Below, piece after piece: positions 1 through 64,000 of a DNA stretch of 64,000 bases. Both the position numbers and the translations under genes were made by a program. How positions within the stretch are numbered: position 1 is the first letter of the stretch; each line of letters starts with the position of its first letter. The DNA comes from Betaproteobacteria bacterium. Lineage in GTDB: Bacteria > Pseudomonadota > Gammaproteobacteria > Burkholderiales > Casimicrobiaceae. The stretch covers positions 1 through 64,000 of the forward strand of contig JAOUIA010000010.1 in the NCBI GenBank assembly GCA_029884335.1, in the 5' to 3' direction. The notes under the pieces are model-generated. The model was given only the letters and a program-made list of their open reading frames with translations, was not told the origin of the DNA and did no database searches.

Positions 1-292
1 GCTGGTCAAGGCGGGACAGGCCATCTGGCGAGGAGGCGACACGGCGTCCGGCGTGCCCGCGTGCTCGTCGTGCCACGGCCCGTCCGGCGCGGGCATCCCG
101 AAGAGCTACCCGCGCCTGGCCGGGCAGTACGCCGACTACACGTACGCGCAGCTGCGCGCGTTCAAGACCGGGGAGCGGGCCGCCGACAAGGGCGGCAAGG
201 ACGTCAAGGGCCGCGTGATGGTCGGCGTCGTCGAGCACCTGACCGACGCGCAGATGAAGGCCGTCGCGGAGTACGCCTCGGGGCTGCGCTAG
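1..292 (+). CDS. Cytochrome c4-like protein, C-terminal part (5' end outside window)
   Basis: The frame is open from base 2, so the gene starts upstream of the window; the internal GTG used by the ORF track is not the true start. What is visible is one c-type haem domain with the motif CSSCH, followed by a PRLAGQYADYTYAQL stretch and a late Met (GRVMVGVV) that could be the sixth haem ligand. This pattern matches the second haem domain of dihaem cytochrome c4, a periplasmic electron carrier that feeds terminal oxidases. The protein ends in YASGLR with a TAG stop. A monohaem class I cytochrome remains possible because the first domain is not seen. Confidence 0.8.
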   Translation, partial: LVKAGQAIWRGGDTASGVPACSSCHGPSGAGIPKSYPRLAGQYADYTYAQLRAFKTGERAADKGGKDVKGRVMVGVVEHLTDAQMKAVAEYASGLR

Positions 293-383
293 CCGGCCGA
301 CGCAAAGCGTGTTCCTGCGCATGGCGATGACCCGAGACGCCTGCGTTGCACGTTTTGCATCGGGGTGAAGCCAGGGCGGCCGC

Positions 384-608
384 CTAGGGAAGCTCTGCGT
401 AACCCGCGGATGCGCGACGCGCTTCCCCGGGACGATGGCTAGGCGCGGTCCGAAGGGCGTGGCAGGCCCCACGCCCAAGGACCGCAACACCGCCAGCGCC
501 CGGGGAAGCACGTCCCGAAGGGCAGCCGAGCGAACTGCACATGATGGATTGCGGACAGTCTTGCATGCGAGGCTGCGCGCGCCGTGAGGTTACGCAGAGG
601 TTCCCTAG
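384..608. mobile_element. MITE-like element with terminal inverted repeats and CTAG duplication
   Basis: A 217-bp segment (388-604) begins with GGAAGCTCTGCGTAACC and ends with the inverse GGTTACGCAGAGGTTCC, a 17-bp terminal inverted repeat with one mismatch. It is flanked on both sides by CTAG (384-387 and 605-608), as expected for a 4-bp target duplication. The interior has further dyad symmetry: GCTTCCCCGGG (421-431) pairs with CCCGGGGAAGC (499-509), GCGGTCC pairs with GGACCGC, and GGGCGTGG pairs with CCACGCCC. The whole element could therefore fold back on itself. No transposase is encoded. CTAG duplications are typical of IS5-family transposition (YTAR targets), so a non-autonomous IS5-type element is inferred. 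It occupies most of the 484-bp gap 293-776; nothing else is recognised in that gap. Confidence 0.7.
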
Positions 609-776
609 GGGCGGCCCGGCGGCGGCCGCCGGAAACTGCACGCAACAACGCGCGCGACGCGGTGCCGCAAGCCCGTTGGAGCCGCTTCGCATTGAGTTCC
701 TCGGCGCGGTTCGTTCCCGTCCCTGCGGGCGGCCCGGCCGCAAGCCGCGCCGCCCGCGGCTCTTCCGGAGTTCCCC

Positions 777-1616
777 GTGACCGACGTCGCCGTGGTCTCG
801 CTGCACCTGTACCCGGTGAAGAGCTGCCGCGCGATCGATGTTCCGCGCGCGACGGTCGCCACGACGGGCCTCGCCGTCGCAGGGGCGCGCGACCGCGAGT
901 GGATGGTCGTCGACGCGCAAGGGCGCTTCGTCACGCAGCGCGAGCACCCGCGCATGGCGCTGATCGAGCCGCTCGTCGAGGACGGAACGCTGCGGCTGCG
1001 CGTGCCCGGCAGCGAGCCGCCGGTGTTGCGCGCGCAGGGCGATGCGCGGGAGGTCGTCGTCTGGCGCTCGTCGGTCCGCGGCTTCGACGCGGGCGACGAC
1101 GCCGCGGCGGCGCTCTCGACGTTTCTCGGCGCCGACGTGCGCCTGGTGCGCTTCGACGACGCGCTGCCGCGGGCGTGCAATCCCGACCACGCCGGCGAGT
1201 CGGGCGCGGCGACGCTGTTCGCGGACGGCTACCCGTTGCTGGTGATCGGGCAGGCGTCGCTCGACGGCCTGAACGAGCGGCTGGCGACGCGGGGCTTTCC
1301 CGCGGTGCCGATGAACCGCTTCCGCCCGAACGTCGTCGTCGCGGGACTCGAGCCGCACGGCGAGGATCGCGTCGACCGGCTCGTCTTCGGCGACGTCGTG
1401 CTGCGGCCGGTCAAGCCGTGCACGCGCTGCGTGGTCACGACCACCGACCAGGCAAGCGGGGAACGCTACGCCGAGCCGCTGCGCACGCTGGCGACCTACC
1501 GCCGCGACGAGCGCTTCGGCGGGGTCACGTTCGGCGTGAACGCGATCATCGCGTCCGGGGCAGGCGGCAGCCTGGCCGCGGGCATGCGCGGCACGGCGGG
1601 CCCGGACGTCAGGTGA
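777..1616 (+). CDS. MOSC domain protein (YcbX-type, without ferredoxin domain)
   Basis: 279 residues from a GTG start preceded by GGAG. The N-terminal part (VVSLHLYPVKSCRAI) matches the MOSC N-terminal beta-barrel domain. The C-terminal half carries the MOSC core with the conserved cysteine in KPCTRCVVTTTD. MOSC proteins carry sulfur or molybdenum cofactor; YcbX and mARC-type members reduce N-hydroxylated compounds together with an electron donor. E. coli YcbX has an extra 2Fe-2S ferredoxin domain that this protein lacks, so a separate partner would be needed. The last 8 bases overlap the end of the convergent protease gene. Substrate is unknown. Confidence 0.8.
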   Translation: MTDVAVVSLHLYPVKSCRAIDVPRATVATTGLAVAGARDREWMVVDAQGRFVTQREHPRMALIEPLVEDGTLRLRVPGSEPPVLRAQGDAREVVVWRSSVRGFDAGDDAAAALSTFLGADVRLVRFDDALPRACNPDHAGESGAATLFADGYPLLVIGQASLDGLNERLATRGFPAVPMNRFRPNVVVAGLEPHGEDRVDRLVFGDVVLRPVKPCTRCVVTTTDQASGERYAEPLRTLATYRRDERFGGVTFGVNAIIASGAGGSLAAGMRGTAGPDVR

Positions 1617-3540
1617 TCGGGTCGGTCGGCGCGCACATGATGACGCTGTCCGGGCCGTAGCCTTCGCCGATCCAGGCCGGGTCGGCGCGCATCTCGTTGC
1701 GCAGCGTCACCTCGGGCGTGTAGCGGTGGTTCAGCAGGCCCGGGTTGAAGAAGCGCCACAGCGCTCGCGTCCCCGCAGGGCACGCCCCGCTCACCGGGTG
1801 GGGCAGCGCGATGTGGAACACCGCCGGGCTCTCGTGGATCCAGGTGCCCGCGTACCGCTCGCCCACGCGCGCGCACTCGGCAGGGTCGGCCGAGTAGAAG
1901 TGCGAGTTGCCGACCGCGGGCGTGAGGTAGTAGCGGCACACCGGGCTCGCGCCGGGACGCGGCGCGTCGTAGGCGAGGAAGCGCACGCCGGTGCGCTCCC
2001 AGCCGGCGATGGCGCCGGAGTCGAGCGCTTCGACCTCGCCCGGGTCGGCCGTGATGAAGTAGTGCCGCAGCCCGGCGTGGTAGTACTCGACGACAGCCCT
2101 GCGGCCCTCCGGGTTCGGCGCGTCGGGCGTGAGGTACTGGCGCACGAGCGGCAGCATGACGTCGAGCCGCGAGTAGTAGTCGGGGCCGGAGCGGTTGCTG
2201 CACGAGGCCTCGCCGCCGAAGAGCGCGCCGCGCAGCTCGTAGTAGCCGCCCTCCGGCAGGAACGTGTACAGCCCCGAGCCCGACGAGCCGACTTCCGTGG
2301 TGCCCTGGCTCCACTGCACCCTGACGAAGCTCGAGCCGTCCGAATACGACTGGTAGCCCGTCGTCGAGCCCTGGCTGAACTTCGCGAGGTCGCCGTTCGG
2401 GTGGTGCAGGCCCGTGGCCACGGCGAGCGCCGGCACCGGCTCGGCGCGCCACGCCGAAAAGAACACGCCCGCGGGAGGCGCCCGGTTCAGGCGCAGCAGC
2501 GCGTAGTCCCAGTCGTCGCTCCGCGCGAGCAGCGCCGCGCCGCCACCCTGCAGCACGTACGCCGGCGTCGCGGTGCTCCCGCAGGATTGCGCCCTGAAGA
2601 ACCAGTAGACGCTGATCGTCCCCGCCTCGAACGCCGACTCGATGCAGTGGGCGGAGGTCAGGAGGTATGGCACGAACGAGTTCACCGAGTCGTTGAGCAG
2701 CGCTGCGCTGCACGCGTACGTGAACCCGTTGCGGTCGCCGAACACGATCTTGCCGAGGCTGTTGGCCGCCTGCTGCAGGGCGGTCGACGGCGACACGCAC
2801 GCAACGTCCGCGTTGCACGTTCCCGACATCCCAATGTCGGAGAGTCGCTTCGCCATCGCGTCGCGCAGGGCGACGCCGGCCGCCGTCAGGCGCGACGCCG
2901 TGCCGAGGACGAGCGCACCGTCGGCGATCGACGCGCCGGCCGGCGCGCTCACCTCGACGATCGCGGTGTCGCCCTCGAGCACAGGGGTCGCGAACGCGCC
3001 GTCCCGAGCGACCGCACCGGCGATCTCGTCCGCCGGGTAGGGGCCGTGCACCGTTGCGCCCGGCGCGCTGCCGGCGAAGCGCAGCGCGAACCCGGCGCCC
3101 TGCACCGAGAGGGCAAGCCGCAGGCCCGCCGCGCCCGGCGAGCGCACTTCGACGCGCGCCGTCCGCGCCCCGTCGGCGGACTCGTGCCACGCGAGCCCTG
3201 CGAGCGCCACCGCGCGAGAGGACTCCGGCACCTCGCGCGGGAAGCCGATCACGAGGGGGCGCTGCTTCGACGGCGACGCTGCGTCGGCCCGCGCGGCCGC
3301 TGCAGCACCTCCCGCCCGCTGCGCACGGAATTCGGTCGCCGGTTCGGGCAAGTCGATGCGCAGCGCGGGGGTGGAAACCACGGCAAGCGTCGCCACGGAC
3401 TTCTGTGCGACCGTCGCCGGGCGGTACTCGGCCGGCGGCACCGCATTCACGGCGCCGGTAACGCTCGCCGCGCCCGCCGTCCCCATCCCCAGTGCCGCCG
3501 CCGCGATCAAGCGGCCGATTCGCGCCAATCGTTGTTCCAT
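1609..3540 (-). CDS. Secreted trypsin-like serine protease with C-terminal DUF5648 region
   Basis: About 643 residues from the ATG of MEQRLARIGRLIAAAALG, which opens a signal peptide (basic n-region, Ala-rich core, cleavage probably near GAAS). The ORF-track start, 29 codons upstream, would bury the signal peptide and is rejected. The middle of the protein has the chymotrypsin-fold triad: His in TSAHC, Asp in DDWDYALLRL and Ser in GSSGSGL, resembling lysyl-endopeptidase-type (Achromobacter protease I) enzymes. The last 160 residues contain two units of the YYHAGLRHYFITADPGE type (also FYSADPAE), as in DUF5648, which is thought to act in binding or surface retention. The enzyme is expected to be exported. 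It stands alone, 50 bp downstream of rfbD. Confidence 0.8.
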   Translation of the reverse strand: MEQRLARIGRLIAAAALGMGTAGAASVTGAVNAVPPAEYRPATVAQKSVATLAVVSTPALRIDLPEPATEFRAQRAGGAAAAARADAASPSKQRPLVIGFPREVPESSRAVALAGLAWHESADGARTARVEVRSPGAAGLRLALSVQGAGFALRFAGSAPGATVHGPYPADEIAGAVARDGAFATPVLEGDTAIVEVSAPAGASIADGALVLGTASRLTAAGVALRDAMAKRLSDIGMSGTCNADVACVSPSTALQQAANSLGKIVFGDRNGFTYACSAALLNDSVNSFVPYLLTSAHCIESAFEAGTISVYWFFRAQSCGSTATPAYVLQGGGAALLARSDDWDYALLRLNRAPPAGVFFSAWRAEPVPALAVATGLHHPNGDLAKFSQGSTTGYQSYSDGSSFVRVQWSQGTTEVGSSGSGLYTFLPEGGYYELRGALFGGEASCSNRSGPDYYSRLDVMLPLVRQYLTPDAPNPEGRRAVVEYYHAGLRHYFITADPGEVEALDSGAIAGWERTGVRFLAYDAPRPGASPVCRYYLTPAVGNSHFYSADPAECARVGERYAGTWIHESPAVFHIALPHPVSGACPAGTRALWRFFNPGLLNHRYTPEVTLRNEMRADPAWIGEGYGPDSVIMCAPTDPIT

Positions 3541-3590
3541 CGACTCCCGCCTGTGCCGTCGCCTGCCCCGAATGAGATCAGCGCGGCCGC

Positions 3591-4466
3591 CTAAGGTTCC
3601 ACCGGCTCGGCCGGGCTGCGCAGGCACTCGGCGAGCGCTTCGCGCCAGTCAGGCAGCGCGAAGCCGAACGCGCGCTCGAACTTCCCCGTCGCCAGCACGC
3701 CGTAGGCCGGTCGCCGCGCCGGCGTGGGGTAGTCGCGCGTGGCGATCGGCACCACGCGCGGCCGCGGCACGTCGCCGAGGATCGCCCGCGCGAACCCGTG
3801 CCACGTCGTGCTGCCGCGCGACGACAGGTGATAGAGGCCGCAGCGCTCGCGCAGCTCGTCGCGTCCCTCCGCGAGCACGCGCGCGGTGGCGCGGGCGAGC
3901 GCGCGGCTCCAGTTCGGCACGCCCACCTGGTCGTCGACGACGCGAAGTTCCTCGCGCTCCGCAGCCAGCCTCCGGATCGTCAGCAGGAAGTTCGCGCCCG
4001 AGAGCCCGTACACCCAGCTCGTGCGGAATACGAGCGCCTCGGCGCCGCTCGCGGCGATCGCCTGCTCGCCGGCGAGCTTGCTCGCGCCGTAGACGGACAG
4101 CGGCCCCGTCGGCGCGTCCTCCGCGTAGGGCTGCGCCGCGCCTCCGTCGAAGACGTAGTCCGTCGAGTAGTGCACGACGAGCGCGCCCAGCCGCTTCGCC
4201 TCCTCGGCGATCACGCCCGGCGCGACCGCATTGACGGCGAACGCGAGGTCGCGCTCGCGCTCCGCGCGATCCACCGCCGTGTAGGCGCCCGCGTTCACGA
4301 CGATCGCCGGCGCGACCTCGCGCATCTTCGCGACGATGGCGTCCGGCGAAGCGAGGTCGAGCGAGGCGCGCCCGGCGGCCACCACGCGGCCGAGCGGCGC
4401 CAGCAGCGGCCGCAGCTCGGCGCCGACCTGCCCGCCGGCGCCGGTGAGGAGGATCGTCTTACGGAT
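3591..4466 (-). CDS. rfbD: dTDP-4-dehydrorhamnose reductase, apparent non-AUG start
   Basis: Last step of dTDP-L-rhamnose synthesis: NAD(P)H reduction of dTDP-4-keto-L-rhamnose. The Rossmann motif reads KTILLTGAGGQVGAEL. Further conserved blocks are NAGAYTAVDRAE, the catalytic YxxxK in VYGASKLAGEQ, and FRTSWVYG. The frame upstream of the Rossmann motif contains no ATG, GTG or TTG; the first such codon (GTG at 4383-4385, used by the ORF track) would delete the nucleotide-binding motif. The best candidate is ATC at 4464-4466, two codons before KTILL, with AGGCAGAG 5 bases upstream of it, overlapping the last codons of rfbC. That gives 291 residues, normal for RfbD. Family assignment is firm; the start is not. 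Confidence 0.85.
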   Translation of the reverse strand: MRKTILLTGAGGQVGAELRPLLAPLGRVVAAGRASLDLASPDAIVAKMREVAPAIVVNAGAYTAVDRAERERDLAFAVNAVAPGVIAEEAKRLGALVVHYSTDYVFDGGAAQPYAEDAPTGPLSVYGASKLAGEQAIAASGAEALVFRTSWVYGLSGANFLLTIRRLAAEREELRVVDDQVGVPNWSRALARATARVLAEGRDELRERCGLYHLSSRGSTTWHGFARAILGDVPRPRVVPIATRDYPTPARRPAYGVLATGKFERAFGFALPDWREALAECLRSPAEPVEP

Positions 4467-5004
4467 AGGTCTCTGCCTGCGCGAGGAGCGGCGCGGCCGC
4501 GTCCTTCGCGGAAACGACGGGAGCCGCGCCGGCGAGTGGCCAGGCGATCGCGAGCCGCGGGTCGTCCCACCGGATCGCGCGCTCGTGCTCCGGCGCGTAG
4601 TACGCCGTCGCCTTGTAGAGGAAGTCGGCGTACTCCGAGAGGACGAGGAAGCCGTGCGCGAAGCCGGGCGGGATCCACATCATCCGCTTGTTCTCCGCCG
4701 ACAGCACCTCGCCCACGGCGCGGCCGAACGTCGGCGAAGAGCGCCGCAGGTCCACCGCGACGTCGTAGACCTCGCCGGCGACCGCACGCACCAGCTTCCC
4801 CTGCGGCTCGCGGACCTGGTAGTGCAGCCCGCGCAAAACGCCGCGCCGCGAGCGCGAGTGGTTGTCCTGCACGAACGCCGCCTCGATGCCGGCCTGCGCG
4901 AACGCCCGCGCGTTCCACGACTCGAGGAAGAAGCCGCGCTCGTCGCCGAACACCTTCGGCTCGACGACGCGGACGTCGGGAATCGCCGTCGCGCGGACCT
5001 GCAT
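4459..5004 (-). CDS. rfbC: dTDP-4-dehydrorhamnose 3,5-epimerase
   Basis: 181 residues, the usual RfbC length. It epimerises dTDP-4-keto-6-deoxyglucose at C3 and C5 in the cytoplasm. The cupin-fold family signatures are present: GDERGFFLESWN, the catalytic His in QDNHSRSRRGVLRGLHYQ, and the PGFAHGFLVL block. The ATG overlaps the rfbA stop as TGATG, so the two genes are translationally coupled; its own 3' end overlaps the proposed rfbD start. Confidence 0.95.
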   Translation of the reverse strand: MQVRATAIPDVRVVEPKVFGDERGFFLESWNARAFAQAGIEAAFVQDNHSRSRRGVLRGLHYQVREPQGKLVRAVAGEVYDVAVDLRRSSPTFGRAVGEVLSAENKRMMWIPPGFAHGFLVLSEYADFLYKATAYYAPEHERAIRWDDPRLAIAWPLAGAAPVVSAKDAAAPLLAQAETYP

Positions 5005-5900
5005 CAGCCGATGACCGGGTCGGAGAGCAGGCCGAGGAGGTAACGGCCGTAGCTGCTCTTGCCCAGCGCCGCGCCCAGCCGCTCGAGCGCGGCCGCGTCG
5101 ATCCAGCCGAGCCGATAGGCGATCTCCTCGGGGCAGGCGATCTTCAGTCCCTGCCGGCGCTCGATCGTCTCGATGTACTGCGAGGCCTCCAGCAGCGACT
5201 CGTGCGTGCCGGTGTCGAGCCACGCCATGCCGCGCCCCATCAGCTCGCAGGAGAGCTCCCCCCACGCGAGGTAGCGTCGGTTGACGTCGGTGATCTCGAG
5301 TTCGCCGCGCGCGGAGGGCTTGAGCTCGCGCGCGACGTCGAGCACGCGGTTGTCGTAGAAGTAGAGGCCGGTCACGGCGTAGCGCGACTTCGGCTGCTTC
5401 GGCTTCTCCTCGAGGCTCACCACGCGGCCGCCCGCGTCGAACTCCGCCACGCCGTAGCGCTCGGGGTCCGCGACCGCGTAGGCGAAGACCGTGGCGCCGG
5501 ACTCGCGCGCGTTGGCGCGCGCGAGCTGGACGTGCAGGTCGTGGCCGTAGAAGATGTTGTCGCCGAGCACCAGCGCGGAGGCGTCGCGCCCCACGAAGTC
5601 GCGGCCGATGACGAACGCCTGCGCGAGCCCGTCGGGGGACGGCTGCACGGCGTAGGAGATGTCGAGCCCCCACTTCGCGCCGTCGCCGAGCAGCTGCGCG
5701 AAGCGCGGCGTGTCCTCGGGCGTGCTGATCAGCAGGATGTCGCGGATCCCCGCGAGCATCAGCGTGGTCAGCGGGTAGTAGATCATCGGCTTGTCGTACA
5801 CCGGCAGCAGCTGCTTGCTCACCACCTGCGTGACCGGGTAGAGCCGCGTGCCCGAACCGCCGGCGAGAACGATCCCCTTGCGCCGTCCGCTCGCGCTCAC
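5004..5900 (-). CDS. rfbA: Glucose-1-phosphate thymidylyltransferase
   Basis: 298 residues. It makes dTDP-glucose from dTTP and glucose-1-phosphate, the first and feedback-controlled step of the rhamnose pathway. Seen: the nucleotidyltransferase signature [16 protein letters not shown], the KPMIYYPL block, [10 protein letters not shown] and the EEKPKQPKS region. The start chosen is a GTG (GTGAGCGCG) whose first bases overlap the rfbB stop as GTGA; no ATG exists before the signature, and the longer ORF-track start would run through rfbB. Confidence 0.95.
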
Positions 5901-6955
5901 TTGGCCGCCTCCGCGTACTGCTCGGCGATCCACCGCCGGTAGTCGCCGCTCTGCACGCTGTCGAGCCAGCTCGCGTTGTCGAGGTACCAGCGCACCGTGC
6001 GCTCGAGCCCCGTGGCGAACGTCTCCGCCGGCGTCCAGCCGAGCTCGCCGCGGATCTTGCGAGCGTCGATCGCGTAGCGGCGGTCGTGGCCGGGGCGGTC
6101 GCGCACGAACGCGATCTGGGAGGCGTAGTCGCGCCCCGGCCGCAGCTGCGCGAGCGTCGCGCAGATCGCCTTCACCACGTCGAGGTTGCGCATCTCGGCG
6201 TCGCCGCCGACGTTGTAGACCTCGCCGACGCGGCCGCGCTCCAGCACCGCGCGGATGGCGCTGCAGTGGTCGCCGACGTACAGCCAGTCGCGCACCTGCG
6301 CGCCGTCGCCGTAGACCGGGAGCGGCTTGCCCGCGAGCGCGTTGACGATCATCAGCGGGATCAGCTTCTCGGGGAACTGGCGCGGGCCGTAGTTGTTCGA
6401 GCAGTTCGTGGTCAGCACCGGCAGCCCGTAGGTGTGGTGCCACGCGCGCACGAAGTGGTCGGAGGCGGCCTTCGACGCCGAGTAGGGGCTGTTCGGCGCG
6501 TAGGCGGTCGTCTCGCTGAACGCGGGATCGCGCGGCCCCAGCGAGCCGTAGACCTCGTCGGTGGAAACATGCAGGAAGCGGAAGCGCTCGCGCTCGCCGC
6601 CTTCGAGCGTGCCGAAGTAGCCGCGCACCGACTCGAGCAGGCTGAACGTGCCGGCGACGTTCGTCTCGACGAACGCCGCGGGGCCGTGGATCGAGCGGTC
6701 GACGTGGGACTCGGCGGCGAAGTTGACGACCGCGCGCGGCCGGTGCGTGGCGAGGAGCTGCCCGACCAGCGCCGCGTCGCCGATGTCGCCGCGCACGAAG
6801 ACGTGGCGGCGGTCGCCTTCGATCGGCGCGAGGTTGCCGAGGTTGCCCGCGTAGGTGAGCTTGTCGAGATTGACGACCGGCTCGCCGGTCGCGACGAGCC
6901 AGTCGAGCACGAAGTTCGCGCCGATGAATCCGGCGCCGCCGGTGACGAGGATCAT
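5897..6955 (-). CDS. rfbB: dTDP-glucose 4,6-dehydratase
   Basis: 352 residues, full length. NAD-dependent short-chain dehydrogenase/reductase of the extended type that converts dTDP-glucose to dTDP-4-keto-6-deoxyglucose. Motifs: [12 protein letters not shown] for NAD binding, STDEVYG with the catalytic Thr-Asp-Glu, and [10 protein letters not shown] giving YxxxK. First of the four rhamnose genes in the order B-A-C-D, all overlapping. A possible promoter lies in the 48-bp gap upstream. Confidence 0.96.
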
Positions 6956-6986
6956 GGACGAACGCGCGCTGTCGGCAAGGCGCCCG

Positions 6987-6995
6987 ATTCTAGCA
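6987..6995 (-). promoter_or_regulatory. Possible extended -10 promoter for rfbBACD
   Basis: On the minus strand the 48-bp gap between the epimerase gene and rfbB contains TGCTAGAAT, an extended -10 element (TGn plus TAGAAT), about 30 bases before the rfbB ATG. The -35 region overlaps the epimerase stop and is poor. It would let the rhamnose genes be transcribed separately from the two upstream genes. Prediction only. Confidence 0.4.
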
Positions 6996-7003
6996 TCCGC
7001 CTG

Positions 7004-8005
7004 TCAGCGGACGCCGTGGTAGTCGCGATACCAGGCGACGAAACGCTCGAGCCCGGCGGCGAGCGGGGTGTGCGGCGCGAAGCCGGTCGCCTGCCGCAGG
7101 CGCGAGGTGTCGGCGTAGGTCGCCTCGACGTCTCCCGGCTGCATCGGCAGCAACTCGCGCCGCGCGCTGCGCCCGAGCAGCCGCTCGAGGATCGCGATGA
7201 ACTCGTCGAGCTCGACCGCGTCGTGGTTGCCGATGTTGTAGATCGCATACGGCGCACCCGAGGGCGGCGCGGCGGCCGGGGGCAGGACGAGGACGCGCAG
7301 CACGCCCTCGACGATGTCGTCGACGTAGGTGAAGTCGCGGCGCATGCGGCCGTGGTTGAACACCCTGATCGGCTCGCCGGCGAGGATGGCGCTGGTGAAG
7401 AGCCACGCCGCCATGTCCGGCCGCCCCCACGGTCCGTACACCGTGAAGAAGCGCAGGCCCGTCGTCGGCAGCCGATAGAGGTGGCTGTACGTGTGAGCGG
7501 CGAGCTCGTTGGCCTTCTTCGTCGCCGCATACAGGCTGACGGGATGGTCGACGCGCTGGTCCTCGCTGAACGGCAGCACGTGGTTCGCGCCGTAGACCGA
7601 CGACGACGAGGCGTAGGCGAGGTGCGCGACGCCGGCGTGCCGGCAGCCCTCGAGCACGTGGCCGAACGCGACGACGTTGTTGCGGTAGTAGGCGAGCGGG
7701 TTGACCAGCGAGTAGCGCACCCCCGCCTGCGCGGCGAGGTGCAGCACGTGGGTGAAGCCGCCGCCGGCAAAGAGCTCCGCGGCGGGGCCCGGCTCGGCGA
7801 GGTCGAGACGGCGCAGGGCGAATGCGCGCTCGCCCGCCAGCGTGGCGACGCGCGCCTCCTTGAGCCGCACGTCGTAGTACGGGTCGAAGCTGTCGACACC
7901 GGTGACGCGGGCGCCCGCGGCCAGCAGCGCGCGCGCGCAGTGCATGCCGATGAAGCCGGCCGCGCCGGTCACCAGCACGTGCATCCCGCGCGCGTCGACG
8001 CTCAC
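7004..8005 (-). CDS. NAD-dependent nucleotide-sugar epimerase (UDP-glucuronate 4-epimerase-like)
   Basis: 333 residues from GTG at 8003-8005, which overlaps the stop of the upstream glycosyltransferase (GTGA) and has GGAGGAGG 8 bases ahead; an ATG seven codons later is a weaker alternative. Extended SDR fold: TGAAGFIGMHCARAL binds NAD, the Ser triplet lies in YASSSSVYG, and YAATKKANE gives the catalytic Tyr-Lys. The block FDPYYDVRLKEARVATL and the overall pattern are those of UDP-glucuronate 4-epimerases, which supply UDP-galacturonate for surface polysaccharide. UDP-GlcNAc 4-epimerase activity is an alternative that sequence alone does not exclude. Confidence 0.85.
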   Translation of the reverse strand: MSVDARGMHVLVTGAAGFIGMHCARALLAAGARVTGVDSFDPYYDVRLKEARVATLAGERAFALRRLDLAEPGPAAELFAGGGFTHVLHLAAQAGVRYSLVNPLAYYRNNVVAFGHVLEGCRHAGVAHLAYASSSSVYGANHVLPFSEDQRVDHPVSLYAATKKANELAAHTYSHLYRLPTTGLRFFTVYGPWGRPDMAAWLFTSAILAGEPIRVFNHGRMRRDFTYVDDIVEGVLRVLVLPPAAAPPSGAPYAIYNIGNHDAVELDEFIAILERLLGRSARRELLPMQPGDVEATYADTSRLRQATGFAPHTPLAAGLERFVAWYRDYHGVR

Positions 8006-8772
8006 GGCTGCACCCTCCTCCGGTTGAGCGCGCTCAGCTTGACGTACTTGAGGAAGCTCGCGAACGCGCCGATCGCGACGTGCGCGAACCCGGCCGCGCC
8101 GTCGAGGAAGCCCAGCTTCAGCACGTAGAAGCGCAGGAAGCGTGCGATCGGCGCCAGCGCGATGCGCGCCGCGGAAGCCTGCTCGCCGCGCGCGTGCATC
8201 GCTTCGGCCTGCAGCGACGTGTAGCGGTTCTGCTTGGCGACGTAGTCCGCGATCGAATCGGCCGAGTCGTGCAGCAGGTCGCCGGCGAGCCGCCCGACGG
8301 CGCCGTCCGCCACGACGTGCTCGTGGACGGGATCGTCGGTCCAGCGCGCGCGGCGACGGTCGAACAGCCGCACGTTCCAGTCCGGGTAGCCTTCGCCGTG
8401 CGCGAGCCAGCGGCCGAGGAAGCGGTTGCGCCGCGCGACCGCGTAGGCGGGGGCGGAAGGCGCGCCGGAGGCGAACAGCGCGGCCACCGCCGCGACGAGC
8501 TCCGGGGTCGCGCGCTCGTCGGCGTCCATGCACATCACCCAGTCGTGCGCCGCCGCGTCGACGGCGAACCGCTTCTGCGCGCCGAACCCGAGCCACTCCT
8601 GCCGCAGCACGCGGGCGCCCCGGGCGCGCGCGATTTCCACGGTATCATCGGCGCTGCCCGAATCGACGACGAGCGCCTCGCCTGCGAGCGGGAACGACGC
8701 GAGGCACTGCGCGATCCCGGCGGCGGCGTCGCGCGTGATGACCACCAGCGAGAGGGGAAGCGTGTCTGCCAT
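8002..8772 (-). CDS. Family 2 glycosyltransferase, WaaE/KdtX-like (LPS core)
   Basis: 256 residues. GT-A fold enzyme: LSLVVITRDAA at the N-terminus, DSGSADDTVEIARARGARV, and the metal-binding acidic motif CMDADERATPEL. The text VVDSGS...QEWLGFGAQKRFA is very close to the WaaE/KdtX family, which adds a beta-1,4-glucose to LPS inner-core heptose. No signal peptide; a hydrophobic stretch near the C-terminus (FLRFYVLKLGFLDGAAGF) suggests membrane association. It leads the minus-strand sugar operon and sits back to back with waaC, in keeping with an LPS core role. Confidence 0.85.
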   Translation of the reverse strand: MADTLPLSLVVITRDAAAGIAQCLASFPLAGEALVVDSGSADDTVEIARARGARVLRQEWLGFGAQKRFAVDAAAHDWVMCMDADERATPELVAAVAALFASGAPSAPAYAVARRNRFLGRWLAHGEGYPDWNVRLFDRRRARWTDDPVHEHVVADGAVGRLAGDLLHDSADSIADYVAKQNRYTSLQAEAMHARGEQASAARIALAPIARFLRFYVLKLGFLDGAAGFAHVAIGAFASFLKYVKLSALNRRRVQP

Positions 8773-8868
8773 GCGCGACCGGGGGCGGCGCCGCGCACCC
8801 GGGCGCGGGCCCTGCGCGAGGCGTGCCGATGGCGCCGCATTCTACGTCACTCCCCGATTGAGCCGGCC

Positions 8869-9840
8869 TTGAGCGCGATCCTCGTCGTCCGCCCCAGCTC
8901 GCTCGGCGACGTCGTCCACGCGCTTTCGCTGGTCGCGGACGCGCGCGCGGCGCGCCCCGAGCTCGCGATCGACTGGGTGGCGGAGGAGGCGTTCGTCGAC
9001 CTGCCCGCGATGTGCGCCGACGTGCGCCGCGTCGTGCCGCTCGCCCTGCGCCGCTGGAAGCGCGCGCCGCTTCGGCCTGCGCACTGGCGCGAGCTCGCCC
9101 GCCTGCGCGCGCTGCTGCGCGAGGAGCGCTACGAGGCGATCCTCGACCTGCAGGAGCAGGTGAAGGGCGGCTTCGTCGCGCGCCTGGCGCGGGGCAGGCG
9201 GCACGGCTTCGACCGCGCGAGCATCCGCGAACCCGTGGCCGCGCTGTTCGACGACGTGCACCACGCCGTGCCGCGCGGGCTCCACTTCGCGGCGCGCTGC
9301 CGGATGCTCGCCGGCCGGGCGCTGGGCTACGAGCCGGAGGGTGCGCCGCGCTGGCGTTTCGCTCCGCCGCCGCCGGACGCGGCGCTCGCCGCCCGCCCGT
9401 ACGTCGTGGCCGTGCACGCGACCTCGCGCGCGACCAAGCTGTGGCCCGAGGAGCGCTGGCACGCGCTGCTCAAGGGCTTCGCGCAGGCCGGCCTCGCCGT
9501 CCTGTTGCCGTGGGGCAGCGACGCCGAGCGCGAGCGCAGCGAGCGGCTCGCGAGCGGCGTCGACGGCGCGCGAGTCCCGCCGCGCCAGCCGCTCGCCGCG
9601 ATGGCGGGGCTGCTGGCGCGCGCGGAGCTCGCCGTCGGCGTGGACACCGGGCTCACGCACCTCGCCGCCGCGCTGGGAACGCCGACGATCGCGCTGTTCA
9701 CCGTCACCGATCCTGCGGGCGCGGGCGTGGCGATCGCGGGCGGCCACGCGCGCGACCTCGGCGGCAACGGTGACGTGCCGTCGCTCGACGACGCGCGACG
9801 AGCCGCCGGCGCGTTGCTGCGCGCGGCGCCGCGCTGCTGA
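8869..9840 (+). CDS. waaC: LPS heptosyltransferase I
   Basis: 323 residues from a TTG start (8869); the ORF-track start lies in the divergent gene. It transfers the first L-glycero-D-manno-heptose onto Kdo2-lipid A. Family 9 glycosyltransferase: the N-terminal PSSLGDVVHALSLV motif, LQEQVKGGFVARL, and the C-terminal nucleotide-sugar site VGVDTGLTHLAAALGTPTIALF. No good Shine-Dalgarno is visible and the start is the least certain part. The stop overlaps the ATG of waaA (TGATG), so the two are coupled. Confidence 0.92.
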   Translation: MSAILVVRPSSLGDVVHALSLVADARAARPELAIDWVAEEAFVDLPAMCADVRRVVPLALRRWKRAPLRPAHWRELARLRALLREERYEAILDLQEQVKGGFVARLARGRRHGFDRASIREPVAALFDDVHHAVPRGLHFAARCRMLAGRALGYEPEGAPRWRFAPPPPDAALAARPYVVAVHATSRATKLWPEERWHALLKGFAQAGLAVLLPWGSDAERERSERLASGVDGARVPPRQPLAAMAGLLARAELAVGVDTGLTHLAAALGTPTIALFTVTDPAGAGVAIAGGHARDLGGNGDVPSLDDARRAAGALLRAAPRC

Positions 9841-11108
9841 TGGCTCGCAAGCTCTACACGCTGCTGTGGTGGCTCGCGCTGCCGTTCGTGCCGCTGCGCC
9901 TCGCGTGGCGCGCCCGCCGCGAGCCAGGCTACCGGCACGCGATCGGCGAGCGCCTCGGGCGCTGCACGACCCCGCGCCCCGCGGGCGAGGTCGTCTGGGT
10001 GCACGCGGTCTCGCTGGGCGAGACGCGCGCCGCCGCGCCGCTGATCGAGCGGCTGCTCGCGAAGCGCCCGCGAGCCACCGTGCTGCTCACCTGCATGACG
10101 GCGTCGGGGCGCGAGGCCGGCCGCGCGTACGTCGGGGGGGGTGTCGTGCAGGCGTGGCTGCCCTACGACGTGCCGTTCGCGGTGCGCGCGTTCCTGCGCC
10201 ACTGGTCGCCCTCGGCCGGCCTGCTGATGGAGACCGAGCTGTGGCCGAACCTCGCGCACGAGTGCCGCGCGCGCGGCGTGCCGCTGTTCCTCGTGAATGC
10301 GCGGATGTCGGCGAAGTCGGCCGCGGGCTACGCGCGCTTCTCGGGGCTGGCGCGGCCGATGCTCGCCTCGCTCGCCGGCGTGGCCGCGCAGACCGACGCG
10401 GACGCGCGCCGGCTGCGCGAGCTCGGCGCGGCCGAGGTCGCGGTCACCGGCAACCTCAAGTTCGACGTCGCGATCGCCCCGGGGATGCGCGAGCGCGCGC
10501 TCCCGATGCGCGAGCGTTTCGGGAGCACGCGACGCGTGCTCCTCTGCGCGTCGACGCGCGAAGGCGAGGAGGCGCTGCTGCTCGACGCGCTCGCGCGGAA
10601 GCCCCTGCCCGGCGACGCGCTCGTCGTGCTCGTGCCGCGTCACCCGCAGCGCTTCGACGAGGTCGACGCGCTGTTGCGCTCGCGCGGCGTGGCGAGCGTG
10701 CGGCGCAGCGCCGACTCCCCGGTGGGCCCCGACGTGCGCGTCGTGCTCGGCGACACGATGGGCGAGATGCTCGCCTACTGCGCGGCGGCCGACGTCGCAT
10801 TCGTCGGCGGCAGCCTGCTGCCGCTCGGCGGCCAGAACCTGATCGAGCCCATCGCGCTGGGCGTGCCCGTCCTGGTGGGCCCGCACACGTTCAACTTCGC
10901 CGAGGCGACCGAGCGCGCGGTGGAGGCCGGCGCGGCGCTTCGCGTGAAGGACGCCGACGCGCTCGTCGCGCAGGCCGCGGAGCTGTTGGCCGACGATGGC
11001 GCGCGCGCGCGGATGCGCGAGGCTGCGCTCGCGTTCCACGCGCAGCACCGCGGGGCGGCGGACAAGCTGTGGGCGTGGCTCGCGCCGCGCCTCCCCTCGC
11101 CCGCGTGA
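9840..11108 (+). CDS. waaA: 3-deoxy-D-manno-octulosonic acid transferase
   Basis: 422 residues. Adds Kdo to lipid IV-A at the inner face of the inner membrane. Features: an N-terminal hydrophobic anchor (LLWWLALPFVPLRLAW), the acceptor-side motif WVHAVSLGETRAA, METELWPNL, and the GT-B donor site GSLLPLGGQNLIEP. The final codons run into a GC-rich palindrome (CCCTCGCCCGCGTGAGCGGGGAGGG), so the stop TGA lies in the loop of a repeat. A waaA neighbour of tolC, rhodanese and pcm is typical of betaproteobacteria. Confidence 0.95.
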   Translation: MARKLYTLLWWLALPFVPLRLAWRARREPGYRHAIGERLGRCTTPRPAGEVVWVHAVSLGETRAAAPLIERLLAKRPRATVLLTCMTASGREAGRAYVGGGVVQAWLPYDVPFAVRAFLRHWSPSAGLLMETELWPNLAHECRARGVPLFLVNARMSAKSAAGYARFSGLARPMLASLAGVAAQTDADARRLRELGAAEVAVTGNLKFDVAIAPGMRERALPMRERFGSTRRVLLCASTREGEEALLLDALARKPLPGDALVVLVPRHPQRFDEVDALLRSRGVASVRRSADSPVGPDVRVVLGDTMGEMLAYCAAADVAFVGGSLLPLGGQNLIEPIALGVPVLVGPHTFNFAEATERAVEAGAALRVKDADALVAQAAELLADDGARARMREAALAFHAQHRGAADKLWAWLAPRLPSPA

Positions 11109-11252
11109 GCGGGGAGGGAGCGGCGCGAGCAGCCGGCGAGGGGCCCCGCGAAGCGGGGATCGACGGCAAGAGCGAGTCGCCGCAGCACGCCGACACGCGA
11201 CGCTGCGAGTCCGCGACGCCGGTGCGGAGGCGGGGGCGGGGGTGAGGGGGAG
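11091..11252. repeat. Composite palindromic repeat region after waaA
   Basis: The gap between waaA and the TolC gene is filled with repeats. First comes a palindrome of the CCCTCGCCCGC/GAGCGGGGAGGG type across the waaA stop. Then 11133-11170 is a copy of the CCGGCGAGGGGCCCCGCG repeat, with internal hairpin CCCCGC-GAA-GCGGGG followed by ATCGACGGCAAG. The end is GGGGGCGGGGGTGAGGGGG, which resembles the other flank of the C-rich palindrome family. The same GGCCCC repeat recurs between livM/livG and livG/livF. The hairpin could also terminate or attenuate transcription from both converging genes. Confidence 0.7.
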
Positions 11253-11254
11253 CG

Positions 11255-12580
11255 TCAACCGCCGAGCCGGCGGTTGATGTCCTCGAGGTCCTGCTCGGTC
11301 AGCGCTCCCACCGAGGCCTTCAGGCGCAGGACGCTGATCAGGTAGTTGAAGTACGCCTGCGCGAGGTCGCGGCGCACCTGGAACAACTGCTGCGTGACGT
11401 TCAGCACGTCGAGGTTCGTGCGCACGCCGACCTCCTGCCCGAGGCGGTTCGACGCGAGCGCGGTCTCGGCCGAGCGCAGCGCCTGCTCGAACGCCTTGAC
11501 GGACGCCGCCGCGCTGTTGACCCCGGCGAAGCCCACCTGCGCGTTCGACTGCGCGGCGCGCCGCGCGATCTCGAGGTTCTGCCGCGCGCTCTCCTGCAGC
11601 GCGAGCGTTTCGCGCACGCGCGAGTCGTGGAACCCGCCCGTGTAGATGGGCACGTTGAGCGCGACGCCGATCTGCGCGGTGCGCGAGTCGTAGCGGAAGT
11701 CGCTCGCGAGCGACCCCGAACCCCAGGTCTGCCCGAGGCTCGCGACCAGGTCCACCGTCGGCAGGTGCCCGGCGCGCGCGCGGTCGACCTCCAGCGTGGC
11801 GACGTCGACGTTGTAGCCGGCGATGCGCACGGCGAGGTTGTCCGCGAGCGCGCGATCGAGCCAGTGGTCGAGCACGTTGGGCTGCGGCAGCACCGGCTCG
11901 AAAGCCGGCCCGAGGCGCTTGAGCGACCCCGGCATGCGGCCGATGATCGCGCGCAGCGCGGTGCGGCGGTTGTCGAGGTCGTTGCGCGCCGCGATCTCCT
12001 GCGCGACGATCGAGTCGTAGCGCGCCTGCGCCTCGTTGGTGTCGGTGATCGTCGCCACCCCCACCTCGAAGTTGCGCTTCGCCTGCGCGAGCTGCTCGGA
12101 CACCGCGCGCTTCTGCGCCTCGGCCAGCTCGACGTTCACCTCGGCGAGCAGCACGTCGAAGTAGGCCACCGTGACGCGGATGATGAGGTCCTGCTGCGAG
12201 GACGCGAGCGTGTAGTCGGCCTGCTCGACGGTGCGGCGCGCCTGGTCGAGCGCGATCGCGCTCTGCTGCCGGTAGAGCGGCTGCGACGCGGAGACGACGA
12301 AGCCCGCGTTCCCGTAGCCGTTCCCGGTGATCGCGCGCGGGTCGCTGCGGATCTCGGTGCGTCCGTCGCTCGCGTTGGCCGTCCCCGTCGCGGCGACGTT
12401 CGGCAGCAGCGCCGAGCGCGCCTGCGGGACACGCTCCTGCGTGGCCGTCCAGCTCGAGCGTGCCGCGGCGAGCGCCGGGTCGCTGCGCTGCGCCTCGCGG
12501 TAGACCTGCATCAGGTCCTCGGCGAGGGCCGGCCCGGCGGCCGCGGCCAGCGCGGCGAAGGCAAGGGCACGAAAGTTCAT
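11255..12580 (-). CDS. TolC-family outer membrane efflux channel
   Basis: 441 residues with a signal peptide (MNFRALAFAALAAAAGPALA, cleavage before EDL). The body consists of long helices typical of TolC: QRSDPALAAARSSW near the start, LVASLGQTWGSGS in the middle, and GQEVGVRTNLDVLNVTQQLFQVRRDLAQAYFNYL near the end, the last being a TolC-family signature. It forms the trimeric tunnel used by type I secretion and by tripartite pumps. It may serve the RND pump and HlyD/ABC exporter encoded 1-9 kb away, neither of which has its own channel gene here; that pairing is inferred. Confidence 0.92.
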   Translation of the reverse strand: MNFRALAFAALAAAAGPALAEDLMQVYREAQRSDPALAAARSSWTATQERVPQARSALLPNVAATGTANASDGRTEIRSDPRAITGNGYGNAGFVVSASQPLYRQQSAIALDQARRTVEQADYTLASSQQDLIIRVTVAYFDVLLAEVNVELAEAQKRAVSEQLAQAKRNFEVGVATITDTNEAQARYDSIVAQEIAARNDLDNRRTALRAIIGRMPGSLKRLGPAFEPVLPQPNVLDHWLDRALADNLAVRIAGYNVDVATLEVDRARAGHLPTVDLVASLGQTWGSGSLASDFRYDSRTAQIGVALNVPIYTGGFHDSRVRETLALQESARQNLEIARRAAQSNAQVGFAGVNSAAASVKAFEQALRSAETALASNRLGQEVGVRTNLDVLNVTQQLFQVRRDLAQAYFNYLISVLRLKASVGALTEQDLEDINRRLGG

Positions 12581-12611
12581 CGGGGGTTCCGTCGGAAAGG
12601 GTTCGGAGGTT

Positions 12612-12938
12612 TCAGTAGCGCGCCATCGTCGGGTCGACGTCGGAAGCCCACGCCGCCATGCCGCCCTGCAGGTTGTGCACGCGGTCGAAGCCCGCGTTGC
12701 GCAGCCAGATGCCGGCGTGCATGCTGCGCCGCCCGTGGTGGCACACGAGCACGATGTCGCGCTCGCGCGGCAGCGTGGCGACCGCCGCCGGCAGCTGCGC
12801 GAGGGGCACGTGGTGCGCGTCCTCGAGGCGGCACACGCCGAGCTCCCACGCCTCGCGCACGTCGAGGACGAACGGCTGCTCGCGCTGCGGGTCGCTGCGC
12901 CAGCGCACGAGCTCGGCGGGAGTCAGCTGTGGAATCAC
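12612..12938 (-). CDS. Single-domain rhodanese (GlpE-like)
   Basis: 108 residues from a GTG placed 2 bases after the stop of the Pcm gene. One rhodanese domain with the active-site loop VCHHGRRSMHAG (catalytic Cys) and the conserved LDVREAWELG and NLQGGMAAW segments. It transfers sulfane sulfur to small thiols or proteins. Position between pcm and tolC is conserved in betaproteobacteria, but its physiological role is not known. The start upstream in the ORF track runs into the Pcm gene and is rejected. Confidence 0.88.
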   Translation of the reverse strand: MIPQLTPAELVRWRSDPQREQPFVLDVREAWELGVCRLEDAHHVPLAQLPAAVATLPRERDIVLVCHHGRRSMHAGIWLRNAGFDRVHNLQGGMAAWASDVDPTMARY

Positions 12939-12940
12939 GG

Positions 12941-13600
12941 CTAGAAGACGAAGCGCTCCGGCACGACGGCGTGGACGAGCGGCGGAATCACGGTCTCGAA
13001 GAGGTCCTCCGCCGCCAGCCTGCCGTTGCCCGCCGAGCGATACAGGCGCGCCTTCATCGCCGGCGCGTCGCCGACCACCGCGAACAGCCGGCCGCCGGGC
13101 CCGACCTGGGCGACGAAGCCGTCGGGCAGGACCGGCGTCGCGCCCGTGAGCACCACGGCGTCGTAGCTCTCGCGCCCCCATCCGCGCGCGCCGTCGCCGG
13201 TCTCGACGCGGATTTTGGCGAAGCCGTGCGCGGCGAGCTTCGCGCGCGCTTCCGTCGCGCGAGCCGCGTCGATCTCCACGCTGGTGACGAGCGCGCCGCG
13301 CGCGGCGCAGAGCGCGGTGAAGTAGCCGCTGCCGGTGCCGATCTCGAGCACGGATTCGCCGGGCCGGATCGCGAGGTCCTGCAGCACGCGCGCCTCCATC
13401 TTCGGCGTCCACATGAACTGCCCGTCGCCGAGAGGGATCTCGAGGTCGGCGAACGCGAGCGTGCGGTACGCCGCCGGCACGTATTCCTCGCGGCGGACCG
13501 TGAACAGCAGGTCGAGCACCTCCTGGTCGAGCACGTCCCACGTGCGGACCTGCTGCTCGATCATGTTGAACCGCGCGCGTTCGACGTCGAAGGCTTTCAT
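12941..13600 (-). CDS. Protein-L-isoaspartate O-methyltransferase family protein
   Basis: 219 residues. SAM-dependent methyltransferase fold with motif I EIGTGSGYFTALCA, preceded by the Pcm-type segment FNMIEQQVRTWDVLDQEVLDLL and GDGQFMWTPKMEARVLQ. Classical Pcm enzymes methylate isoaspartyl residues for repair and carry a QPYIVA-like substrate loop; here that loop reads QFMWTP. This family, adjacent to rhodanese and tolC, may have diverged from true repair activity. A strong -10 element lies about 35 bases upstream. Confidence 0.85.
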   Translation of the reverse strand: MKAFDVERARFNMIEQQVRTWDVLDQEVLDLLFTVRREEYVPAAYRTLAFADLEIPLGDGQFMWTPKMEARVLQDLAIRPGESVLEIGTGSGYFTALCAARGALVTSVEIDAARATEARAKLAAHGFAKIRVETGDGARGWGRESYDAVVLTGATPVLPDGFVAQVGPGGRLFAVVGDAPAMKARLYRSAGNGRLAAEDLFETVIPPLVHAVVPERFVF

Positions 13601-13633
13601 CGCACTCTTCGCAACACCAACTGACTGGTGGTC

Positions 13634-13642
13634 ATTATAGCA
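13634..13642 (-). promoter_or_regulatory. Promoter with extended -10 TGCTATAAT for pcm-rhodanese
   Basis: On the minus strand the sequence TGCTATAAT lies about 35 bases before the pcm ATG, giving a perfect -10 hexamer with the TGn extension. The -35 region is weak (GC-rich), which fits an extended -10 promoter. It would drive pcm, the rhodanese gene and perhaps tolC. Confidence 0.5.
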
Positions 13643-13689
13643 ACCGGCATGCCTGCCGCTTCCGTGACTTCGGTCCCGCAGCCGTCCGG

Positions 13690-14823
13690 TCAATCCAGCG
13701 TCCGCCGGTAGCGCAGCATCGCCACCGCGCCGGCCACGAGCATGAACGCGGCGATCGGCCAGACGTGCGGCCAGGTCTCCGCCGCGCCGTTGCCCTTGAG
13801 CAGCACGCCGCGCACGATGCGCAGGAAGTGCGTGAGCGGGAAGACCTCGCCGAGCGCCTGCGCCCAGCCGGGCATCCCGCGGTACGGGAACATGAACCCG
13901 GACAGCAGCATCGACGGCAGGAAGAAGAAGAACGTCATCTGCATCGCCTGCAGCTGCGAGCGCGCGACCGTCGAGATCGTGAAGCCGAGCGCCAGCAGCG
14001 CCGCGATGTACAGCGCGAGGCAGCCGAACAGCAGCGCGAGGCTGCCCAGCATCGGCACGGCGAACAGCGCCTTCGCCGCGCCGAGGATGATCGTCGCCTG
14101 CACGAACCCCACCGCGATGTACGGCACGATCTTGCCGGTCATCACCTCGAAGGGCGTGGCCGGCGTGGCGAGCAGGCTCTCGAACGTGCCGCGCTCGCGC
14201 TCGCGGGTCATCGCGAACGCCGTCATCATCACCATCGTCATCGTCATGATGACGCCGAGCAGCCCCGGCACGATGTTGAACTGCGTGACGCCCTCCGGGT
14301 TGTAGCGGCGGTGCACGCGCACCTCGATCGGCGCCGGCGCCGGCGCGAGCGGCGCCAGCGCGCCGTCGAGGTCGTGCCGCAGCGCGGCCCCCCCGAGCGC
14401 GGCGAGCGCGGCGATCGCGTTGCCGGTGGCCGAGGGGTCGGTCGCGTCGGCGGCGACGAGCACCGCGGGCCGCTCGCCGCGCTGCAGCGCACGCGCGAAG
14501 CCGGGCGGGACCACCACGACGAACTGCACGTCGCCGCGCTCGAGCAGGCGCTCGGCGTCGCCTTCCGCGTCCGGCGCCGCCACGATGCGGAAGTAGCCGG
14601 TGTTCACGACCGCCTGCACCAGGCTGCGCGAGAACGCGCTGCGGTCGTGATCGACGACGGCCGTCGGCAGGTTCCTGGGGTCGGTGTTGATCGCGTAGCC
14701 GAACAGCACCAGCTGCAGGATCGGGACGCCGACGATCATCGCGAACGTGAGGCGCTCCCGCCGCATCTGCACGAACTCCTTGCGCGCGATCGCGAGGAAG
14801 CGCGCGAGGGAGAAGGCGCTCAT
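13690..14823 (-). CDS. ABC-2 type exporter permease (YbhS/YbhR-like)
   Basis: 377 residues. One N-terminal membrane helix (MIVGVPILQLVLFGYAIN) is followed by a large periplasmic loop (to about residue 170) and five C-terminal helices, the usual ABC-2 export permease layout. RRERLTFAM near the start and TRERERGTFESLLATPATPFEVMTGK before the helices are conserved in the YhhJ/YbhR group. The ATG overlaps the stop of the ATPase gene. Partners are the ATPase and the HlyD-type protein upstream. Related E. coli systems (ybhGFSR) have two permeases; only one is seen here, so it probably works as a homodimer. Confidence 0.87.
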   Translation of the reverse strand: MSAFSLARFLAIARKEFVQMRRERLTFAMIVGVPILQLVLFGYAINTDPRNLPTAVVDHDRSAFSRSLVQAVVNTGYFRIVAAPDAEGDAERLLERGDVQFVVVVPPGFARALQRGERPAVLVAADATDPSATGNAIAALAALGGAALRHDLDGALAPLAPAPAPIEVRVHRRYNPEGVTQFNIVPGLLGVIMTMTMVMMTAFAMTRERERGTFESLLATPATPFEVMTGKIVPYIAVGFVQATIILGAAKALFAVPMLGSLALLFGCLALYIAALLALGFTISTVARSQLQAMQMTFFFFLPSMLLSGFMFPYRGMPGWAQALGEVFPLTHFLRIVRGVLLKGNGAAETWPHVWPIAAFMLVAGAVAMLRYRRTLD

Positions 14824-15755
14824 GCGTCGGCGTCCTTCGCCTGCTGCACGAGGCGCACGAACACGTCGTCGAGCGAGGGCTCGATGCGCGTCCAGCGCTG
14901 CCCACCGTCGCGCACGCGGCGCTCGCGCACGCGCTCGAGGGCCGCTGCGTCGATGCCGGAGACGTGCAGCGTCGTGCCGAACGGCACGACGACGGTGACG
15001 GCGGGCTCGGCCTCGAGCGCGCGGGCGAGGCCGGCGAGCGCGCGCTCGCTGCCGCCGGGCACGCCGACCACGTAGGTCGTCAGCCCCGAGTGCGCGACGA
15101 CTTCCTGCGCGCTGCCGGTCACGAGCAGCTTGCCGGAGGCGATGTACGCCAGCTTGTGGCAGCGCTCGGCCTCGTCCATGTAATGGGTGGACACCAGCAC
15201 GGTCATGCCCTCGGCGGCCAGGGCGTGGATCTTGGCCCAGAAATCGCGCCGGGCGCCGGGGTCGACGCCGGCGGTGGGCTCGTCGAGGAGCAGAAGCCGC
15301 GGGGAGTGCAGCAGGCATGCGGCGAGCGCGAGGCGCTGCTTCCAGCCCCCCGAGAGCGCGCCGGCGAGCTGCCTGCGGCGCGCGCCGAGCCCGAGCTGCG
15401 CGAGCGTGGCGTCGACCGCCTCGCGCCGCCGCGGCACCGCGTACACGCGCGCCACGAAGTCGAGGTTCTCCTCGATCGAGAGGTCCTCGTAGAGCGAGAA
15501 GCGCTGCGTCATGTAGCCGACCTCGCGCTTGATGCGGTAGGCGTCGCGCACGATGTCGAGCCCGAGGCAGGTGCCCTCGCCCGCGTCCGGCCGCAGCAGG
15601 CCGCACAGCATGCGGATCGTCGTCGTCTTGCCGCTGCCGTTGGGCCCCAGGAAGCCGAGGATCTCGCCTTCCCGCACCGCGATCGACACGCCGTCGACGG
15701 CGGTGCGCGCGCCGAACCGCTTGGTCAGCCCGCGCACGTCGATGACGCTCTCCAC
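14820..15755 (-). CDS. ABC exporter ATP-binding protein (YbhF-like)
   Basis: 311 residues with a single nucleotide-binding domain. Walker A GPNGSGKTTTIRMLCGLL, signature LSGGWKQRLALA, Walker B LLLLDEPTAGVD, and switch His in VSTHYMDEAERC. A C-terminal regulatory extension of about 80 residues ends in the conserved PSLDDVFVRL motif. It energises the adjacent ABC-2 permease. E. coli YbhF has two fused ATPase domains; this one has only one. It is 1 bp from the HlyD gene upstream and overlaps the permease downstream. Confidence 0.92.
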   Translation of the reverse strand: MESVIDVRGLTKRFGARTAVDGVSIAVREGEILGFLGPNGSGKTTTIRMLCGLLRPDAGEGTCLGLDIVRDAYRIKREVGYMTQRFSLYEDLSIEENLDFVARVYAVPRRREAVDATLAQLGLGARRRQLAGALSGGWKQRLALAACLLHSPRLLLLDEPTAGVDPGARRDFWAKIHALAAEGMTVLVSTHYMDEAERCHKLAYIASGKLLVTGSAQEVVAHSGLTTYVVGVPGGSERALAGLARALEAEPAVTVVVPFGTTLHVSGIDAAALERVRERRVRDGGQRWTRIEPSLDDVFVRLVQQAKDADA

Positions 15756-15756
15756 G

Positions 15757-16710
15757 CTACCTCGCGAGATCGACTTCGACCGGCAGACCCGGCCGCAGCG
15801 CGTCGTGCGGCCGCTCGGGCCGCGCTTCGACGAGGAACACGAGCTTGGCGCGGTTCTCCCGGCTGTAGATGACCGGCGGCGAGTACTCGGCGCGCGGCGC
15901 CACGAAGTCGACGCGCACCGCGATGGGCGCGCCGCAGCCGTCGCAGCGCACGCTCGCGGCGATGCCGGGCCGCACCTGCGCGACGATCGTTTCCGGCACG
16001 TAGAAGCGCACCTTGACGTTGCCGGGCGGCAGCAGCGCGACCACCGGCGCGCCCGCGGCCACCAACTCGCCGTTGCGGTAGAGCGTGTCCTCGACGAGCC
16101 CGGCGACCGGCGCGGCCTGCACCTTCTGGTCGAGCCGCCACTGGGCCTGCGCCAGCGCCTCCGCGGCGGCCTTCGCCTCGGCGCGGGCGGCCGCGATCTC
16201 GTCGCTGCGCGCCGGCAGCCGCGCGACCTGCACCTGCGAAGCGAGCTCGGTCACGCGCGCGCGGTCGCGGTCGCGCTGGGCGAGCGCCTCGTCGTATTGC
16301 TGCGGCGGCAGGAACTTCTCGGCGACGAGCCTGCGCGCGCGCTCCAGCGTCGCCTCGCTCGCCTGCAGCGCGGCCCGCGCCTGCGCGAGCTGCGCCTCGA
16401 CGGCGGCGACCTCCGGCACGCGGCGCCCCTTCTCGAGGTTCGCAAGCGCCGCCTGCGCGCGTTCGACGCGCGCCTGCGCCTCCGCCCGAGCGTGGCCCTC
16501 CTGCGCGCTCTCCAGCGCGAACAGCGGGGCGTTCGCGGCCACCTTGTCGCCGCGACGGACCGACAGGCGAACGAGCGTGCCGGCGATCGGCGCCGCCACG
16601 CGAACCGCCTCGCCTTCGACGTAGCCAGCGTAGCCGGCGGGCGGCGCCTGTTCGCACGCGGCCAGCGACGTCGCGCAAGCCGCGACGGCAATCGTTGCGA
16701 CCATTCGCAT
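15757..16710 (-). CDS. HlyD-family periplasmic adaptor lipoprotein (YbhG-like)
   Basis: 317 residues. Start chosen at the ATG (16708-16710) preceded by GGAGGAA; an ATG 15 bases upstream is possible. The N-terminus is a lipoprotein signal with lipobox LAAC. Then a barrel-sandwich lipoyl-like half (GYVEGEAVRVAAPIAGTLVRL), a long coiled coil rich in Ala, Glu, Gln and Arg (about residues 70-190), the second lipoyl half (QAAPVAGLVEDTLYRNGELV) and a beta-barrel domain. It links the inner-membrane ABC exporter to an outer-membrane channel. A curious CDGCG pair of cysteines in the beta-barrel (ASVRCDGCGAPI) is shared by YbhG-like adaptors as far as I recall. Confidence 0.85.
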   Translation of the reverse strand: MRMVATIAVAACATSLAACEQAPPAGYAGYVEGEAVRVAAPIAGTLVRLSVRRGDKVAANAPLFALESAQEGHARAEAQARVERAQAALANLEKGRRVPEVAAVEAQLAQARAALQASEATLERARRLVAEKFLPPQQYDEALAQRDRDRARVTELASQVQVARLPARSDEIAAARAEAKAAAEALAQAQWRLDQKVQAAPVAGLVEDTLYRNGELVAAGAPVVALLPPGNVKVRFYVPETIVAQVRPGIAASVRCDGCGAPIAVRVDFVAPRAEYSPPVIYSRENRAKLVFLVEARPERPHDALRPGLPVEVDLAR

Positions 16711-16729
16711 GCGGTCTTCCTCCATGCGG

Positions 16730-17365
16730 TCAGGGAACGCGCGCGGCGAGGCCCGCGAGCACGAGGTCGATGCGCTCGTCGAGCGCGGCGTCGGAGAGCA
16801 CGCAATCGTCGAGCGTTTGCGCGATGCCGGAAGGCACGCCTGCGAGTCCGCCGATCGCCGCGGCGGCGAGAATCGGCGCGCCCATCGCCCCGGCGACGAA
16901 GGCGAGCGCCTGGGGGAGCGGCACCGCGCGCAGCGCGCCCTCGCGCTGGCCCTCCGCGACGAGGCGGCCGACCAGCCCCAGGTGGCGCGGCGCGTTGGCA
17001 CGGGCGAAGTCGAGCGCCGCGGCTTCCCCGGACATGGCGTCGCGCAGCAGGTGCGCGAGCAGCCGCCGGTTGTCGCGCACGAAGCGGGCGATCACCCGCA
17101 GGGCCGCGCGCAGACGCTCGCCTGAGCCCGAGCGCGGCTCGCCCGCCGCGACTTCCAGGTCGGCGAACATCTCCTCGTAGATCGACTGCAGCAGCTGCCG
17201 CAGGAACGCGTCGCGGCTGCCGAAGTGGTAGCGGACCATCGCCGGGTTCGCGCCGGCTCGCTCGGCCACCCGGCGCACGGTGAGCGTCGCGGCGCCGCCT
17301 TCCGCGTAGAGGTCGCGCCCCGCCACGAGAAGCGCCCGGTCGACGTGCCGCGAAGGGCGAGCCAT
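16730..17365 (-). CDS. TetR-family repressor of the exporter operon
   Basis: 211 residues starting at MARPSRHVDRALL; the ORF-track start 14 codons upstream runs across the promoter and operator and is rejected. The N-terminal helix-turn-helix reads LTVRRVAERAGANPAMVRYHFGSRDAFL. The rest is an all-helical ligand-binding domain. It is the first gene of the operon tetR-hlyD-ATPase-permease, the same order as E. coli cecR-ybhGFSR, so it probably represses its own operon and responds to an exported toxic compound. The inducer is not predictable. Confidence 0.88.
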   Translation of the reverse strand: MARPSRHVDRALLVAGRDLYAEGGAATLTVRRVAERAGANPAMVRYHFGSRDAFLRQLLQSIYEEMFADLEVAAGEPRSGSGERLRAALRVIARFVRDNRRLLAHLLRDAMSGEAAALDFARANAPRHLGLVGRLVAEGQREGALRAVPLPQALAFVAGAMGAPILAAAAIGGLAGVPSGIAQTLDDCVLSDAALDERIDLVLAGLAARVP

Positions 17366-17371
17366 CACGTA

Positions 17372-17400
17372 TTTATACAGCTGTTTAGTTATTCGATCAA
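17372..17400 (-). promoter_or_regulatory. Promoter and palindromic operator of the tetR operon
   Basis: On the minus strand TTGATC and TATAAA are separated by 17 bases, a good sigma-70 promoter. The spacer and -10 contain TAAACAGCTGTATA (17374-17387), a 14-bp palindrome with one mismatch, placed to block RNA polymerase if bound by the TetR protein. The -10 ends 6 bases before the tetR ATG and there is no Shine-Dalgarno, so the transcript would be leaderless. Inferred autoregulation. Confidence 0.6.
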
Positions 17401-17409
17401 GCAACAACC

Positions 17410-17441
17410 ACCGGCGGCCCCGCGCCCGCGGGGCCGCCGGT
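17410..17441 (-). terminator. Hairpin terminator after the RND pump gene
   Basis: A perfect inverted repeat with 15-bp arms (ACCGGCGGCCCCGCG / CGCGGGGCCGCCGGT) and a 2-base loop. Read on the minus strand it is followed by GGTTGTTGCTTG, a modestly T-rich tail. It lies downstream of the RND operon and upstream of tetR, and probably insulates the two operons. Confidence 0.65.
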
Positions 17442-17470
17442 GTCGACAGGCATCCTGGTTGTTAAAGAAC

Positions 17471-17555
17471 CGGCAGGGTCAGACCCCGATTTCCCGCCAG
17501 ATTCCCGGGCCGCGACCCGGAACCGCGTGGCGGGAGACAGGGGCCTGACCCCCCT
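17471..17555. repeat. GGGTCAGAC-type palindromic repeat, copy A
   Basis: Left arm GGGTCAGACCCCGATTTCCC and right arm ending GGGGCCTGACCCC form an imperfect hairpin of about 85 bases, centred on CCCGGGCCGCGACCCGG. It stops 5 bases short of the RND pump stop codon. Copies B (in purH), C (after lpdA) and D (before the MFS gene) share the arms. No transposase of the REP-associated tyrosine type is present in the window. Confidence 0.7.
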
Positions 17556-17559
17556 TCTT

Positions 17560-20500
17560 CTAGTCGTCCGCGGCGGCCGGTGCGCCGCCGTGCAGGGCCG
17601 CCGCGGCCGCCCGCTCCGCCATGGCCGCGCGGCGCGCGCGGCGGCGCTCCTCGCCGTTGGCGATGTAGCGGTAGAGCACGGGCACCACCACCAGCGTCAG
17701 CAGCGTCGACGTGATCACGCCGCCGATGATCGCGCGGCCCATGGGCGCCTGCGTCTCGCCGCCCTCGCCCAGGCCCAGCGCGAGCGGCAGCATGCCGGCG
17801 ATCATCGCCGCGGTGGTCATCATGATGGGCCGCAGCCTCACCTGGCCCGCCTGCGCGATCGCGTCGTCGACGGAGGCGCCGTCGCGGCGCGCGCGGTTGG
17901 CGAAGTCGACGAGCAGGATCGCGTTCTTCGTCACCAGCCCCATCAGCATGATCACGCCGATGATCGAGAAGATGTTGAGCGTGGTGCCGGTGAACAGCAG
18001 CGCGAGGAAGACGCCGATCAGCGAGAACGGCAGGCTCGCCATGATCGCCACCGGCTGCAGGAAGCTCGCGAACTGCGAGGCGAGGATCAGGTAGATGAAG
18101 ACGACCGCCAGCGCGAGCGCCGCCAGCGCCGCCTTGAACGACTCCTCCATGTCCTTCTGCTGGCCGCCGACGTCGAAGCGGTAGCCCGGCGGCAGCTCCG
18201 GCTTCATCTCCTCGATGACCTTGTTGACGTCCTTGCCGACGTCGCCCGAGGGCCGTCCGACCGCGTTCGCGTAGAGCGCGACGCGCCGCTGCAGCTCCTG
18301 CCGCTTGATGATCTGCGGGCTGGTCGACTCGACGATCGTCGCCACCTGCCGCAGCGGCACCATGCGCGGCTCGCCGTCGGGGCCGCGCTTGCCCGTCGTC
18401 AGGTAGAGGTTGCCGATGTCGGAGGCGAGCCGCCGGCGGTCCTTCGGCAGCTGCACGTTGACCTCGTAGTTGTTGCCGTCCGGCGCGAGCCAGTAGCTCA
18501 CCGTGTCGCCGGCGAGCAGCGGCCGCAGCGTCGCGCCGACCTGCTGCACGGTGATGCCGAGGTCGGCGGCGGCCGCGGCGTCGAGGCGCACCGACAGCGC
18601 CGGGTTCGACTCCTTGTCGGAGTTCTCGAGGTCGGCGATGCCGGGCACCTTCGCCACGCGCGCCTGGAAGTCGCGCATCAGCGTCGAAAGCGTCGCCGGA
18701 TCCGGCCCGAGCAGGTTCACGAAGATCGGCCGGCCGAAGCCCAGCGTCAGCTCGATGCCGGCGATCGGCCGCAGCGCCTCGCGGATGTCGCGCTCGAGCA
18801 TCTTCTGCGTGCGCTTGCGCTCCGTCCGGTCGGCGAGCTTCAGGTTGACGCGCGCATAGTTGCGCCCCTCGTCGGTGCCCACCGTGGTCATGGCGAGGCG
18901 CACCTCGGGAAAGGCCTTGAGCGCCTCCTCGACCTGGCGCACCTTGCCGTCGGTGTAGTCGAGGCTCGAGCCCACCGGCGTGCGCAGGCGGATCGAGACG
19001 AAGCCCTGGTCGGACTCCGGGACGAACTCCGTGCCCACCAGCGGCGGCACGGCGAAGCTCGCGACGAACGTGACCAGCGCGATCGCGATCACCGACTTGC
19101 GGTGGTGGAGCGCCCACTCGAGCGCCGCCCCGTAGGCGCGGTGCAGGGCCTCCACGCCCGACTCGATCCACGCCATCAGCCGCCCCAGCCACGGCGCGCG
19201 GCGGAATCGCCCCTCGGCCGGGTCGTCCCACACCGACGAGAGCATCGGGTCGAGCGTGAAGCTCACGAACAGGCTGACCATCACGGCGACGGTGACCGTG
19301 ATGCCGAACTGGAAGAAGAACTTGCCGATGATGCCCTGCATGAACGCGATCGGCACGAACACCGCGACGATCGCGAACGTGGTCGCCATCACCGCGAGCC
19401 CGATCTCGTCGGTGGCCTCCTGCGCCGCCTGCCGGTGGCTCTTGCCCAGCGCGAGGTGGCGCACGATGTTCTCGCGCACCACGATCGCGTCGTCGATGAG
19501 GAGGCCAATGCACAGCGACAGCGCCATCAGCGTGAGGAAGTTGAGCGTGAAGCCGAACGCGTTGAGCGCGATGAACGTCGCCACCACGGACAGCGGCAGC
19601 GTAAGGCCGGTGATCACCGTGCTGCGCCAGCTGTGCAGGAACAGGAACACGATGAGCACGGTCAGCGCGGCGCCCTCGACGATCGTGCGCTTGACGCGGT
19701 TGACGCTGCGCTCGACCTGCTGGGCCGACGAGTTGACCACGGTCACCGTCACGTCGGAAGGCAGGCGCCCCTTCAGGTCGTCGACCGCCTGCTGGATGTT
19801 GCGGCCGGTCTCGACGATGTTCGCGTCCTGCGCCTTGTGCAGGTCGATGGTGATCGCCGGCCGCCCGTTGATGCGCGCGTAGGAGGTCTCCTCCTTCTCG
19901 CCGTCGATCACGTCGGCGACCTGCGCCAGGTGCACCGGGCCGCCGCCCTGCTGCGCGACGACCACGCGCGCGAACTGCGCCGGGTCCTTGACCTTCCCCT
20001 CGACGCGCACCACCGCATCGCTCTCGCCGCGCGTGATGCGCCCCGCCGGCACGTCCTGGTTCGCGGCGCGGATCGCGGCGATCACCTGGTCGATGCCGAT
20101 GCCCAGCGCCGTCATCGCGTCGGGCTTGACGCGCACGAGCACCTGCCGCGTGACACGCCCGTTGACGTCCAGGCGCGCCACGCCGGGAAGGTTCTCCAGC
20201 GCCTTGACGATCGTCTGGTCGGTGAGCGAGGTCAGCTCGCGCAGCTCGGTCGTCGGCGACATGACGGCGAGCGACACCACCGGCTGCTGGTTCTCGTGGT
20301 CGGCGCGCACGACCAGCGGGTCGCGCACGTCGCGCGGGAAGCCGGGCCGCACCTGCGAGATCTTGTCGCGCACGTCCTGGATCGCGCGCGCGACGTCGGT
20401 GTCGAGGCGGAACTCGGCGAACACCTGCGAGGCGCCCTCGAGCGAGTTGCTGCGGATCAGGCGCACGCCCGAGACCTGGTTCAGCGCGTACTCGATCGGC

Positions 20501-20694
20501 TTGGTGACGTCGTTCTCGACCGCCTCGGGCGCCGCCCCGGGGTAGCTCGTGAGCACCAGCACGAACGGCAGCGTGACGTCCGGCATCTGCTCGACGCGCA
20601 GGCGCTCGTAGCTGAACAGGCCGAGCACCGTCAGCGCCACCATCACCATCGTGGCGAAGACGGGGTTGCGGATGGAGACGCGCGTCATCCACAT
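17560..20694 (-). CDS. RND efflux pump, inner-membrane transporter (HAE1 type)
   Basis: 1044 residues, the full AcrB-class length. Twelve membrane helices with two large periplasmic loops are readable. The proton-relay aspartate pair is present in helix 4 (GLLIDDAIVVRENI). The helix-1 start (VSIRNPVFATMVMVALTVLGLFSYERL) and the loop PDVTLPFVLVLTSYPGAAPEAVENDVTKPIE are typical. Sequence style resembles MdtB/MdtC-like pumps. It works with the adaptor encoded immediately upstream (31-bp gap), and a TolC channel must come from elsewhere, possibly 11255-12580. The opposing 1152-residue plus-strand ORF is a shadow. Confidence 0.95.
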   Translation of the reverse strand: MWMTRVSIRNPVFATMVMVALTVLGLFSYERLRVEQMPDVTLPFVLVLTSYPGAAPEAVENDVTKPIEYALNQVSGVRLIRSNSLEGASQVFAEFRLDTDVARAIQDVRDKISQVRPGFPRDVRDPLVVRADHENQQPVVSLAVMSPTTELRELTSLTDQTIVKALENLPGVARLDVNGRVTRQVLVRVKPDAMTALGIGIDQVIAAIRAANQDVPAGRITRGESDAVVRVEGKVKDPAQFARVVVAQQGGGPVHLAQVADVIDGEKEETSYARINGRPAITIDLHKAQDANIVETGRNIQQAVDDLKGRLPSDVTVTVVNSSAQQVERSVNRVKRTIVEGAALTVLIVFLFLHSWRSTVITGLTLPLSVVATFIALNAFGFTLNFLTLMALSLCIGLLIDDAIVVRENIVRHLALGKSHRQAAQEATDEIGLAVMATTFAIVAVFVPIAFMQGIIGKFFFQFGITVTVAVMVSLFVSFTLDPMLSSVWDDPAEGRFRRAPWLGRLMAWIESGVEALHRAYGAALEWALHHRKSVIAIALVTFVASFAVPPLVGTEFVPESDQGFVSIRLRTPVGSSLDYTDGKVRQVEEALKAFPEVRLAMTTVGTDEGRNYARVNLKLADRTERKRTQKMLERDIREALRPIAGIELTLGFGRPIFVNLLGPDPATLSTLMRDFQARVAKVPGIADLENSDKESNPALSVRLDAAAAADLGITVQQVGATLRPLLAGDTVSYWLAPDGNNYEVNVQLPKDRRRLASDIGNLYLTTGKRGPDGEPRMVPLRQVATIVESTSPQIIKRQELQRRVALYANAVGRPSGDVGKDVNKVIEEMKPELPPGYRFDVGGQQKDMEESFKAALAALALAVVFIYLILASQFASFLQPVAIMASLPFSLIGVFLALLFTGTTLNIFSIIGVIMLMGLVTKNAILLVDFANRARRDGASVDDAIAQAGQVRLRPIMMTTAAMIAGMLPLALGLGEGGETQAPMGRAIIGGVITSTLLTLVVVPVLYRYIANGEERRRARRAAMAERAAAAALHGGAPAAADD

Positions 20695-20725
20695 GGCAGT
20701 GCCCTCCCGCGCAGCGCGGGGGCGT

Positions 20726-21901
20726 TCAGCCCGGCGCGCGGGGCGCGGCGCCCGCGTTGGTCGAGGCCGCGCCGGCGCGCACGACCACCGTCGCGCCCTC
20801 CTTCAGGTTGTCGAAGCGCGCGGCGAGCACGGGGCTGCCCGCAGGGAGCGCCGTGCGGATCTCGACGATGCCCGCCTCGTCGTCGCGCCGGCCGGTGACC
20901 ACCACGCGGCGCGTGAGCTTGCCCGCGTCGATCGTCCAGACGAACGACTGCCCGGCCTCGCTGCGGACCGCGGCGAGCGGGAGCGTGGCCACCGGCGCGC
21001 TTGCGGCGAGCGCGATGCGCCCGGTCGCGAACATGCCGCTGCGCAGCGCGGCGTCGGGGTTGCGCAGCGCTACGTAGACGAGGAACGCGCGCGTGCCCGG
21101 TTCGGTCGACGGGCTGATGCGCCCGATCGTGCCGCGGAAGCGGCGGTCGCCGAAACCGTCGACGGCGAGCTCGACGGGCATGCCGATCGCGAGTTCGGGC
21201 ACGTCGGTCGCCGGCACGAGCGCCGCGAGCTCGAGGTCGACGAGGTCGACGATCGTGACCAGCGGCGACTCGACGGCCACCTTCTCGCCGGCCTGCACGT
21301 GGCGCTTGGCCACGGTTCCCGTCAGGGGGGCCGTCACCGTGGCGTCCTTGAGCGCGTTCTGCGCGAGGCGCACCTGCGCCTCGGCCGACTTGACGCTGCC
21401 CACCGCCACGTCGTGGCTCGACTGCGCGCCGTCGTAGGCGTTCTGCGAGATGAACTTCTCCGACAGCAGCCGGTTGTTCATCGCCCGCGTCTTCTCGGCG
21501 AGCGCCAGCTGCGCGCGCGCGCTCTCCAGCGCGCCCTGCCGCTCGGCGAGCCGCGCCTCCAGGTCGGCGGTGTCGATGCGCGCGATCATCTGCCCCTCGC
21601 GAACCGCCTCGCCCTCGCGGACGGCGAGCTGGCGGACCTCGCCGCCGACCTTCGCCTTGACCGTGGCCTGGCGCACAGCCTGGATCGCCCCGGACACGGG
21701 CAGCCAGCGGGCCAGCGGGCGCGCCTCGACGCTCGCCAGGTCGCCCGGGGCGAACTGGAGGGTGACTTCCGCCTTCGCCTTGCTGCGTTCGGCTTCGGCC
21801 TTCTTGTTCGCCTGGATGGCCACCGCCCCGCCGATCGCGGCCAGCAGCGCGGCGACCGCCAGCGAGGCCACTACCCCACGGCGCGAAACTCGCAATCCCA
21901 T
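20726..21901 (-). CDS. RND pump periplasmic adaptor (membrane fusion protein)
   Basis: 391 residues from the ATG of MGLRVSRRGVVASLAVAALL, which has GGAGAGG just upstream; the ORF-track start adds 45 unlikely residues. An N-terminal membrane anchor or uncleaved signal is followed by a lipoyl half (VKAKVGGEVRQLAVREGEAVREG), an alpha-hairpin (residues about 100-160), the second lipoyl half (DATVTAPLTGTVAKRHVQAGEKV) and beta-barrel plus membrane-proximal domains. It connects the RND transporter to the outer-membrane channel. First gene of a two-gene operon. Confidence 0.92.
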   Translation of the reverse strand: MGLRVSRRGVVASLAVAALLAAIGGAVAIQANKKAEAERSKAKAEVTLQFAPGDLASVEARPLARWLPVSGAIQAVRQATVKAKVGGEVRQLAVREGEAVREGQMIARIDTADLEARLAERQGALESARAQLALAEKTRAMNNRLLSEKFISQNAYDGAQSSHDVAVGSVKSAEAQVRLAQNALKDATVTAPLTGTVAKRHVQAGEKVAVESPLVTIVDLVDLELAALVPATDVPELAIGMPVELAVDGFGDRRFRGTIGRISPSTEPGTRAFLVYVALRNPDAALRSGMFATGRIALAASAPVATLPLAAVRSEAGQSFVWTIDAGKLTRRVVVTGRRDDEAGIVEIRTALPAGSPVLAARFDNLKEGATVVVRAGAASTNAGAAPRAPG

Positions 21902-22180
21902 GCCCTCTCCCCAGGAGCCCGCGCCCGGCCTCCCCGGGTCGGGGGGGCGGCGCGCGGGGCGCTGTAGTACCGGGCGGACGGCTTCTGGCCCGTGCCCGGC
22001 TGTCCTTACGCCCATTGGATGCGCGCGCAGGCGCACCCGGATTCGGCGGCGGCCCGAAGATTATTAGTTCCACCCCCCTCCCCCGGCAAGGCGGCCGCGA
22101 CGAGGCGCGGCCGGCGGCGACAGGCGCCCGGGATCGCGGCGCCGGCCGCGGACGTTCCCCGGCGCAGCCCCGCGTCCGCG

Positions 22181-22210
22181 TTGACAGCGAGAATGAGGCG
22201 GACCGATAAT
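22181..22210 (+). promoter_or_regulatory. Strong sigma-70 promoter for the liv importer
   Basis: TTGACA (22181-22186) and GATAAT (22205-22210) separated by 18 bases, the clearest promoter in the window. Transcription would begin near 22217, giving a leader of about 70 bases with a small GGATCCC/GGGATCC stem. It lies in the 390-bp gap 21902-22291 between two divergent operons. The rest of that gap is GC-rich, contains ATTATTAGTT near 22064 that may belong to the minus-strand pump promoter, and shows no other recognisable feature. Confidence 0.75.
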
Positions 22211-22291
22211 TTAACGTTTCCTTTCCTTCCCGGATCCCCCCTCCCCCCGGAGCCGGGATCCCCCATCCTTCCAGTCGGAGGCATGTCCGAA

Positions 22292-23605
22292 ATGACGCTG
22301 AACAAGAAGTTCGCTGCGACGATCGTCGCGGTCGCCGTGGTCGCCCTGTACGGTTGCGGCAAGGAAGAGCCCAAGAAGGCCGAGGCGCCCAAGGCGCCGG
22401 CCGCGCCGCCGGTCGAGCAGCCGACCGTCGTCAAGATCGGCCACGCCGGCCCGCTGACGGGCGGCATCGCGCACCTCGGCAAGGACAACGAGAACGGCGC
22501 GCGGCTCGCGGTCGAGCAGGCCAACGCCAAGGGCATCAGCATCGGCGGCAAGAAGATCCGCTTCGAGCTGCAGGGCGAGGACGACCAGGCCGACCCGAAG
22601 CTCGGCCCGACGATCGCCCAGAAGTTCGCCGACGCGAAGGTCGCCGGCGTCGTGGGCCACCTCAATTCGGGCGTGACGATTCCCGCCTCGGCCGTCTACA
22701 ACCAGGCGGGCATCCCGATGATCTCGGGCTCGGCGACGAACCCCAAGCTCACCGAGCAGGGCTTCAAGAACATCTTCCGCCTCGTTGCCCGCGACGACCA
22801 GCAGGGTCCGGCGGTCGCCCAGTTCCTCAACTCGATGAAAGTCAAGAAGGTCGCGGTCGTCGACGACGCCACGGCGTACGGCGAGGGACTGGCCAACGAG
22901 GTCGAGAAGACGCTGAAGGCCGCGGGCGTGCAGGTCGTGGCGCGCGAGAAGACCAACGACAAGGCCACCGACTTCAAGGCGATCCTGACCAAGATGAAGG
23001 GCCGCGCGCCCGACGCGATCTTCTACGGCGGCATGGACGCGACCGGCGGCCCGATGCTCAAGCAGGCGCGCGAGCTCGGCATCAAGGCCGTGTTCAGCTT
23101 CGGCGACGGCGCGTGCACGGACACGATGAAGCAGCTCGCCGGCGATGCCGTGGCCGAAGGCCTGGTCTGCTCGCAAGCCGGCCTGCCGGTGGCCGCCGCG
23201 TCCAAGGCGTTCCTCGACGCGCACAAGGCGAAGTTCAACACCGACCCGATCATCTACGCGCCGTTCACCTACGACGCGGCCAACGTGCTGATCGCGGCGA
23301 TGCAGAAGGCCGATTCGGCCGACCCGGCGAAGTACCTGCCCGAGCTGCAGAAGATCTCCTACACCGGCGCGACCGGCCCGATCGCCTTCGACGAGAAGGG
23401 CGACCGCAAGAACGCCGAGGTGACGATCTTCACGATGAAGGGCGGCAAGCTCGAGCCCGTGGCAATCGTGCAGGGCGGCAAGAGCATCAGCTTCGCGGAC
23501 TTCATGAAGGCGGCCGCGCCCGCCCCGGCTGCGGCGCCCGCCGCTGCGGCTCCGGCAGCGCCTGCCGCGGCGCCCGCCCCGGCGGCGCCGGCGCCCAAGA
23601 AGTAA
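22292..23605 (+). CDS. Branched-chain amino acid-type ABC substrate-binding lipoprotein
   Basis: 437 residues from ATG 22292, which has GGAGG 10 bases upstream; ATG 22283 is in frame but only 1 base from that GGAGG. A lipoprotein signal ends in the lipobox ALYGC. After a Lys/Ala/Pro spacer the periplasmic-binding domain starts (VVKIGHAGPLTGGIAHLGKDNENGARLAVEQANAKG), typical of the LivK/LivJ family. The C-terminus is unusual: about 30 residues of Ala and Pro (APAAAPAAAAPAAPAAAPAP) ending in KK. It captures a branched-chain amino acid or related substrate for the permease and ATPases downstream. Exact ligand is not predictable. Confidence 0.92.
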   Translation: MTLNKKFAATIVAVAVVALYGCGKEEPKKAEAPKAPAAPPVEQPTVVKIGHAGPLTGGIAHLGKDNENGARLAVEQANAKGISIGGKKIRFELQGEDDQADPKLGPTIAQKFADAKVAGVVGHLNSGVTIPASAVYNQAGIPMISGSATNPKLTEQGFKNIFRLVARDDQQGPAVAQFLNSMKVKKVAVVDDATAYGEGLANEVEKTLKAAGVQVVAREKTNDKATDFKAILTKMKGRAPDAIFYGGMDATGGPMLKQARELGIKAVFSFGDGACTDTMKQLAGDAVAEGLVCSQAGLPVAAASKAFLDAHKAKFNTDPIIYAPFTYDAANVLIAAMQKADSADPAKYLPELQKISYTGATGPIAFDEKGDRKNAEVTIFTMKGGKLEPVAIVQGGKSISFADFMKAAAPAPAAAPAAAAPAAPAAAPAPAAPAPKK

Positions 23606-23626
23606 TCGGCTTGCACCACGCAGCAG

Positions 23627-23654
23627 ACGGCGCCCTCCGGGGCGCCGTTTTTTT
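23627..23654 (+). terminator. Rho-independent terminator after the binding protein gene
   Basis: Inverted repeat ACGGCGCCC / GGGCGCCGT with a 4-base loop, followed by seven T residues. It lies 21 bases after the stop. Partial read-through would let the abundant binding protein be made in excess of the membrane components, a common arrangement in ABC importers. Confidence 0.85.
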
Positions 23655-23721
23655 GCCTTGCCGCGGGGCGGGGAATGCCGCCACAATCGGCCGCGGTCCC
23701 GGCCCGGGCCCCCTTGGGTTG

Positions 23722-23752
23722 CTGATCCCTGATCCCTGACACCTGATCCCTG
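23722..23752. repeat. Short tandem repeat (CTGATCC-type heptamers) abutting livH
   Basis: CTGATCCCTGATCCCTGACACCTGATCCCTG: four units of a 7-8 base motif directly in front of the livH ATG. The motif is related to the CCTGTTC heptamers found between ubiH and pepP. It replaces the expected Shine-Dalgarno region of livH. Confidence 0.7.
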
Positions 23753-23753
23753 C

Positions 23754-24758
23754 ATGGACATCTTCATCCAGCAGTTGATCAACGGCGTGACGCTAGGCAG
23801 CGTCTACGCGATCGTCGCGCTCGGCTACACGATGGTCTACGGGATCATCCAGCTCATCAACTTCGCCCACGGCGAAGTGGTGATGATCGGCGCCATGGTC
23901 GCCTACAGCGTCATCGTGGCGCTGGCCGGCGCCGGCGCGCCTCTGCCGCCGCTCGCCATCGTGCTCGCCGGCGCGCTGGTCGCCATTCCGGTGTGCATGG
24001 CGGTCGGCTTCACGCTCGAGCGCGTCGCCTACCGGCCGCTGCGCAGGGCGCCCAGGCTCGCCCCGCTGATCACCGCGATCGGGCTGTCGATCATCCTGCA
24101 GCACCTGGCGATGATCGTCTGGAGCCGCAACCCGCTGCCCTACCCGCAGATCGTGAAGTCGGTGAGCTACCACCTCACCGGCAACCCCAACGGCGCGACG
24201 ATCACGAACGTGCAGATCGCGATCCTCGCCGTCTCGGTGGCGATGATGGCCGGGCTGATGGCGCTGGTGTACAAGACGCGGCTCGGCATAGCGATGCGCG
24301 CCACCGCGCAGAACCAGGCCGTCGCCGGGCTGATGGGCATCGACGTCAACAAGGTGATCGCGTTGACCTTCGTCATCGCCGGCGGGCTGGGGTCGGTGGC
24401 CGGCGTGATGGTCGGCACGTACTACGGCATCGCGCACTACCAGATGGGCTTCCTGCTCGGCCTCAAGGCGTTCTCGGCCGCCGTGCTGGGAGGCATCGGC
24501 AACCTCGCCGGCGCGATGCTGGGCGGGATGCTGCTCGGCATCATCGAGGCCCTGGGCGCCGGCTACGTCGGCGACCTCACGAACCTCTGCCACTTCGCCG
24601 ACTGGTCGGAGGCGCTCGCGCAGCGCTGCGCGGTCGACCCGAACGTCGTGCTGTTCGGCAGCAACTACCAGGACGTCTTCGCCTTCATCGTGCTGATCCT
24701 GGTGCTCGTGTTCCGCCCGTCGGGACTGCTCGGCGAGCGCGTCGCCGACCGGGCGTAG
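23754..24758 (+). CDS. livH: Branched-chain amino acid ABC permease LivH
   Basis: 334 residues. Inner-membrane permease of the LivH type, opening with DIFIQQLINGVTLGSVYAIVALGYTMVYGIIQLINFAHGE, which is the family hallmark, and closing with FRPSGLLGERV. About eight membrane helices. It contains an insertion near residues 265-300 (LTNLCHFADWSEALAQRCAVDPNVV). The start is fixed by homology, yet no purine-rich ribosome site precedes it because a heptamer repeat lies there. Pairs with LivM and the ATPases LivG and LivF. Confidence 0.93.
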   Translation: MDIFIQQLINGVTLGSVYAIVALGYTMVYGIIQLINFAHGEVVMIGAMVAYSVIVALAGAGAPLPPLAIVLAGALVAIPVCMAVGFTLERVAYRPLRRAPRLAPLITAIGLSIILQHLAMIVWSRNPLPYPQIVKSVSYHLTGNPNGATITNVQIAILAVSVAMMAGLMALVYKTRLGIAMRATAQNQAVAGLMGIDVNKVIALTFVIAGGLGSVAGVMVGTYYGIAHYQMGFLLGLKAFSAAVLGGIGNLAGAMLGGMLLGIIEALGAGYVGDLTNLCHFADWSEALAQRCAVDPNVVLFGSNYQDVFAFIVLILVLVFRPSGLLGERVADRA

Positions 24759-24764
24759 GACGGC

Positions 24765-25838
24765 ATGCGCGCGATCCTCGACACGAAGGGCAACCCGAAG
24801 CTCGCCTGGGCGGGCCTGGCGCTCGTCGGCATCGCGCTGCTCGTCCTGCCGTTCGCGCTCGCGGCGATGGGCACGGCGTGGGTGCGCATCACGAACCTCG
24901 CGATCCTGTTCGTGTTCCTGGCGCTGGGGCTCAACATCGTCGTCGGCTTCGCCGGCCTGCTCGACCTCGGGTACATCGCGTTCTACGCGGTGGGCGCCTA
25001 CGTCTACGCGCTGCTCGCCTCGCCGCACTTCAACATTCACCTGCCGTTCTGGGTGATCCTGCCGATCGGCGCCGCGGTGGCGTGCATGTTCGGCGTGCTA
25101 CTGGGCGCGCCGACGCTCAAGCTGCGCGGCGACTACCTCGCGATCGTCACGCTGGGCTTCGGCGAGATCATCCGCATCTTCCTCAACAACCTCTCGCAGC
25201 CCGTCAACATCACCAACGGGCCGCAGGGTGTGACGCTGATCGACCCGTTCCGCATCGGCCCTTTCAGCTTCCGCGACACCGAGGCCTTCCTCGGCCTCGC
25301 ATTCAGCGGGCCGATCAAGTACTACTACTTCCTGCTCGTCGTGCTGCTGGCGATCATCGTGATCAACCTGCGGCTGCAGGACTCGCGCATCGGCCGCGCT
25401 TGGGAGGCGATCCGCGAGGACGAGGTCGCGGCGCGCGCGATGGGCATCAACACGCGCAACATGAAGCTGCTCGCGTTCGCGATGGGCGCGTCGTTCGGCG
25501 GCATCGCCGGCGGCATGTTCTCGGCCATCCAGGGCTTCATCAGCCCGGAGAGCTTCATCCTGCTCGAGTCGATCATGGTGCTCGCGATGGTCGTGCTGGG
25601 CGGCATGGGCAACGTGTGGGGCGTGATCGTCGGCGCGCTGCTGCTGTCGTTCGCCCCCGAGGTGCTGCGCTACACGGTCGAGCCGGTCCAGCAGGCGCTG
25701 TTCGGCCGCATGCTGGTCGAGCCCGAGGTGATCCGCATGCTGCTGTTCGGCTTCGCGCTGGTGCTGATGATGCTGTTCCGGCCCGCGGGCCTCCTGCCGT
25801 CGGCCACGCGCAAGCGCGAGCTCGAGGTGCGACGGTGA
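24765..25838 (+). CDS. livM: Branched-chain amino acid ABC permease LivM
   Basis: 357 residues, 6 bp after livH. Motifs typical of LivM: LNIVVGFAGLLDLGYIAFYAVGAY, LRGDYLAIVTLGFGEIIRIFLNN, GRAWEAIREDEVAARAMGI and MVVLGGMGNVWG. Forms the heterodimeric channel with LivH. A GGCCCC-type repeat starts 4 bases after the stop and separates it from livG by 136 bp, an unusually wide gap for this operon. Confidence 0.94.
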   Translation: MRAILDTKGNPKLAWAGLALVGIALLVLPFALAAMGTAWVRITNLAILFVFLALGLNIVVGFAGLLDLGYIAFYAVGAYVYALLASPHFNIHLPFWVILPIGAAVACMFGVLLGAPTLKLRGDYLAIVTLGFGEIIRIFLNNLSQPVNITNGPQGVTLIDPFRIGPFSFRDTEAFLGLAFSGPIKYYYFLLVVLLAIIVINLRLQDSRIGRAWEAIREDEVAARAMGINTRNMKLLAFAMGASFGGIAGGMFSAIQGFISPESFILLESIMVLAMVVLGGMGNVWGVIVGALLLSFAPEVLRYTVEPVQQALFGRMLVEPEVIRMLLFGFALVLMMLFRPAGLLPSATRKRELEVRR

Positions 25839-25842
25839 GCTA

Positions 25843-25970
25843 CCCGGCGAGGGGCCCCGCGCAGCGGGGATCGACGGCAAGGCGAATCCGTCGCGCGGCC
25901 GACGCGCAGACCTGTCGCCGAGTCACGCGCGGTCCAACGAGGCCGCCGCCGGCCGGGGCCGGGGCGAACG
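25843..25970. repeat. CCGGCGAGGGGCCCC-type repeat between livM and livG
   Basis: CCGGCGAGGGGCCCCGCGC then AGCGGGGATCGACGGCAAG (25843-25881) is nearly identical to the copy after waaA (11133) and the one after livG (26801). The next 90 bases (GACGCGCAGACCTGTCGCC and on) resemble the tails of the other copies only loosely. Hairpin CCCCGC/GCGGGG inside. It could modulate expression within the operon through mRNA processing or stability. Confidence 0.7.
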
Positions 25971-25974
25971 GGCG

Positions 25975-26796
25975 ATGAGCGCGCCGGGCACCGCGCCGCA
26001 GGCCGACGCCGGAGTGCTGCTCGCCGGCCGCGGCATCAACAAGCGCTTCGGCGGCGTGCAGGCGCTCTCCGACGTGAGCTTCGCCATCCGGAAGGGCGAG
26101 ATCTACGGCCTGATCGGGCCCAACGGCGCCGGCAAGACGAGCCTGTTCAACGTGCTCACTGGCATCTACACGCCGGACTCGGGCAACTTCGTGTTCGACG
26201 GCGCGCCGCTCGACGGGCTCAAGCCCAACGAGGTGGCGAAGCGCGGCATCGCGCGGACGTTCCAGAACATCCGGCTGTTCGCCAACCTCTCGGCGCTCGA
26301 GAACGTGATGATCGGCCGCCACGTGCGCACGCGCGCGGGCGTGTTCGGCGCGATGCTGCGCAACCCGGCCACGCTGGACGAGGAGCGCGCCATCGAGCGC
26401 CGCGCGTTCGAGTTGCTGGAGTACGTCGGCGTGGGCCGGCGCGCGAACGACCTCGCGCGCCACCTGCCCTACGGCGACCAGCGCCGCCTCGAGATCGCGC
26501 GCGCGCTCGCCACCGACCCGAAGCTGCTCGCGCTCGACGAGCCGGCGGCGGGCATGAACGCGACCGAGACCGAATCGCTCAAGGGCCTGCTCGAGCGCAT
26601 CCGCGGCGACGGCACGACGATCCTGCTGATCGAGCACGACATGAAGCTCGTGATGAGCGTGTGCGATCGCGTGCTGGTGCTCGACTACGGCAAGAAGATC
26701 GCCGAGGGGACCGCCGGGGCGGTGCAGGAGGACCCGGCGGTCATCTCCGCCTACCTCGGCGGCGACGTCGCGCTGAACCTGAAGGGGGCCGCGTGA
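25975..26796 (+). CDS. livG: Branched-chain amino acid ABC ATPase LivG
   Basis: 273 residues. Walker A GPNGAGKTSLFNVLTG, LivG-specific segment GIARTFQNIRLFANLSALENVMIG, modified signature LPYGDQRRLEIARAL, Walker B LLALDEPAAGMN, and the C-terminal EGTAGAVQEDPAVISAYLGG. ATP hydrolysis by the LivG/LivF pair drives uptake through LivHM. The N-terminal 10 residues (SAPGTAPQAD) are longer than usual and follow the repeat. Confidence 0.94.
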   Translation: MSAPGTAPQADAGVLLAGRGINKRFGGVQALSDVSFAIRKGEIYGLIGPNGAGKTSLFNVLTGIYTPDSGNFVFDGAPLDGLKPNEVAKRGIARTFQNIRLFANLSALENVMIGRHVRTRAGVFGAMLRNPATLDEERAIERRAFELLEYVGVGRRANDLARHLPYGDQRRLEIARALATDPKLLALDEPAAGMNATETESLKGLLERIRGDGTTILLIEHDMKLVMSVCDRVLVLDYGKKIAEGTAGAVQEDPAVISAYLGGDVALNLKGAA

Positions 26797-26800
26797 GTCA

Positions 26801-26950
26801 CCCGGCGAGGGGCCCCGGGCGAAGCACGGGGATCGACGGCAAGACGCCGACGCGCGAGTGCTACGCACTGCGCCGCGCGTCCAAGGAGGCGTCCGCGTGA
26901 GCGCCTCCCTCACCCCCGGCCCCTCTCCCGCGATGCGGGAGAGGGGAGAT
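26801..26950. repeat. Composite repeats between livG and livF, entering livF
   Basis: 26801-26843 is the third copy of the CCGGCGAGGGGCCCC...GGGGATCGACGGCAAG repeat. 26920-26946 is a perfect palindrome, CCCCTCTCCCGC-GAT-GCGGGAGAGGGG, preceded by CCTCACCCCCGG. The palindrome is inside the livF reading frame. The same C-rich palindrome is seen in aceF and at the end of waaA. Confidence 0.75.
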
Positions 26951-27670
26951 GTCACGCCGTTGCTCGCGCTGGAGAAGCTCTGCGTGGCCTACGGCGGCAT
27001 CCAGGCGGTCAAGGGCATCGACCTCACCGTCGGCCGCGGCGAGCTCGTGTGCCTCATCGGCGCGAACGGCGCCGGCAAGACGACCACGCTGAAGGGCATC
27101 ACGGGCCTGCAGCCAGTGCGCTCGGGCCGCGTCGTCTACGACGGCGAGGACATCACCGGCCAGCCGTCGTTCCGGCTGGTGCAGCGCGGGCTCGCGATGG
27201 TGCCCGAGGGCCGCGGCGTCTTCGGCGGCCTCACCATCGAGGAGAACCTGGCGATGGGCGCGTACACGCGCCGCGACCGGCAGGGCGTGGCCGCGGACGT
27301 CGAGCGCGTGTTCGAGCTGTTCCCGCGCCTCAAGGAGCGGCGCCGGCAGACCGCCGGCACGCTGTCCGGCGGCGAGCAGCAGATGCTGGCGATGGGCCGC
27401 TCGCTGATGTCGAAGCCGCGGCTGCTGCTGCTCGACGAGCCCTCGATGGGGCTGGCCCCGCTGATGGTGCAGAAGGTCTTCGAGACGGTCCTGCGCGTCT
27501 CCGCCGAAGGCGTCACGATCCTGCTGATCGAGCAGAACGCGAAGCTCGCCCTCGAGGTCTCGCACCGCGGCTACGTGATGGAGTCCGGCGAGATCACGCT
27601 CGCCGGCGACTCGAAGCAGCTGCTCGGCGACCCGGCGGTGCGCGCCGCCTACCTCGGCGCGTCCGCGTGA
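26897..27670 (+). CDS. livF: Branched-chain amino acid ABC ATPase LivF with repeat-encoded N-terminus
   Basis: 257 residues from GTG 26897, which has AAGGAGG 8 bases upstream. The first 20 or so residues (SASLTPGPSPAMRERGD) are the translation of a C-rich palindromic repeat; the ABC domain proper begins at LLALEKLCVAYGGIQAV. LivF proteins usually have about 233-240 residues, so the extension accounts for the excess. Walker A GANGAGKTTTLKGITG, signature LSGGEQQMLAMGRSL, Walker B LLLLDEPSMGLAP are intact. The GTG of the next gene overlaps its stop. Confidence 0.92.
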   Translation: MSASLTPGPSPAMRERGDVTPLLALEKLCVAYGGIQAVKGIDLTVGRGELVCLIGANGAGKTTTLKGITGLQPVRSGRVVYDGEDITGQPSFRLVQRGLAMVPEGRGVFGGLTIEENLAMGAYTRRDRQGVAADVERVFELFPRLKERRRQTAGTLSGGEQQMLAMGRSLMSKPRLLLLDEPSMGLAPLMVQKVFETVLRVSAEGVTILLIEQNAKLALEVSHRGYVMESGEITLAGDSKQLLGDPAVRAAYLGASA

Positions 27671-28386
27671 CGCCGCCGACCGGGGACCCGCCCCCGGCGC
27701 TTCCGGGCGAGCGCGCGATCCGCGCCGTCCCGCCCGGCCGCGCGATCGAGTGGTACGGCGAGGCGCTGCGCCTGTTCAAGCGCGCGCCGGTGGGCTTCGG
27801 GCTGCTCGCAGTCGCGGTCGCGGTGCTGCAGATCCTGCTGTCGCTGATCCCGCTCGCCGGGCCGCCGGCCGCCAACGTGATCGTGCCGATCGTCGCCGGC
27901 TCCCTGCTGTTCGCCTCGCTCGCAGTCGATCGCGGCGAGCGGCCGCGCGCAGTGCACCTCCTCGCCCCGTTCGCTGCACCCGCGCAGGCGATCGCCGCGG
28001 TCATCGCCGGCGCCTTGTGCGTCTCGGGCGCGGAGTGGCTCGCGGGCTGGCATCTCGCGGGCGTGAACACCCTCTCCATCGAGGGCCTCTCCGAGCTGTC
28101 GGCGCAGGACATCGTGCTGGTGTACGTGGTGGGCGTGGCCGTCTCGCTGCCGCTCACGCTGGTGCCGCTGCTCGCGTTCCTCGAAGGCGCGGGCGTGCGC
28201 GACGCGTTCGGCTCGAGCGCGCGCGCGTTCGCGCGCAACGTCGGCGCGTTCGCCGTCTACGGCGCGCTGTCGCTCGTGCTGCTCGCCCTCGTGATGGTCA
28301 CGCAGGGCATCGCCATGCCGATCGTGCTGCCGCTGTGGGCGGCTTCCTCGTACGCGGCGTGGAAGGACCTGTTCGGCGTCGCGTAG
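27667..28386 (+). CDS. BPSS1780-like multi-pass membrane protein
   Basis: 239 residues from a GTG overlapping the livF stop (GTGA). After a proline-rich N-terminus (PPTGDPPPALPGERAIRAVPPGRAIEWYGEALRLFKRAP) it has about five to six membrane helices. The pattern of a short cytoplasmic segment with W-x-x-A-x-x-L-F followed by helices fits the BPSS1780 family of unknown function found in Burkholderiales. Coupled to the liv operon by overlap, but no transport role is shown. Confidence 0.65.
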   Translation: MTPPTGDPPPALPGERAIRAVPPGRAIEWYGEALRLFKRAPVGFGLLAVAVAVLQILLSLIPLAGPPAANVIVPIVAGSLLFASLAVDRGERPRAVHLLAPFAAPAQAIAAVIAGALCVSGAEWLAGWHLAGVNTLSIEGLSELSAQDIVLVYVVGVAVSLPLTLVPLLAFLEGAGVRDAFGSSARAFARNVGAFAVYGALSLVLLALVMVTQGIAMPIVLPLWAASSYAAWKDLFGVA

Positions 28387-28479
28387 CGCCTCGATCGTGA
28401 GCCGCGGGCGGCGCGCGGGCTGCCTCGGCAGCGGTTCGGATGAGACGCTACGTGTCGCTCGCCGCGCGGGGCCCCTGCC

Positions 28480-28917
28480 TCAACCCCCTGCCTCCGGCAC
28501 CCGCACGTACTCCAGCACGACCGACTCCCGCCACGGCCCGGAGCGCTCGGAGGCTTCCTCGCGGAAGCGAAATCCCTGCGCCGTGGGCGTGATGGTCACC
28601 TGCCACCGGCGCCGTCCGGGGCCGCGCGCCAGCTCGCCGCGGAAGCGCCACACACCGTCCTCGATGCTGCCCTGAAGACTGCGCTGCGCGCCGGAACCGG
28701 CGAAACCGCTGTAGGTGTACTGCGCGTCCGCTTCGGAGTAGCCGAAGACGCTCAGCGAGAACGCGGGCGGGGATTCGGACCGGTCTTGGGCGTTGCACGC
28801 GAGGAAGCCGTTGCCCGGCAGCCACTCACAGACTTCGCTGTACGTCGCTTCCTGGCCCTTGATCGTCCAGGCGCCGCGAAAGAAGTCGAGTCGGGAACGC
28901 GGGTGGCGGTCTGACAT
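28480..28917 (-). CDS. DUF1579-like small beta-barrel protein, function unknown
   Basis: 145 residues without signal peptide or membrane helices. The beginning LDFFRGAWTIKGQEATYSE and later SVFGYSEADAQYTYSGF and WRFRGELARGPGRRRWQVTIT resemble the DUF1579/lipocalin-like group, whose members are predicted beta barrels with unknown ligands. It is oriented with the GFA-domain gene 72 bp upstream, so they may share a transcript. Confidence 0.6.
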   Translation of the reverse strand: MSDRHPRSRLDFFRGAWTIKGQEATYSEVCEWLPGNGFLACNAQDRSESPPAFSLSVFGYSEADAQYTYSGFAGSGAQRSLQGSIEDGVWRFRGELARGPGRRRWQVTITPTAQGFRFREEASERSGPWRESVVLEYVRVPEAGG

Positions 28918-28989
28918 GAGGGCGGAGCATACCGCCGCGCCCCCGCCGACTCCAACGCGGGCCGAAGCGCGGCCTCGTCGGCGCCCCGG

Positions 28990-29379
28990 TCAGAACCACA
29001 TATCTTTGACGCACCTGCCGTCCTTCGGAAGGTGCTCCCACTTGCCCAGGCCGTCGAAGTGATCGACCGGGAGGTCGGCAACGAGACCGGGCTCCGTCAT
29101 GCGCAGGTTGACCGCGATTCTCCTGCGGCCCTCCTTGTCCGGTTGCAGCGCGCGCCAGTGCGTGACGCAGCCGCACTTTGGACAGAAGTTGAAGCTCAGC
29201 GAGTCGCCGCGGACGTAGGGGACGGTCTCTCCGGAGACGGTGATGTTCTCGCCTTGCCAGCCGTAGGCCCACAGCACGCCGTATCTCCGGCAAGCGGTGC
29301 AGTTGCAGGCGTTCACCGACGCGGGCAATTCGGCCAGCGTCCAGCGGGCCGATCCGCAGTGGCAGGAGCCCTCGATCAT
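28990..29379 (-). CDS. GFA/CENP-V domain protein (zinc-binding)
   Basis: 129 residues from the ATG of MIEGSCHCGSARW; the ORF-track start adds 42 residues and is rejected. The zinc-binding cysteines of the glutathione-dependent formaldehyde-activating fold are all visible: SCHCGSARW, NACNCTACRRYG and NFCPKCGCVTHW. Most members are not real formaldehyde-activating enzymes and have no assigned activity. It stands alone. Confidence 0.85.
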   Translation of the reverse strand: MIEGSCHCGSARWTLAELPASVNACNCTACRRYGVLWAYGWQGENITVSGETVPYVRGDSLSFNFCPKCGCVTHWRALQPDKEGRRRIAVNLRMTEPGLVADLPVDHFDGLGKWEHLPKDGRCVKDMWF

Positions 29380-29428
29380 GCGCCACCCTCGTTGTGTCGG
29401 ATCATGTCGATCGTGGCTTGCCGTCACC

Positions 29429-30295
29429 CTACCGCGTCGCCCAGCGCGCGAACCCCTCGAGCTTCGCGTCGAGCGCGACGTCGTGCACCTCGACGCCGTC
29501 GACACGCGCCGCCGGCGGCCCGCGCCGCGCCCAGGCGATCACGCGCCCGACCGCCGCGGGCTCGCCTTGCACGAACGCCTCGACCGTGTCGTCGATCCGG
29601 TTGCGCACCCAGCCGACGGCGCCCGCCTCGCGGGCGCGCATGATCAGCGCGTCGCGGAAGCCCACGCCCTGCACGCGGCCGCGGATGCGCAGCAGCCGCG
29701 CGCACGGCGCCTGCGCGGCGCGCCGGCGCTCGAGGTAGTAGAGCGCGGCGACGGTCTTGACGTCGGTGATCTCGCCGCGGTCGGCCATCGCGAGCATCTC
29801 GTCGTGCGCAAGCGCGACGATGTCGAGGAACTCGCCGTCGTCGAGCTTCGCGCCCACGTGCGTGAGGCCCTCGGCGAGCCACAGGTCGATCGCCTCCGTC
29901 GAGTAGGAAACGACCGTGTGCACCTCGCCGAGCCGCGTCCACGCTGCCGCCTCGTAGCCGGCCTCCTCGCGCAGCTCGCGCTTCGCGGTGACGAGCGCGC
30001 TCTCCCCGGGATCGAGCTTGCCTGCCGGGAACTCCACGAAGACGCGGTTGTTCGGGTAGCGGAACTGCCGCTCGACGACGAGCCGGCCGTCGTCGAGCAC
30101 CGGCACGACCAGCACAGCCCCGGGGTGCACGACGTACTCGCGCGTCGCGGAGTTGCCGTCGGGAAGGCGAACCCGGTCGCGGCGGACGTCGAGCAGCTTG
30201 CCGCGGAACACCTGCTCGCCGTCGATGCGCTCCTCGGCGAGGTGCGCGTCGCGCGCGTCGAGGACGCGTGGCGGACGGGGGTCGTCAGCCGCCAT
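29429..30295 (-). CDS. Nudix hydrolase (ADP-ribose pyrophosphatase-like) fused to acylphosphatase
   Basis: 288 residues with two domains. Residues about 1-190 are a NudF-type Nudix domain; the Nudix box reads [24 protein letters not shown], matching GX5EX7REUXEEXGU, and [13 protein letters not shown] precedes it. Residues about 198-288 are a complete acylphosphatase: [16 protein letters not shown] contains the phosphate-binding loop and catalytic Arg, and [17 protein letters not shown] contains the catalytic Asn. NudF cleaves ADP-ribose and similar dinucleotides; acylphosphatase cleaves carboxyl-phosphate bonds. Both domains look active. The ATG overlaps the hemF end by 11 bp. Confidence 0.88.
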
Positions 30296-31190
30296 CGGCC
30301 CAGTTGCGCGGCACGAGGAACTCGCGGTAGAGCCGCTCCTCGGGCGAATCCGCCTCCGGCTTCCAGTCGTAGCGCCACTTCACCAGCGGCGGCATCGACA
30401 TCAGGATCGCCTCGGTGCGCCCGTTGCTCTGCAGGCCGAACAGCGTGCCCCGGTCCCAGACCAGGTTGAACTCGACGTAGCGGCCGCGGCGGTAGCACTG
30501 GAAGTCGCGCTCGCGCTCGCCGTAGGGCGTGTCCTTGCGCCGCTCGACGATCGGCCGGTAGGCGTCGACGAAGCGCTCGCCGACCGAGCGCGTGAGCGCG
30601 AAGCAGCGCTCGAAGCCGCCCTCGGAGAGGTCGTCGAAGAAGATGCCGCCCACGCCGCGCTGCTCGCGGCGGTGCTTCAGGTAGAAGTACTCGTCGCACC
30701 AGCGCTTGTACTTCGGATGAAGGTCGTCGCCGAAGGGGGCGAGCGCGTCGCGGCAGGCGCGGTGGAAGTGCACCGCGTCCTCCTCGAAGCCGTAGTACGG
30801 CGTGAGGTCCATGCCGCCGCCGAACCACCACACCGGCTGCGCGCCGGCCTTGCGCGCGGCGAACATGCGCACGTTGAGGTGCACCGTCGGAACGTGGGGA
30901 TTGCGCGGATGGACCACCAGCGACACGCCCATCGCCTCCCACGCGCGTCCCGACAGCTCCGGCCGCGACGCGGTCGCCGAGGGCGGCAGCCGCTCGCCGC
31001 GCACGTCGCTGAATCCCACGCCGGCGCGCTCGAACACGTTGCCGTCCTCGAGCATGCACGACACGCCGCCGCCGCCCTCGGGCCGCTTCCACTCGTCGCG
31101 GCGGAACGGCGCGCCGTCGAGCGCGGCGAGCGCTGCGACGATCGAGTCCTGCAGGGAGCCGAACCAGCGGCGGGGGACGTCGAGATCCAT
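30285..31190 (-). CDS. hemF: Oxygen-dependent coproporphyrinogen III oxidase
   Basis: 301 residues. Catalyses the oxygen-dependent double decarboxylation to protoporphyrinogen IX in haem synthesis. Signature blocks: [89 protein letters not shown] and [28 protein letters not shown]. It is followed by the Nudix-acylphosphatase fusion and preceded at 84 bp by purD. In many betaproteobacteria nadD is the next gene; here nadD is 26 kb away. Confidence 0.96.
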
Positions 31191-31274
31191 GCGAGTGGGC
31201 GCGGGAGACGGGACCGGCGCGGGCGCGCCGGCGGGGACGCCATGGTACCGCAGCGGGCGGGACGTTCCGTGCCG

Positions 31275-32558
31275 CTAGCGGCGGCCGATCGCGCGAAAGC
31301 CGATGTCCGTGCGGAACTGCATGCCGTCGAAGCGCAGGTCCGCGATCGCGGCGTAGGCGGCCTTCTGCGCCATGCGCACCGAGTCGCCGAGCGCGGTCAC
31401 GCACATCACGCGGCCGCCGCTCGTCACGACCTTGTCGCCTTCGAGCGCAGTCCCGGCGTGGAAGACGACGACGTCGGGGTGCCGTGCCGGCGTAACCGCG
31501 TCGAGCCCTGCGATCGCGTCGCCCTTGCGCGGCGTCTCGGGGTAGCCGGCCGCCGCGAGCACCACGCCGAGCGCCGCGCGGCGATCCCACTGCGCCTCGG
31601 CGCGGTCGAGCGTGCCGCCCACCGCGTGCTGCAGCAGCTCGACGAAGTCGCTCGCGAGCCGCGCCATGATCGGCTGCGTCTCGGGGTCGCCGAGGCGGCA
31701 GTTGAACTCCAGCACCTTCGGGTTGCCGGCGGCGTCGATCATCACGCCGGCGTACAGGAAGCCGGTGTAGCGGATGCCGTCGGCAGCCATGCCGCTCACG
31801 GTCGGCAGGATCACCTCGCGCATGAGCCTCGCGTGCATCTCGGGCGTCACGACCGGCGCGGGCGAGTACGCGCCCATGCCGCCGGTGTTGGGGCCCTGGT
31901 CGCCGTCGCGCAGGCGCTTGTGGTCCTGCGACGAGGCGAGCGGCAGCACGTTGCGGCCGTCCACCATCACGATGAAGCTCGCCTCCTCGCCGGCGAGGAA
32001 CTCCTCGACGACGACGCGAGCGCCCGCATCCCCCATCGCGTTGTCGACGAGCATCGCGTCGATCGCCGCGTGCGCCTCGGCGAGCGTGGTCGCGACCACC
32101 ACGCCCTTGCCGGCCGCCAGCCCATCCGCCTTCACGACGATCGGCGCGCCCTGCGCGTCGACGTACGCGTGCGCTTGCCTCGCGTCGGCGAACGTCGCGT
32201 AGCGCGCGGTGGGAATCCCGTGGCGCGTCATGAACGCCTTGGCGAAGTCCTTCGAGCTCTCGAGCTGCGCGGCCTCCCTCGTCGGGCCGAAGATCGCCAG
32301 CCCCGCGGCGCGGAACGCATCGACGATGCCCGCGGCGAGCGGGCCCTCCGGGCCGACCACGGTGATCGCGACGTTGCGCTCTCGCGCGAACGCGACCAGG
32401 TCGGCGATCGCTGTCAGCGGCACGTTGACCAGCGCGGGGTCGCGCGCCGTGCCCGCGTTGCCCGTCGCGACGAACACCTTCGCCACGCGCGGGCTGCGCG
32501 CGATCTTCCAGGCCAGTGCGTGCTCGCGGCCGCCGCCGCCGATCACGAGTACGTTCAT
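31275..32558 (-). CDS. purD: Phosphoribosylamine-glycine ligase
   Basis: 427 residues from MNVLVIGGGGREHALAWK; the track ORF reads upstream into pagP. ATP-grasp enzyme making glycinamide ribonucleotide, step 2 of purine synthesis. Conserved blocks: VVGPEGPLAAGIVD, ESSKDFAKAFM, VVKADGLAAGKGV, FLAGEEASFIVMVDG, DHKRLRDGDQGPNTGGMGAYSP and EFNCRLGDPETQ. It is separated from purH by pagP. Confidence 0.96.
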   Translation of the reverse strand: MNVLVIGGGGREHALAWKIARSPRVAKVFVATGNAGTARDPALVNVPLTAIADLVAFARERNVAITVVGPEGPLAAGIVDAFRAAGLAIFGPTREAAQLESSKDFAKAFMTRHGIPTARYATFADARQAHAYVDAQGAPIVVKADGLAAGKGVVVATTLAEAHAAIDAMLVDNAMGDAGARVVVEEFLAGEEASFIVMVDGRNVLPLASSQDHKRLRDGDQGPNTGGMGAYSPAPVVTPEMHARLMREVILPTVSGMAADGIRYTGFLYAGVMIDAAGNPKVLEFNCRLGDPETQPIMARLASDFVELLQHAVGGTLDRAEAQWDRRAALGVVLAAAGYPETPRKGDAIAGLDAVTPARHPDVVVFHAGTALEGDKVVTSGGRVMCVTALGDSVRMAQKAAYAAIADLRFDGMQFRTDIGFRAIGRR

Positions 32559-32578
32559 GCGTGGGGCCGCCTGCGACT

Positions 32579-33220
32579 TCAGAACTGGGAGCGGCCGAAG
32601 AAGTAGCCGACGTTGCCGTGGTTGATCCCCGCGTTCAGCTTGGGGACGAACGTGCCGAGGATCTCGGCATTCCATAGCTTGATCGAGGCGAGCGGCAGCC
32701 CCGCGGGAAAGGGGATGCCGCTGTAGATGTCGGGGCGCTGCATGATGAACACGGTGTAGCCGAGTCCCACGGCGACGTCGGACTTCTCGGGCCAATAGGT
32801 GACCGCCCCGAAGCCGATCATGTTGGTCAGGTCGCTGTTCGAGTCCTTGAAGGAAAGCACGTACCACGAGAAGTGGTCGCCTTTTTCCGGCTCGTAGAGG
32901 CCCAGGCCGAAACCGCCGCCCCAGGCCTGCGAATTGAACGAATCGAGGTTGTCCTGCTTGTAGGTGTTCGGGTCGTGCCAGGCGTATCCCGAAACCAGCA
33001 CCATCGGGCGGCGCTCGTACCACGCACTCTTGAAGCCCCGGCACTGGCGCTTCAGCCACCCCTCGTCGAGCGAGCCGCAGTCGTAGAACCACGTGCGCTC
33101 GGCCTCGGGCACCGGCTCGAAGAAGCCGCCCCCGCCCTCGGCCGCGCGGCCTGGCAACGCCGCGGCCGCGACAAGCACCGCGGCAATCCGTAACGCACGA
33201 CCAAACCATCCCGTCATCAC
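32579..33220 (-). CDS. pagP: Lipid A palmitoyltransferase, PagP-like
   Basis: 213 residues with a signal peptide (MMTGWFGRALRIAAVLVAAAALPGRA). The mature part has the PagP features: an N-terminal amphipathic region, SGYAWHDPNTYKQDN with the catalytic His, WGGGFGLGLYEPEKGDHFSWYVLSFKDSNS with the Asp-Ser pair, and PLASIKLWNAEILGTFVPKLN. PagP is an eight-stranded outer-membrane barrel that moves palmitate from phospholipids to lipid A, giving resistance to cationic peptides. The protein ends in Phe after an aromatic pattern (GYFFGRSQF), as barrels do. It sits between two purine genes, and nothing shows why. Confidence 0.87.
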   Translation of the reverse strand: MMTGWFGRALRIAAVLVAAAALPGRAAEGGGGFFEPVPEAERTWFYDCGSLDEGWLKRQCRGFKSAWYERRPMVLVSGYAWHDPNTYKQDNLDSFNSQAWGGGFGLGLYEPEKGDHFSWYVLSFKDSNSDLTNMIGFGAVTYWPEKSDVAVGLGYTVFIMQRPDIYSGIPFPAGLPLASIKLWNAEILGTFVPKLNAGINHGNVGYFFGRSQF

Positions 33221-33263
33221 CGGTGCTCTAACAGGAAACGCGGCCCCCCGGGGCCCGCCTCAG

Positions 33264-34919
33264 TCAATGCCGGAAGTGTCGCACACCCGTGAACACCATC
33301 GCGATGCCCCGCTCGTCGGCCGCCGCGATGACCTCCTCGTCGCGCACGCTGCCGCCCGGCTGGATCACCGCGACCGCGCCGTTGTCGGCGACCACGTCGA
33401 GCCCGTCGCGGAACGGGAAGAAGGCGTCCGAGGCGACCACCGACCCCGCGAGCGACAGCCCGGCGTTGCGCGCCTTCATCGCGGCGATGCGCGTCGAGTC
33501 CACCCGGCTCATCTGCCCTGCGCCGATGCCGAGCGTCCGCCCGCCGCCGCAATAGACGATCGCGTTCGACTTGACGTGCTTCGCCACGCGCCACGCGAAC
33601 AGCAGGTCGTCGACCTGCGCCGGGGTCGGGGCGAGCTTCGTCACGACCTTGAGCCCCGTGGCGCTCATCGCGCGCGTGTCGGCCGTCTGCACCAGCAGCC
33701 CGCCGCCGACGCGCTTGAAGTCGAGCCGGAAATGAGGGTCAGACTCGCACTCCTGCGCGCCTGCGTCGGACTTGCCGCTCGAACCGCCCAATGCGGGCCT
33801 GACCCTCGTTTCCTGCGGAAGAGCGATCTCGAGGACGCGGACGTTCTTCTTCTTCTCGATCACGGCGAGCGCGTCGGCGGCGTAGGCCGGCGCCATCAGC
33901 ACCTCGAGGAACTGGGCGGCGACGGCCTCGACGGTGGCGCCGTCGACTTCCCGGTTGAACGCGATGATGCCGCCGAACGCCGAGGTGGGATCGGTGGCGA
34001 ACGCCGCGCGGTAGGCGTCGAGCGGCGAGGCGGCCACGGCCACGCCGCAGGGATTCGCGTGCTTGACGATGACGCAGGCCGGCGCGTCGAACGCCTTCAC
34101 GCACTCCCACGCCGCGTCCGCGTCGGCGACGTTGTTGTAGGAGAGCTCCTTGCCCTGCAGCTGGCGGAACGTGGCGATCGAGCCCCCCGCCGGATTCTCG
34201 TCGCGGTAGAACGCCGCCTCCTGGTGCGGGTTCTCGCCGTAGCGCATCGACTGCACGAGCTCGCCCGCGTAGCGGAACGATGCGGGGAAGCCGGTGCGCG
34301 CGCCGTCGGCGTCGCGCGCAGTCAGCCAGTTGGCGATCGCGCCGTCGTACGCCGCCGTGTGCGCGAACGCCTTGCGCGCGAGGCGGAAGCGCGTGTCGCG
34401 CGAGAGCGCGCCGCCGTTCGCGCCGAGCTCCGCGACGAGCCCTGCGTAGTCGGCGGGATCGACGACGACGCCGACGTGCGCCCAGTTCTTCGCCGCCGAG
34501 CGCACCATCGCCGGGCCGCCGATGTCGATGTTCTCGATCGCGTCGTCCAGCGTGCAGCCCGGCTTCGCCACCGTCTCGCGGAACGGATAGAGGTTGACGA
34601 CGACGAGGTCGATCGTGGGAATGCCGTGCGCGCCGATCGCCGCGACGTGCTCGGCCAGGTCGCGCCGCGCGAGGATGCCGCCGTGCACCTTCGGGTGCAG
34701 CGTCTTCACGCGGCCGTCGAGCATCTCGGGAAAGCCGGTGTAGCTGCCGACGTCGGTCACCGCGATGCCGGCATCACGGATCGCCTTCGCGGTGCCTCCG
34801 GTGGAGAGCAGCGCGACGCCGCGCGAAGCGAGAGCGCGCGCGAAGTCGACGAGCCCCGCCTTGTCGGACACCGAGAGCAGCGCCTGCCGGATCGGCGCCG
34901 ATTGGCCTTGCTTGTCCAT
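33264..34919 (-). CDS. purH: Bifunctional AICAR transformylase/IMP cyclohydrolase with in-frame repeat insertion
   Basis: 551 residues; the last two steps of IMP synthesis. The N-terminal MGS-like cyclohydrolase domain contains [35 protein letters not shown] and [16 protein letters not shown]. The C-terminal transformylase domain has [15 protein letters not shown] and the catalytic Lys-His in [12 protein letters not shown]. Between [11 protein letters not shown] and [14 protein letters not shown], which are almost adjacent in ordinary PurH, lie about 28 extra residues ([20 protein letters not shown] and on) encoded by palindromic repeat copy B. The frame is preserved, so the enzyme is probably functional. 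Third gene after dusB and fis. Confidence 0.94.
33728..33813. repeat. GGGTCAGAC-type palindromic repeat, copy B, inside purH
   Basis: Arms GGAAATGAGGGTCAGACTCGC (33728 on) and, inverted, GGAAACGAGGGTCAGGCCCGC (ending 33813) differ at three positions and enclose about 44 bases. Same family as copies A, C and D. It lies wholly inside the purH frame and is read through without a stop on the minus strand. Confidence 0.85.
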
Positions 34920-34958
34920 GCGCCGGCGCCCCCTGCGCCACGCCCCGCCCGCGGCGGG

Positions 34959-35213
34959 TCAGATCAGGTGGTACTTGGCGAGCTTGCTGCGCAGCGTGTT
35001 GCGGTTGACGCCGAGCATGTCGGCGGCCTGCGTCTGGTTGCCGTTCGCGCGCTCCAGCACGCTCGCAAGCAGCGCCCGCTCGACGTGGCCGATCACCATG
35101 TCGTAGACGCCGGTCGGCGACTCGCCGTCGAGCTTGCGGAAGTACTCGTCGAGCGAGCGCTCGACGCTGCGCCCGATCTCGTTGCTGCCGTTGAGCTTGA
35201 TCGCCTTCTTCAC
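34959..35213 (-). CDS. fis: Fis-family DNA-binding protein
   Basis: 84 residues from a GTG that overlaps the dusB stop (GTGA). The C-terminal helix-turn-helix reads NQTQAADMLGVNRNTLRSKLAKYHL, the classical Fis recognition unit, and VERALLASVLERANG precedes it. Fis is a nucleoid protein that bends DNA and adjusts transcription with growth. The dusB-fis order is the same as in enterics; here purH follows 39 bp further on. Confidence 0.93.
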   Translation of the reverse strand: MKKAIKLNGSNEIGRSVERSLDEYFRKLDGESPTGVYDMVIGHVERALLASVLERANGNQTQAADMLGVNRNTLRSKLAKYHLI

Positions 35214-36283
35214 GCCGCCAGGGCCTCCCCGCCCCACGCTGCCTGCCTCGCCCGCTCCGCGAACCGCCCCGCCGTCGCTCGCTGCGCGTCCCCTGCCGTG
35301 ACCAGGCGCTCGCCGACGAGCGCCAGCCGGTCGAAGCAGCGCCGGACCGCGGCGATCTGCGCCGCCGTCGTCTCCGCCGCGTTGAACTCCGCGCGCGCGC
35401 CCTCCGCCCCGACGAGGTCGCGCGTGTACCAGCCGAGGTGCTTGCGCGCGGTGCGCACGCCCGCCTCCCCGCCGTGGAACGCATAGTGGTCGTCGAGGTG
35501 CTCGAGGATCAGCGCGCGCGCCTCCTCGACGGTCGGCGCCGGCAGCTCGTCGCCCGTCGCCAGGAAGTGCGCGATCTCGCGGAAGATCCACGGCCGCCCC
35601 TGGGCGGCGCGCCCGATCATGACCGCGTCGGCCGCCGTGCCGAGCAGCACGTCGCGCGCCTTGGGCGGCGAGTCGATGTCGCCGTTGGCGATCACGGGGA
35701 TGGTCACGCTCGCCTTGACCTCGGCGATCGCGCTGTAGTCGACAGGGCCGGCGAACAGGCACGCGCGGCTGCGCCCGTGCACGGTGAGCGCGGCAACACC
35801 CGCGTCCTCGGCGATGCGCGCGATGCGCACGGCGTTGCGGCGCGACGGCGCGGGTCCGGTGCGGATCTTCAGCGTGACCGGCACGTCGACCGCGGCGACG
35901 ACGGCCGCGAGGATGCGCGCCACCAGCGGCTCGTCGGAGAGCAGCGCGGAGCCGGCCGCGGCGTTGCACACCTTCTTCGCCGGGCAACCCATGTTGATGT
36001 CGATGATCGCCGCGCCCTGCGCGACGTTGAAGCGCGCGGCCTCGGCCATCATCGCCGGGTCGGCGCCGGCGATCTGCACCGCGACGGGCGCCGGCTCGCC
36101 CGCGTGATCGCGGCGGCGGCGCGACTTCTGCGTGCCCCAGAGGCGGGGATCGGACGCGATCATCTCGGAGACCGCGTAGCCCGCACCGAGCCTCCGGCAG
36201 AGTTGCCGGAACGGTCGATCCGTCACGCCCGCCATCGGTGCGACGGCGAGGACGTTGGGGAGCTTGTGGGGACCGATGCGCAC
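35210..36283 (-). CDS. dusB: tRNA-dihydrouridine synthase B
   Basis: 357 residues from GTG 36281-36283 (VRIGPHKLPNVLAVAPMAGVTDRPFR), the usual DusB beginning; the ORF-track start 16 codons upstream would overlap the promoter. FMN-dependent reduction of uridines in the tRNA D-loop. Motifs: APMAGVTDRPFRQLC, DINMGCPAKKVCNAAAGSAL with the catalytic Cys, KIRTGPAPS, TVHGRSRA and IANGDIDSP. First gene of dusB-fis-purH. Confidence 0.93.
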   Translation of the reverse strand: MRIGPHKLPNVLAVAPMAGVTDRPFRQLCRRLGAGYAVSEMIASDPRLWGTQKSRRRRDHAGEPAPVAVQIAGADPAMMAEAARFNVAQGAAIIDINMGCPAKKVCNAAAGSALLSDEPLVARILAAVVAAVDVPVTLKIRTGPAPSRRNAVRIARIAEDAGVAALTVHGRSRACLFAGPVDYSAIAEVKASVTIPVIANGDIDSPPKARDVLLGTAADAVMIGRAAQGRPWIFREIAHFLATGDELPAPTVEEARALILEHLDDHYAFHGGEAGVRTARKHLGWYTRDLVGAEGARAEFNAAETTAAQIAAVRRCFDRLALVGERLVTAGDAQRATAGRFAERARQAAWGGEALAA

Positions 36284-36320
36284 GGGAGCGATGCAGGTGC
36301 AGACGACGCGAGGGGAGCGG

Positions 36321-36326
36321 ATTATA
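36321..36326 (-). promoter_or_regulatory. -10 element (TATAAT) for dusB-fis-purH
   Basis: On the minus strand GTGGTTATAATCC supplies a perfect TATAAT about 38 bases before the dusB GTG. The -35 region (CTCGCG) is poor. With start near 36314 the leader is about 30 bases. The remaining gap up to the ubiH-like stop (36332-36494) holds nothing I recognise. Confidence 0.5.
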
Positions 36327-36494
36327 ACCACAACTCGCGCCCGCGCGAGACGCGAATTCGCACCGCTTGCAGCGCATCAAGGGGAACGCACGAGGCAGCT
36401 TCGCGCGGCGGCGAAGTGAACGCTCGGCACACGGTTCAGGCACGTTCGATGCATCGGCGCGCGGGCGCGCCGAACTGCCCGCGGATACAGGCGC

Positions 36495-37649
36495 TCAGCG
36501 CAGGCCGTGCAGCATTGCGCGCGCGAATGCGCGCTTCGCGGGCGGGACGATGTCGAGCAGCGCGAGGCCCGCGCCGCGCGCCAGCCCGACCAGCGGCAAC
36601 TCCGCGCCGAAAACCCCGACCAGCCCGTGCGTGAACGCGATCCCTGCGCTGCGATCCACGCGCCGCCGCGCCGCGTAGCGCGAGAGCATCCGCGGGGAGC
36701 CGAGCTCCTCCCTTGGGGCGTCCAGCACGGACTGCGCCAGCGCCCAGGCGTCGCGCAACCCGAGGTTGAAACCCTGCCCCGCGACCGGGTGCAGCTGCTG
36801 CGCCGCGTTGCCAATCAACGCGATACGTGGCCCGACGAGAGAACGCGCACGCTCCAGCGCGAGTGGAAACGATTTCCGTCCCGCAACGCGCGTGAATCCG
36901 GCGACGCGAGCGCCGAACGCGCGGGCGAGTTCGGCGAGGAACGCGCGTTCGTCGATCGCGATCAGCGGCGCGGCGCGCGCCGGGTCGACCGTCCACACCA
37001 ATCCGTAGTGGTCGCGCTCGGGGAGGAGCGCAATGGGGCCGGTCGGCGTGAAGCGTTCGAAGGCGATGCCGCCGTGCGGAGCGTCGCGCCACACCGAAGC
37101 GACCAGCGCGCACTGCCCGTACTCCTGCCGATCGCGCCCCACGCCGTCGACCTGCGCGCCCGCGCCATCGGCGACCGCGACGAGCCGCGCCTCGATCGCG
37201 CCCGGCGTGTCCGCATCCACTTCGACGCGGGCGGCGACCGGGCCGCCGCGCACCGCACGGGCCGCGCTGCCGAAGCGCACGGCCACGCCGGCGGCGTCCA
37301 GCGCCTCGTCGAGCGCGCGCTGCAGCGCGACGTACGAGACCGTGTAGCCCAGCGCCGGCACGTCCTGCTCGGCGGCGGTCAGGCGCGTCACGCCGAAGCC
37401 GCGCGCCTGCGAGACGTCGATCTCCAGGATGGGCGTGACGGCGCCCTCGACCTTCGCCAGCTCGCGCCACACCTCCAGCCGCTCGAGGATCAGCCGCGAG
37501 CCGTGCGACAGCGCCAGCGTGCGGTCGCCGCGCAGCGTCGCGCCCCGCGCGCGCGGGTCGAGCACCACGACGTCGCGGCCGCAGCCGGCGAGCGCCAGGG
37601 CGAGCGTCGCGCCGACGGGGCCGGCGCCGATGATCGCAACGTCGTGCAT
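36495..37649 (-). CDS. UbiH/UbiF/VisC-family FAD-dependent monooxygenase
   Basis: 384 residues. FAD-binding VAIIGAGPVGATLALALAGCG at the N-terminus, RTLALSHGSRLILERLEVW, and the second FAD motif GPRIALIGNAAQQLHPVAGQGFNLGLRDAWALA near residue 270. These define the class of aromatic-ring hydroxylases that act in ubiquinone synthesis. Which ring position it hydroxylates (UbiH, UbiF or UbiM-like) cannot be told from sequence by eye; UbiH is my first choice. Downstream of pepP in the same orientation, as in many proteobacteria where pepP-ubiH are paired. Confidence 0.9.
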   Translation of the reverse strand: MHDVAIIGAGPVGATLALALAGCGRDVVVLDPRARGATLRGDRTLALSHGSRLILERLEVWRELAKVEGAVTPILEIDVSQARGFGVTRLTAAEQDVPALGYTVSYVALQRALDEALDAAGVAVRFGSAARAVRGGPVAARVEVDADTPGAIEARLVAVADGAGAQVDGVGRDRQEYGQCALVASVWRDAPHGGIAFERFTPTGPIALLPERDHYGLVWTVDPARAAPLIAIDERAFLAELARAFGARVAGFTRVAGRKSFPLALERARSLVGPRIALIGNAAQQLHPVAGQGFNLGLRDAWALAQSVLDAPREELGSPRMLSRYAARRRVDRSAGIAFTHGLVGVFGAELPLVGLARGAGLALLDIVPPAKRAFARAMLHGLR

Positions 37650-37655
37650 CAGAGG

Positions 37656-37772
37656 TCAGGGAACAGGGAACAGGTGACAGAGAGAGTCGGGGAGCTAGGC
37701 GCGGCGCGGTTCCTGTTCCCTGTTCCCTGTTCCCTGTTCCCTGTTCCCTGTTACCTGCTACCTGCTACCTGC
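37656..37772. repeat. Heptamer tandem repeats forming a long inverted repeat between ubiH and pepP
   Basis: CAGGGAACAGGGAACAGG (37658 on) faces, 30 bases later, six or more units of CCTGTTC (37710-37748) and then ACCTGCT units up to about 37772. The two blocks are complementary and could form a long hairpin in the pepP-ubiH mRNA. The right end lies inside the pepP reading frame and provides its last codons and stop. Confidence 0.8.
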
Positions 37773-39073
37773 TCGACTTCCGCCACGCTCTTCGGCGTCG
37801 CCGCGGTGAGGTTCTCGATGCCGTCCGCGGTGACCAGCACGTCGTCCTCGATGCGCACGCCGATGTCGCGGAACTCGGGCGGGATGTCGTCGGCACCCCG
37901 GATGTAGCAGCCGGGCTCGACGGTGAGCACCATGCCGGGCTTCAGCGTCACCGATTCGCCCTTGACCTGGTAGAGCCCGGCGTCGTGCACGTCGAGCCCC
38001 AGCCAGTGGCCGGCGCGGTGCATGTAGAAGCGCTTGTACGACCCGCTCTCCAGCGCGGCGTCGAGCGGGCCTGCGATCAGCTTGAGGTCGATCAGCCCCT
38101 GCGCGAGCACGCGCTCGGCAACCTTGTGGTAGTCGTGGAACGATGCGCCGGGCCTGACGGCGCCAAGGCAGGCCTGCTGCGCTTCCAGCACGAGCTCGTA
38201 GACGGCCTTCTGCGCCGCGGTGAACTTCCCGTTGACCGGGAACGTGCGCGTGATGTCCGAGGCGTAGCCCTGGTACTCGCAGCCGGCGTCGATCAGCAGC
38301 AGCTCGCCGTCGCCCATCAGCCGGTTGTTGTCGCGGTAGTGCAGCACGCACGCGTTCGGCCCGGAGGCGACGATCGAACCGTACGCAACGGCCTGCGCGC
38401 CGCCGCGCAGGAACTCGTGCATCAGCTCGGCCTCGACCTGGTACTCGTGCCAGCCGGGACGCGCCTGCGCCATCGCGCGCTTGTGCGCGGCGCTGCTGAT
38501 CGCCGCCGCGCGGCGCATCAGCGCGAGTTCGTGCGCGTCCTTGACGAGGCGCATCGGGTCGAGCAGCGAGCGGATGTCGACGATCTGCTCGGGCGCGGCC
38601 ACGCCGGTGCGCACGCGCGCGCGCACCTCGTTCAGCGTCGCGCTGACCTTGCGGTCCCAGGGCTCGGACAGCCCGACCGGCGTGAACAGCGCGGGCCGGT
38701 CCGCGCACAGGTCGGCGAGCTTCGCATCGAGCTCGGCGATCGGGTGCGCCTCGTCGAAGCCGAAGATCTCCTTCGCGGCGTCGGGGCCGTAGCGGAAGCC
38801 GTCCCAGATCTCGCGCTCCTCGTTGCGCTCGCGGCAGAACAGCAGGTGCCTGTCGCCGTCGGGCGAGGCGACCAGTGCGACGACCGCCTCGGGCTCGGGG
38901 AAGCCGGTCAGGTAGTGGAAGTAGCTGTCGCTGCGGTAGGGGTAGTGCGAGTCGCGGTTGCGGATGACCTCGGGCGCGGTGGGGACGACGGCGAGGCCGC
39001 CGCCGGCGTGCTCGCGCATCGCGCTGAGGATCGCGGCGCGGCGGTCGCGGTAGACGTGGTGGGCGTGGTTCAT
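37751..39073 (-). CDS. pepP: Xaa-Pro aminopeptidase
   Basis: 440 residues. Removes N-terminal residues next to proline. Two-domain pita-bread enzyme: N-terminal NRDSHYPYRSDSYFHYLTGFPEPEAVV, C-terminal metal site with LLIDAGCEYQGYASDITRTFPVNGKF (two Asp), the His in HRAGHWLGLDVHD, VEPGCYIR (Glu) and GVRIEDDVLV (Glu). The final residues (EQVAGSR) and the TAG stop are encoded by the edge of the heptamer repeat, so the native C-terminus may have been replaced. Confidence 0.95.
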   Translation of the reverse strand: MNHAHHVYRDRRAAILSAMREHAGGGLAVVPTAPEVIRNRDSHYPYRSDSYFHYLTGFPEPEAVVALVASPDGDRHLLFCRERNEEREIWDGFRYGPDAAKEIFGFDEAHPIAELDAKLADLCADRPALFTPVGLSEPWDRKVSATLNEVRARVRTGVAAPEQIVDIRSLLDPMRLVKDAHELALMRRAAAISSAAHKRAMAQARPGWHEYQVEAELMHEFLRGGAQAVAYGSIVASGPNACVLHYRDNNRLMGDGELLLIDAGCEYQGYASDITRTFPVNGKFTAAQKAVYELVLEAQQACLGAVRPGASFHDYHKVAERVLAQGLIDLKLIAGPLDAALESGSYKRFYMHRAGHWLGLDVHDAGLYQVKGESVTLKPGMVLTVEPGCYIRGADDIPPEFRDIGVRIEDDVLVTADGIENLTAATPKSVAEVEQVAGSR

Positions 39074-39135
39074 CGGGACGCAGGCCAGGATGGAGGGCCC
39101 CGTGCGCGTCGTGCGTCCGCGGCCGCGAAGGCGCG

Positions 39136-39159
39136 ATTATAGGCGTGCTGCGGTAACAT
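39136..39159. promoter_or_regulatory. Divergent promoter region of pepP and fthC
   Basis: On the minus strand CCTATAATCG (39136-39141) is a consensus -10 about 60 bases before pepP. On the plus strand TAACAT (39154-39159) lies 6 bases before the fthC ATG, which has no Shine-Dalgarno, so fthC may be leaderless. The 92-bp gap is too short for a 6S RNA gene, which in some proteobacteria lies upstream of fthC. Confidence 0.4.
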
Positions 39160-39165
39160 CCCCCG

Positions 39166-39779
<614 letters not shown>

Positions 39780-39783
<4 letters not shown>

Positions 39784-41015
39784 CGGACGACGACGGCCGC
39801 ACGCCGCGGCGCGCGCTCGTCGCGCTCGCGGCCACGCTGGCGATCCAGGTCTACACGTCGCTCGCCGCCACCGCGACGGCCGTGCTGGCGCCGGTGATCG
39901 GCCCCGCGTTCGGCGTGTCGCCGAAGCTCGTCGGCGTGTTCGTCGGCCTGGTCTACGCGGGATCGATGGCTGCGAGCCTCGCGGCGGGCGGGCTGATCGG
40001 CCGCTTCGGCGCGATCCGCGTGTCGCAGGGCTGCGTGCTGCTGTGCGCGGCGGGACTCGTCGCGCTTCCGCTCGCCGCGCCGTGGCCGTTCGCGCTCGCG
40101 GCGGCGGCGCTCGCCGCCGTCGTGGTGGGACTGGGCTACGGGCCGATCACGCCGGCCTCGTCGCAGGTGCTCGCGCGCACCGCGCCGCCGTCGCGCATGG
40201 CGCTCACGTTCTCGATCAAGCAGACCGGCGTGCCCGCCGGCGCCGCGCTCGCCGGCGCGGTGCTGCCTGCGCTCGCGTTGGCGACCGACTGGCGCGTCGC
40301 CCTGGCGACCGTCGCGGGAACGGGCGCGGCGGTCGCGCTCGCCGCGCAGCGCGTGCGCGCCGACTTCGACCACGAGCGCGATCGCTCGCGCAGGGTCTCG
40401 CTGCGCGAGTCGTTCGGACTGCTGCGACAGGTGTTCGCCGACCGTGCGCTCGCCGAGCTGACGCTGTTGTCGTTCTTCTACTCCGCAACGCAGGTCTCGC
40501 TGACGAGCTTCCTCGTCGCCTACCTCGCCGAGCAGCTCGGCCGGCCGCTGGTGGTCGCGGGCGCCGCGCTCTCCATCGCGACGCTGGCCGGCGTCGGCGG
40601 CCGCATCCTCTGGGGCCACGTCGCCGACCGCACGCGCTCGCCGCGCGCCGTGCTCGCCATCCTCGGCATCGGCGCGGGGCTGTGCAGCCTCGCCACCGCC
40701 GCGTGGCCCGTGGACGCGAGCGTCTGGCCACTGTTCGTCGTGCTCGCGCTGTTCGGCGCCTCCGCGATCGGCTGGAACGGCGTGATGCTGGCCGACGTGG
40801 CGCGCCTCTCCCCGCCCGGCCGCGCAGGCGCCATCACGGGCGCGACCTCCTTCGTCACGTTTGCCGGCGTGGTCTGCGGGCCGTCGGTCTTCTCGCTGCT
40901 CGCGGCGACGGCGGGCAGCTACCGCGCCGGCTTTGTCGCCATCGGCCTGGGATCCCTGCTGTCGGCCCTGGCTTTTGCCGCCCGCTCGCGGGCAAGTCCG
41001 AAGTCCCGCGGCTGA
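39780..41015 (+). CDS. MFS transporter, substrate unknown
   Basis: 411 residues from the ATG overlapping the fthC stop; the longer ORF-track start belongs to a shadow frame. Twelve membrane helices with a central charged loop (RVRADFDHERDRSRRVSLRESF). The loop after helix 2 reads GGLIGRFGAIRVS, the usual MFS motif position. The helix-5 region GYGPITPASSQVLARTAPPSRMALTFSIKQTGVPAGAAL resembles cyanate/NarK-like and CynX-like carriers. Nothing in the context indicates a substrate. Confidence 0.82.
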
Positions 41016-41038
41016 AACCGGCGCGCCAATCCCGTCTA

Positions 41039-41055
41039 GTGGAAATGATTTCCAC
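41039..41055. promoter_or_regulatory. Perfect 17-bp palindrome, IclR-type operator, upstream of aceE
   Basis: GTGGAAATGATTTCCAC has 8-bp arms around one central base. Its inner 15 bases fit TGGAAATNATTTCCA, the consensus I remember for E. coli IclR. It lies 24 bases after the MFS stop and about 60 bases upstream of the proposed -35 of aceE. An IclR-family regulator of pyruvate dehydrogenase is inferred; no such gene is in the window. Confidence 0.6.
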
Positions 41056-41111
41056 GATATGGTAATGTCCGGGCAGCCCCCCTGCCCGACCCTGATCTGA
41101 CGCGGAGCAGC

Positions 41112-41177
41112 AATACAGGGGGCGGCCCGCTCACTACAATCAACTGGCTGAACGCCCGGGCTCCCCCGGGCGCGTTC
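41112..41177 (+). promoter_or_regulatory. aceE promoter and leader hairpin
   Basis: TACAAT (41135-41140) with AATACA 17 bases upstream is a plausible sigma-70 promoter. Transcription would start near 41147. Immediately after comes a stem of GAACGCCCGGG (41150-41160) and CCCGGGCGCGTTC (41165-41177, one bulged base), then TTCTTCT and the ribosome site GGAGGAA before the ATG. The 5' hairpin may stabilise the mRNA or act as a weak attenuator. Confidence 0.45.
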
Positions 41178-41191
41178 TTCTGGAGGAACCG

Positions 41192-43861
<2,670 letters not shown>

Positions 43862-43872
43862 GAGACGCGGCG

Positions 43873-45591
43873 ATGGCGACGATCGAAGTGAAGGTGCCCG
43901 ACATCGGCGGCTTCGCCGACGTGCCGGTGATCGAGGTGTTCGTCAAGCCGGGCGACGTGGTCGCGCCCGAGGACCCGCTCGTCACGCTCGAGTCCGACAA
44001 GGCGACGATGGACGTGCCCTCGCCCGCGGCGGGCAAGGTGACGGCCGTGGCGGTGAAGGTCGGCGACAAGGTGAGCGAGGGCAGCGTCGTGCTCACGCTC
44101 GACTCGGCGGGCGCCGCGGTGGCGAAGCCCGCGGCCACGCCCGCGTATGCGCCTCCGCCCGAGGGCGATCCCGCGGCTGCGGCCGAACGCGCGCCGCGCG
44201 GCGAGAAGGGCGGCGCCGACGCGCCGGGAGAAGGCGCGACATCCACGCCTCCCGCCGGCGCGACGGTCGAGGTGCGCGTTCCCGACATCGGCGACTTCAA
44301 GGACGTTCCGGTGATCGAGGTGTTCGTGAAGCCCGGCGACGTTGTGAACGTCGACGACCCGCTGGTCACGCTGGAGTCCGACAAGGCGACGATGGACGTG
44401 CCGAGCCCCCAGGCCGGCACCGTGCAGGGCGTGCGCGTGGCGGTCGGCGATCGCGTCAGCGAAGGCACGGTGATCGTGTCGCTGTCCGCACCCGGCGTGC
44501 CGGGCGCGAAGCCTGCTGCTGCCACGGTCGCGGCGCCCTCGCCCCAGCCCTCGCCCGCAAGCGGGAGAGGGAGCACAGCCACCGCCGCTCCCCCCTCGCC
44601 CGCGGCAGCGGGAGAGGGGGCGGGGGTGAGGGCCGCAGCGCCCCCCGCGCCAGCGGGAGAAGGGCCGGGGGCGAGGGCAAGCGCCGCGCACGCCTCCCCC
44701 ACCGTCCGCCGCTTCGCGCGCGAACTCGGCGCCGACCTCGCGCAGGTGACCGGCACGGGTCCGAAGGGCCGCATCACGCAGGAGGACGTGCAGGCGTTCG
44801 TCAAGCGCGCGCTCGGCGCCCCTGCGCCCCAGCCCGCCGCGACGGCGGGCGGCGGCACGCTCAACCTGCTGCCCTGGCCGCAGGTCGACTTCGCGAAGTG
44901 GGGCGAGGTCGAGGCCAGGCCGCTGTCGCGCATCCGGAAGATCTCGGGCGCGAACCTCGCGCGCAACTGGGTGATGATCCCCCACGTCACGCAGTTCGAC
45001 GAGGCGGACGTCACCGACCTCGAGGAGCTGCGCGTCGCGCTCAACAAGGAGAACGAGAAGGCGGGCATCAAGGTGACGATGCTCGCGTTCCTGATCAAGG
45101 CCGCCGTCGCCGCGCTGCGCCGCTTCCCGGACTTCAACGCCTCGCTCGACGGCGACAACCTCGTCCACAAGAAGTACTTCAACGTCGGCTTCGCCGCCGA
45201 CACGCCGAACGGGCTGGTGGTGCCGGTGCTGAAGAACGCCGACCGCAAGGGCGTGCTCGAGATTGCGAAGGAGATGGGCGAGCTCTCCGCGAAGGCGCGC
45301 GAGGGCAAGCTCGGGCCGGCCGACATGCAGGGCGGCTGCTTCACGATCAGCTCGCTCGGCGGCATCGGCGGTACCGCGTTCACCCCGATCATCAACGCGC
45401 CCGAGGTGGCGATCCTCGGCGTGTCGCGCAGCGCGCTCAAGCCCGTCTGGAACGGCAACGCGTTCGCGCCGCGGCTGATGCTGCCGCTGTCGCTCTCCTA
45501 CGACCACCGCGTGATCGACGGCGCCTCCGCCGCGCGCTTCACGTCGTTCTACGCGTCGCTGCTCGCCGACATGCGCCGCGCGCTCCTCTGA
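43873..45591 (+). CDS. aceF: Pyruvate dehydrogenase E2 (dihydrolipoamide acetyltransferase), two lipoyl domains
   Basis: 572 residues. Two lipoyl domains (residues about 1-80 and 130-215), each with the lipoylation site ESDKATMDVPSP. The peripheral subunit-binding domain reads SPTVRRFARELGADLAQVTGTGPKGRITQEDV (about 275-310). The catalytic acetyltransferase domain ends with SYDHRVIDGASAARF, giving the HxxxDG active site. The second linker (about residues 221-268) consists largely of translated palindromic repeats (SPQPSPASGRGS, PAAAGEGAG, PAPAGEGPG) and is still Ala/Pro/Gly rich, as flexible E2 linkers must be. It moves acetyl groups to CoA. Confidence 0.96.
   Translation: MATIEVKVPDIGGFADVPVIEVFVKPGDVVAPEDPLVTLESDKATMDVPSPAAGKVTAVAVKVGDKVSEGSVVLTLDSAGAAVAKPAATPAYAPPPEGDPAAAAERAPRGEKGGADAPGEGATSTPPAGATVEVRVPDIGDFKDVPVIEVFVKPGDVVNVDDPLVTLESDKATMDVPSPQAGTVQGVRVAVGDRVSEGTVIVSLSAPGVPGAKPAAATVAAPSPQPSPASGRGSTATAAPPSPAAAGEGAGVRAAAPPAPAGEGPGARASAAHASPTVRRFARELGADLAQVTGTGPKGRITQEDVQAFVKRALGAPAPQPAATAGGGTLNLLPWPQVDFAKWGEVEARPLSRIRKISGANLARNWVMIPHVTQFDEADVTDLEELRVALNKENEKAGIKVTMLAFLIKAAVAALRRFPDFNASLDGDNLVHKKYFNVGFAADTPNGLVVPVLKNADRKGVLEIAKEMGELSAKAREGKLGPADMQGGCFTISSLGGIGGTAFTPIINAPEVAILGVSRSALKPVWNGNAFAPRLMLPLSLSYDHRVIDGASAARFTSFYASLLADMRRALL
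44537..44678. repeat. Three C-rich palindromic repeats within the aceF linker
   Basis: Copy 1: CCCTCGCCCCAGCCCTCGCC then CGCAAGCGGGAGAGGGAGC (44537-44573). Copy 2, opposite orientation: CTCGCCCGCGGCAGCGGGAG then AGGGGGCGGGGGTGAGGG (about 44588-44632). Copy 3, degraded: GCGCCAGCGGGAGAAGGGCC then GGGGGCGAGGGC (44639-44678). The same palindrome type occurs at 26920 and 11091. All three copies keep the aceF frame open. Confidence 0.8.
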
Positions 45592-45602
45592 GGGAGTCCA
45601 CC

Positions 45603-47060
45603 ATGACGACCGCCGATGCGAAGCCCGACGTCGAGTGCGACGTGCTCGTGCTCGGTGCGGGGCCGGGCGGCTACAGCGCGGCGTTCCGCGCCGCCGACCT
45701 GGGACTGAAGACCGTGATCGTCGAGCGCTACGGCACGCTGGGCGGGGTGTGCCTCAACGTCGGCTGCATCCCGAGCAAGGCGCTGCTGCACGTCGCCGCG
45801 GTGATGGACGAGGCGAAGGCGATGGCCGCGCACGGCGTCGCGTTCGGCGCACCCGCCGTCGACCTCGCGAAGCTGCGCGCCTGGAAGGACAAGGTCGTCG
45901 GCAAGCTGACCGGGGGCTTGGCCGGCATGGCCAAGGGCCGCAAGGTCGAGGTCGTGCGCGGCGTGGGCCAGTTCCGCGACGCGCACCACGTCGAAGTCGA
46001 GTTGACGACAGGGACCGGGCAGGACAAGACCGGCGCGACGAAGGTGGTGAAGTTCGCGCAGGCGATCATCGCCGCGGGCTCGCAGGTCGTGCGCCTGCCG
46101 TTCATCCCCGAGGATCCGCGCATCCTCGACTCGACTTCCGCGCTGGCGCTCGCGGACGTGCCCAAGCGCATGCTGGTCCTCGGCGGCGGCATCATCGGCC
46201 TCGAGATGGGCACCGTCTACTCGACGCTCGGCGCGCGCATCGACGTGGTCGAGATGATGGAGGGGCTGATGCCTGGCGCCGACCGCGACCTCGTGCGCGT
46301 GTGGGAGAAGGTCAACAAGCCGCGCTTCGACCGCGTCATGACGTCGACGCGCACGACGAAGGTCGAGGCGAAGCCCGACGCGCTGTGGGTCACCTTCGAA
46401 GGCGCCAACGCGCCGGCCGAGCCGCAGCCCTACGACGCCGTGCTGATGAGCGTGGGCCGCGCGCCGAACGGGAGGAAGATCGCGGCGGAGAAGGCGGGCG
46501 TGGCCGTCACCGACCGCGGCTTCATCCCCGTCGACTCGCAGATGCGCACGAACGTCGCGCACATCTTCGCGATCGGCGACGTCGTCGGGCAGCCGATGCT
46601 CGCGCACAAGGCGGTGCACGAGGGCCACGTCGCCGCCGAGGCCGCGGCCGGGCAGAAGAGCCACTTCGACGCGCGCGTCATCCCCTCCGTCGCCTACACC
46701 GACCCCGAGATCGCGTGGGTGGGGATGACGGAGGACGAGGCGAAGGCGAAGGGCGTCGCGATCGAGAAGGGACTGTTCCCGTGGGCCGCGTCCGGCCGCG
46801 CCATCGCCAACGGGCGCGACGAGGGGCACACCAAGCTGCTGTTCGACGCGGCCACGCACCGCATCGTCGGCGGCGGCATCGTCGGCACGCACGCGGGCGA
46901 CCTGATCGGCGAGATCGCGCTGGCGATCGAGATGGGCGCCGACGCGGTCGACATCGGCCACACGATCCACCCGCACCCGACGCTCGGCGAGTCGATAGGG
47001 CTGGCTGCCGAGGCCGCGGAAGGCACCTGCACCGACCTTCCCCCGGCGCGCCGCAGGTGA
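45603..47060 (+). CDS. lpdA: Dihydrolipoamide dehydrogenase (E3 of pyruvate dehydrogenase)
   Basis: 485 residues. Reoxidises dihydrolipoamide with FAD and passes electrons to NAD. FAD motif VLVLGAGPGGYSAAFRAADLG, redox-active disulfide GGVCLNVGCIPSKALLH, NAD motif MLVLGGGIIGLEMGTVYSTLGA, FAIGDVVGQPMLAHKAVHEG, and the dimer-interface catalytic His-Glu in HTIHPHPTLGES. No lipoyl domain at the N-terminus, unlike some betaproteobacterial E3s. Stop lies 3 bases before repeat copy C. Confidence 0.97.
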   Translation: MTTADAKPDVECDVLVLGAGPGGYSAAFRAADLGLKTVIVERYGTLGGVCLNVGCIPSKALLHVAAVMDEAKAMAAHGVAFGAPAVDLAKLRAWKDKVVGKLTGGLAGMAKGRKVEVVRGVGQFRDAHHVEVELTTGTGQDKTGATKVVKFAQAIIAAGSQVVRLPFIPEDPRILDSTSALALADVPKRMLVLGGGIIGLEMGTVYSTLGARIDVVEMMEGLMPGADRDLVRVWEKVNKPRFDRVMTSTRTTKVEAKPDALWVTFEGANAPAEPQPYDAVLMSVGRAPNGRKIAAEKAGVAVTDRGFIPVDSQMRTNVAHIFAIGDVVGQPMLAHKAVHEGHVAAEAAAGQKSHFDARVIPSVAYTDPEIAWVGMTEDEAKAKGVAIEKGLFPWAASGRAIANGRDEGHTKLLFDAATHRIVGGGIVGTHAGDLIGEIALAIEMGADAVDIGHTIHPHPTLGESIGLAAEAAEGTCTDLPPARRR

Positions 47061-47063
47061 CCG

Positions 47064-47142
47064 GAAATTGGGGTCAGACTCGAATTTCCGGTGAGCGGGT
47101 CCGGATGCCCCCAGGCGGAAATTCGAGTCTGACCCTAATTTC
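47064..47142. repeat. GGGTCAGACTC-type palindromic repeat, copy C, between converging genes
   Basis: Two 27-base arms (47064-47090 and 47116-47142) match with a single mismatch; the core is GGGTCAGACTCGAATTTCCG. Loop of 25 bases. The best-preserved copy of the family. It lies between lpdA and the convergent DsbA-like gene, includes the latter's last codons and TAG stop, and can serve as a bidirectional transcription barrier. Confidence 0.9.
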
Positions 47143-47794
47143 GCAGGGCGGCGCCGACCATCGCCTTCAGCTCCTCGAGGCCGAACTGCGGCAGCGGCCT
47201 GCCGTTCACGAAGTACTCGGGCGTCTTGGTCACCTTGAGCGCCTTCGCGTCGGCGAAGTCCTGCGCGCCGCGATCCTTGACTTCGGCGGTCTTCGCATCG
47301 GCCGCGAGGCGCGCCACGTCGAGCCCGGGCACGCCGCCCAGCACCGCCATCGCGGCGTCCGGCTGCACGCGGTGGTTCTGCACCCAGCGCTCCTGCGCGC
47401 GCAGCAGCGCCTCGAGCGCCTCCCAGTACTTGCCCTGCAGCCGCGCCGCGTCCAGCATCGCGACGACCGCGTCCGAGCCGGAGTGGAACGGCACGTGGCG
47501 CATCACCAGCCGCAGCCGCTGCGGGTTCGCGGCGAGCAGGCGCTTGACCTCCGGGTAGAACGCCGCGCAGGTCTCGCACGCCGGGTCGATGAACTCGACC
47601 AGCGTCACCTTGGCGTCGGCCGGTCCCAGCACGGGCGAGTGCGGGCGCACGAGGCGGCTCGCATCCGCGGTCGCGACAGGCCGGTCGGACGCCTCCTGCG
47701 GCGACGGCGCCTTGCGGCCTTCCTCGAACCAGACGGCGACGGCGAAGACCGCCGCGAGCAGCACGAGCGTAGCGAGGAACAGGAGCTTGTTCAT
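47135..47794 (-). CDS. DsbA-family thiol-disulfide protein, membrane-anchored
   Basis: 219 residues from the ATG of MNKLLFLATLVLLAAVFAVAVW, a membrane anchor or signal peptide. The thioredoxin-fold domain has the active site CETC in LVEFIDPACETCAAFYPEVK and the cis-Pro segment KTPEYFVNGRPLPQFG. It is a periplasmic disulfide oxidoreductase of the DsbA/BdbD class; E. coli DsbA has CPHC. In many genomes such a protein is paired with a DsbB-like gene, which is missing here. The last residues (RN) and the stop come from repeat copy C. Confidence 0.87.
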   Translation of the reverse strand: MNKLLFLATLVLLAAVFAVAVWFEEGRKAPSPQEASDRPVATADASRLVRPHSPVLGPADAKVTLVEFIDPACETCAAFYPEVKRLLAANPQRLRLVMRHVPFHSGSDAVVAMLDAARLQGKYWEALEALLRAQERWVQNHRVQPDAAMAVLGGVPGLDVARLAADAKTAEVKDRGAQDFADAKALKVTKTPEYFVNGRPLPQFGLEELKAMVGAALRN

Positions 47795-47846
47795 GGTGTG
47801 CAAGCCTACCAGAGGCGCGGCAGACGACCTCGGCCCGCGTCAGCGT

Positions 47847-48605
47847 TCAGCGCAGCAGCAGGGCGAGCCCGCTGAACACGAGCAGCCCGCCGACGGCCTG
47901 GCGAAACGCGTCGGGGCCGATGCGGTCGTGGACCCACTCGCCGGCCCAGGTGCCGAGCAGCACGGGCAGCGCGGCGGCGGCGACGAGCGCGAAGTCGTCG
48001 ATGCGGAACACCCCGCTCGCGAGGTACGCGGCGGAGCGCACGACGTTGAGCGCGAGCAGCGTGGTCGAGACGGTGACGCGGAACACGCGCATCGGCAGGC
48101 GCATCGCGTCGAGGTAGGTGACGTACACCGGGCCCGCCATGCCCCCGAACAGCGTGGCGATCGCCGCGCCGAGCGTGCCGATCGGCAACGCGGCCCAGCG
48201 CGGGAAGCGGTACTCGGCCAGCTTCAGCCGCTCGCCGAACAGGCTGTAGAGCGCGTAGAGCACGACGTAGGCGCCCAGCGCCCTGATGAGGAGAGCGGGA
48301 TCGGCGGCCTTGAACAGCCAGATGCCGAGCGGCACGCCGAGCGCGATGCCCGGCACGAACTCGACGATGCGCCGCCACTCGATCAGCTTCCACTCGCGCA
48401 CCGCCTGCCGCACCGAGACGAAGAAGCCGAGGAACGTGATCAGCGGCGCCGCGGTGGAAAGCGGCATCGCGAACACCAGCAGCGGCGTGGCGACCACGCC
48501 GGAGCCGAACCCGGCGACGCCGCGCACCGCGTAGCCGGCGAACAGCGCGACCGCACACCAGAGCGTCTCGGCCGCCCCGAGCGGCCAGGTGGGCAGCCCG
48601 CTCAA
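47847..48605 (-). CDS. TauE/SafE-family membrane permease
   Basis: 252 residues from a TTG that overlaps the stop of the hydrolase (TTGA); the track ORF runs through the hydrolase. About eight membrane helices in two repeats: GYAVRGVAGFGSGVVATPLLVFAMP and GTLGAAIATLFGGMAGPVYVTYLD are the internal duplicated motifs. The family exports or imports sulfonates, sulfite and small organic anions. Co-oriented with a hydrolase and a Bug receptor, so it may handle the hydrolase product. Confidence 0.83.
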   Translation of the reverse strand: MSGLPTWPLGAAETLWCAVALFAGYAVRGVAGFGSGVVATPLLVFAMPLSTAAPLITFLGFFVSVRQAVREWKLIEWRRIVEFVPGIALGVPLGIWLFKAADPALLIRALGAYVVLYALYSLFGERLKLAEYRFPRWAALPIGTLGAAIATLFGGMAGPVYVTYLDAMRLPMRVFRVTVSTTLLALNVVRSAAYLASGVFRIDDFALVAAAALPVLLGTWAGEWVHDRIGPDAFRQAVGGLLVFSGLALLLR

Positions 48606-49531
48606 TGCGCGGGGCCGACGTAGTCCGGCTTGGGCTGCGTGAAGAACGCGTGCAGGATGTGATAGACGAGCAGGTAGTTCTTCTGCTGGAAGCTCGCGTG
48701 CGAGATGCCCGGCATCACGACGAACTGCTTGTCCGGGTTGGGCAACTTCGCGAAGAACGCGAGCAGGTCGGCCATGCCGGCGATGCCGTCGTACTGGCCG
48801 CGCATGACGATCGTGGGCACAGTGATCCGCGCCGGGTCGTTGACCGGCAGCTTCGAGCACATGTCGATGTAGGTGCCGTTGGGCATCGAGTCGTCGAGCG
48901 CGAGGATCGCGTCGGCGAACGCGTCGACGGTGCGCATGTCCGCGCAGTCGGGGTGGTCGCGCTGGAAGATCGAGTGCACGAACGCGCGATCGATCGGCCG
49001 GCGCTTCGACTTGGTGAACTCCGGCAGCTTCTTGCGCCGCTGCTCCAGCGTGGGGCTGCCCTCGCCGGTCCAGACGTAGGCGTCCAGCGCGAGCCGCGCG
49101 ACGCGCTCCGGGTGCCGCTCGGCGAACGCGGCGGCGCGCAATGCGCCCGACGATATGCCGTAGACGAAGAACTTCTTCACGCCGCGCGTGCGCATGATGT
49201 AGTCGGTCGCTGCGACGAGGTCGTCGGCGCCGTTGGCGATGTCGCAGACGATGTCGCGCGACTTCGTCGAGCGGCCGTAGCCCTCCATGTCCACGCACCA
49301 GGTGTCGAAGCCGCGCTGCGCGAACCAGTCCATCACCGAGGAGTCCGGGCGTCCCGGCACGGCGAGATCGAACGTCGGCGTGGACGCCATCGACGAGCCG
49401 TGCACGAACAGCACGGCCCGCTTGCCCTGCGGCGTGCCGGCATACTTCTGCCACAGGAACAGGCGCACGTCGCCCTTGTTCGTCCAGTGTTCCACGCCGG
49501 CGATCGGGCCGGCGGCAGTCGTGTCGTTCAT
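48602..49531 (-). CDS. Alpha/beta hydrolase
   Basis: 309 residues, no signal peptide. Nucleophile elbow GISSG in FFVYGISSGALRAAAFAERHPERVARL, oxyanion segment LFVHGSSMASTPTFD, the acid in VMRGQYDGIAGMADL and the His in PGISHASFQQKNYLL. These complete a catalytic triad. Substrate unknown; the neighbouring TauE/SafE permease and Bug receptor suggest catabolism of an organic acid ester, which is an inference. Confidence 0.87.
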   Translation of the reverse strand: MNDTTAAGPIAGVEHWTNKGDVRLFLWQKYAGTPQGKRAVLFVHGSSMASTPTFDLAVPGRPDSSVMDWFAQRGFDTWCVDMEGYGRSTKSRDIVCDIANGADDLVAATDYIMRTRGVKKFFVYGISSGALRAAAFAERHPERVARLALDAYVWTGEGSPTLEQRRKKLPEFTKSKRRPIDRAFVHSIFQRDHPDCADMRTVDAFADAILALDDSMPNGTYIDMCSKLPVNDPARITVPTIVMRGQYDGIAGMADLLAFFAKLPNPDKQFVVMPGISHASFQQKNYLLVYHILHAFFTQPKPDYVGPAH

Positions 49532-49541
49532 CGTCGCCTCG

Positions 49542-50540
49542 TCAGTCGATCTTCGCGCCGGTTTCCCTGACCACCTTCGCCCAGCGCTCCTTCTCGTCGC
49601 GGAAGAACTTGCCGAACTCGGCCGGCGAGGACGCCACGATCTCGAGGTTGTGCGTCGCGTAGTAGGCTTTCACGTCCGGCAGCGCCATCACCGCGCGCAG
49701 CTCGCGGTTCAGCCGCTCGACGACGCCCGAGGGCGTTCCCTTCGGCGCGAGCAGCCCCATCCACACGTAGGCCGAGTAGCCCGGCACCGCCTCGCCGATC
49801 GTGGGGACGTCGGGCAGCGCCTCGGCGCGCTTCGTGCCGGTGGTCGCGAGCGGCCGCAGCTTGCCGGCCTTGATGTGGCCCATCATGCCGGCCGTTCCGG
49901 GGATGCTGACCGGCACCGTCCCGCCGAGCAGGTCGGCCGTGGCCTGCCCGCTGCCCTTGTACGGCACGTGGTTCATCGTGAACCCGGCCATCGACGCGAA
50001 CATGGCGGCGAACAGGTGCTGGCCGCTGCCGTTGCCCGACGAGGCGTAGTCGACCTTGCCCGGATTCGCCTTCACGTAGGCGATGAACTCGGCGAGCGAC
50101 TTCGCGGGAAACGACGGGTGCACGACCAGCACGCCCGGCTCCTCGCCGATCAGCATGATCGGCGCGAAGTCCTCGACGGGGTCGAACGCGAGCTTCGTGT
50201 AGAGGGACGCGCTGATCGCGTTCGTCTGCGAGGCGAGCAGCAGCGTGTACCCGTCGGCGGGCGCCTTCGCGACCTCGGCCGCGCCCAGCGTGGCGCCCGC
50301 GCCGGGCTTGTTCTCCACGACCACCTGCTGGCCGAGGCGCTCGGAGAGCTTCTGCGCGACGATGCGCGTGGGGCCGTCGACCGCGCCGCCGGGCGAGAAC
50401 GGCACGATGATCTTCACCGGCCGCGCGGGATAGTCCTGCGCCGCGGCGGGGGCGGCGGCGGCGGCAACGGCGACGGCGAGGGCAGTGGCGAACGCCGCCG
50501 CCGTTCGGCGCAAGGTGGGCTCGGATCGTGATGTCGTCAC
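49542..50540 (-). CDS. Bug/TctC-family periplasmic solute receptor
   Basis: 332 residues from a GTG overlapping the DUF5329 stop (GTGA). Signal peptide FATALAVAVAAAAAPAAAQ, then the family hallmarks: YPARPVKIIVPFSPGGAVDGPTRIVAQKLSERLGQQVVVENKPGAGATLGA and VDYASSGNGSGQH. Bug proteins bind carboxylates or other small organics and are greatly expanded in Burkholderiales. No tctAB membrane genes are nearby, so it is an orphan receptor like most of its kind. Confidence 0.93.
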   Translation of the reverse strand: MTTSRSEPTLRRTAAAFATALAVAVAAAAAPAAAQDYPARPVKIIVPFSPGGAVDGPTRIVAQKLSERLGQQVVVENKPGAGATLGAAEVAKAPADGYTLLLASQTNAISASLYTKLAFDPVEDFAPIMLIGEEPGVLVVHPSFPAKSLAEFIAYVKANPGKVDYASSGNGSGQHLFAAMFASMAGFTMNHVPYKGSGQATADLLGGTVPVSIPGTAGMMGHIKAGKLRPLATTGTKRAEALPDVPTIGEAVPGYSAYVWMGLLAPKGTPSGVVERLNRELRAVMALPDVKAYYATHNLEIVASSPAEFGKFFRDEKERWAKVVRETGAKID

Positions 50541-50983
50541 TTCGGACCTCGTGGTGTGGGTTGCTTGCGGATGTCCTGCAGCTCGCGCGTGAGCCACGCG
50601 GAGCTCGTCACCGGCTCGGCGCTTCCGCACCGGACCTGGTAGGGCTTGCCCGTGGTGCTGCTCGACGAGGCCGCGACCTCGATGAAGCGCTCCGCCGTGG
50701 GCAGCGACGCGTAGCGCTCCGCGTAGGCGAGCTTCTCCAGCAGGTGCTCCTTCGCCCGCGCGCCGGAGTGCCAGCTGTCGTTGCGGAAAAACGTGCAGCC
50801 CGACGCCTCGAGGCGGTCGAGCAGCGCGAGCACCTCGGCGCGCGCCGGCGGCGGCAGCGGAGCGGCATCGACAACCGGCGCGAGCAGGGCGCCGGCGAAG
50901 AACGCGGCGCGGAGGCGCAGTCGGACGAGGCCGGCCGCGCCGCGCGAGGCGCGCCTCCACCACTCCGCAAGCCGTTCGAGCAT
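50537..50983 (-). CDS. DUF5329 family protein
   Basis: 148 residues from ATG 50981-50983, which has GAGGGA upstream; an ATG 16 codons earlier (51031) is less likely. Hydrophobic stretch [25 protein letters not shown] may be a signal peptide after a long basic n-region. The core [32 protein letters not shown] and [20 protein letters not shown] matches DUF5329, of unknown function. Confidence 0.78.
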
Positions 50984-51111
50984 CGGGTCCCTCAAGCGCA
51001 CCGCCGCGCCGCAGCGACGCAGGGCCGTCATTATGCGACACCGCCCGCAGGGGCGTCACCGGCGAGCCGCCGCGGGAGCCGGGCCGGCGCGGCAGCCCGG
51101 ACGCACGTGCT

Positions 51112-51120
51112 TGCTAGAAT
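51112..51120 (+). promoter_or_regulatory. Extended -10 promoter for rpiA-proA
   Basis: TGCTAGAAT, an extended -10, lies 28 bases before the rpiA ATG; GGGGAAG 3 bases from the ATG is the ribosome site. The -35 region is GC-rich and weak. Confidence 0.45.
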
Positions 51121-51147
51121 GGCTCCGACGCGAACCGCGGGGAAGCG

Positions 51148-51816
51148 ATGAACCAGGACGAACTCAAGCAGGCGGTCGCCCGCGAGGCGATCAGGCACGT
51201 CGTCGAGGACGACTGGATCGGCGTCGGCTCGGGTTCGACCGCGAACTTCTTCATCGACGAGCTGGCGAAGATCAAGGGCCGCATCCGCGGCGCGGTGGCG
51301 AGCTCGGTCGCGACCGCCGAGCGGCTCAAGTCGCACGGCATCCCGGTCGAGGAGCTCAACAACACCGGCGAGCTGCCCGTCTACGTCGACGGCGCCGACG
51401 AGGTCACCGAGCACGGCGCGATGATCAAGGGCGGCGGGGGCGCGCTCACGCGCGAGAAGATCGTCGGCGGCGCGTCGCGCAAGTTCGTGTGCATCGTCGA
51501 CGCGAGCAAGGTCGTGCCGGTGCTGGGCAAGTTCCCCCTGCCCGTCGAGGTGATCCCGATGGCGCGCAGCTTCGTCGCGCGCGAGCTCGCCAGGCTCGGC
51601 GGCCAGCCCGAGTGGCGCATGGGCTTCACCACCGACAACGGCAACCTGGTCCTCGACGTGCACGGCCTCGCGATCGTCGATCCCGTCGGGCTCGAGACGA
51701 CGATCAACCAGATCCCCGGCGTGGTCACCGTGGGCCTCTTCGCCCGGCGCGGCGCGGACGCGATCCTGGTCGGCACGCCGCAGGGCGTCAAGTCGATCGC
51801 CGCGCGCAAGCCGTGA
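51148..51816 (+). CDS. rpiA: Ribose-5-phosphate isomerase A
   Basis: 222 residues. Interconverts ribose-5-phosphate and ribulose-5-phosphate. Motifs: [15 protein letters not shown] for phosphate binding, [27 protein letters not shown] with the catalytic acid residues, and [11 protein letters not shown]. Stop overlaps the proA GTG. Confidence 0.96.
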
Positions 51817-53099
51817 GCGAGGCCCTGCCCGCCGGCGCGATCGCCGACGTCGCCGCCTACATGCGCGGCGTGGGCGAGGCCGCGCGCGAGGCCGCGCGCG
51901 AGCTCGCGCGCGCCGACACGAACGCGAAGAACTCTGCGCTGCTGGCGATGGCAGCGGCGATCCGCCGCGACGAGGCGGAGCTCCTCGCGGCCAACGCCGA
52001 GGACGTGGCGGCCGCGCGCGCGAAGGGCGAGGACGCCGCCTTCGTGGACCGGCTCGCGCTCAGGCCCCCGACGATCGAGGCGATGGCGCTCGGCCTCGAG
52101 CAGATCGCCGGCCTGCCCGACCCGGTCGGCGAGATCACCGACCTCAAGTTCCGCCCCAGCGGCATCCAGGTCGGCAGGATGCGCGTGCCACTGGGCGTGG
52201 TCGGCATCGTCTACGAATCGCGGCCCAACGTCACCGCCGACGCGGCCGGGCTGTGCCTCAAGTCGGGCAACGCCGCGATCCTGCGCGGCGGCTCGGAGGC
52301 GATCCGCAGCAACGCCGCGATCGCCGCCTGCGTGCGCGAGGGCCTGCGCGAGGCCGGGCTGCCGGAGGACGCGGTGCAGGTCGTCGCCACCGCCGACCGC
52401 GCCGCGGTCGGCCACCTGATCGCCGACGAGAAGCACGTCGACGTGATCGTGCCGCGCGGGGGCAAGGGCCTCATCGAGCGCATCAGCCGCGAGGCGAAGG
52501 TGCCGGTCATCAAGCACCTCGACGGCGTGTGCCACGTGTTCGTCGACGCCGCCGCCGACGTCGACATGGCGGTGCGCATCGCCGACAACGCGAAGACGCA
52601 GCGCTACTCGCCGTGCAACACGATGGAGACGCTGCTCGTGCACGCGGCGATCGCGCCGCGCGTGCTCCCGAAGCTGTGCGAGATCTACGTCGCCAAAGGC
52701 GTGGAGCTGCGCGGCGATAAGCGCTCGCGCGAGCTGGTCGCCGCGATGAAGCCGGCGACCGAGGACGATTGGTACACCGAGTACCTCGCGCCGATCCTCG
52801 CGGTGCGCGTGGTCGACTCGCTCGACGAGGCGATCGCGCACATCGCGAAGTACGGCTCGCAGCACACCGACGCGATCGTCACCAACGACCACGCAGCGGC
52901 GATGCGCTTCCTGCGCGAAGTCGACTCGTCGTCGGTGATGGTGAACGCCTCGACGCGCTTCGCCGACGGCTTCGAATTCGGCCTGGGCGCGGAGATCGGC
53001 ATCTCGACGAACAAGCTGCACGCGCGCGGGCCCGTGGGCCTCGAGGGGCTCACCAGCCAGAAGTGGATCGTGCTGGGGACGGGGCAGGTGCGCCGGTAG
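51813..53099 (+). CDS. proA: Gamma-glutamyl phosphate reductase
   Basis: 428 residues from a GTG overlapping the rpiA stop (GTGA). NADPH-dependent reduction of glutamyl-5-phosphate, step 2 of proline synthesis. Aldehyde-dehydrogenase superfamily: [51 protein letters not shown], catalytic Cys in [12 protein letters not shown], and [27 protein letters not shown]. The companion kinase proB is not in the window. Confidence 0.96.
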
Positions 53100-53106
53100 C
53101 CGGTCC

Positions 53107-54035
<929 letters not shown>

Positions 54036-54048
<13 letters not shown>

Positions 54049-55226
54049 GGCCGCAGGCGCCGCGCGCGCGCGAGCCACGCGACGGCGACGAGCACCACCG
54101 CGAGCACCGGCAGCGCGCCCAGATTCATCCGTTCCCAGCCGGCCGCCGACACCAGCGCGCCGGACGACAGCGACGAGATCGCCATCGTCGCGAAGATCGC
54201 GAAGTCGTTCGCCCCCTGCACCTTGGCCTTTTCGTGCGGCCCGTGCGACTCGCCGAGCAGGGCGGTGGCGCCGGTGTACATGAAGTTCCACCCCACGCCG
54301 AGCAAAGCCAGCGCCACGAGGAAGTGCGCAACGGAGTTTCCGGCCAGCGCCACGGCCACGCAGCCGCCGACCGTCAGCACGCCCGCGACGATGACGCGCA
54401 GCACGCCGAAGCGCGCGATGAGGTGGCCGGTGACGAACCCGGGCGCGTACATGCCGACGACGTGCCACTGGATGACCAGCGCGGCCTGCCCGTAGGGGTG
54501 CGAGCAGAAGCTCATCGCCAGCGGGGTGGCCACCATCAGCAGGTTCATGAGGCCGTACCCCAGCGCGCCGGCGAGCACCGCGACCACGAACGCGGGCTGC
54601 CGTGCGATGGCCGCGAGCGGCCGCGCGGAAGGGGAATCGTGCGGGATGACCGGCTTGGGCACGTGCACGCGCGACTGCACGGCGAGCGCGACCAGCGCAT
54701 AGGCGGCGAGCAGCAGGAACGAGCCCGCGAAGGGCGCCGCCGGAATCCAGTCGCGCGCGAGCACGGTCGACGCCGGACCGAGGAACCCGCCGACGATGCC
54801 CCCTGCGAGCACCAGCGATATCGCCTTCGGCCGATCCGCCGTCGTCGCGACCTCGGCGGCGGCAAAGCGGTACTGCAGCCCGATCGCGTTGTAGACGCCG
54901 ACGACCCCGGTCGCGAGGCAGAACAGCACGAAACTGCCCGCCAGCAGCGCGACGATCGCGAGCGCGCAGCCGGCCACGTTGATCATCGCCCCGGTCATGA
55001 AGCCGCGCCTGCGCCCCACGCGCGCCATCCACAGCGACGCGGGCATCGTGGCGAGCGCCGAGCCGATGACGTAGGTCGCCGCGCCGAACGTGGCGAGGGA
55101 CTTCTGCGGCGCGAGCTCGTAGCCGATCAGCGCGGTCATCGCGATCAGGCCGGCGCCGTTGGTGAGCAGCAGCGCCTGGCAGCAGGCGAGCAGCGCGATC
55201 GTGCGGTAGGAGGTTCGTTCGACCAT
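54036..55226 (-). CDS. MFS transporter, substrate unknown
   Basis: 396 residues from the ATG of [13 protein letters not shown]; the track start reads into repeat copy D and is rejected. Twelve membrane helices. The loop [17 protein letters not shown] after helix 2 is the conserved MFS loop. AFLV-rich helices and [29 protein letters not shown] (helix 10-11 loop) resemble MFS proteins annotated as YfmO/drug or sugar carriers. Its predicted promoter lies beyond repeat copy D, so the mRNA leader would contain that hairpin. Confidence 0.82.
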
Positions 55227-55234
55227 GGCCTGCA

Positions 55235-55320
55235 GCAAGTGGGGGCAGACTCGACTTTCCACGTCGAGCCTCCGGGAACGCGGCTGTCGTCGAAGGAAAG
55301 TCGAGTCGGACCCTGCTTTC
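55235..55320. repeat. GGGTCAGACTC-type palindromic repeat, copy D, between divergent genes
   Basis: Two 26-base arms (55235-55260 and 55295-55320) pair best over GGAAAGTCGAGTC / GACTCGACTTTCC; the outer parts diverge. It fills the gap between the MFS start and the divergent promoter. Confidence 0.8.
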
Positions 55321-55324
55321 TGCG

Positions 55325-55331
55325 ATTATAG
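55325..55331. promoter_or_regulatory. Bidirectional -10 sequence for the MFS and DUF924 genes
   Basis: ATTATAG: read on the minus strand it is TATAAT, a consensus -10 for the MFS gene. On the plus strand TTATAG lies 6 bases before the DUF924 ATG, which lacks a Shine-Dalgarno and would be leaderless. Neither direction has a convincing -35. Confidence 0.4.
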
Positions 55332-55337
55332 GCGGCC

Positions 55338-55904
55338 ATGGACACGCTGCCCCGCGAAATCCTCGACTTCTGGTTCGGCCCGCCGCCGCACGCCTCCCGC
55401 GCCGAGTGGTTCCGCAAGGACGAGCGCTTCGACGACGCGATCCGCGCGCGCTTCGGCGACGCGGTCGGCGTCGCGCTCGCCGGCGGCTTCGGCGAGTGGT
55501 GCGCCACGGCGCACGGCGCGCTCGCGCGCATCCTGCTGCTCGACCAGTTCACGCGCAACATCCACCGCGGCACGCCGCTCGCCTTCGCGGGCGACGAGCG
55601 CGCGCTCGCCACCGCGCAGGACGCCGTCGCCCGCGGCTTCGACCGCCAGCTCGACGCGTTCGAGCGGTGGTTCTGCTACCTGCCCTACGAGCACAGCGAG
55701 GACGCGGCCGTGCAGGAGCGGTCGCTGGAGCTGTTCGCCGCGCTCGCCGCCGAGACCGGCGAGCGCTCGTCGTACGAGTGGGCGGAGAAGCACGCGGCGA
55801 TCGTCCGCCGCTTCGGGCGCTATCCGCACCGCAACGCGGTCCTCGGCCGCGCGTCCACTCCCGAGGAGATCGAGTTCCTCGCGCAGCCGGGATCGTCCTT
55901 CTAG
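55338..55904 (+). CDS. DUF924 family protein
   Basis: 188 residues. Characteristic DUF924 segments: PREILDFWFGPP, EWFRKDERFDDAIRARFG, ARILLLDQFTRNIHRGTPLAFAGDERAL, WFCYLPYEHSEDAAVQERSLELF and GRYPHRNAVLGRASTPEEIEFL. Helical, TPR-like fold, cytosolic; function unknown. Confidence 0.92.
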   Translation: MDTLPREILDFWFGPPPHASRAEWFRKDERFDDAIRARFGDAVGVALAGGFGEWCATAHGALARILLLDQFTRNIHRGTPLAFAGDERALATAQDAVARGFDRQLDAFERWFCYLPYEHSEDAAVQERSLELFAALAAETGERSSYEWAEKHAAIVRRFGRYPHRNAVLGRASTPEEIEFLAQPGSSF

Positions 55905-55961
55905 ACGATGTCGTCGCGTCGGGGGTTGGTCCGCGTCAACACCGCGGGCGGGGCGCGTCGC

Positions 55962-55967
55962 TAGAAT
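55962..55967 (+). promoter_or_regulatory. -10 element placed for a leaderless antiporter mRNA
   Basis: TAGAAT ends 7 bases before the proposed ATG (55975) of the antiporter and there is no Shine-Dalgarno. A start of transcription at the ATG itself is therefore plausible. -35 region unclear. Confidence 0.35.
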
Positions 55968-55974
55968 GGCCGGC

Positions 55975-57591
55975 ATGCCCCTGGTCGAACTGGTGCTGCT
56001 GCTCCTCGCGGCCGTGGCGGTCGGCGGCACGCTGGTGCGGCTGACGCCCCTCTCGTTGCCGATACTGCTCGTGATCGTCGGCTTCGCCGCGTCGTTCCTG
56101 CCTGCATTCGAGGGGCTGCGCGTCGACCCCGAGCTCTTCCTGCTGCTCTTCGTTCCCCCGATACTTTTCGCCGACGCGTGGTCGCTGCCGCGCCGCGACT
56201 TCGTTCGCACGCTGCGCCCCGTGCTGCTGCTGGCGCTGGGCCTGGTCGCGCTGACGGTCGTGGCCATCGGCTACCTCATGCACTGGCTGGTGCCGGCGAT
56301 GCCGCTCGCCGTGGCGTTCACGCTGGGCGCGATCGTGTCGCCCACCGATGCGGTCGCGACCGTCGCCACGACGAGCGAGCTGCCGCTGCCGGCGCGCGTG
56401 GTGCAGATCGTCAACGCCGAGAGCCTGCTGAACGACGCGTCGGGCCTGGTCGCATTCAAGCTCGCCGTCGCCGCGGCGGCGACGGGGCTGTTCTCCTCGT
56501 CCGACATCGCGCGGCAGTTCCTGCTCCTCTCCGGCGGCGGCATCGCGATGGGCATCGCGGTCGAGTGGGCGTCGCGCAAGCTGCGCCGGAGGATGATCCG
56601 CCTCGAGGTCCCGGATCCGACCGTCATCACGCTGGTCACCGTGCTGACGCCCTACGTCGCGTACGTCACGGCCGAGTGGCTGGGCGTCTCGGGCATCCTT
56701 GCCGTCGTCGCCGCGGGGCTCTGGGCGAGCGCGCACGAGATCCCCGACATGACCGCGCAGCAGCGCATGCACGCGCGCGAGGTGTGGCGGATGATCGGCT
56801 TCGCGATGAACGGGCTCGTGTTCGTCCTGCTCGGCCTGGAGCTCAGGTCGATGGTCACCGGCGTGTCCCACTACGAGCCGGGGGCGCTCGCGCTGTACGC
56901 CGTCGCGCTGTGGGTGGCCCTCACCGCGTTGCGCCTCGCGTGGGTCTTCGCCTCGGCCTACCTGCGCTTCCGCCTGCGCTGGGGGTGGACGGGAAGCCGT
57001 CACGGGCCGGACCCCCGGCGCGTGTTCCTCGTCGGATGGGCGTCCGTGCGCGGATCGATCACGCTGGCCACCGCGCTGTCCGTGCCCGCCCTGACCGCCT
57101 CGGGCACCGCCTTCCCCGAGCGCGAACTCGTCGTGTTCCTCGCCGCCGCGACGATCATCCTCACGCTCTCGCTCAACGGCGTGCCGCTGCCGTTCCTGAT
57201 CCGCAGACTGGAGCTGACCGCCGACCCTTCCGAGGCGAGCGAGGAGCGCCACGCGCGCGTCGAGGCCGCGAAGGCCTCCGCGCAGGCCGTCGAGGCGGCC
57301 ATGCGCGAGCTGGCGCAACCGGAGGACAGGCTGTTCGCCACGCAGCTCCTGCGCGAGGCCGGCGGGCGGCTCGAGCTCTACGCCGGGGCGGAGCCGCAGG
57401 CGCGAATGCGCGCGCTGCGCTGGAGCGTGCGCAGGTCGCTGCGCATGACGGCGATCGAAGCCGAGCGCAGGCGGCTCCGCGAGCTGCGCGACGCCGACGA
57501 GATCAACGACGAGACGCTGCGCGCCATCGAGGAGGAACTCGACGAGCGCGAGCTCCTCGCCGGCGCCGCGATCGGAAGGCCGCGTGAGTAG
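55975..57591 (+). CDS. Na+/H+ antiporter, CPA1 family
   Basis: 538 residues from MPLVELVLLLLAAVAVGG; an in-frame ATG 9 bases earlier is possible. About twelve membrane helices to residue 410, with the ion-binding motif NAESLLNDASGLVAFKLAV (Asn-Asp pair) and the ARG-containing WASVRGSITLATALS helix. The C-terminal 130 residues are a cytoplasmic helical domain rich in Arg and Glu. Resembles bacterial YjcE/NhaP-type antiporters that exchange Na+ or K+ for H+. Its end overlaps nadD by 8 bases. Confidence 0.9.
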   Translation: MPLVELVLLLLAAVAVGGTLVRLTPLSLPILLVIVGFAASFLPAFEGLRVDPELFLLLFVPPILFADAWSLPRRDFVRTLRPVLLLALGLVALTVVAIGYLMHWLVPAMPLAVAFTLGAIVSPTDAVATVATTSELPLPARVVQIVNAESLLNDASGLVAFKLAVAAAATGLFSSSDIARQFLLLSGGGIAMGIAVEWASRKLRRRMIRLEVPDPTVITLVTVLTPYVAYVTAEWLGVSGILAVVAAGLWASAHEIPDMTAQQRMHAREVWRMIGFAMNGLVFVLLGLELRSMVTGVSHYEPGALALYAVALWVALTALRLAWVFASAYLRFRLRWGWTGSRHGPDPRRVFLVGWASVRGSITLATALSVPALTASGTAFPERELVVFLAAATIILTLSLNGVPLPFLIRRLELTADPSEASEERHARVEAAKASAQAVEAAMRELAQPEDRLFATQLLREAGGRLELYAGAEPQARMRALRWSVRRSLRMTAIEAERRRLRELRDADEINDETLRAIEEELDERELLAGAAIGRPRE

Positions 57592-58255
57592 CGCGCTCGG
57601 GCTGCTGGGCGGCACGTTCGACCCGGTCCACTACGGGCACCTGCGCGCCGCGGACGCCGCGCGCCGCGCGCTGCATCTTGCGGAGGTCCGGCTCCTCCCC
57701 GCCGGCGATCCGCCGCACCGCGCGGCGCCCGTCGCGACCGCGGCGCACCGGGTTGCGATGCTCGAGCTCGCGCTCGCGGAGTTCCCCGGCCTCGCCCTCG
57801 ACACGCGCGAGATCGCGCGTCCCGGCAAGAGCTACACGGTGATCACCCTCGGGGAGCTGCGAGCGGAGGCGCCGCTGCGGCCGTTGGCGCTGATCGTTGG
57901 CGCCGACGCCTTCGCCGGCCTGCCGACCTGGCACCGCTGGACGGAGATCTTCGACCTCGCGCACGTGGTCGTCGTCACGCGCCCCGACGCTCCGCTGCCG
58001 GCCATGCCCGACGGCCCGCTGGCAGAACACTGGGCGCAGCGCCTGCAGCGCGATCCCGCGGCGCTTGAATCGCGCCTGGCCGGCGCCATCTTCGTGCTGC
58101 CCGTCCCGCCGCAGCCCGTCTCCGCGACAGCGATCCGCCGTGCGCTCGCCGCGGGCGCGTCGGGCGTGGAGGCGGTCCGCGGCATGGTTCCGCCCGCCGT
58201 TTTGGCCTATATTGACCGCAACCAGCTCTACCGCTCACGACCGGATGCGACTTAA
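57584..58255 (+). CDS. nadD: Nicotinate-nucleotide adenylyltransferase
   Basis: 223 residues from a GTG inside the antiporter end. Makes deamido-NAD from nicotinate mononucleotide. Nucleotidyltransferase motif GLLGGTFDPVHYGHLRAADAA, GADAFAGLPTWHRWTEI, and the C-terminal SATAIRRALAAG (equivalent of ISSTxIR). First of nadD-rsfS-rlmH-maf-rng. Confidence 0.95.
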   Translation: MSSALGLLGGTFDPVHYGHLRAADAARRALHLAEVRLLPAGDPPHRAAPVATAAHRVAMLELALAEFPGLALDTREIARPGKSYTVITLGELRAEAPLRPLALIVGADAFAGLPTWHRWTEIFDLAHVVVVTRPDAPLPAMPDGPLAEHWAQRLQRDPAALESRLAGAIFVLPVPPQPVSATAIRRALAAGASGVEAVRGMVPPAVLAYIDRNQLYRSRPDAT

Positions 58256-58595
58256 GCTGCAGAGAATCGCCGTCGCGGCGCTCGAGGACGTCAAGGCCCG
58301 CGACATCGCCGTCTTCGACGTCCGCAAGCTCACCAGCCTCTACGACTCGCTCGTCATCGCCAGCGCCGACAGCGCCCGGCAGGCCAAGGCGCTCGCGGCG
58401 CACGTCCGCGACAAGCTGAAGGAGGCGGGCGCCGACATCGTCGGCATGGAGGGCGAAGACGGCGGCGAGTGGGTGCTGGTCGATGCCGGCGACATCGTGG
58501 TCCACGTCATGCAGCCGGCCGTGCGCGCCTACTACAACCTCGAGGAGCTGTGGTCGCCGCCGAAGGCGAAGCGCGGCCGGGCGGCGGCGGCCTGA
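58245..58595 (+). CDS. rsfS: Ribosome silencing factor
   Basis: 116 residues from the ATG of MRLKLQRIAVAALEDVKARDI, overlapping the nadD stop by 11 bases; the ORF-track start is in nadD. The RsfS core is YDSLVIASADSARQAKALAAHVRDKLKEAG and EGEDGGEWVLVDAGDIVVHVMQPAVRAYYNLEELW. Binds L14 on the large subunit and blocks subunit joining in starvation. Confidence 0.95.
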   Translation: MRLKLQRIAVAALEDVKARDIAVFDVRKLTSLYDSLVIASADSARQAKALAAHVRDKLKEAGADIVGMEGEDGGEWVLVDAGDIVVHVMQPAVRAYYNLEELWSPPKAKRGRAAAA

Positions 58596-58611
58596 TCGCC
58601 GGAAGCGCCCC

Positions 58612-59079
58612 GTGCGCCTGACGATCGTCGCGCTGGGGCACCGGATGCCCGCCTGGGTCGACGCGGCGGTCGCCGACTACGCGAAGCGGCTGCCGCGCGA
58701 GTGGAGCTTCGCGATCCGCGAGCTCAAGCCGGCCCCCCGCGACCGCGGGCGCAGCGTGCCGCAGGTGCTCGCCGCCGAGGCCGAGGCCGTGCTGCACGCG
58801 GCGCGCGGCGCGGCGCTGGTCGCCTGCGACGAGCGCGGCGCGGCGTGGACCACCCGGCAGCTCGCCGACCGGCTCGCGAAGTGGCGCGACGAGGACGCCG
58901 ACGTGGCATTTGCGATCGGCAGCGCCGACGGGCTCGCCCCGGAGGTCAAGGCGGCCGCGAAGGCGCAGGTTGCGCTCTCGGCGATGACGCTTCCGCACGG
59001 CCTGGTCCGGGTGCTGCTGACCGAGCAGTTGTACCGGGCCCACAGCCTGCTGTCCGGACACCCGTATCATCGGGAGTGA
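58612..59079 (+). CDS. rlmH: 23S rRNA pseudouridine-1915 N3-methyltransferase
   Basis: 155 residues, exactly the E. coli length, from a GTG with GGAAG upstream. SPOUT-fold methyltransferase: VRLTIVALGHRMPAWVDAAVADYAKRLP, FAIGSADGLAPEV for SAM binding, LSAMTLPHGLVRVLLTEQLYRAHSLLSGHPYHRE at the C-terminus. Confidence 0.96.
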   Translation: MRLTIVALGHRMPAWVDAAVADYAKRLPREWSFAIRELKPAPRDRGRSVPQVLAAEAEAVLHAARGAALVACDERGAAWTTRQLADRLAKWRDEDADVAFAIGSADGLAPEVKAAAKAQVALSAMTLPHGLVRVLLTEQLYRAHSLLSGHPYHRE

Positions 59080-59104
59080 CGGGATTGCCAGAGGGGGGAC
59101 TCGC

Positions 59105-59707
59105 GTGATCTATCTCGCGTCGAAGAGCCCGCGCCGCCGCGAGCTGTTGCGGCAGCTCGGCGTGCCTTTCGAGGAGCTGCACCTGCGCGAGTCGCCCAGC
59201 CGCCCGCGCGACGTGCTCGAGGAGGCGGAGGACGGCGAGCCGCCGGCGCACTACGTCGAGCGCATCGCCCGCACGAAGGCGAGTGTCGGCTGGAAGCGCA
59301 TGGAGCAGCGCCTCCTGACGAGCCGGCCGGTGCTCGGCGCGGACACCGAGGTGGTGCTCGACGGCGAAGTGCTCGGCAAGCCGAGCGACGCCGCGCACGC
59401 GGCGGCGATGCTCGCCCGGCTGTCCGGCCGCACGCACGAGGTGCTGACCGGCGTCGCGCTGCGCTCGGGCGAGGACGTCGCGTTCGCCCTCTCGGTGTCG
59501 CGCGTGACGCTGCGCAAGCTCGCCGCCGGCGAGATCGAGCGCTACGTCGCCACCGGCGAGCCGCTCGACAAGGCGGGCGCCTACGCGATCCAGGGACGCG
59601 CCGCGGCTTTCGTCGCGCACCTCGAGGGCAGCTACTCGGGCGTGATGGGCCTGCCGCTGTTCGAGACCGCAGAGCTGCTCGCGAAGGCGGGGATCCCCGC
59701 CCTGTAG
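59105..59707 (+). CDS. maf: Maf-like nucleoside triphosphate pyrophosphatase (YhdE-type)
   Basis: 200 residues from a GTG (VIYLASKSPRRRELLRQLGVPFEEL). Catalytic residues in LGADTEVVLDGEVLGKPSD and AYAIQGRAAAFV. Maf proteins remove non-canonical or excess dTTP/UTP and may act in septum control. Its position directly before rng matches the yhdE-rng pair of E. coli, which favours the YhdE (dTTP/UTP) subclass over YceF. Confidence 0.93.
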   Translation: MIYLASKSPRRRELLRQLGVPFEELHLRESPSRPRDVLEEAEDGEPPAHYVERIARTKASVGWKRMEQRLLTSRPVLGADTEVVLDGEVLGKPSDAAHAAAMLARLSGRTHEVLTGVALRSGEDVAFALSVSRVTLRKLAAGEIERYVATGEPLDKAGAYAIQGRAAAFVAHLEGSYSGVMGLPLFETAELLAKAGIPAL

Positions 59708-59722
59708 GACAATCGGCATCGG

Positions 59723-59767
59723 AGTGCCGTTTGCAGCGCCGGCCGCGGCGACGCTGCAAACGGCACT
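59723..59767. repeat. Perfect 16-bp inverted repeat between maf and rng
   Basis: AGTGCCGTTTGCAGCG and CGCTGCAAACGGCACT pair perfectly around a 13-base GC-rich loop. It begins 16 bases after the maf stop and ends 31 bases before the rng ATG. No T-run follows, so it is not an ordinary terminator; an RNA structure in the rng leader or a processing site is possible. Confidence 0.75.
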
Positions 59768-59798
59768 TCGACCTTGACATCCCGACGCCGCCCGCCCG

Positions 59799-61256
<1,458 letters not shown>

Positions 61257-61270
61257 CGCCCCTCCCGACC

Positions 61271-62260
61271 ATGGGCAGGTGGACGCGGATCAGCGAGTGG
61301 CTCGAAAAGCGCTTCGCCCGGCCGGCGCAGGCGCTCGGCTGGACCGAGGGGCGGGCGTTCGCCTGGCGCGGGCTGATCGGATTCCGACCCTGGGTCTTTC
61401 CCCGCCGCCGCTTTCGGCTCTACGTCCCCGGAAGCTGGAACAGGTCGGCGGCAGCGCCGCTCCTCGTCCTCGTCCACGGCTGCCGGCAAACGCCCGAGGA
61501 GTTCGCCCGCGGCACGCGCATCGAGGCCGCGGCCGAGCGAGCCGGCCTGCTGGTGCTGATGCCCGACCAAAAGGACTCGGCGAATCCCTACCGGTGCTGG
61601 AACTGGTTCGACCGCCGCACGGCCGCGGGAAAGGGCGAGGCGGCCATCGTCGCAGCGATGATCCGCAAGGTCGCGCGCCGCTTCGGCGCCGACCGCTCGC
61701 GCATCACCGTCGCCGGGATGTCGTCGGGCGCCGCGCTCTCCGCCGTGCTCGGCGTGCGCTTCCCGCAGCTGGTGCGCGGGGTGTTCACGCACTCGGGGCT
61801 CGCCTGCGGCGCGGCGGCGTCCGCGTTCACCGCGCTCACGGTCATGCGGCGCGGCCCCGAGGCCGACGTTGCAGCGATCGCCCGCGAAGCGCGGGGGACA
61901 GCGGACGGCGATGTCCGCGTGGCGCTCACCGTCGTCCACGGCGGCGACGACGACGTCGTCGCCCGCCTCAATGCCGAAGCGCTGGCGCGGCAGTACCTCG
62001 CGCTCAACGACGTCGGCGTGCCGCCGGGCGCGAACTCCACGTTGCCGGAGCCGCAGCGCACGCGGCGCGACGCAGGCGCCCCGCACGCGGTGCGCACTCG
62101 CGAGTGGGACCGCGACGGCCGTGCGGTCGTCCGCGTGGTCGACGTCGCCGGCCTCGGCCACGCCTGGAGCGGCGGCGACGCGGCGCTGCCGTTCAACGAC
62201 GCCGCGCCGCCGGACGCGACCGCGATGCTCGTGGCGATGGCCGTCGGTGCCGCGCAGTAA
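61271..62260 (+). CDS. Esterase of the PHB-depolymerase/feruloyl-esterase family
   Basis: 329 residues. Alpha/beta hydrolase with FRLYVPGSWNRSAAAPLLVLVHGCRQTPEEFA, the nucleophile elbow VAGMSSGAALSAVLG, VVHGGDDDVV (acid region) and GLGHAWSGGD (His). Matches the PHB_depo_esterase domain group, whose members cleave polyhydroxyalkanoate or aromatic esters. No clear signal peptide, so cytosolic or membrane-associated action on polymer granules or aromatic esters is likely. Substrate not determined. Confidence 0.85.
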   Translation: MGRWTRISEWLEKRFARPAQALGWTEGRAFAWRGLIGFRPWVFPRRRFRLYVPGSWNRSAAAPLLVLVHGCRQTPEEFARGTRIEAAAERAGLLVLMPDQKDSANPYRCWNWFDRRTAAGKGEAAIVAAMIRKVARRFGADRSRITVAGMSSGAALSAVLGVRFPQLVRGVFTHSGLACGAAASAFTALTVMRRGPEADVAAIAREARGTADGDVRVALTVVHGGDDDVVARLNAEALARQYLALNDVGVPPGANSTLPEPQRTRRDAGAPHAVRTREWDRDGRAVVRVVDVAGLGHAWSGGDAALPFNDAAPPDATAMLVAMAVGAAQ

Positions 62261-62290
62261 CATGCCGGCTCAACCGGAGGGATGCGCGAA

Positions 62291-62671
62291 ATGGCCATCA
62301 GCGGCATGAACCACTTCACCGTGCTCACCGACGACGTCGAGCGCACCGTCGACTTCTACGGCGCGACGATCGGCCTCGTCCCCGGCGCGCGTCCCGACCT
62401 CGGGTTCCCTGGCGCGTGGCTGTACGCAGGCGGGCAGGCCGTGCTGCACGTCGTCGGCGGCAAGCCGAAGGAGCAGCTCAAGCCCGGCGTCATCGATCAC
62501 ATGGCGTTCTCCGCCACCGGGCTCGCCGAAACGCTCGCGCGCCTCGATCGGCTGGGCGTGAAGTTCGCCCACCGCCGCCAGGCGGGCGCGGGCACCTGGC
62601 AGGTGTTCTTCTTCGACCCCAACGGCGCGCGCGTCGAGCTCGACTTCGACGCCGCCGAGAGCCCGGCGTGA
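62291..62671 (+). CDS. VOC-family protein (glyoxalase/dioxygenase fold)
   Basis: 126 residues from ATG 62291 (GGAGG 10 bases upstream); an ATG at 62282 is only 1 base from that site. Vicinal-oxygen-chelate fold: ISGMNHFTVLTDDVERTVDFYGATIGLVPG, IDHMAFSATGLAETLARLD, and FFFDPNGARVELDFD. The metal-ligand positions His (MNHFTV), His (IDHMAF) and Glu (RVELDF) are retained, so it probably binds a divalent metal. Activity unknown. Overlaps the next gene. Confidence 0.88.
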   Translation: MAISGMNHFTVLTDDVERTVDFYGATIGLVPGARPDLGFPGAWLYAGGQAVLHVVGGKPKEQLKPGVIDHMAFSATGLAETLARLDRLGVKFAHRRQAGAGTWQVFFFDPNGARVELDFDAAESPA

Positions 62672-63306
62672 AGCTCGCCGAGCCCGACCACCTCGTCTTT
62701 GCCGCGACCACGCTCGCGCAGGGCATCGACTGGGTCGCCGACCTGACCGGCGCGGTCGCGCAGCCGGGCGGCAAGCACGTCGCGATGGGCACGCACAACG
62801 CGCTGCTCAGGCTCGGCGAGCGCGTGTACCTCGAGATCATCGCGATCGATCCCGAGGGGGCCAGGCCCGCGCGGCAGCGCTGGTTCGACCTCGACGACGG
62901 CGACCTGCGCGCCGACCTGCTCGACGCGCCCCGGCTCATCCACTGGGTCGCGCGCACGCGCGATCTCGATCGCGCCGTCGCCGAGGCGGGCTATGACCCG
63001 GGGCCGATCCTGCCGTTCGAGCGCGGTCCCTACCGCTGGCGCATCACCGTGCCCGACGACGGCTCGCGCCCGGGGCGCGGCGTGCTGCCCACGCTCATCC
63101 AATGGGACGTGCCCCAGCATCCCACCGACGCGCTGCCTGACAGCGGCATTGTGCTCGAGCAGCTTGCCGCGTCGCATCCCGACGCGAACCCGGTCCGCCG
63201 CTCGCTCGCGCGCCTCGGGCTCGAGGCGGCCATTCACGTCACCTACGATCGCGTGACGCGGCTGGCAGCGATGCTGCGCACGCCGCGCGGGCTGATTGCA
63301 CTCTAG
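62668..63306 (+). CDS. Glyoxalase-like domain protein
   Basis: 212 residues from a GTG overlapping the previous stop (GTGA). KLAEPDHLVFAATTLAQGIDWVADLTGAVAQPGGKHVAMGTHNALLRLG and YLEIIAIDPE resemble the Glyoxalase_3 group (PF13468), with His in DHLVFA and Glu in YLEIIA. Together with the VOC gene it forms a two-gene unit. Function unknown. Its TAG stop is shared with the convergent gene through the palindrome CTAG. Confidence 0.83.
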   Translation: MKLAEPDHLVFAATTLAQGIDWVADLTGAVAQPGGKHVAMGTHNALLRLGERVYLEIIAIDPEGARPARQRWFDLDDGDLRADLLDAPRLIHWVARTRDLDRAVAEAGYDPGPILPFERGPYRWRITVPDDGSRPGRGVLPTLIQWDVPQHPTDALPDSGIVLEQLAASHPDANPVRRSLARLGLEAAIHVTYDRVTRLAAMLRTPRGLIAL

Positions 63307-64000
63307 CCCTGGTGAGCGCGGGGAGGACTGCGTGACTTGAGCGCCCGCCGCTCGAACTCGGCGATCGCCTGCGCGCCGAGCAGCAGCACGCCCGAGGCGA
63401 TTTCCAGCGACAGCAGGATGGCGATCGTGGTGGCGAACGCGCCGTAGACGACCTGCACCTGCGACAGCGTGCCGAAGTACCAGACCAGCAGGTGGCGCGT
63501 CGCCTCCCACAGCAGCCCCGCCACGACGCCGCCGACGAGCGCGTGGCGCCAGGAAAGCCGCCCGACCGGCATCACGAAGTAGATCGACGCGAGCAGCAGG
63601 ATCTCGCCCGCCACGCCGAGCGCGTAGAGCAGCGCCGAGGACACCCGGCCGAACGTCAGCGGCTGGCCGAACCAGGCGATCTCGCGCGTCGTCAGCGCCT
63701 GCAGCCCGCCGGAGACCAGCGTCACGACGAGCAGCCCGACGCCCAGCACGACGATGTAGCAGTACGGGATGACCGCCGACACGGCCCAGTGGCGGCTGCG
63801 CCGCGTGAAGCGGTGGTGGAAGATCACCGCGAACGCGTTCTCCAGCGCGGTGAAGGCGAGCGAGCTGAAGACGAAGAGCGTGACGAGCAGGATGCCGCTC
63901 ATCACCGCGCCGGTGTCCAGGAACGCGTCGAGCGCGCTGACGATTGCCGTGCCCATCGCGGGCACCACGAGGTCGGCATAGCGGCCGATCGTCGCGAGCA
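63303..64000 (-). CDS. YihY/BrkB-family membrane protein, C-terminal part (5' end outside window)
   Basis: The frame stays open to the right edge, so the N-terminus lies beyond base 64000; the GTG used in the track is internal. At least 232 residues are visible, with five or six membrane helices and ENAFAVIFHHRFTRRSRHWAVSAV, typical of the YihY/BrkB family (once called RNase BN). Family members are inner-membrane proteins of uncertain role. The C-terminus RRALKSRSPPRAHQG is basic. Confidence 0.85.
   Translation of the reverse strand, partial: LATIGRYADLVVPAMGTAIVSALDAFLDTGAVMSGILLVTLFVFSSLAFTALENAFAVIFHHRFTRRSRHWAVSAVIPYCYIVVLGVGLLVVTLVSGGLQALTTREIAWFGQPLTFGRVSSALLYALGVAGEILLLASIYFVMPVGRLSWRHALVGGVVAGLLWEATRHLLVWYFGTLSQVQVVYGAFATTIAILLSLEIASGVLLLGAQAIAEFERRALKSRSPPRAHQG

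Follow-up and report, generated by a model that had tools for sequence, protein, structure and literature searches.

The question raised by this locus is whether a short palindromic stretch in the window (the whole 64,000-nucleotide stretch of DNA that was analysed) is a mobile element and, if so, what its strongly folded interior signifies.

Structure of the Element and Its Host Repeat

A 217-bp element with 17-bp terminal inverted repeats, one mismatch between them and CTAG flanks had been proposed in a first-pass annotation of this DNA, and both the coordinates (window 388–604, with CTAG on either side) and a scan for the end pattern confirmed this proposal. The 19-base end pattern, allowing up to three mismatches, was found at just these two places in the 64-kb window, against a chance expectation of 0.01. 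The description of the element as gene-less was also sustained, as no Pfam match was obtained for the sole overlapping open reading frame scanned (541–780). Folding of the element strand gave −152.2 kcal/mol (z = −11.8 relative to 200 shuffled versions), and the predicted fold consists of a closed terminal stem and two arms. The fold-back interior, which had been called unusual, was borne out, and its conserved covarying arm is the main result of this work. The window copy was inserted mid-way in a second CTAG-bounded repeat family, hereafter repeat 2 (Table 1). Repeat 2 (window 289–703), with the ends CAGGYYGATGCAAAA..., has many copies in the own genome and in genome G049, and showed no match to the arm model described below.

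Table 1. Positions of the element, its arms and the surrounding repeat in the window.
Feature	Position	Strand	Remark
CTAG, left edge of repeat 2	289–292	+	cytochrome c gene stops at the TAG (290–292)
Repeat 2, left half	293–383	+	from the host-repeat alignment
Left target duplication, CTAG	384–387	.	single CTAG in 14 of 19 other host-repeat copies
Left terminal inverted repeat, GGAAGCTCTGCGTAACC	388–404	+	ends shared with IS5-family elements
Arm 1, covarying conserved hairpin	404–522	+	models R1 and R2: 128 and 118 bits
Arm 2, shortened second hairpin of the three-way fold	523–575	+	kept in the 129-bp copies
Right terminal inverted repeat, GGTTACGCAGAGGTTCC	588–604	-	one mismatch to the left repeat
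Right target duplication, CTAG	605–608	.	flanks listed across copies
Repeat 2, right half	609–699	+	decayed right flank CTCG at 700–703

Copies and Empty Sites

The own genome, a 3.66-Mb draft in 120 contigs with 95.6% completeness, contained fragments as well as nine full copies of the element (225–237 bp including flanks; mean identity 0.87) and at least five short copies of 129 bp without arm 1, the full and short copies lying in unrelated surroundings. Nearly all sites with matching ends in this genome were copies of the element; one orphan end was seen. Near relatives of the element were present in sister genomes. Of the 14 listed copies, three had CTAG as both left and right tetramer; in the others the two tetramers differed, mostly at one or two bases, from which we infer decay of the flanks of old insertions.

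Empty sites of two kinds were observed, in host-repeat copies and as an uninterrupted site in a sister genome. When the two flanks of the window copy were joined, the resulting sequence matched many places across the junction in the own and sister genomes, and the host-repeat alignment showed an intact, unduplicated CTAG at the insertion point in 14 of 19 other copies. The site of a further copy (G000:C51:36074) was uninterrupted in sister genome G045, where it reads CTAC at 85% identity. Many copies with the same ends, and empty sites in sister strains, were the signs of mobility for which the first-pass annotation had called; it had named a single copy together with conservation at the orthologous site in distant relatives as the contrary outcome, and the result clearly favours mobility. 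The element lies downstream of a cytochrome c gene, as would be expected of a non-mobile, conserved intergenic regulatory element of that locus, but the many copies with unrelated flanks, the nesting in another repeat and the uninterrupted sites elsewhere make this reading highly improbable.

At locus L011 (1499–1640), the start codon of a gene recognised by eye as accA-like is directly preceded by a 129-bp copy, and at L016 (1563–1650) a further inverted repeat (CCCCGCGAAGGCGGGGACCCAGTG...) comes after a truncated copy.

Target Sites and Gene Ends

About half of the copies were located at a CTAG in which the TAG provides the stop codon for a coding frame, the frames being judged from codon-position GC. 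CTAG was depleted approximately tenfold in the window (17 observed, 162 predicted from base composition), and 8 of the 14 CTAGs outside the element were stop codons. Because CTAG is so scarce in the window and the other CTAGs are already so often stop codons, a stop-codon preference beyond the CTAG target was rejected as unnecessary. Since few CTAGs occur in the genome and they often belong to stop codons, CTAG targeting steers insertions toward gene ends. The CTAG at 63303 appears to terminate coding frames of both strands. Judged by eye, five of seven full copies were antisense to the neighbouring gene, an orientation that does not suggest a messenger role.

Relationship to IS5-Family Elements

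In public genomes, the end pattern recurred in pairs spaced 1157–1203 bp, each pair flanked by CTA/TAG and accompanied by one transposase frame, and two transposases from these approximately 1.17-kb elements matched NCBIfam NF033581 with 346 and 330 bits (cut-off, 140). An intact 1180-bp transposase element with the same ends was present in G029, a relative that shares the family of the window's organism, and the complete genome G005 of this family contained three closely similar transposase elements with 4-base duplications of CTAG, TTAG and TGAG. An IS5 member with the same ends, as sought in the first-pass annotation, was accordingly found, in other genomes. Since the same ends bound IS5-family transposase elements of about 1.17 kb elsewhere, the window element was assigned to the IS5-type MITEs. 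The earlier view of a non-autonomous, CTAG-duplicating, IS5-type element is supported by the same-end copies, the empty sites and these IS5-family elements of other bacteria.

A mobilising IS5 transposase elsewhere in the genome had also been suggested; this part did not hold in the draft, where PF01609, PF05598 and protein-search matches were all absent, although a draft of 120 contigs and 95.6% completeness leaves this absence uncertain. PF01609 transposases were likewise absent from four complete multi-copy genomes (G105, G085, G430 and G212). DUF772 transposases of the genus were considered as partners and rejected, as their ends differ. Among the hallmarks of an IS5-family MITE, we observed the multiple copies, the lack of a transposase gene, the terminal inverted repeats, ends matching an autonomous IS5-family element (in other genomes) and a 4-base duplication of the CTAG/YTAR type, often decayed in older copies; a matching transposase in the same genome, which is usual but not required, was not found in the draft. 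By analogy with this family, an IS5-family transposase acting in trans would bind the 17-bp ends and move the element, which would be joined into a CTAG-like target with duplication of the target; the ends and the duplication are observed, and the enzymatic steps are modelled on the IS5 family.

Distribution of the Arm and of the Ends

Within the family, a first covariance model detected the arm in 16 of 64 genomes. Within the order (probably Burkholderiales; the named matching loci are from Paucibacter and Burkholderiales 68-10), a second model detected it in 114 of 399 genomes, spread over 58 of 158 genera, and many genomes had at least nine scored places. The arm also occurred in 47 of 399 genomes sampled from the phylum, including other classes, while plasmid and phage searches gave one partial match and none, respectively. 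In many relatives, two inverted arms were contained in elements of about 250–290 bp; two inverted arms closed by a terminal repeat are thus the common plan, of which the window copy keeps arm 1 whole and arm 2 in shortened form. A hairpin element of the form CTRGTGT...CACTAG directly adjoins a copy of the element at L003 (1720–1925) and L005 (1735–1920), with a CTAG-like tetramer common to both; the hairpin in L003 matched the second arm model (E = 2.6e-7), and that in L005 the first arm model only (E = 5.5e-5).

The terminal repeats around the arms were of at least seven kinds: GGAACCTCTGAATAAG-like, GGGCGTGTTAACAC-like, GGGCTCGTTAATG, GAGCCTATTTCAG, GAGCCTCTAACATAATG, GAGCCTGYCTCACAAAATC and AACGTGTTCAATG. 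In the complete genome G237, GTTAAC-type ends lay beside transposase frames, one pair being spaced 826 bp and flanked left and right by CTAG, and G005 carried transposase elements ending GGGCAACGCTGAACAAG and also a structured element ending GGGAAACGCTGAACAAG. G237 contained 35 PF01609 matches, and many near-identical short transposase frames lay beside GGGTCTGTTAAC ends. Derivation of the interior from an IS was rejected, as the arm model had no match inside the IS transposase loci searched; the interior is best read as a conserved self-folding arm rather than a shrunken transposase gene.

Covariation and the Possible Role of the Fold

In related elements of sister genomes, the stems were altered and the pairing was retained. 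In an alignment of 15 sequences made without structure, 92% of cells paired, compared with 82.5% in shuffles and 37–43% with the partners slid, and 14 of 35 pairs had changed on both sides. An independent structure-free alignment of 31 sequences showed such changes in 30 of 38 predicted pairs, and 72 sequences fitted to the model, a set that favours structure by construction, in 34 of 35. The residues of the asymmetric internal loops ranked with the best-conserved positions when genera were compared. Pairing kept across lineages, together with these loops, points to selection on the folded strand, as judged by sequence comparison; and because compensatory changes were seen across many genera and within several different terminal repeats, the fold has probably been selected as a single-stranded structure.

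An ordinary IS5 MITE with a neutral palindrome might mimic this pattern, as inverted repeats are known to undergo template-switch correction, and switching or correction between them at replication would maintain pairing with the fold unselected. In keeping with this, the strand asymmetry of changes was not clearly unlike that of the unpaired control: single changes gave G-U versus A-C counts of 22:5 in paired columns and 12:5 for the same kinds in unpaired columns. However, correction should also have removed the asymmetric loops, yet their residues are highly conserved, and the loops fell mostly into two matched classes (43 and 13 of the 72 sequences). We therefore regard neutral maintenance as rather unlikely and prefer selection on the fold.

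As the 22:5 and 12:5 ratios are not clearly different, the G-U excess was not upheld as proof of RNA, and the strand-preference evidence that RNA rather than DNA folds is suggestive only. The fold would most likely form in RNA arising by read-through of neighbouring genes. The arm may itself be a functional non-coding RNA or RNA-processing element, carried as cargo by several IS5-type MITEs and comparable to the folded, processed transcripts of ERIC and NEMIS. The covariation and the better folding of the plus strand in all nine own copies agree with such a function, as does the count of 34 G-U to 4 A-C in arm A against 30 to 30 in arm B, a count biased by the definition of arm A as the better-scoring arm. 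On the other hand, no promoter- or terminator-like site was found in the element, no Rfam family matched, and the copies are mostly antisense to their neighbours, so that we entertain this function only tentatively. Held with equal caution is a broader reading, in which the element is defined by its inside: a phylum-wide module of two inverted arms of about 115 nt, repeatedly re-capped with different IS5-subgroup ends, moved by different transposases, and with its fold, probably of RNA, under selection. Taken together, our data support the identification of the window element as a non-autonomous IS5-type MITE with a conserved self-folding arm inside, whose fold is probably selected (probability, approximately 0.8).

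Significance and Comparison with Known Repeats

Ends are normally what defines a MITE, and the interior is regarded as a leftover. Here the interior is conserved across more than 50 genera and the ends vary, the reverse of the usual definition. The conserved interior arm is what is new; mobile MITEs of the IS5 type are already known. Should selection act on the fold, the elements would have a function, either in spreading themselves or in being tolerated by the host. The arm model also makes it possible to annotate a large repeat family that apparently has no name yet.

Literature searches with short consensus strings of the family returned unrelated matches only. GTAG- and CGTC-tagged REPs are also palindromic and dispersed in many genomes, but they are 20–40 bp long, with stems of 5–13 bp and unpaired tags at one end (PMC3733652), and the size and ends of the window element differ from those of such RAYT-linked REP/REPIN palindromes. 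ERIC and NEMIS (Correia) sequences are likewise short mobile repeats, dispersed and able to fold internally (PMC10969869); by description, their ends and targets set them apart. BRE, a GC-rich, mostly intergenic repeat of Bordetella and other Betaproteobacteria, resembles the window family, but differs by description in being 75–91 bp long and sometimes tandem (PMC3110155). Some intergenic repeat families of Pseudomonas fluorescens have ends in common with IS elements, and R200 (320 bp) and R178 (101 bp, with an internal inverted repeat) were compared by description (PMC2718517). As the comparison rests on descriptions, BRE or R178/R200 may be a relative of the wider family already described under another name.

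The closest system in the literature is MITEPsy1 of Pseudomonas syringae, which, like the window element, is a MITE tied to an IS5-family element (ISPsy2) (PMC3189936). By its ends and description, MITEPsy1 is a shorter element of 100 nt, and the accessible part of that report describes no conserved two-arm interior (PMC3189936). It was caught with an entrapment plasmid in P. syringae and, according to the same report, duplicates 4 bases on insertion at CTAG or YTAA, and its ends, GGAAGGTCTGAAAAAGCC, resemble the GGAAGCTCTGCGTAACC of the window element (PMC3189936).

Follow-up and report, generated by a model that had tools for sequence, protein, structure and literature searches.

In the aceF gene of a Betaproteobacteria bacterium (Burkholderiales; Casimicrobiaceae), the DNA that encodes the flexible linker in front of the E3-binding domain contains three units of a GC-rich palindrome that is dispersed through the same genome. 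We propose, with a probability of roughly 0.8, that mobile TM/PIT repeat units were copied into this linker, of which they would now encode about 48 residues. The proposal is drawn from sequence comparison: the repeats form a multi-copy family, they are absent from the closest relative, G052, they are read in frame and lie in a linker, and comparable insertions recur in other lineages, in the linker of the E3 subunit and in MetG. Coordinates refer to the window, the whole stretch of 64,000 nucleotides that was analysed.

Repeat units in the AceF linker

The aceF gene (43873..45591, plus strand, 572 amino acids) encodes dihydrolipoamide acetyltransferase, the E2 subunit of pyruvate dehydrogenase (PDH), and is part of an aceE-aceF-lpd cluster with aceE at 41192-43861 and lpd (E3) at 45604-47060. 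Pfam matches in the open reading frame (PF00364 twice, PF02817 and PF00198) give the order of two lipoyl domains, E3-binding domain and catalytic domain (aa 345-571), which together with the adjoining aceE and lpd identifies the product as an E2. The second lipoyl domain (44269..44484, plus strand, aa 133-204), predicted with high pLDDT, is connected to the E3-binding (peripheral subunit-binding) domain (44689..44793, plus strand, aa 273-307; PF02817) by a linker at 44485..44688 (plus strand, aa 205-272), delimited by the Pfam boundaries and by AlphaFold. In E2 proteins such linkers are extended, flexible Ala/Pro segments required for domain movement (review PMC6270654).

The repeat units fill positions 44536-44677, in the order forward, reverse, reverse. 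Unit 1 (44536..44571, plus strand) consists of CCCTCGCCCCAG CCCTCGCCCGC AA GCGGGAGAGGG, with GC common to both arms, and is read as PSPQPSPASGRG. Unit 2 (44593..44632, minus strand) has the organization CCCTCGCCCGC GGCA GCGGGAGAGGG GGC GGGGGTGAGGG and is read as PSPAAAGEGAGVR. In unit 3 (44641..44677, minus strand), read as PPAPAGEGPGARA, the left arm has decayed and the right arm, GCGGGAGAAGG, is followed by GGGGGCGAGGG; arms with one mismatch are found at 44653-44663 and 44667-44677. The frame through the entire region is AAPSPQPSPASGRGSTATAAPPSPAAAGEGAGVRAAAPPAPAGEGPGARAS. Because the Pfam domains end at residue 204 and resume at residue 273, the repeat-encoded residues 222-269 lie entirely inside the linker, and because pLDDT is below 50 across residues 209-242 and 244-269 (AlphaFold, 34-sequence alignment), this stretch is predicted to be disordered. 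An earlier note on this DNA had described three palindromes in mixed orientation that supply protein to the E2 linker. The three units, their mixed orientation and their in-frame translation within the linker were all borne out, but complete palindromes account for only two of the three.

A linker rich in Pro, Ala and Gly could in principle acquire palindromes by convergence, through codon choice in a genome of 72% GC and with no insertion at all. Isolated half-motifs such as CCCTCGCCC do occur in ordinary linkers, and the 19 half-sites that were called coding in a census of 1.95 Mb of the genome are chance occurrences. However, of 200,000 synonymous sequences generated for the AceF repeat peptide from the codon usage of its own genome, none attained either the 7 half-motifs (simulated maximum 5) or the 2 palindromes (simulated maximum 1) observed in aceF, which argues that the repeats are not a product of chance. 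Likewise, synonymous resampling over 274 linkers gave 0.31 expected palindromes compared with 16 observed. No other part of the gene is as codon-atypical as the linker, which uses, for example, AGA (0.8% of Arg codons), and the rare codons AGA, GGA, GCA and CCA sit exactly at the positions dictated by the repeat. Moreover, the species that carry linker repeats track genomic copy number, as described below. We consider convergence by composition largely refuted and very improbable.

It is also extremely improbable that the arrangement is an assembly or binning artefact, with repeats collapsed or misjoined in a fragmented genome of 120 contigs. Assemblies typically break at dispersed repeats, and several matches lie near contig ends, but the reading frame is intact from the first unit to the last, and other assemblies, among them isolate genomes such as that of Ramlibacter monticola, independently show the same arrangement.

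By computed Watson-Crick folding, the region 44525-44690 forms a single structure (-123.9 kcal/mol and z -5.9 as RNA; z -4.9 as single-stranded DNA), in which unit 1 pairs with unit 3 around unit 2, and in vitro the TM motif adopts a triplex (PMC4666352). The repeats might therefore act as nucleic acid, with a strong mRNA hairpin or DNA triplex that slows the ribosome or polymerase between domains and aids folding or sets the E2:E3 stoichiometry, the peptide being a by-product. Yet any inverted repeat folds strongly; the linker concerned, the number and the orientation of the repeats vary by species, and most species have none. Rfam returned no family above threshold, only chance-level matches. 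We regard such a role as quite improbable.

The first linker of AceF, between the lipoyl domains (44148-44257), contains a decayed-looking arm, GCCGGGAGAAGGCG, in a stretch that a codon HMM calls non-coding. This arm may be what is left of an earlier repeat insertion that has since eroded.

The repeat family and its copies in the genome

The genome (3.66 Mb) contains 156 matches to CCCTCNCCC-N2..14-GGGNGAGGG versus 7 for a reversed-pattern control, and 31 of 100 genomes of the order carry the unit, which here has a length of about 36-40 bp. Judged by its arms and loops, the aceF repeat belongs to the known TM/PIT family of intrastrand-triplex motifs (CCCTCTCCC / GGGAGAGGG / GGGTGAGGG), with 3610 occurrences in 262 proteobacterial genomes and a tie to genome instability (Holder et al., 2015; PMC4666352). 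The definition of TM/PIT requires a C-rich 9-nt stem, a 3-6 nt loop, a G-rich 9-nt stem, a 3-nt loop and a second G-rich 9-nt stem, with at most one mismatch. The unit, for example CCCTCACCCCAACCCTCTCCCGC..GCGGGAGAGGG, fits this pattern. On the minus strand, unit 1 corresponds to the definition as CCCTCTCCC-GCTTGC-GGGCGAGGG-CTG-GGGCGAGGG, with loops of 6 and 3 nt and one stem mismatch; unit 2 conforms only when loops of 8 and 5 nt, or longer stems, are allowed. The units share with TM (TMECO)/PIT the succession of C-rich arm, loop, G-rich arm, short loop and second G-rich arm, and the dispersed, multi-copy occurrence, often as pairs of opposite orientation (PMC4666352). Unlike the published motif, they also show GC-extended stems (reaching 11 bp or more) and second loops of 3-5 nt, and whereas the copies described in PMC4666352 occupy non-coding sites in E. 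coli, units are translated here in aceF and metG.

Another group of short palindromes, the GTAG/CGTC REPs, occurs as single elements or inverted pairs and is translated within conserved genes of many bacteria, including Thauera (Di Nocera et al., 2013; PMC3733652). The units described here differ from these elements in lacking the tag, and they show no clear sign of RAYT dependence. By sequence inspection, no GTAG/CGTC tag adjoins units 1-3, and the number of Y1_Tnp matches (one in this genome, none in that of G039, which carries aceF repeats) does not follow the repeat. Membership in the RAYT-linked REPs is therefore unsupported. A RAYT is not favoured as mover of the repeat, since the Y1 transposase copy number is out of step with the repeat number.

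The location of copies was determined in the 1.95 Mb census, covering about half of the genome, with a home-made seven-state codon HMM, which took the place of a frame classifier based on flank codon scores that was too noisy. The earliest stretches were picked around known repeat sites, which raised the repeat density and should leave the coding/intergenic split unbiased. Although 12.8% of bases were called non-coding (about 87% coding), only 4 of the 99 palindromes, in 2 of the 54 clusters, lie within genes, and the remaining clusters are intergenic or at stretch ends. The two in-gene clusters, in aceF and in metG (methionyl-tRNA synthetase), are both in frame and both in interdomain linkers. 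This is the result, for 1.95 Mb, of the count of in-frame and out-of-frame copies that the earlier note had suggested genome-wide.

In metG, two in-frame TM units (SPSPPAPLPADAGRGGVAAPLSRTAGEGPGVRES; L157:2849-2942, contig C32) are located in the linker that leads into the C-terminal tRNA-binding domain. This linker comprises 45 residues with repeats here and 28 residues without repeats in G052, so that both conserved genes, aceF and metG, contain in-frame insertions that are absent from the orthologue in G052. Repeat-like arms are present in metG of G039 as well. Further candidates obtained from tblastn matches of the MetG linker were rejected, as they proved to be intergenic arrays. A large intergenic array in the same genome (contig C111, L272:1585-1831) packs 15 TM arm motifs into about 250 bp, and its units follow one another at regular intervals of about 51 bp.

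Linker repeats in related bacteria

The closest relative by E2, G052 (80% identical), has an ordinary Ala/Pro linker of similar length that contains no palindrome, which indicates that the repeat-bearing aceF linker DNA is not ancestral. In most other relatives, from a set of assemblies that includes many metagenome bins, the linker is likewise an ordinary Ala/Pro segment of comparable length that lacks repeats, and a minority have linker repeats of their own, differing in position and number. The alignment with related species that the earlier note had called for thus gives absence from G052 and most relatives and a variable arrangement in the others. The aceF linkers diverge too fast for the comparison to show an exact unoccupied site together with a target duplication.

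In a survey of about 105 linkers, TM units were also seen in the aceF linkers of G039, G045 (in part) and the G049/G041/G044 clade. The linker of the lipoyl domain of E3 (lpd) contains them in G049, G041, G044, G029 and L095, and the first E2 linker in L095 and G041. Other palindromes are found at the same kind of site: those of Rhodoferax (L112) and Ramlibacter (L114) are of the CCCTCCCCC type, and in G059 TTCGACAAGCTCAG-type repeats form an inverted pair whose arms are the same in the E2 and the E3 linker. The latter family has about 36 matches in the G059 genome and none in G000. On a tree of the E2 catalytic domain, parsimony gives 6-7 changes for the presence of TM units and 9 for any palindromic repeat, gains and losses mixed. 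These comparisons indicate that related bacteria gained linker repeats several separate times, including in E3 (Lpd) and from other repeat families.

At least 20 genomic copies are present in 5 of 6 linker-repeat carriers and in 2 of 17 non-carriers (Fisher p = 0.003, kinship ignored). Exceptions are G045, which carries an insertion with one strict genomic copy, and G001 and G038, which are repeat-rich with an empty linker. According to the earlier note, conservation of the linker DNA in species without intergenic palindromes would speak against an origin from repeats; this was largely not what we found, the carriers being mostly repeat-rich.

Survey of the E1, E2 and E3 genes of 107 aceE-aceF-lpd loci revealed 17 coding palindromes, all of which are located in linkers, which make up 7.3% of the coding bp. 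Sixteen were scored as linker by script; the remaining one, in L029, was script-scored as domain, but inspection places it in the E3 linker. Of 32 C-rich arms, 29 are translated as Pro-Ser-Pro and none in the Leu-giving phase, and G-rich arms mostly give Gly-Glu-Gly (23 of 36); shared ancestry makes p-values for these phase and linker counts too small.

In G059, the inverted TTCGACAAGCTCAG-type pair, 79 bp apart, is located on the reverse strand of L023 at 1958-2059 and 3253-3354, in the E2 and E3 linkers. Its occurrence in both suggests that it passed from one gene to the other by gene conversion or duplication. The second E2 linker and the E3 linker of G049 and G044 are 73% identical, compared with 68-69% for the lipoyl domains that they join. 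This is a hint of linker homogenisation between the genes; parallel insertion of the same repeat pair would look much alike. The aceF linker of L107 reads SGEQRAAISDQLSASSEQSSAISNQPSASGERE and looks like a different linker, derived from tandem repeats.

Tolerance of translated repeats in flexible tethers

We infer that mobile palindromes insert broadly, throughout the genome, and that selection removes most insertions within genes. The copies that survive in genes would be those in frame, in a disordered, length-tolerant linker and in a phase rich in Pro, Ser, Ala and Gly (PSPxPSPASGRG or SPLAGEGxGEG). We propose that these copies survive because the encoded peptide still works as a flexible tether for the swinging arm. 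The earlier note had called the reading of the repeats in the linker tolerated and perhaps useful. The results support tolerance, and usefulness stays a "perhaps".

A stronger role, in which the repeats were favoured because they lengthen or re-tune the arms, and spread between E2 and E3 by gene conversion, seems unlikely to us. It would fit the 6-9 tree changes within one small set of linkers, the greater length of carrier linkers (median 59 aa versus 49 aa in the others), and the E2/E3 linker likeness in G049, G044 and G059. However, neutral landing followed by purifying selection predicts this pattern equally, MetG has another function and shows the same pattern, and most relatives manage without repeats. 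We lean against, but put forward as a speculation, an order-wide extension: dispersed palindromes may constitute a standing source of linker modules, with low-charge frames pre-adapted to flexible tethers, and insertion together with gene conversion may have rebuilt the PDH arms time and again and made those of E2 and E3 more alike, with functional consequences for arm length.

In-frame selfish palindromes are known from genes of Rickettsia (RPE) and Wolbachia, and also between genes (reviewed in PMC2229807). The units described here resemble them in being inserted in frame into conserved protein genes with further copies between genes. RPE enter many kinds of genes, whereas every in-gene copy found here lies in an interdomain linker, and the RPE family appears unrelated in sequence. 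For the GTAG/CGTC REPs, the main text of PMC3733652 stresses DNA replication and repair genes, with dihydrolipoyl enzymes, hinges and disorder unmentioned there. The AceF linker shares place and role, as flexible tether from lipoyl to binding domain, with the Ala/Pro linkers of 2-oxo acid dehydrogenase E2 proteins (PMC6270654) and differs from them in its shift to Pro/Ser/Gly with some charge and in its probable origin from dispersed repeats. Our literature search, which covered papers outside subscription, found no paper that links palindromes with E2 or interdomain linkers; the apparent recurrent, in-phase occupation of PDH swinging-arm linkers by several repeat families seems to be without description in the searchable literature.

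Dispersed repeats would thus have provided ready-made protein material in the arm of the essential pyruvate dehydrogenase. Until now, in-frame palindromes in bacteria have mostly been seen as sporadic accidents that the host tolerates. In the present case a single class of site, the disordered tether of a multidomain enzyme, appears to have been hit repeatedly across Burkholderiales by repeats of at least two or three families, in every case within a linker and predominantly in one reading phase. This leads to a rule that can be tested: a repeat persists in a gene where disorder and frame permit it. The linkers also form a natural series of E2 arms of varied length and chemistry. For annotation, strings such as PSPQPSPASGRG or SPLAGEGGGEG are a warning that repeats have been translated.

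At window positions 26897-26945, a TM unit, CCCTCACCCCCGGCCCCTCTCCCGCGATGCGGGAGAGGGG, extends over the start of a gene for an ABC-transporter ATPase, right after a GTGA stop/start overlap. The N-terminus of the ATPase may be SLTPGPSPAMRERGD, provided by the unit; alternatively, translation may in fact begin at an ATG within or just past the repeat.
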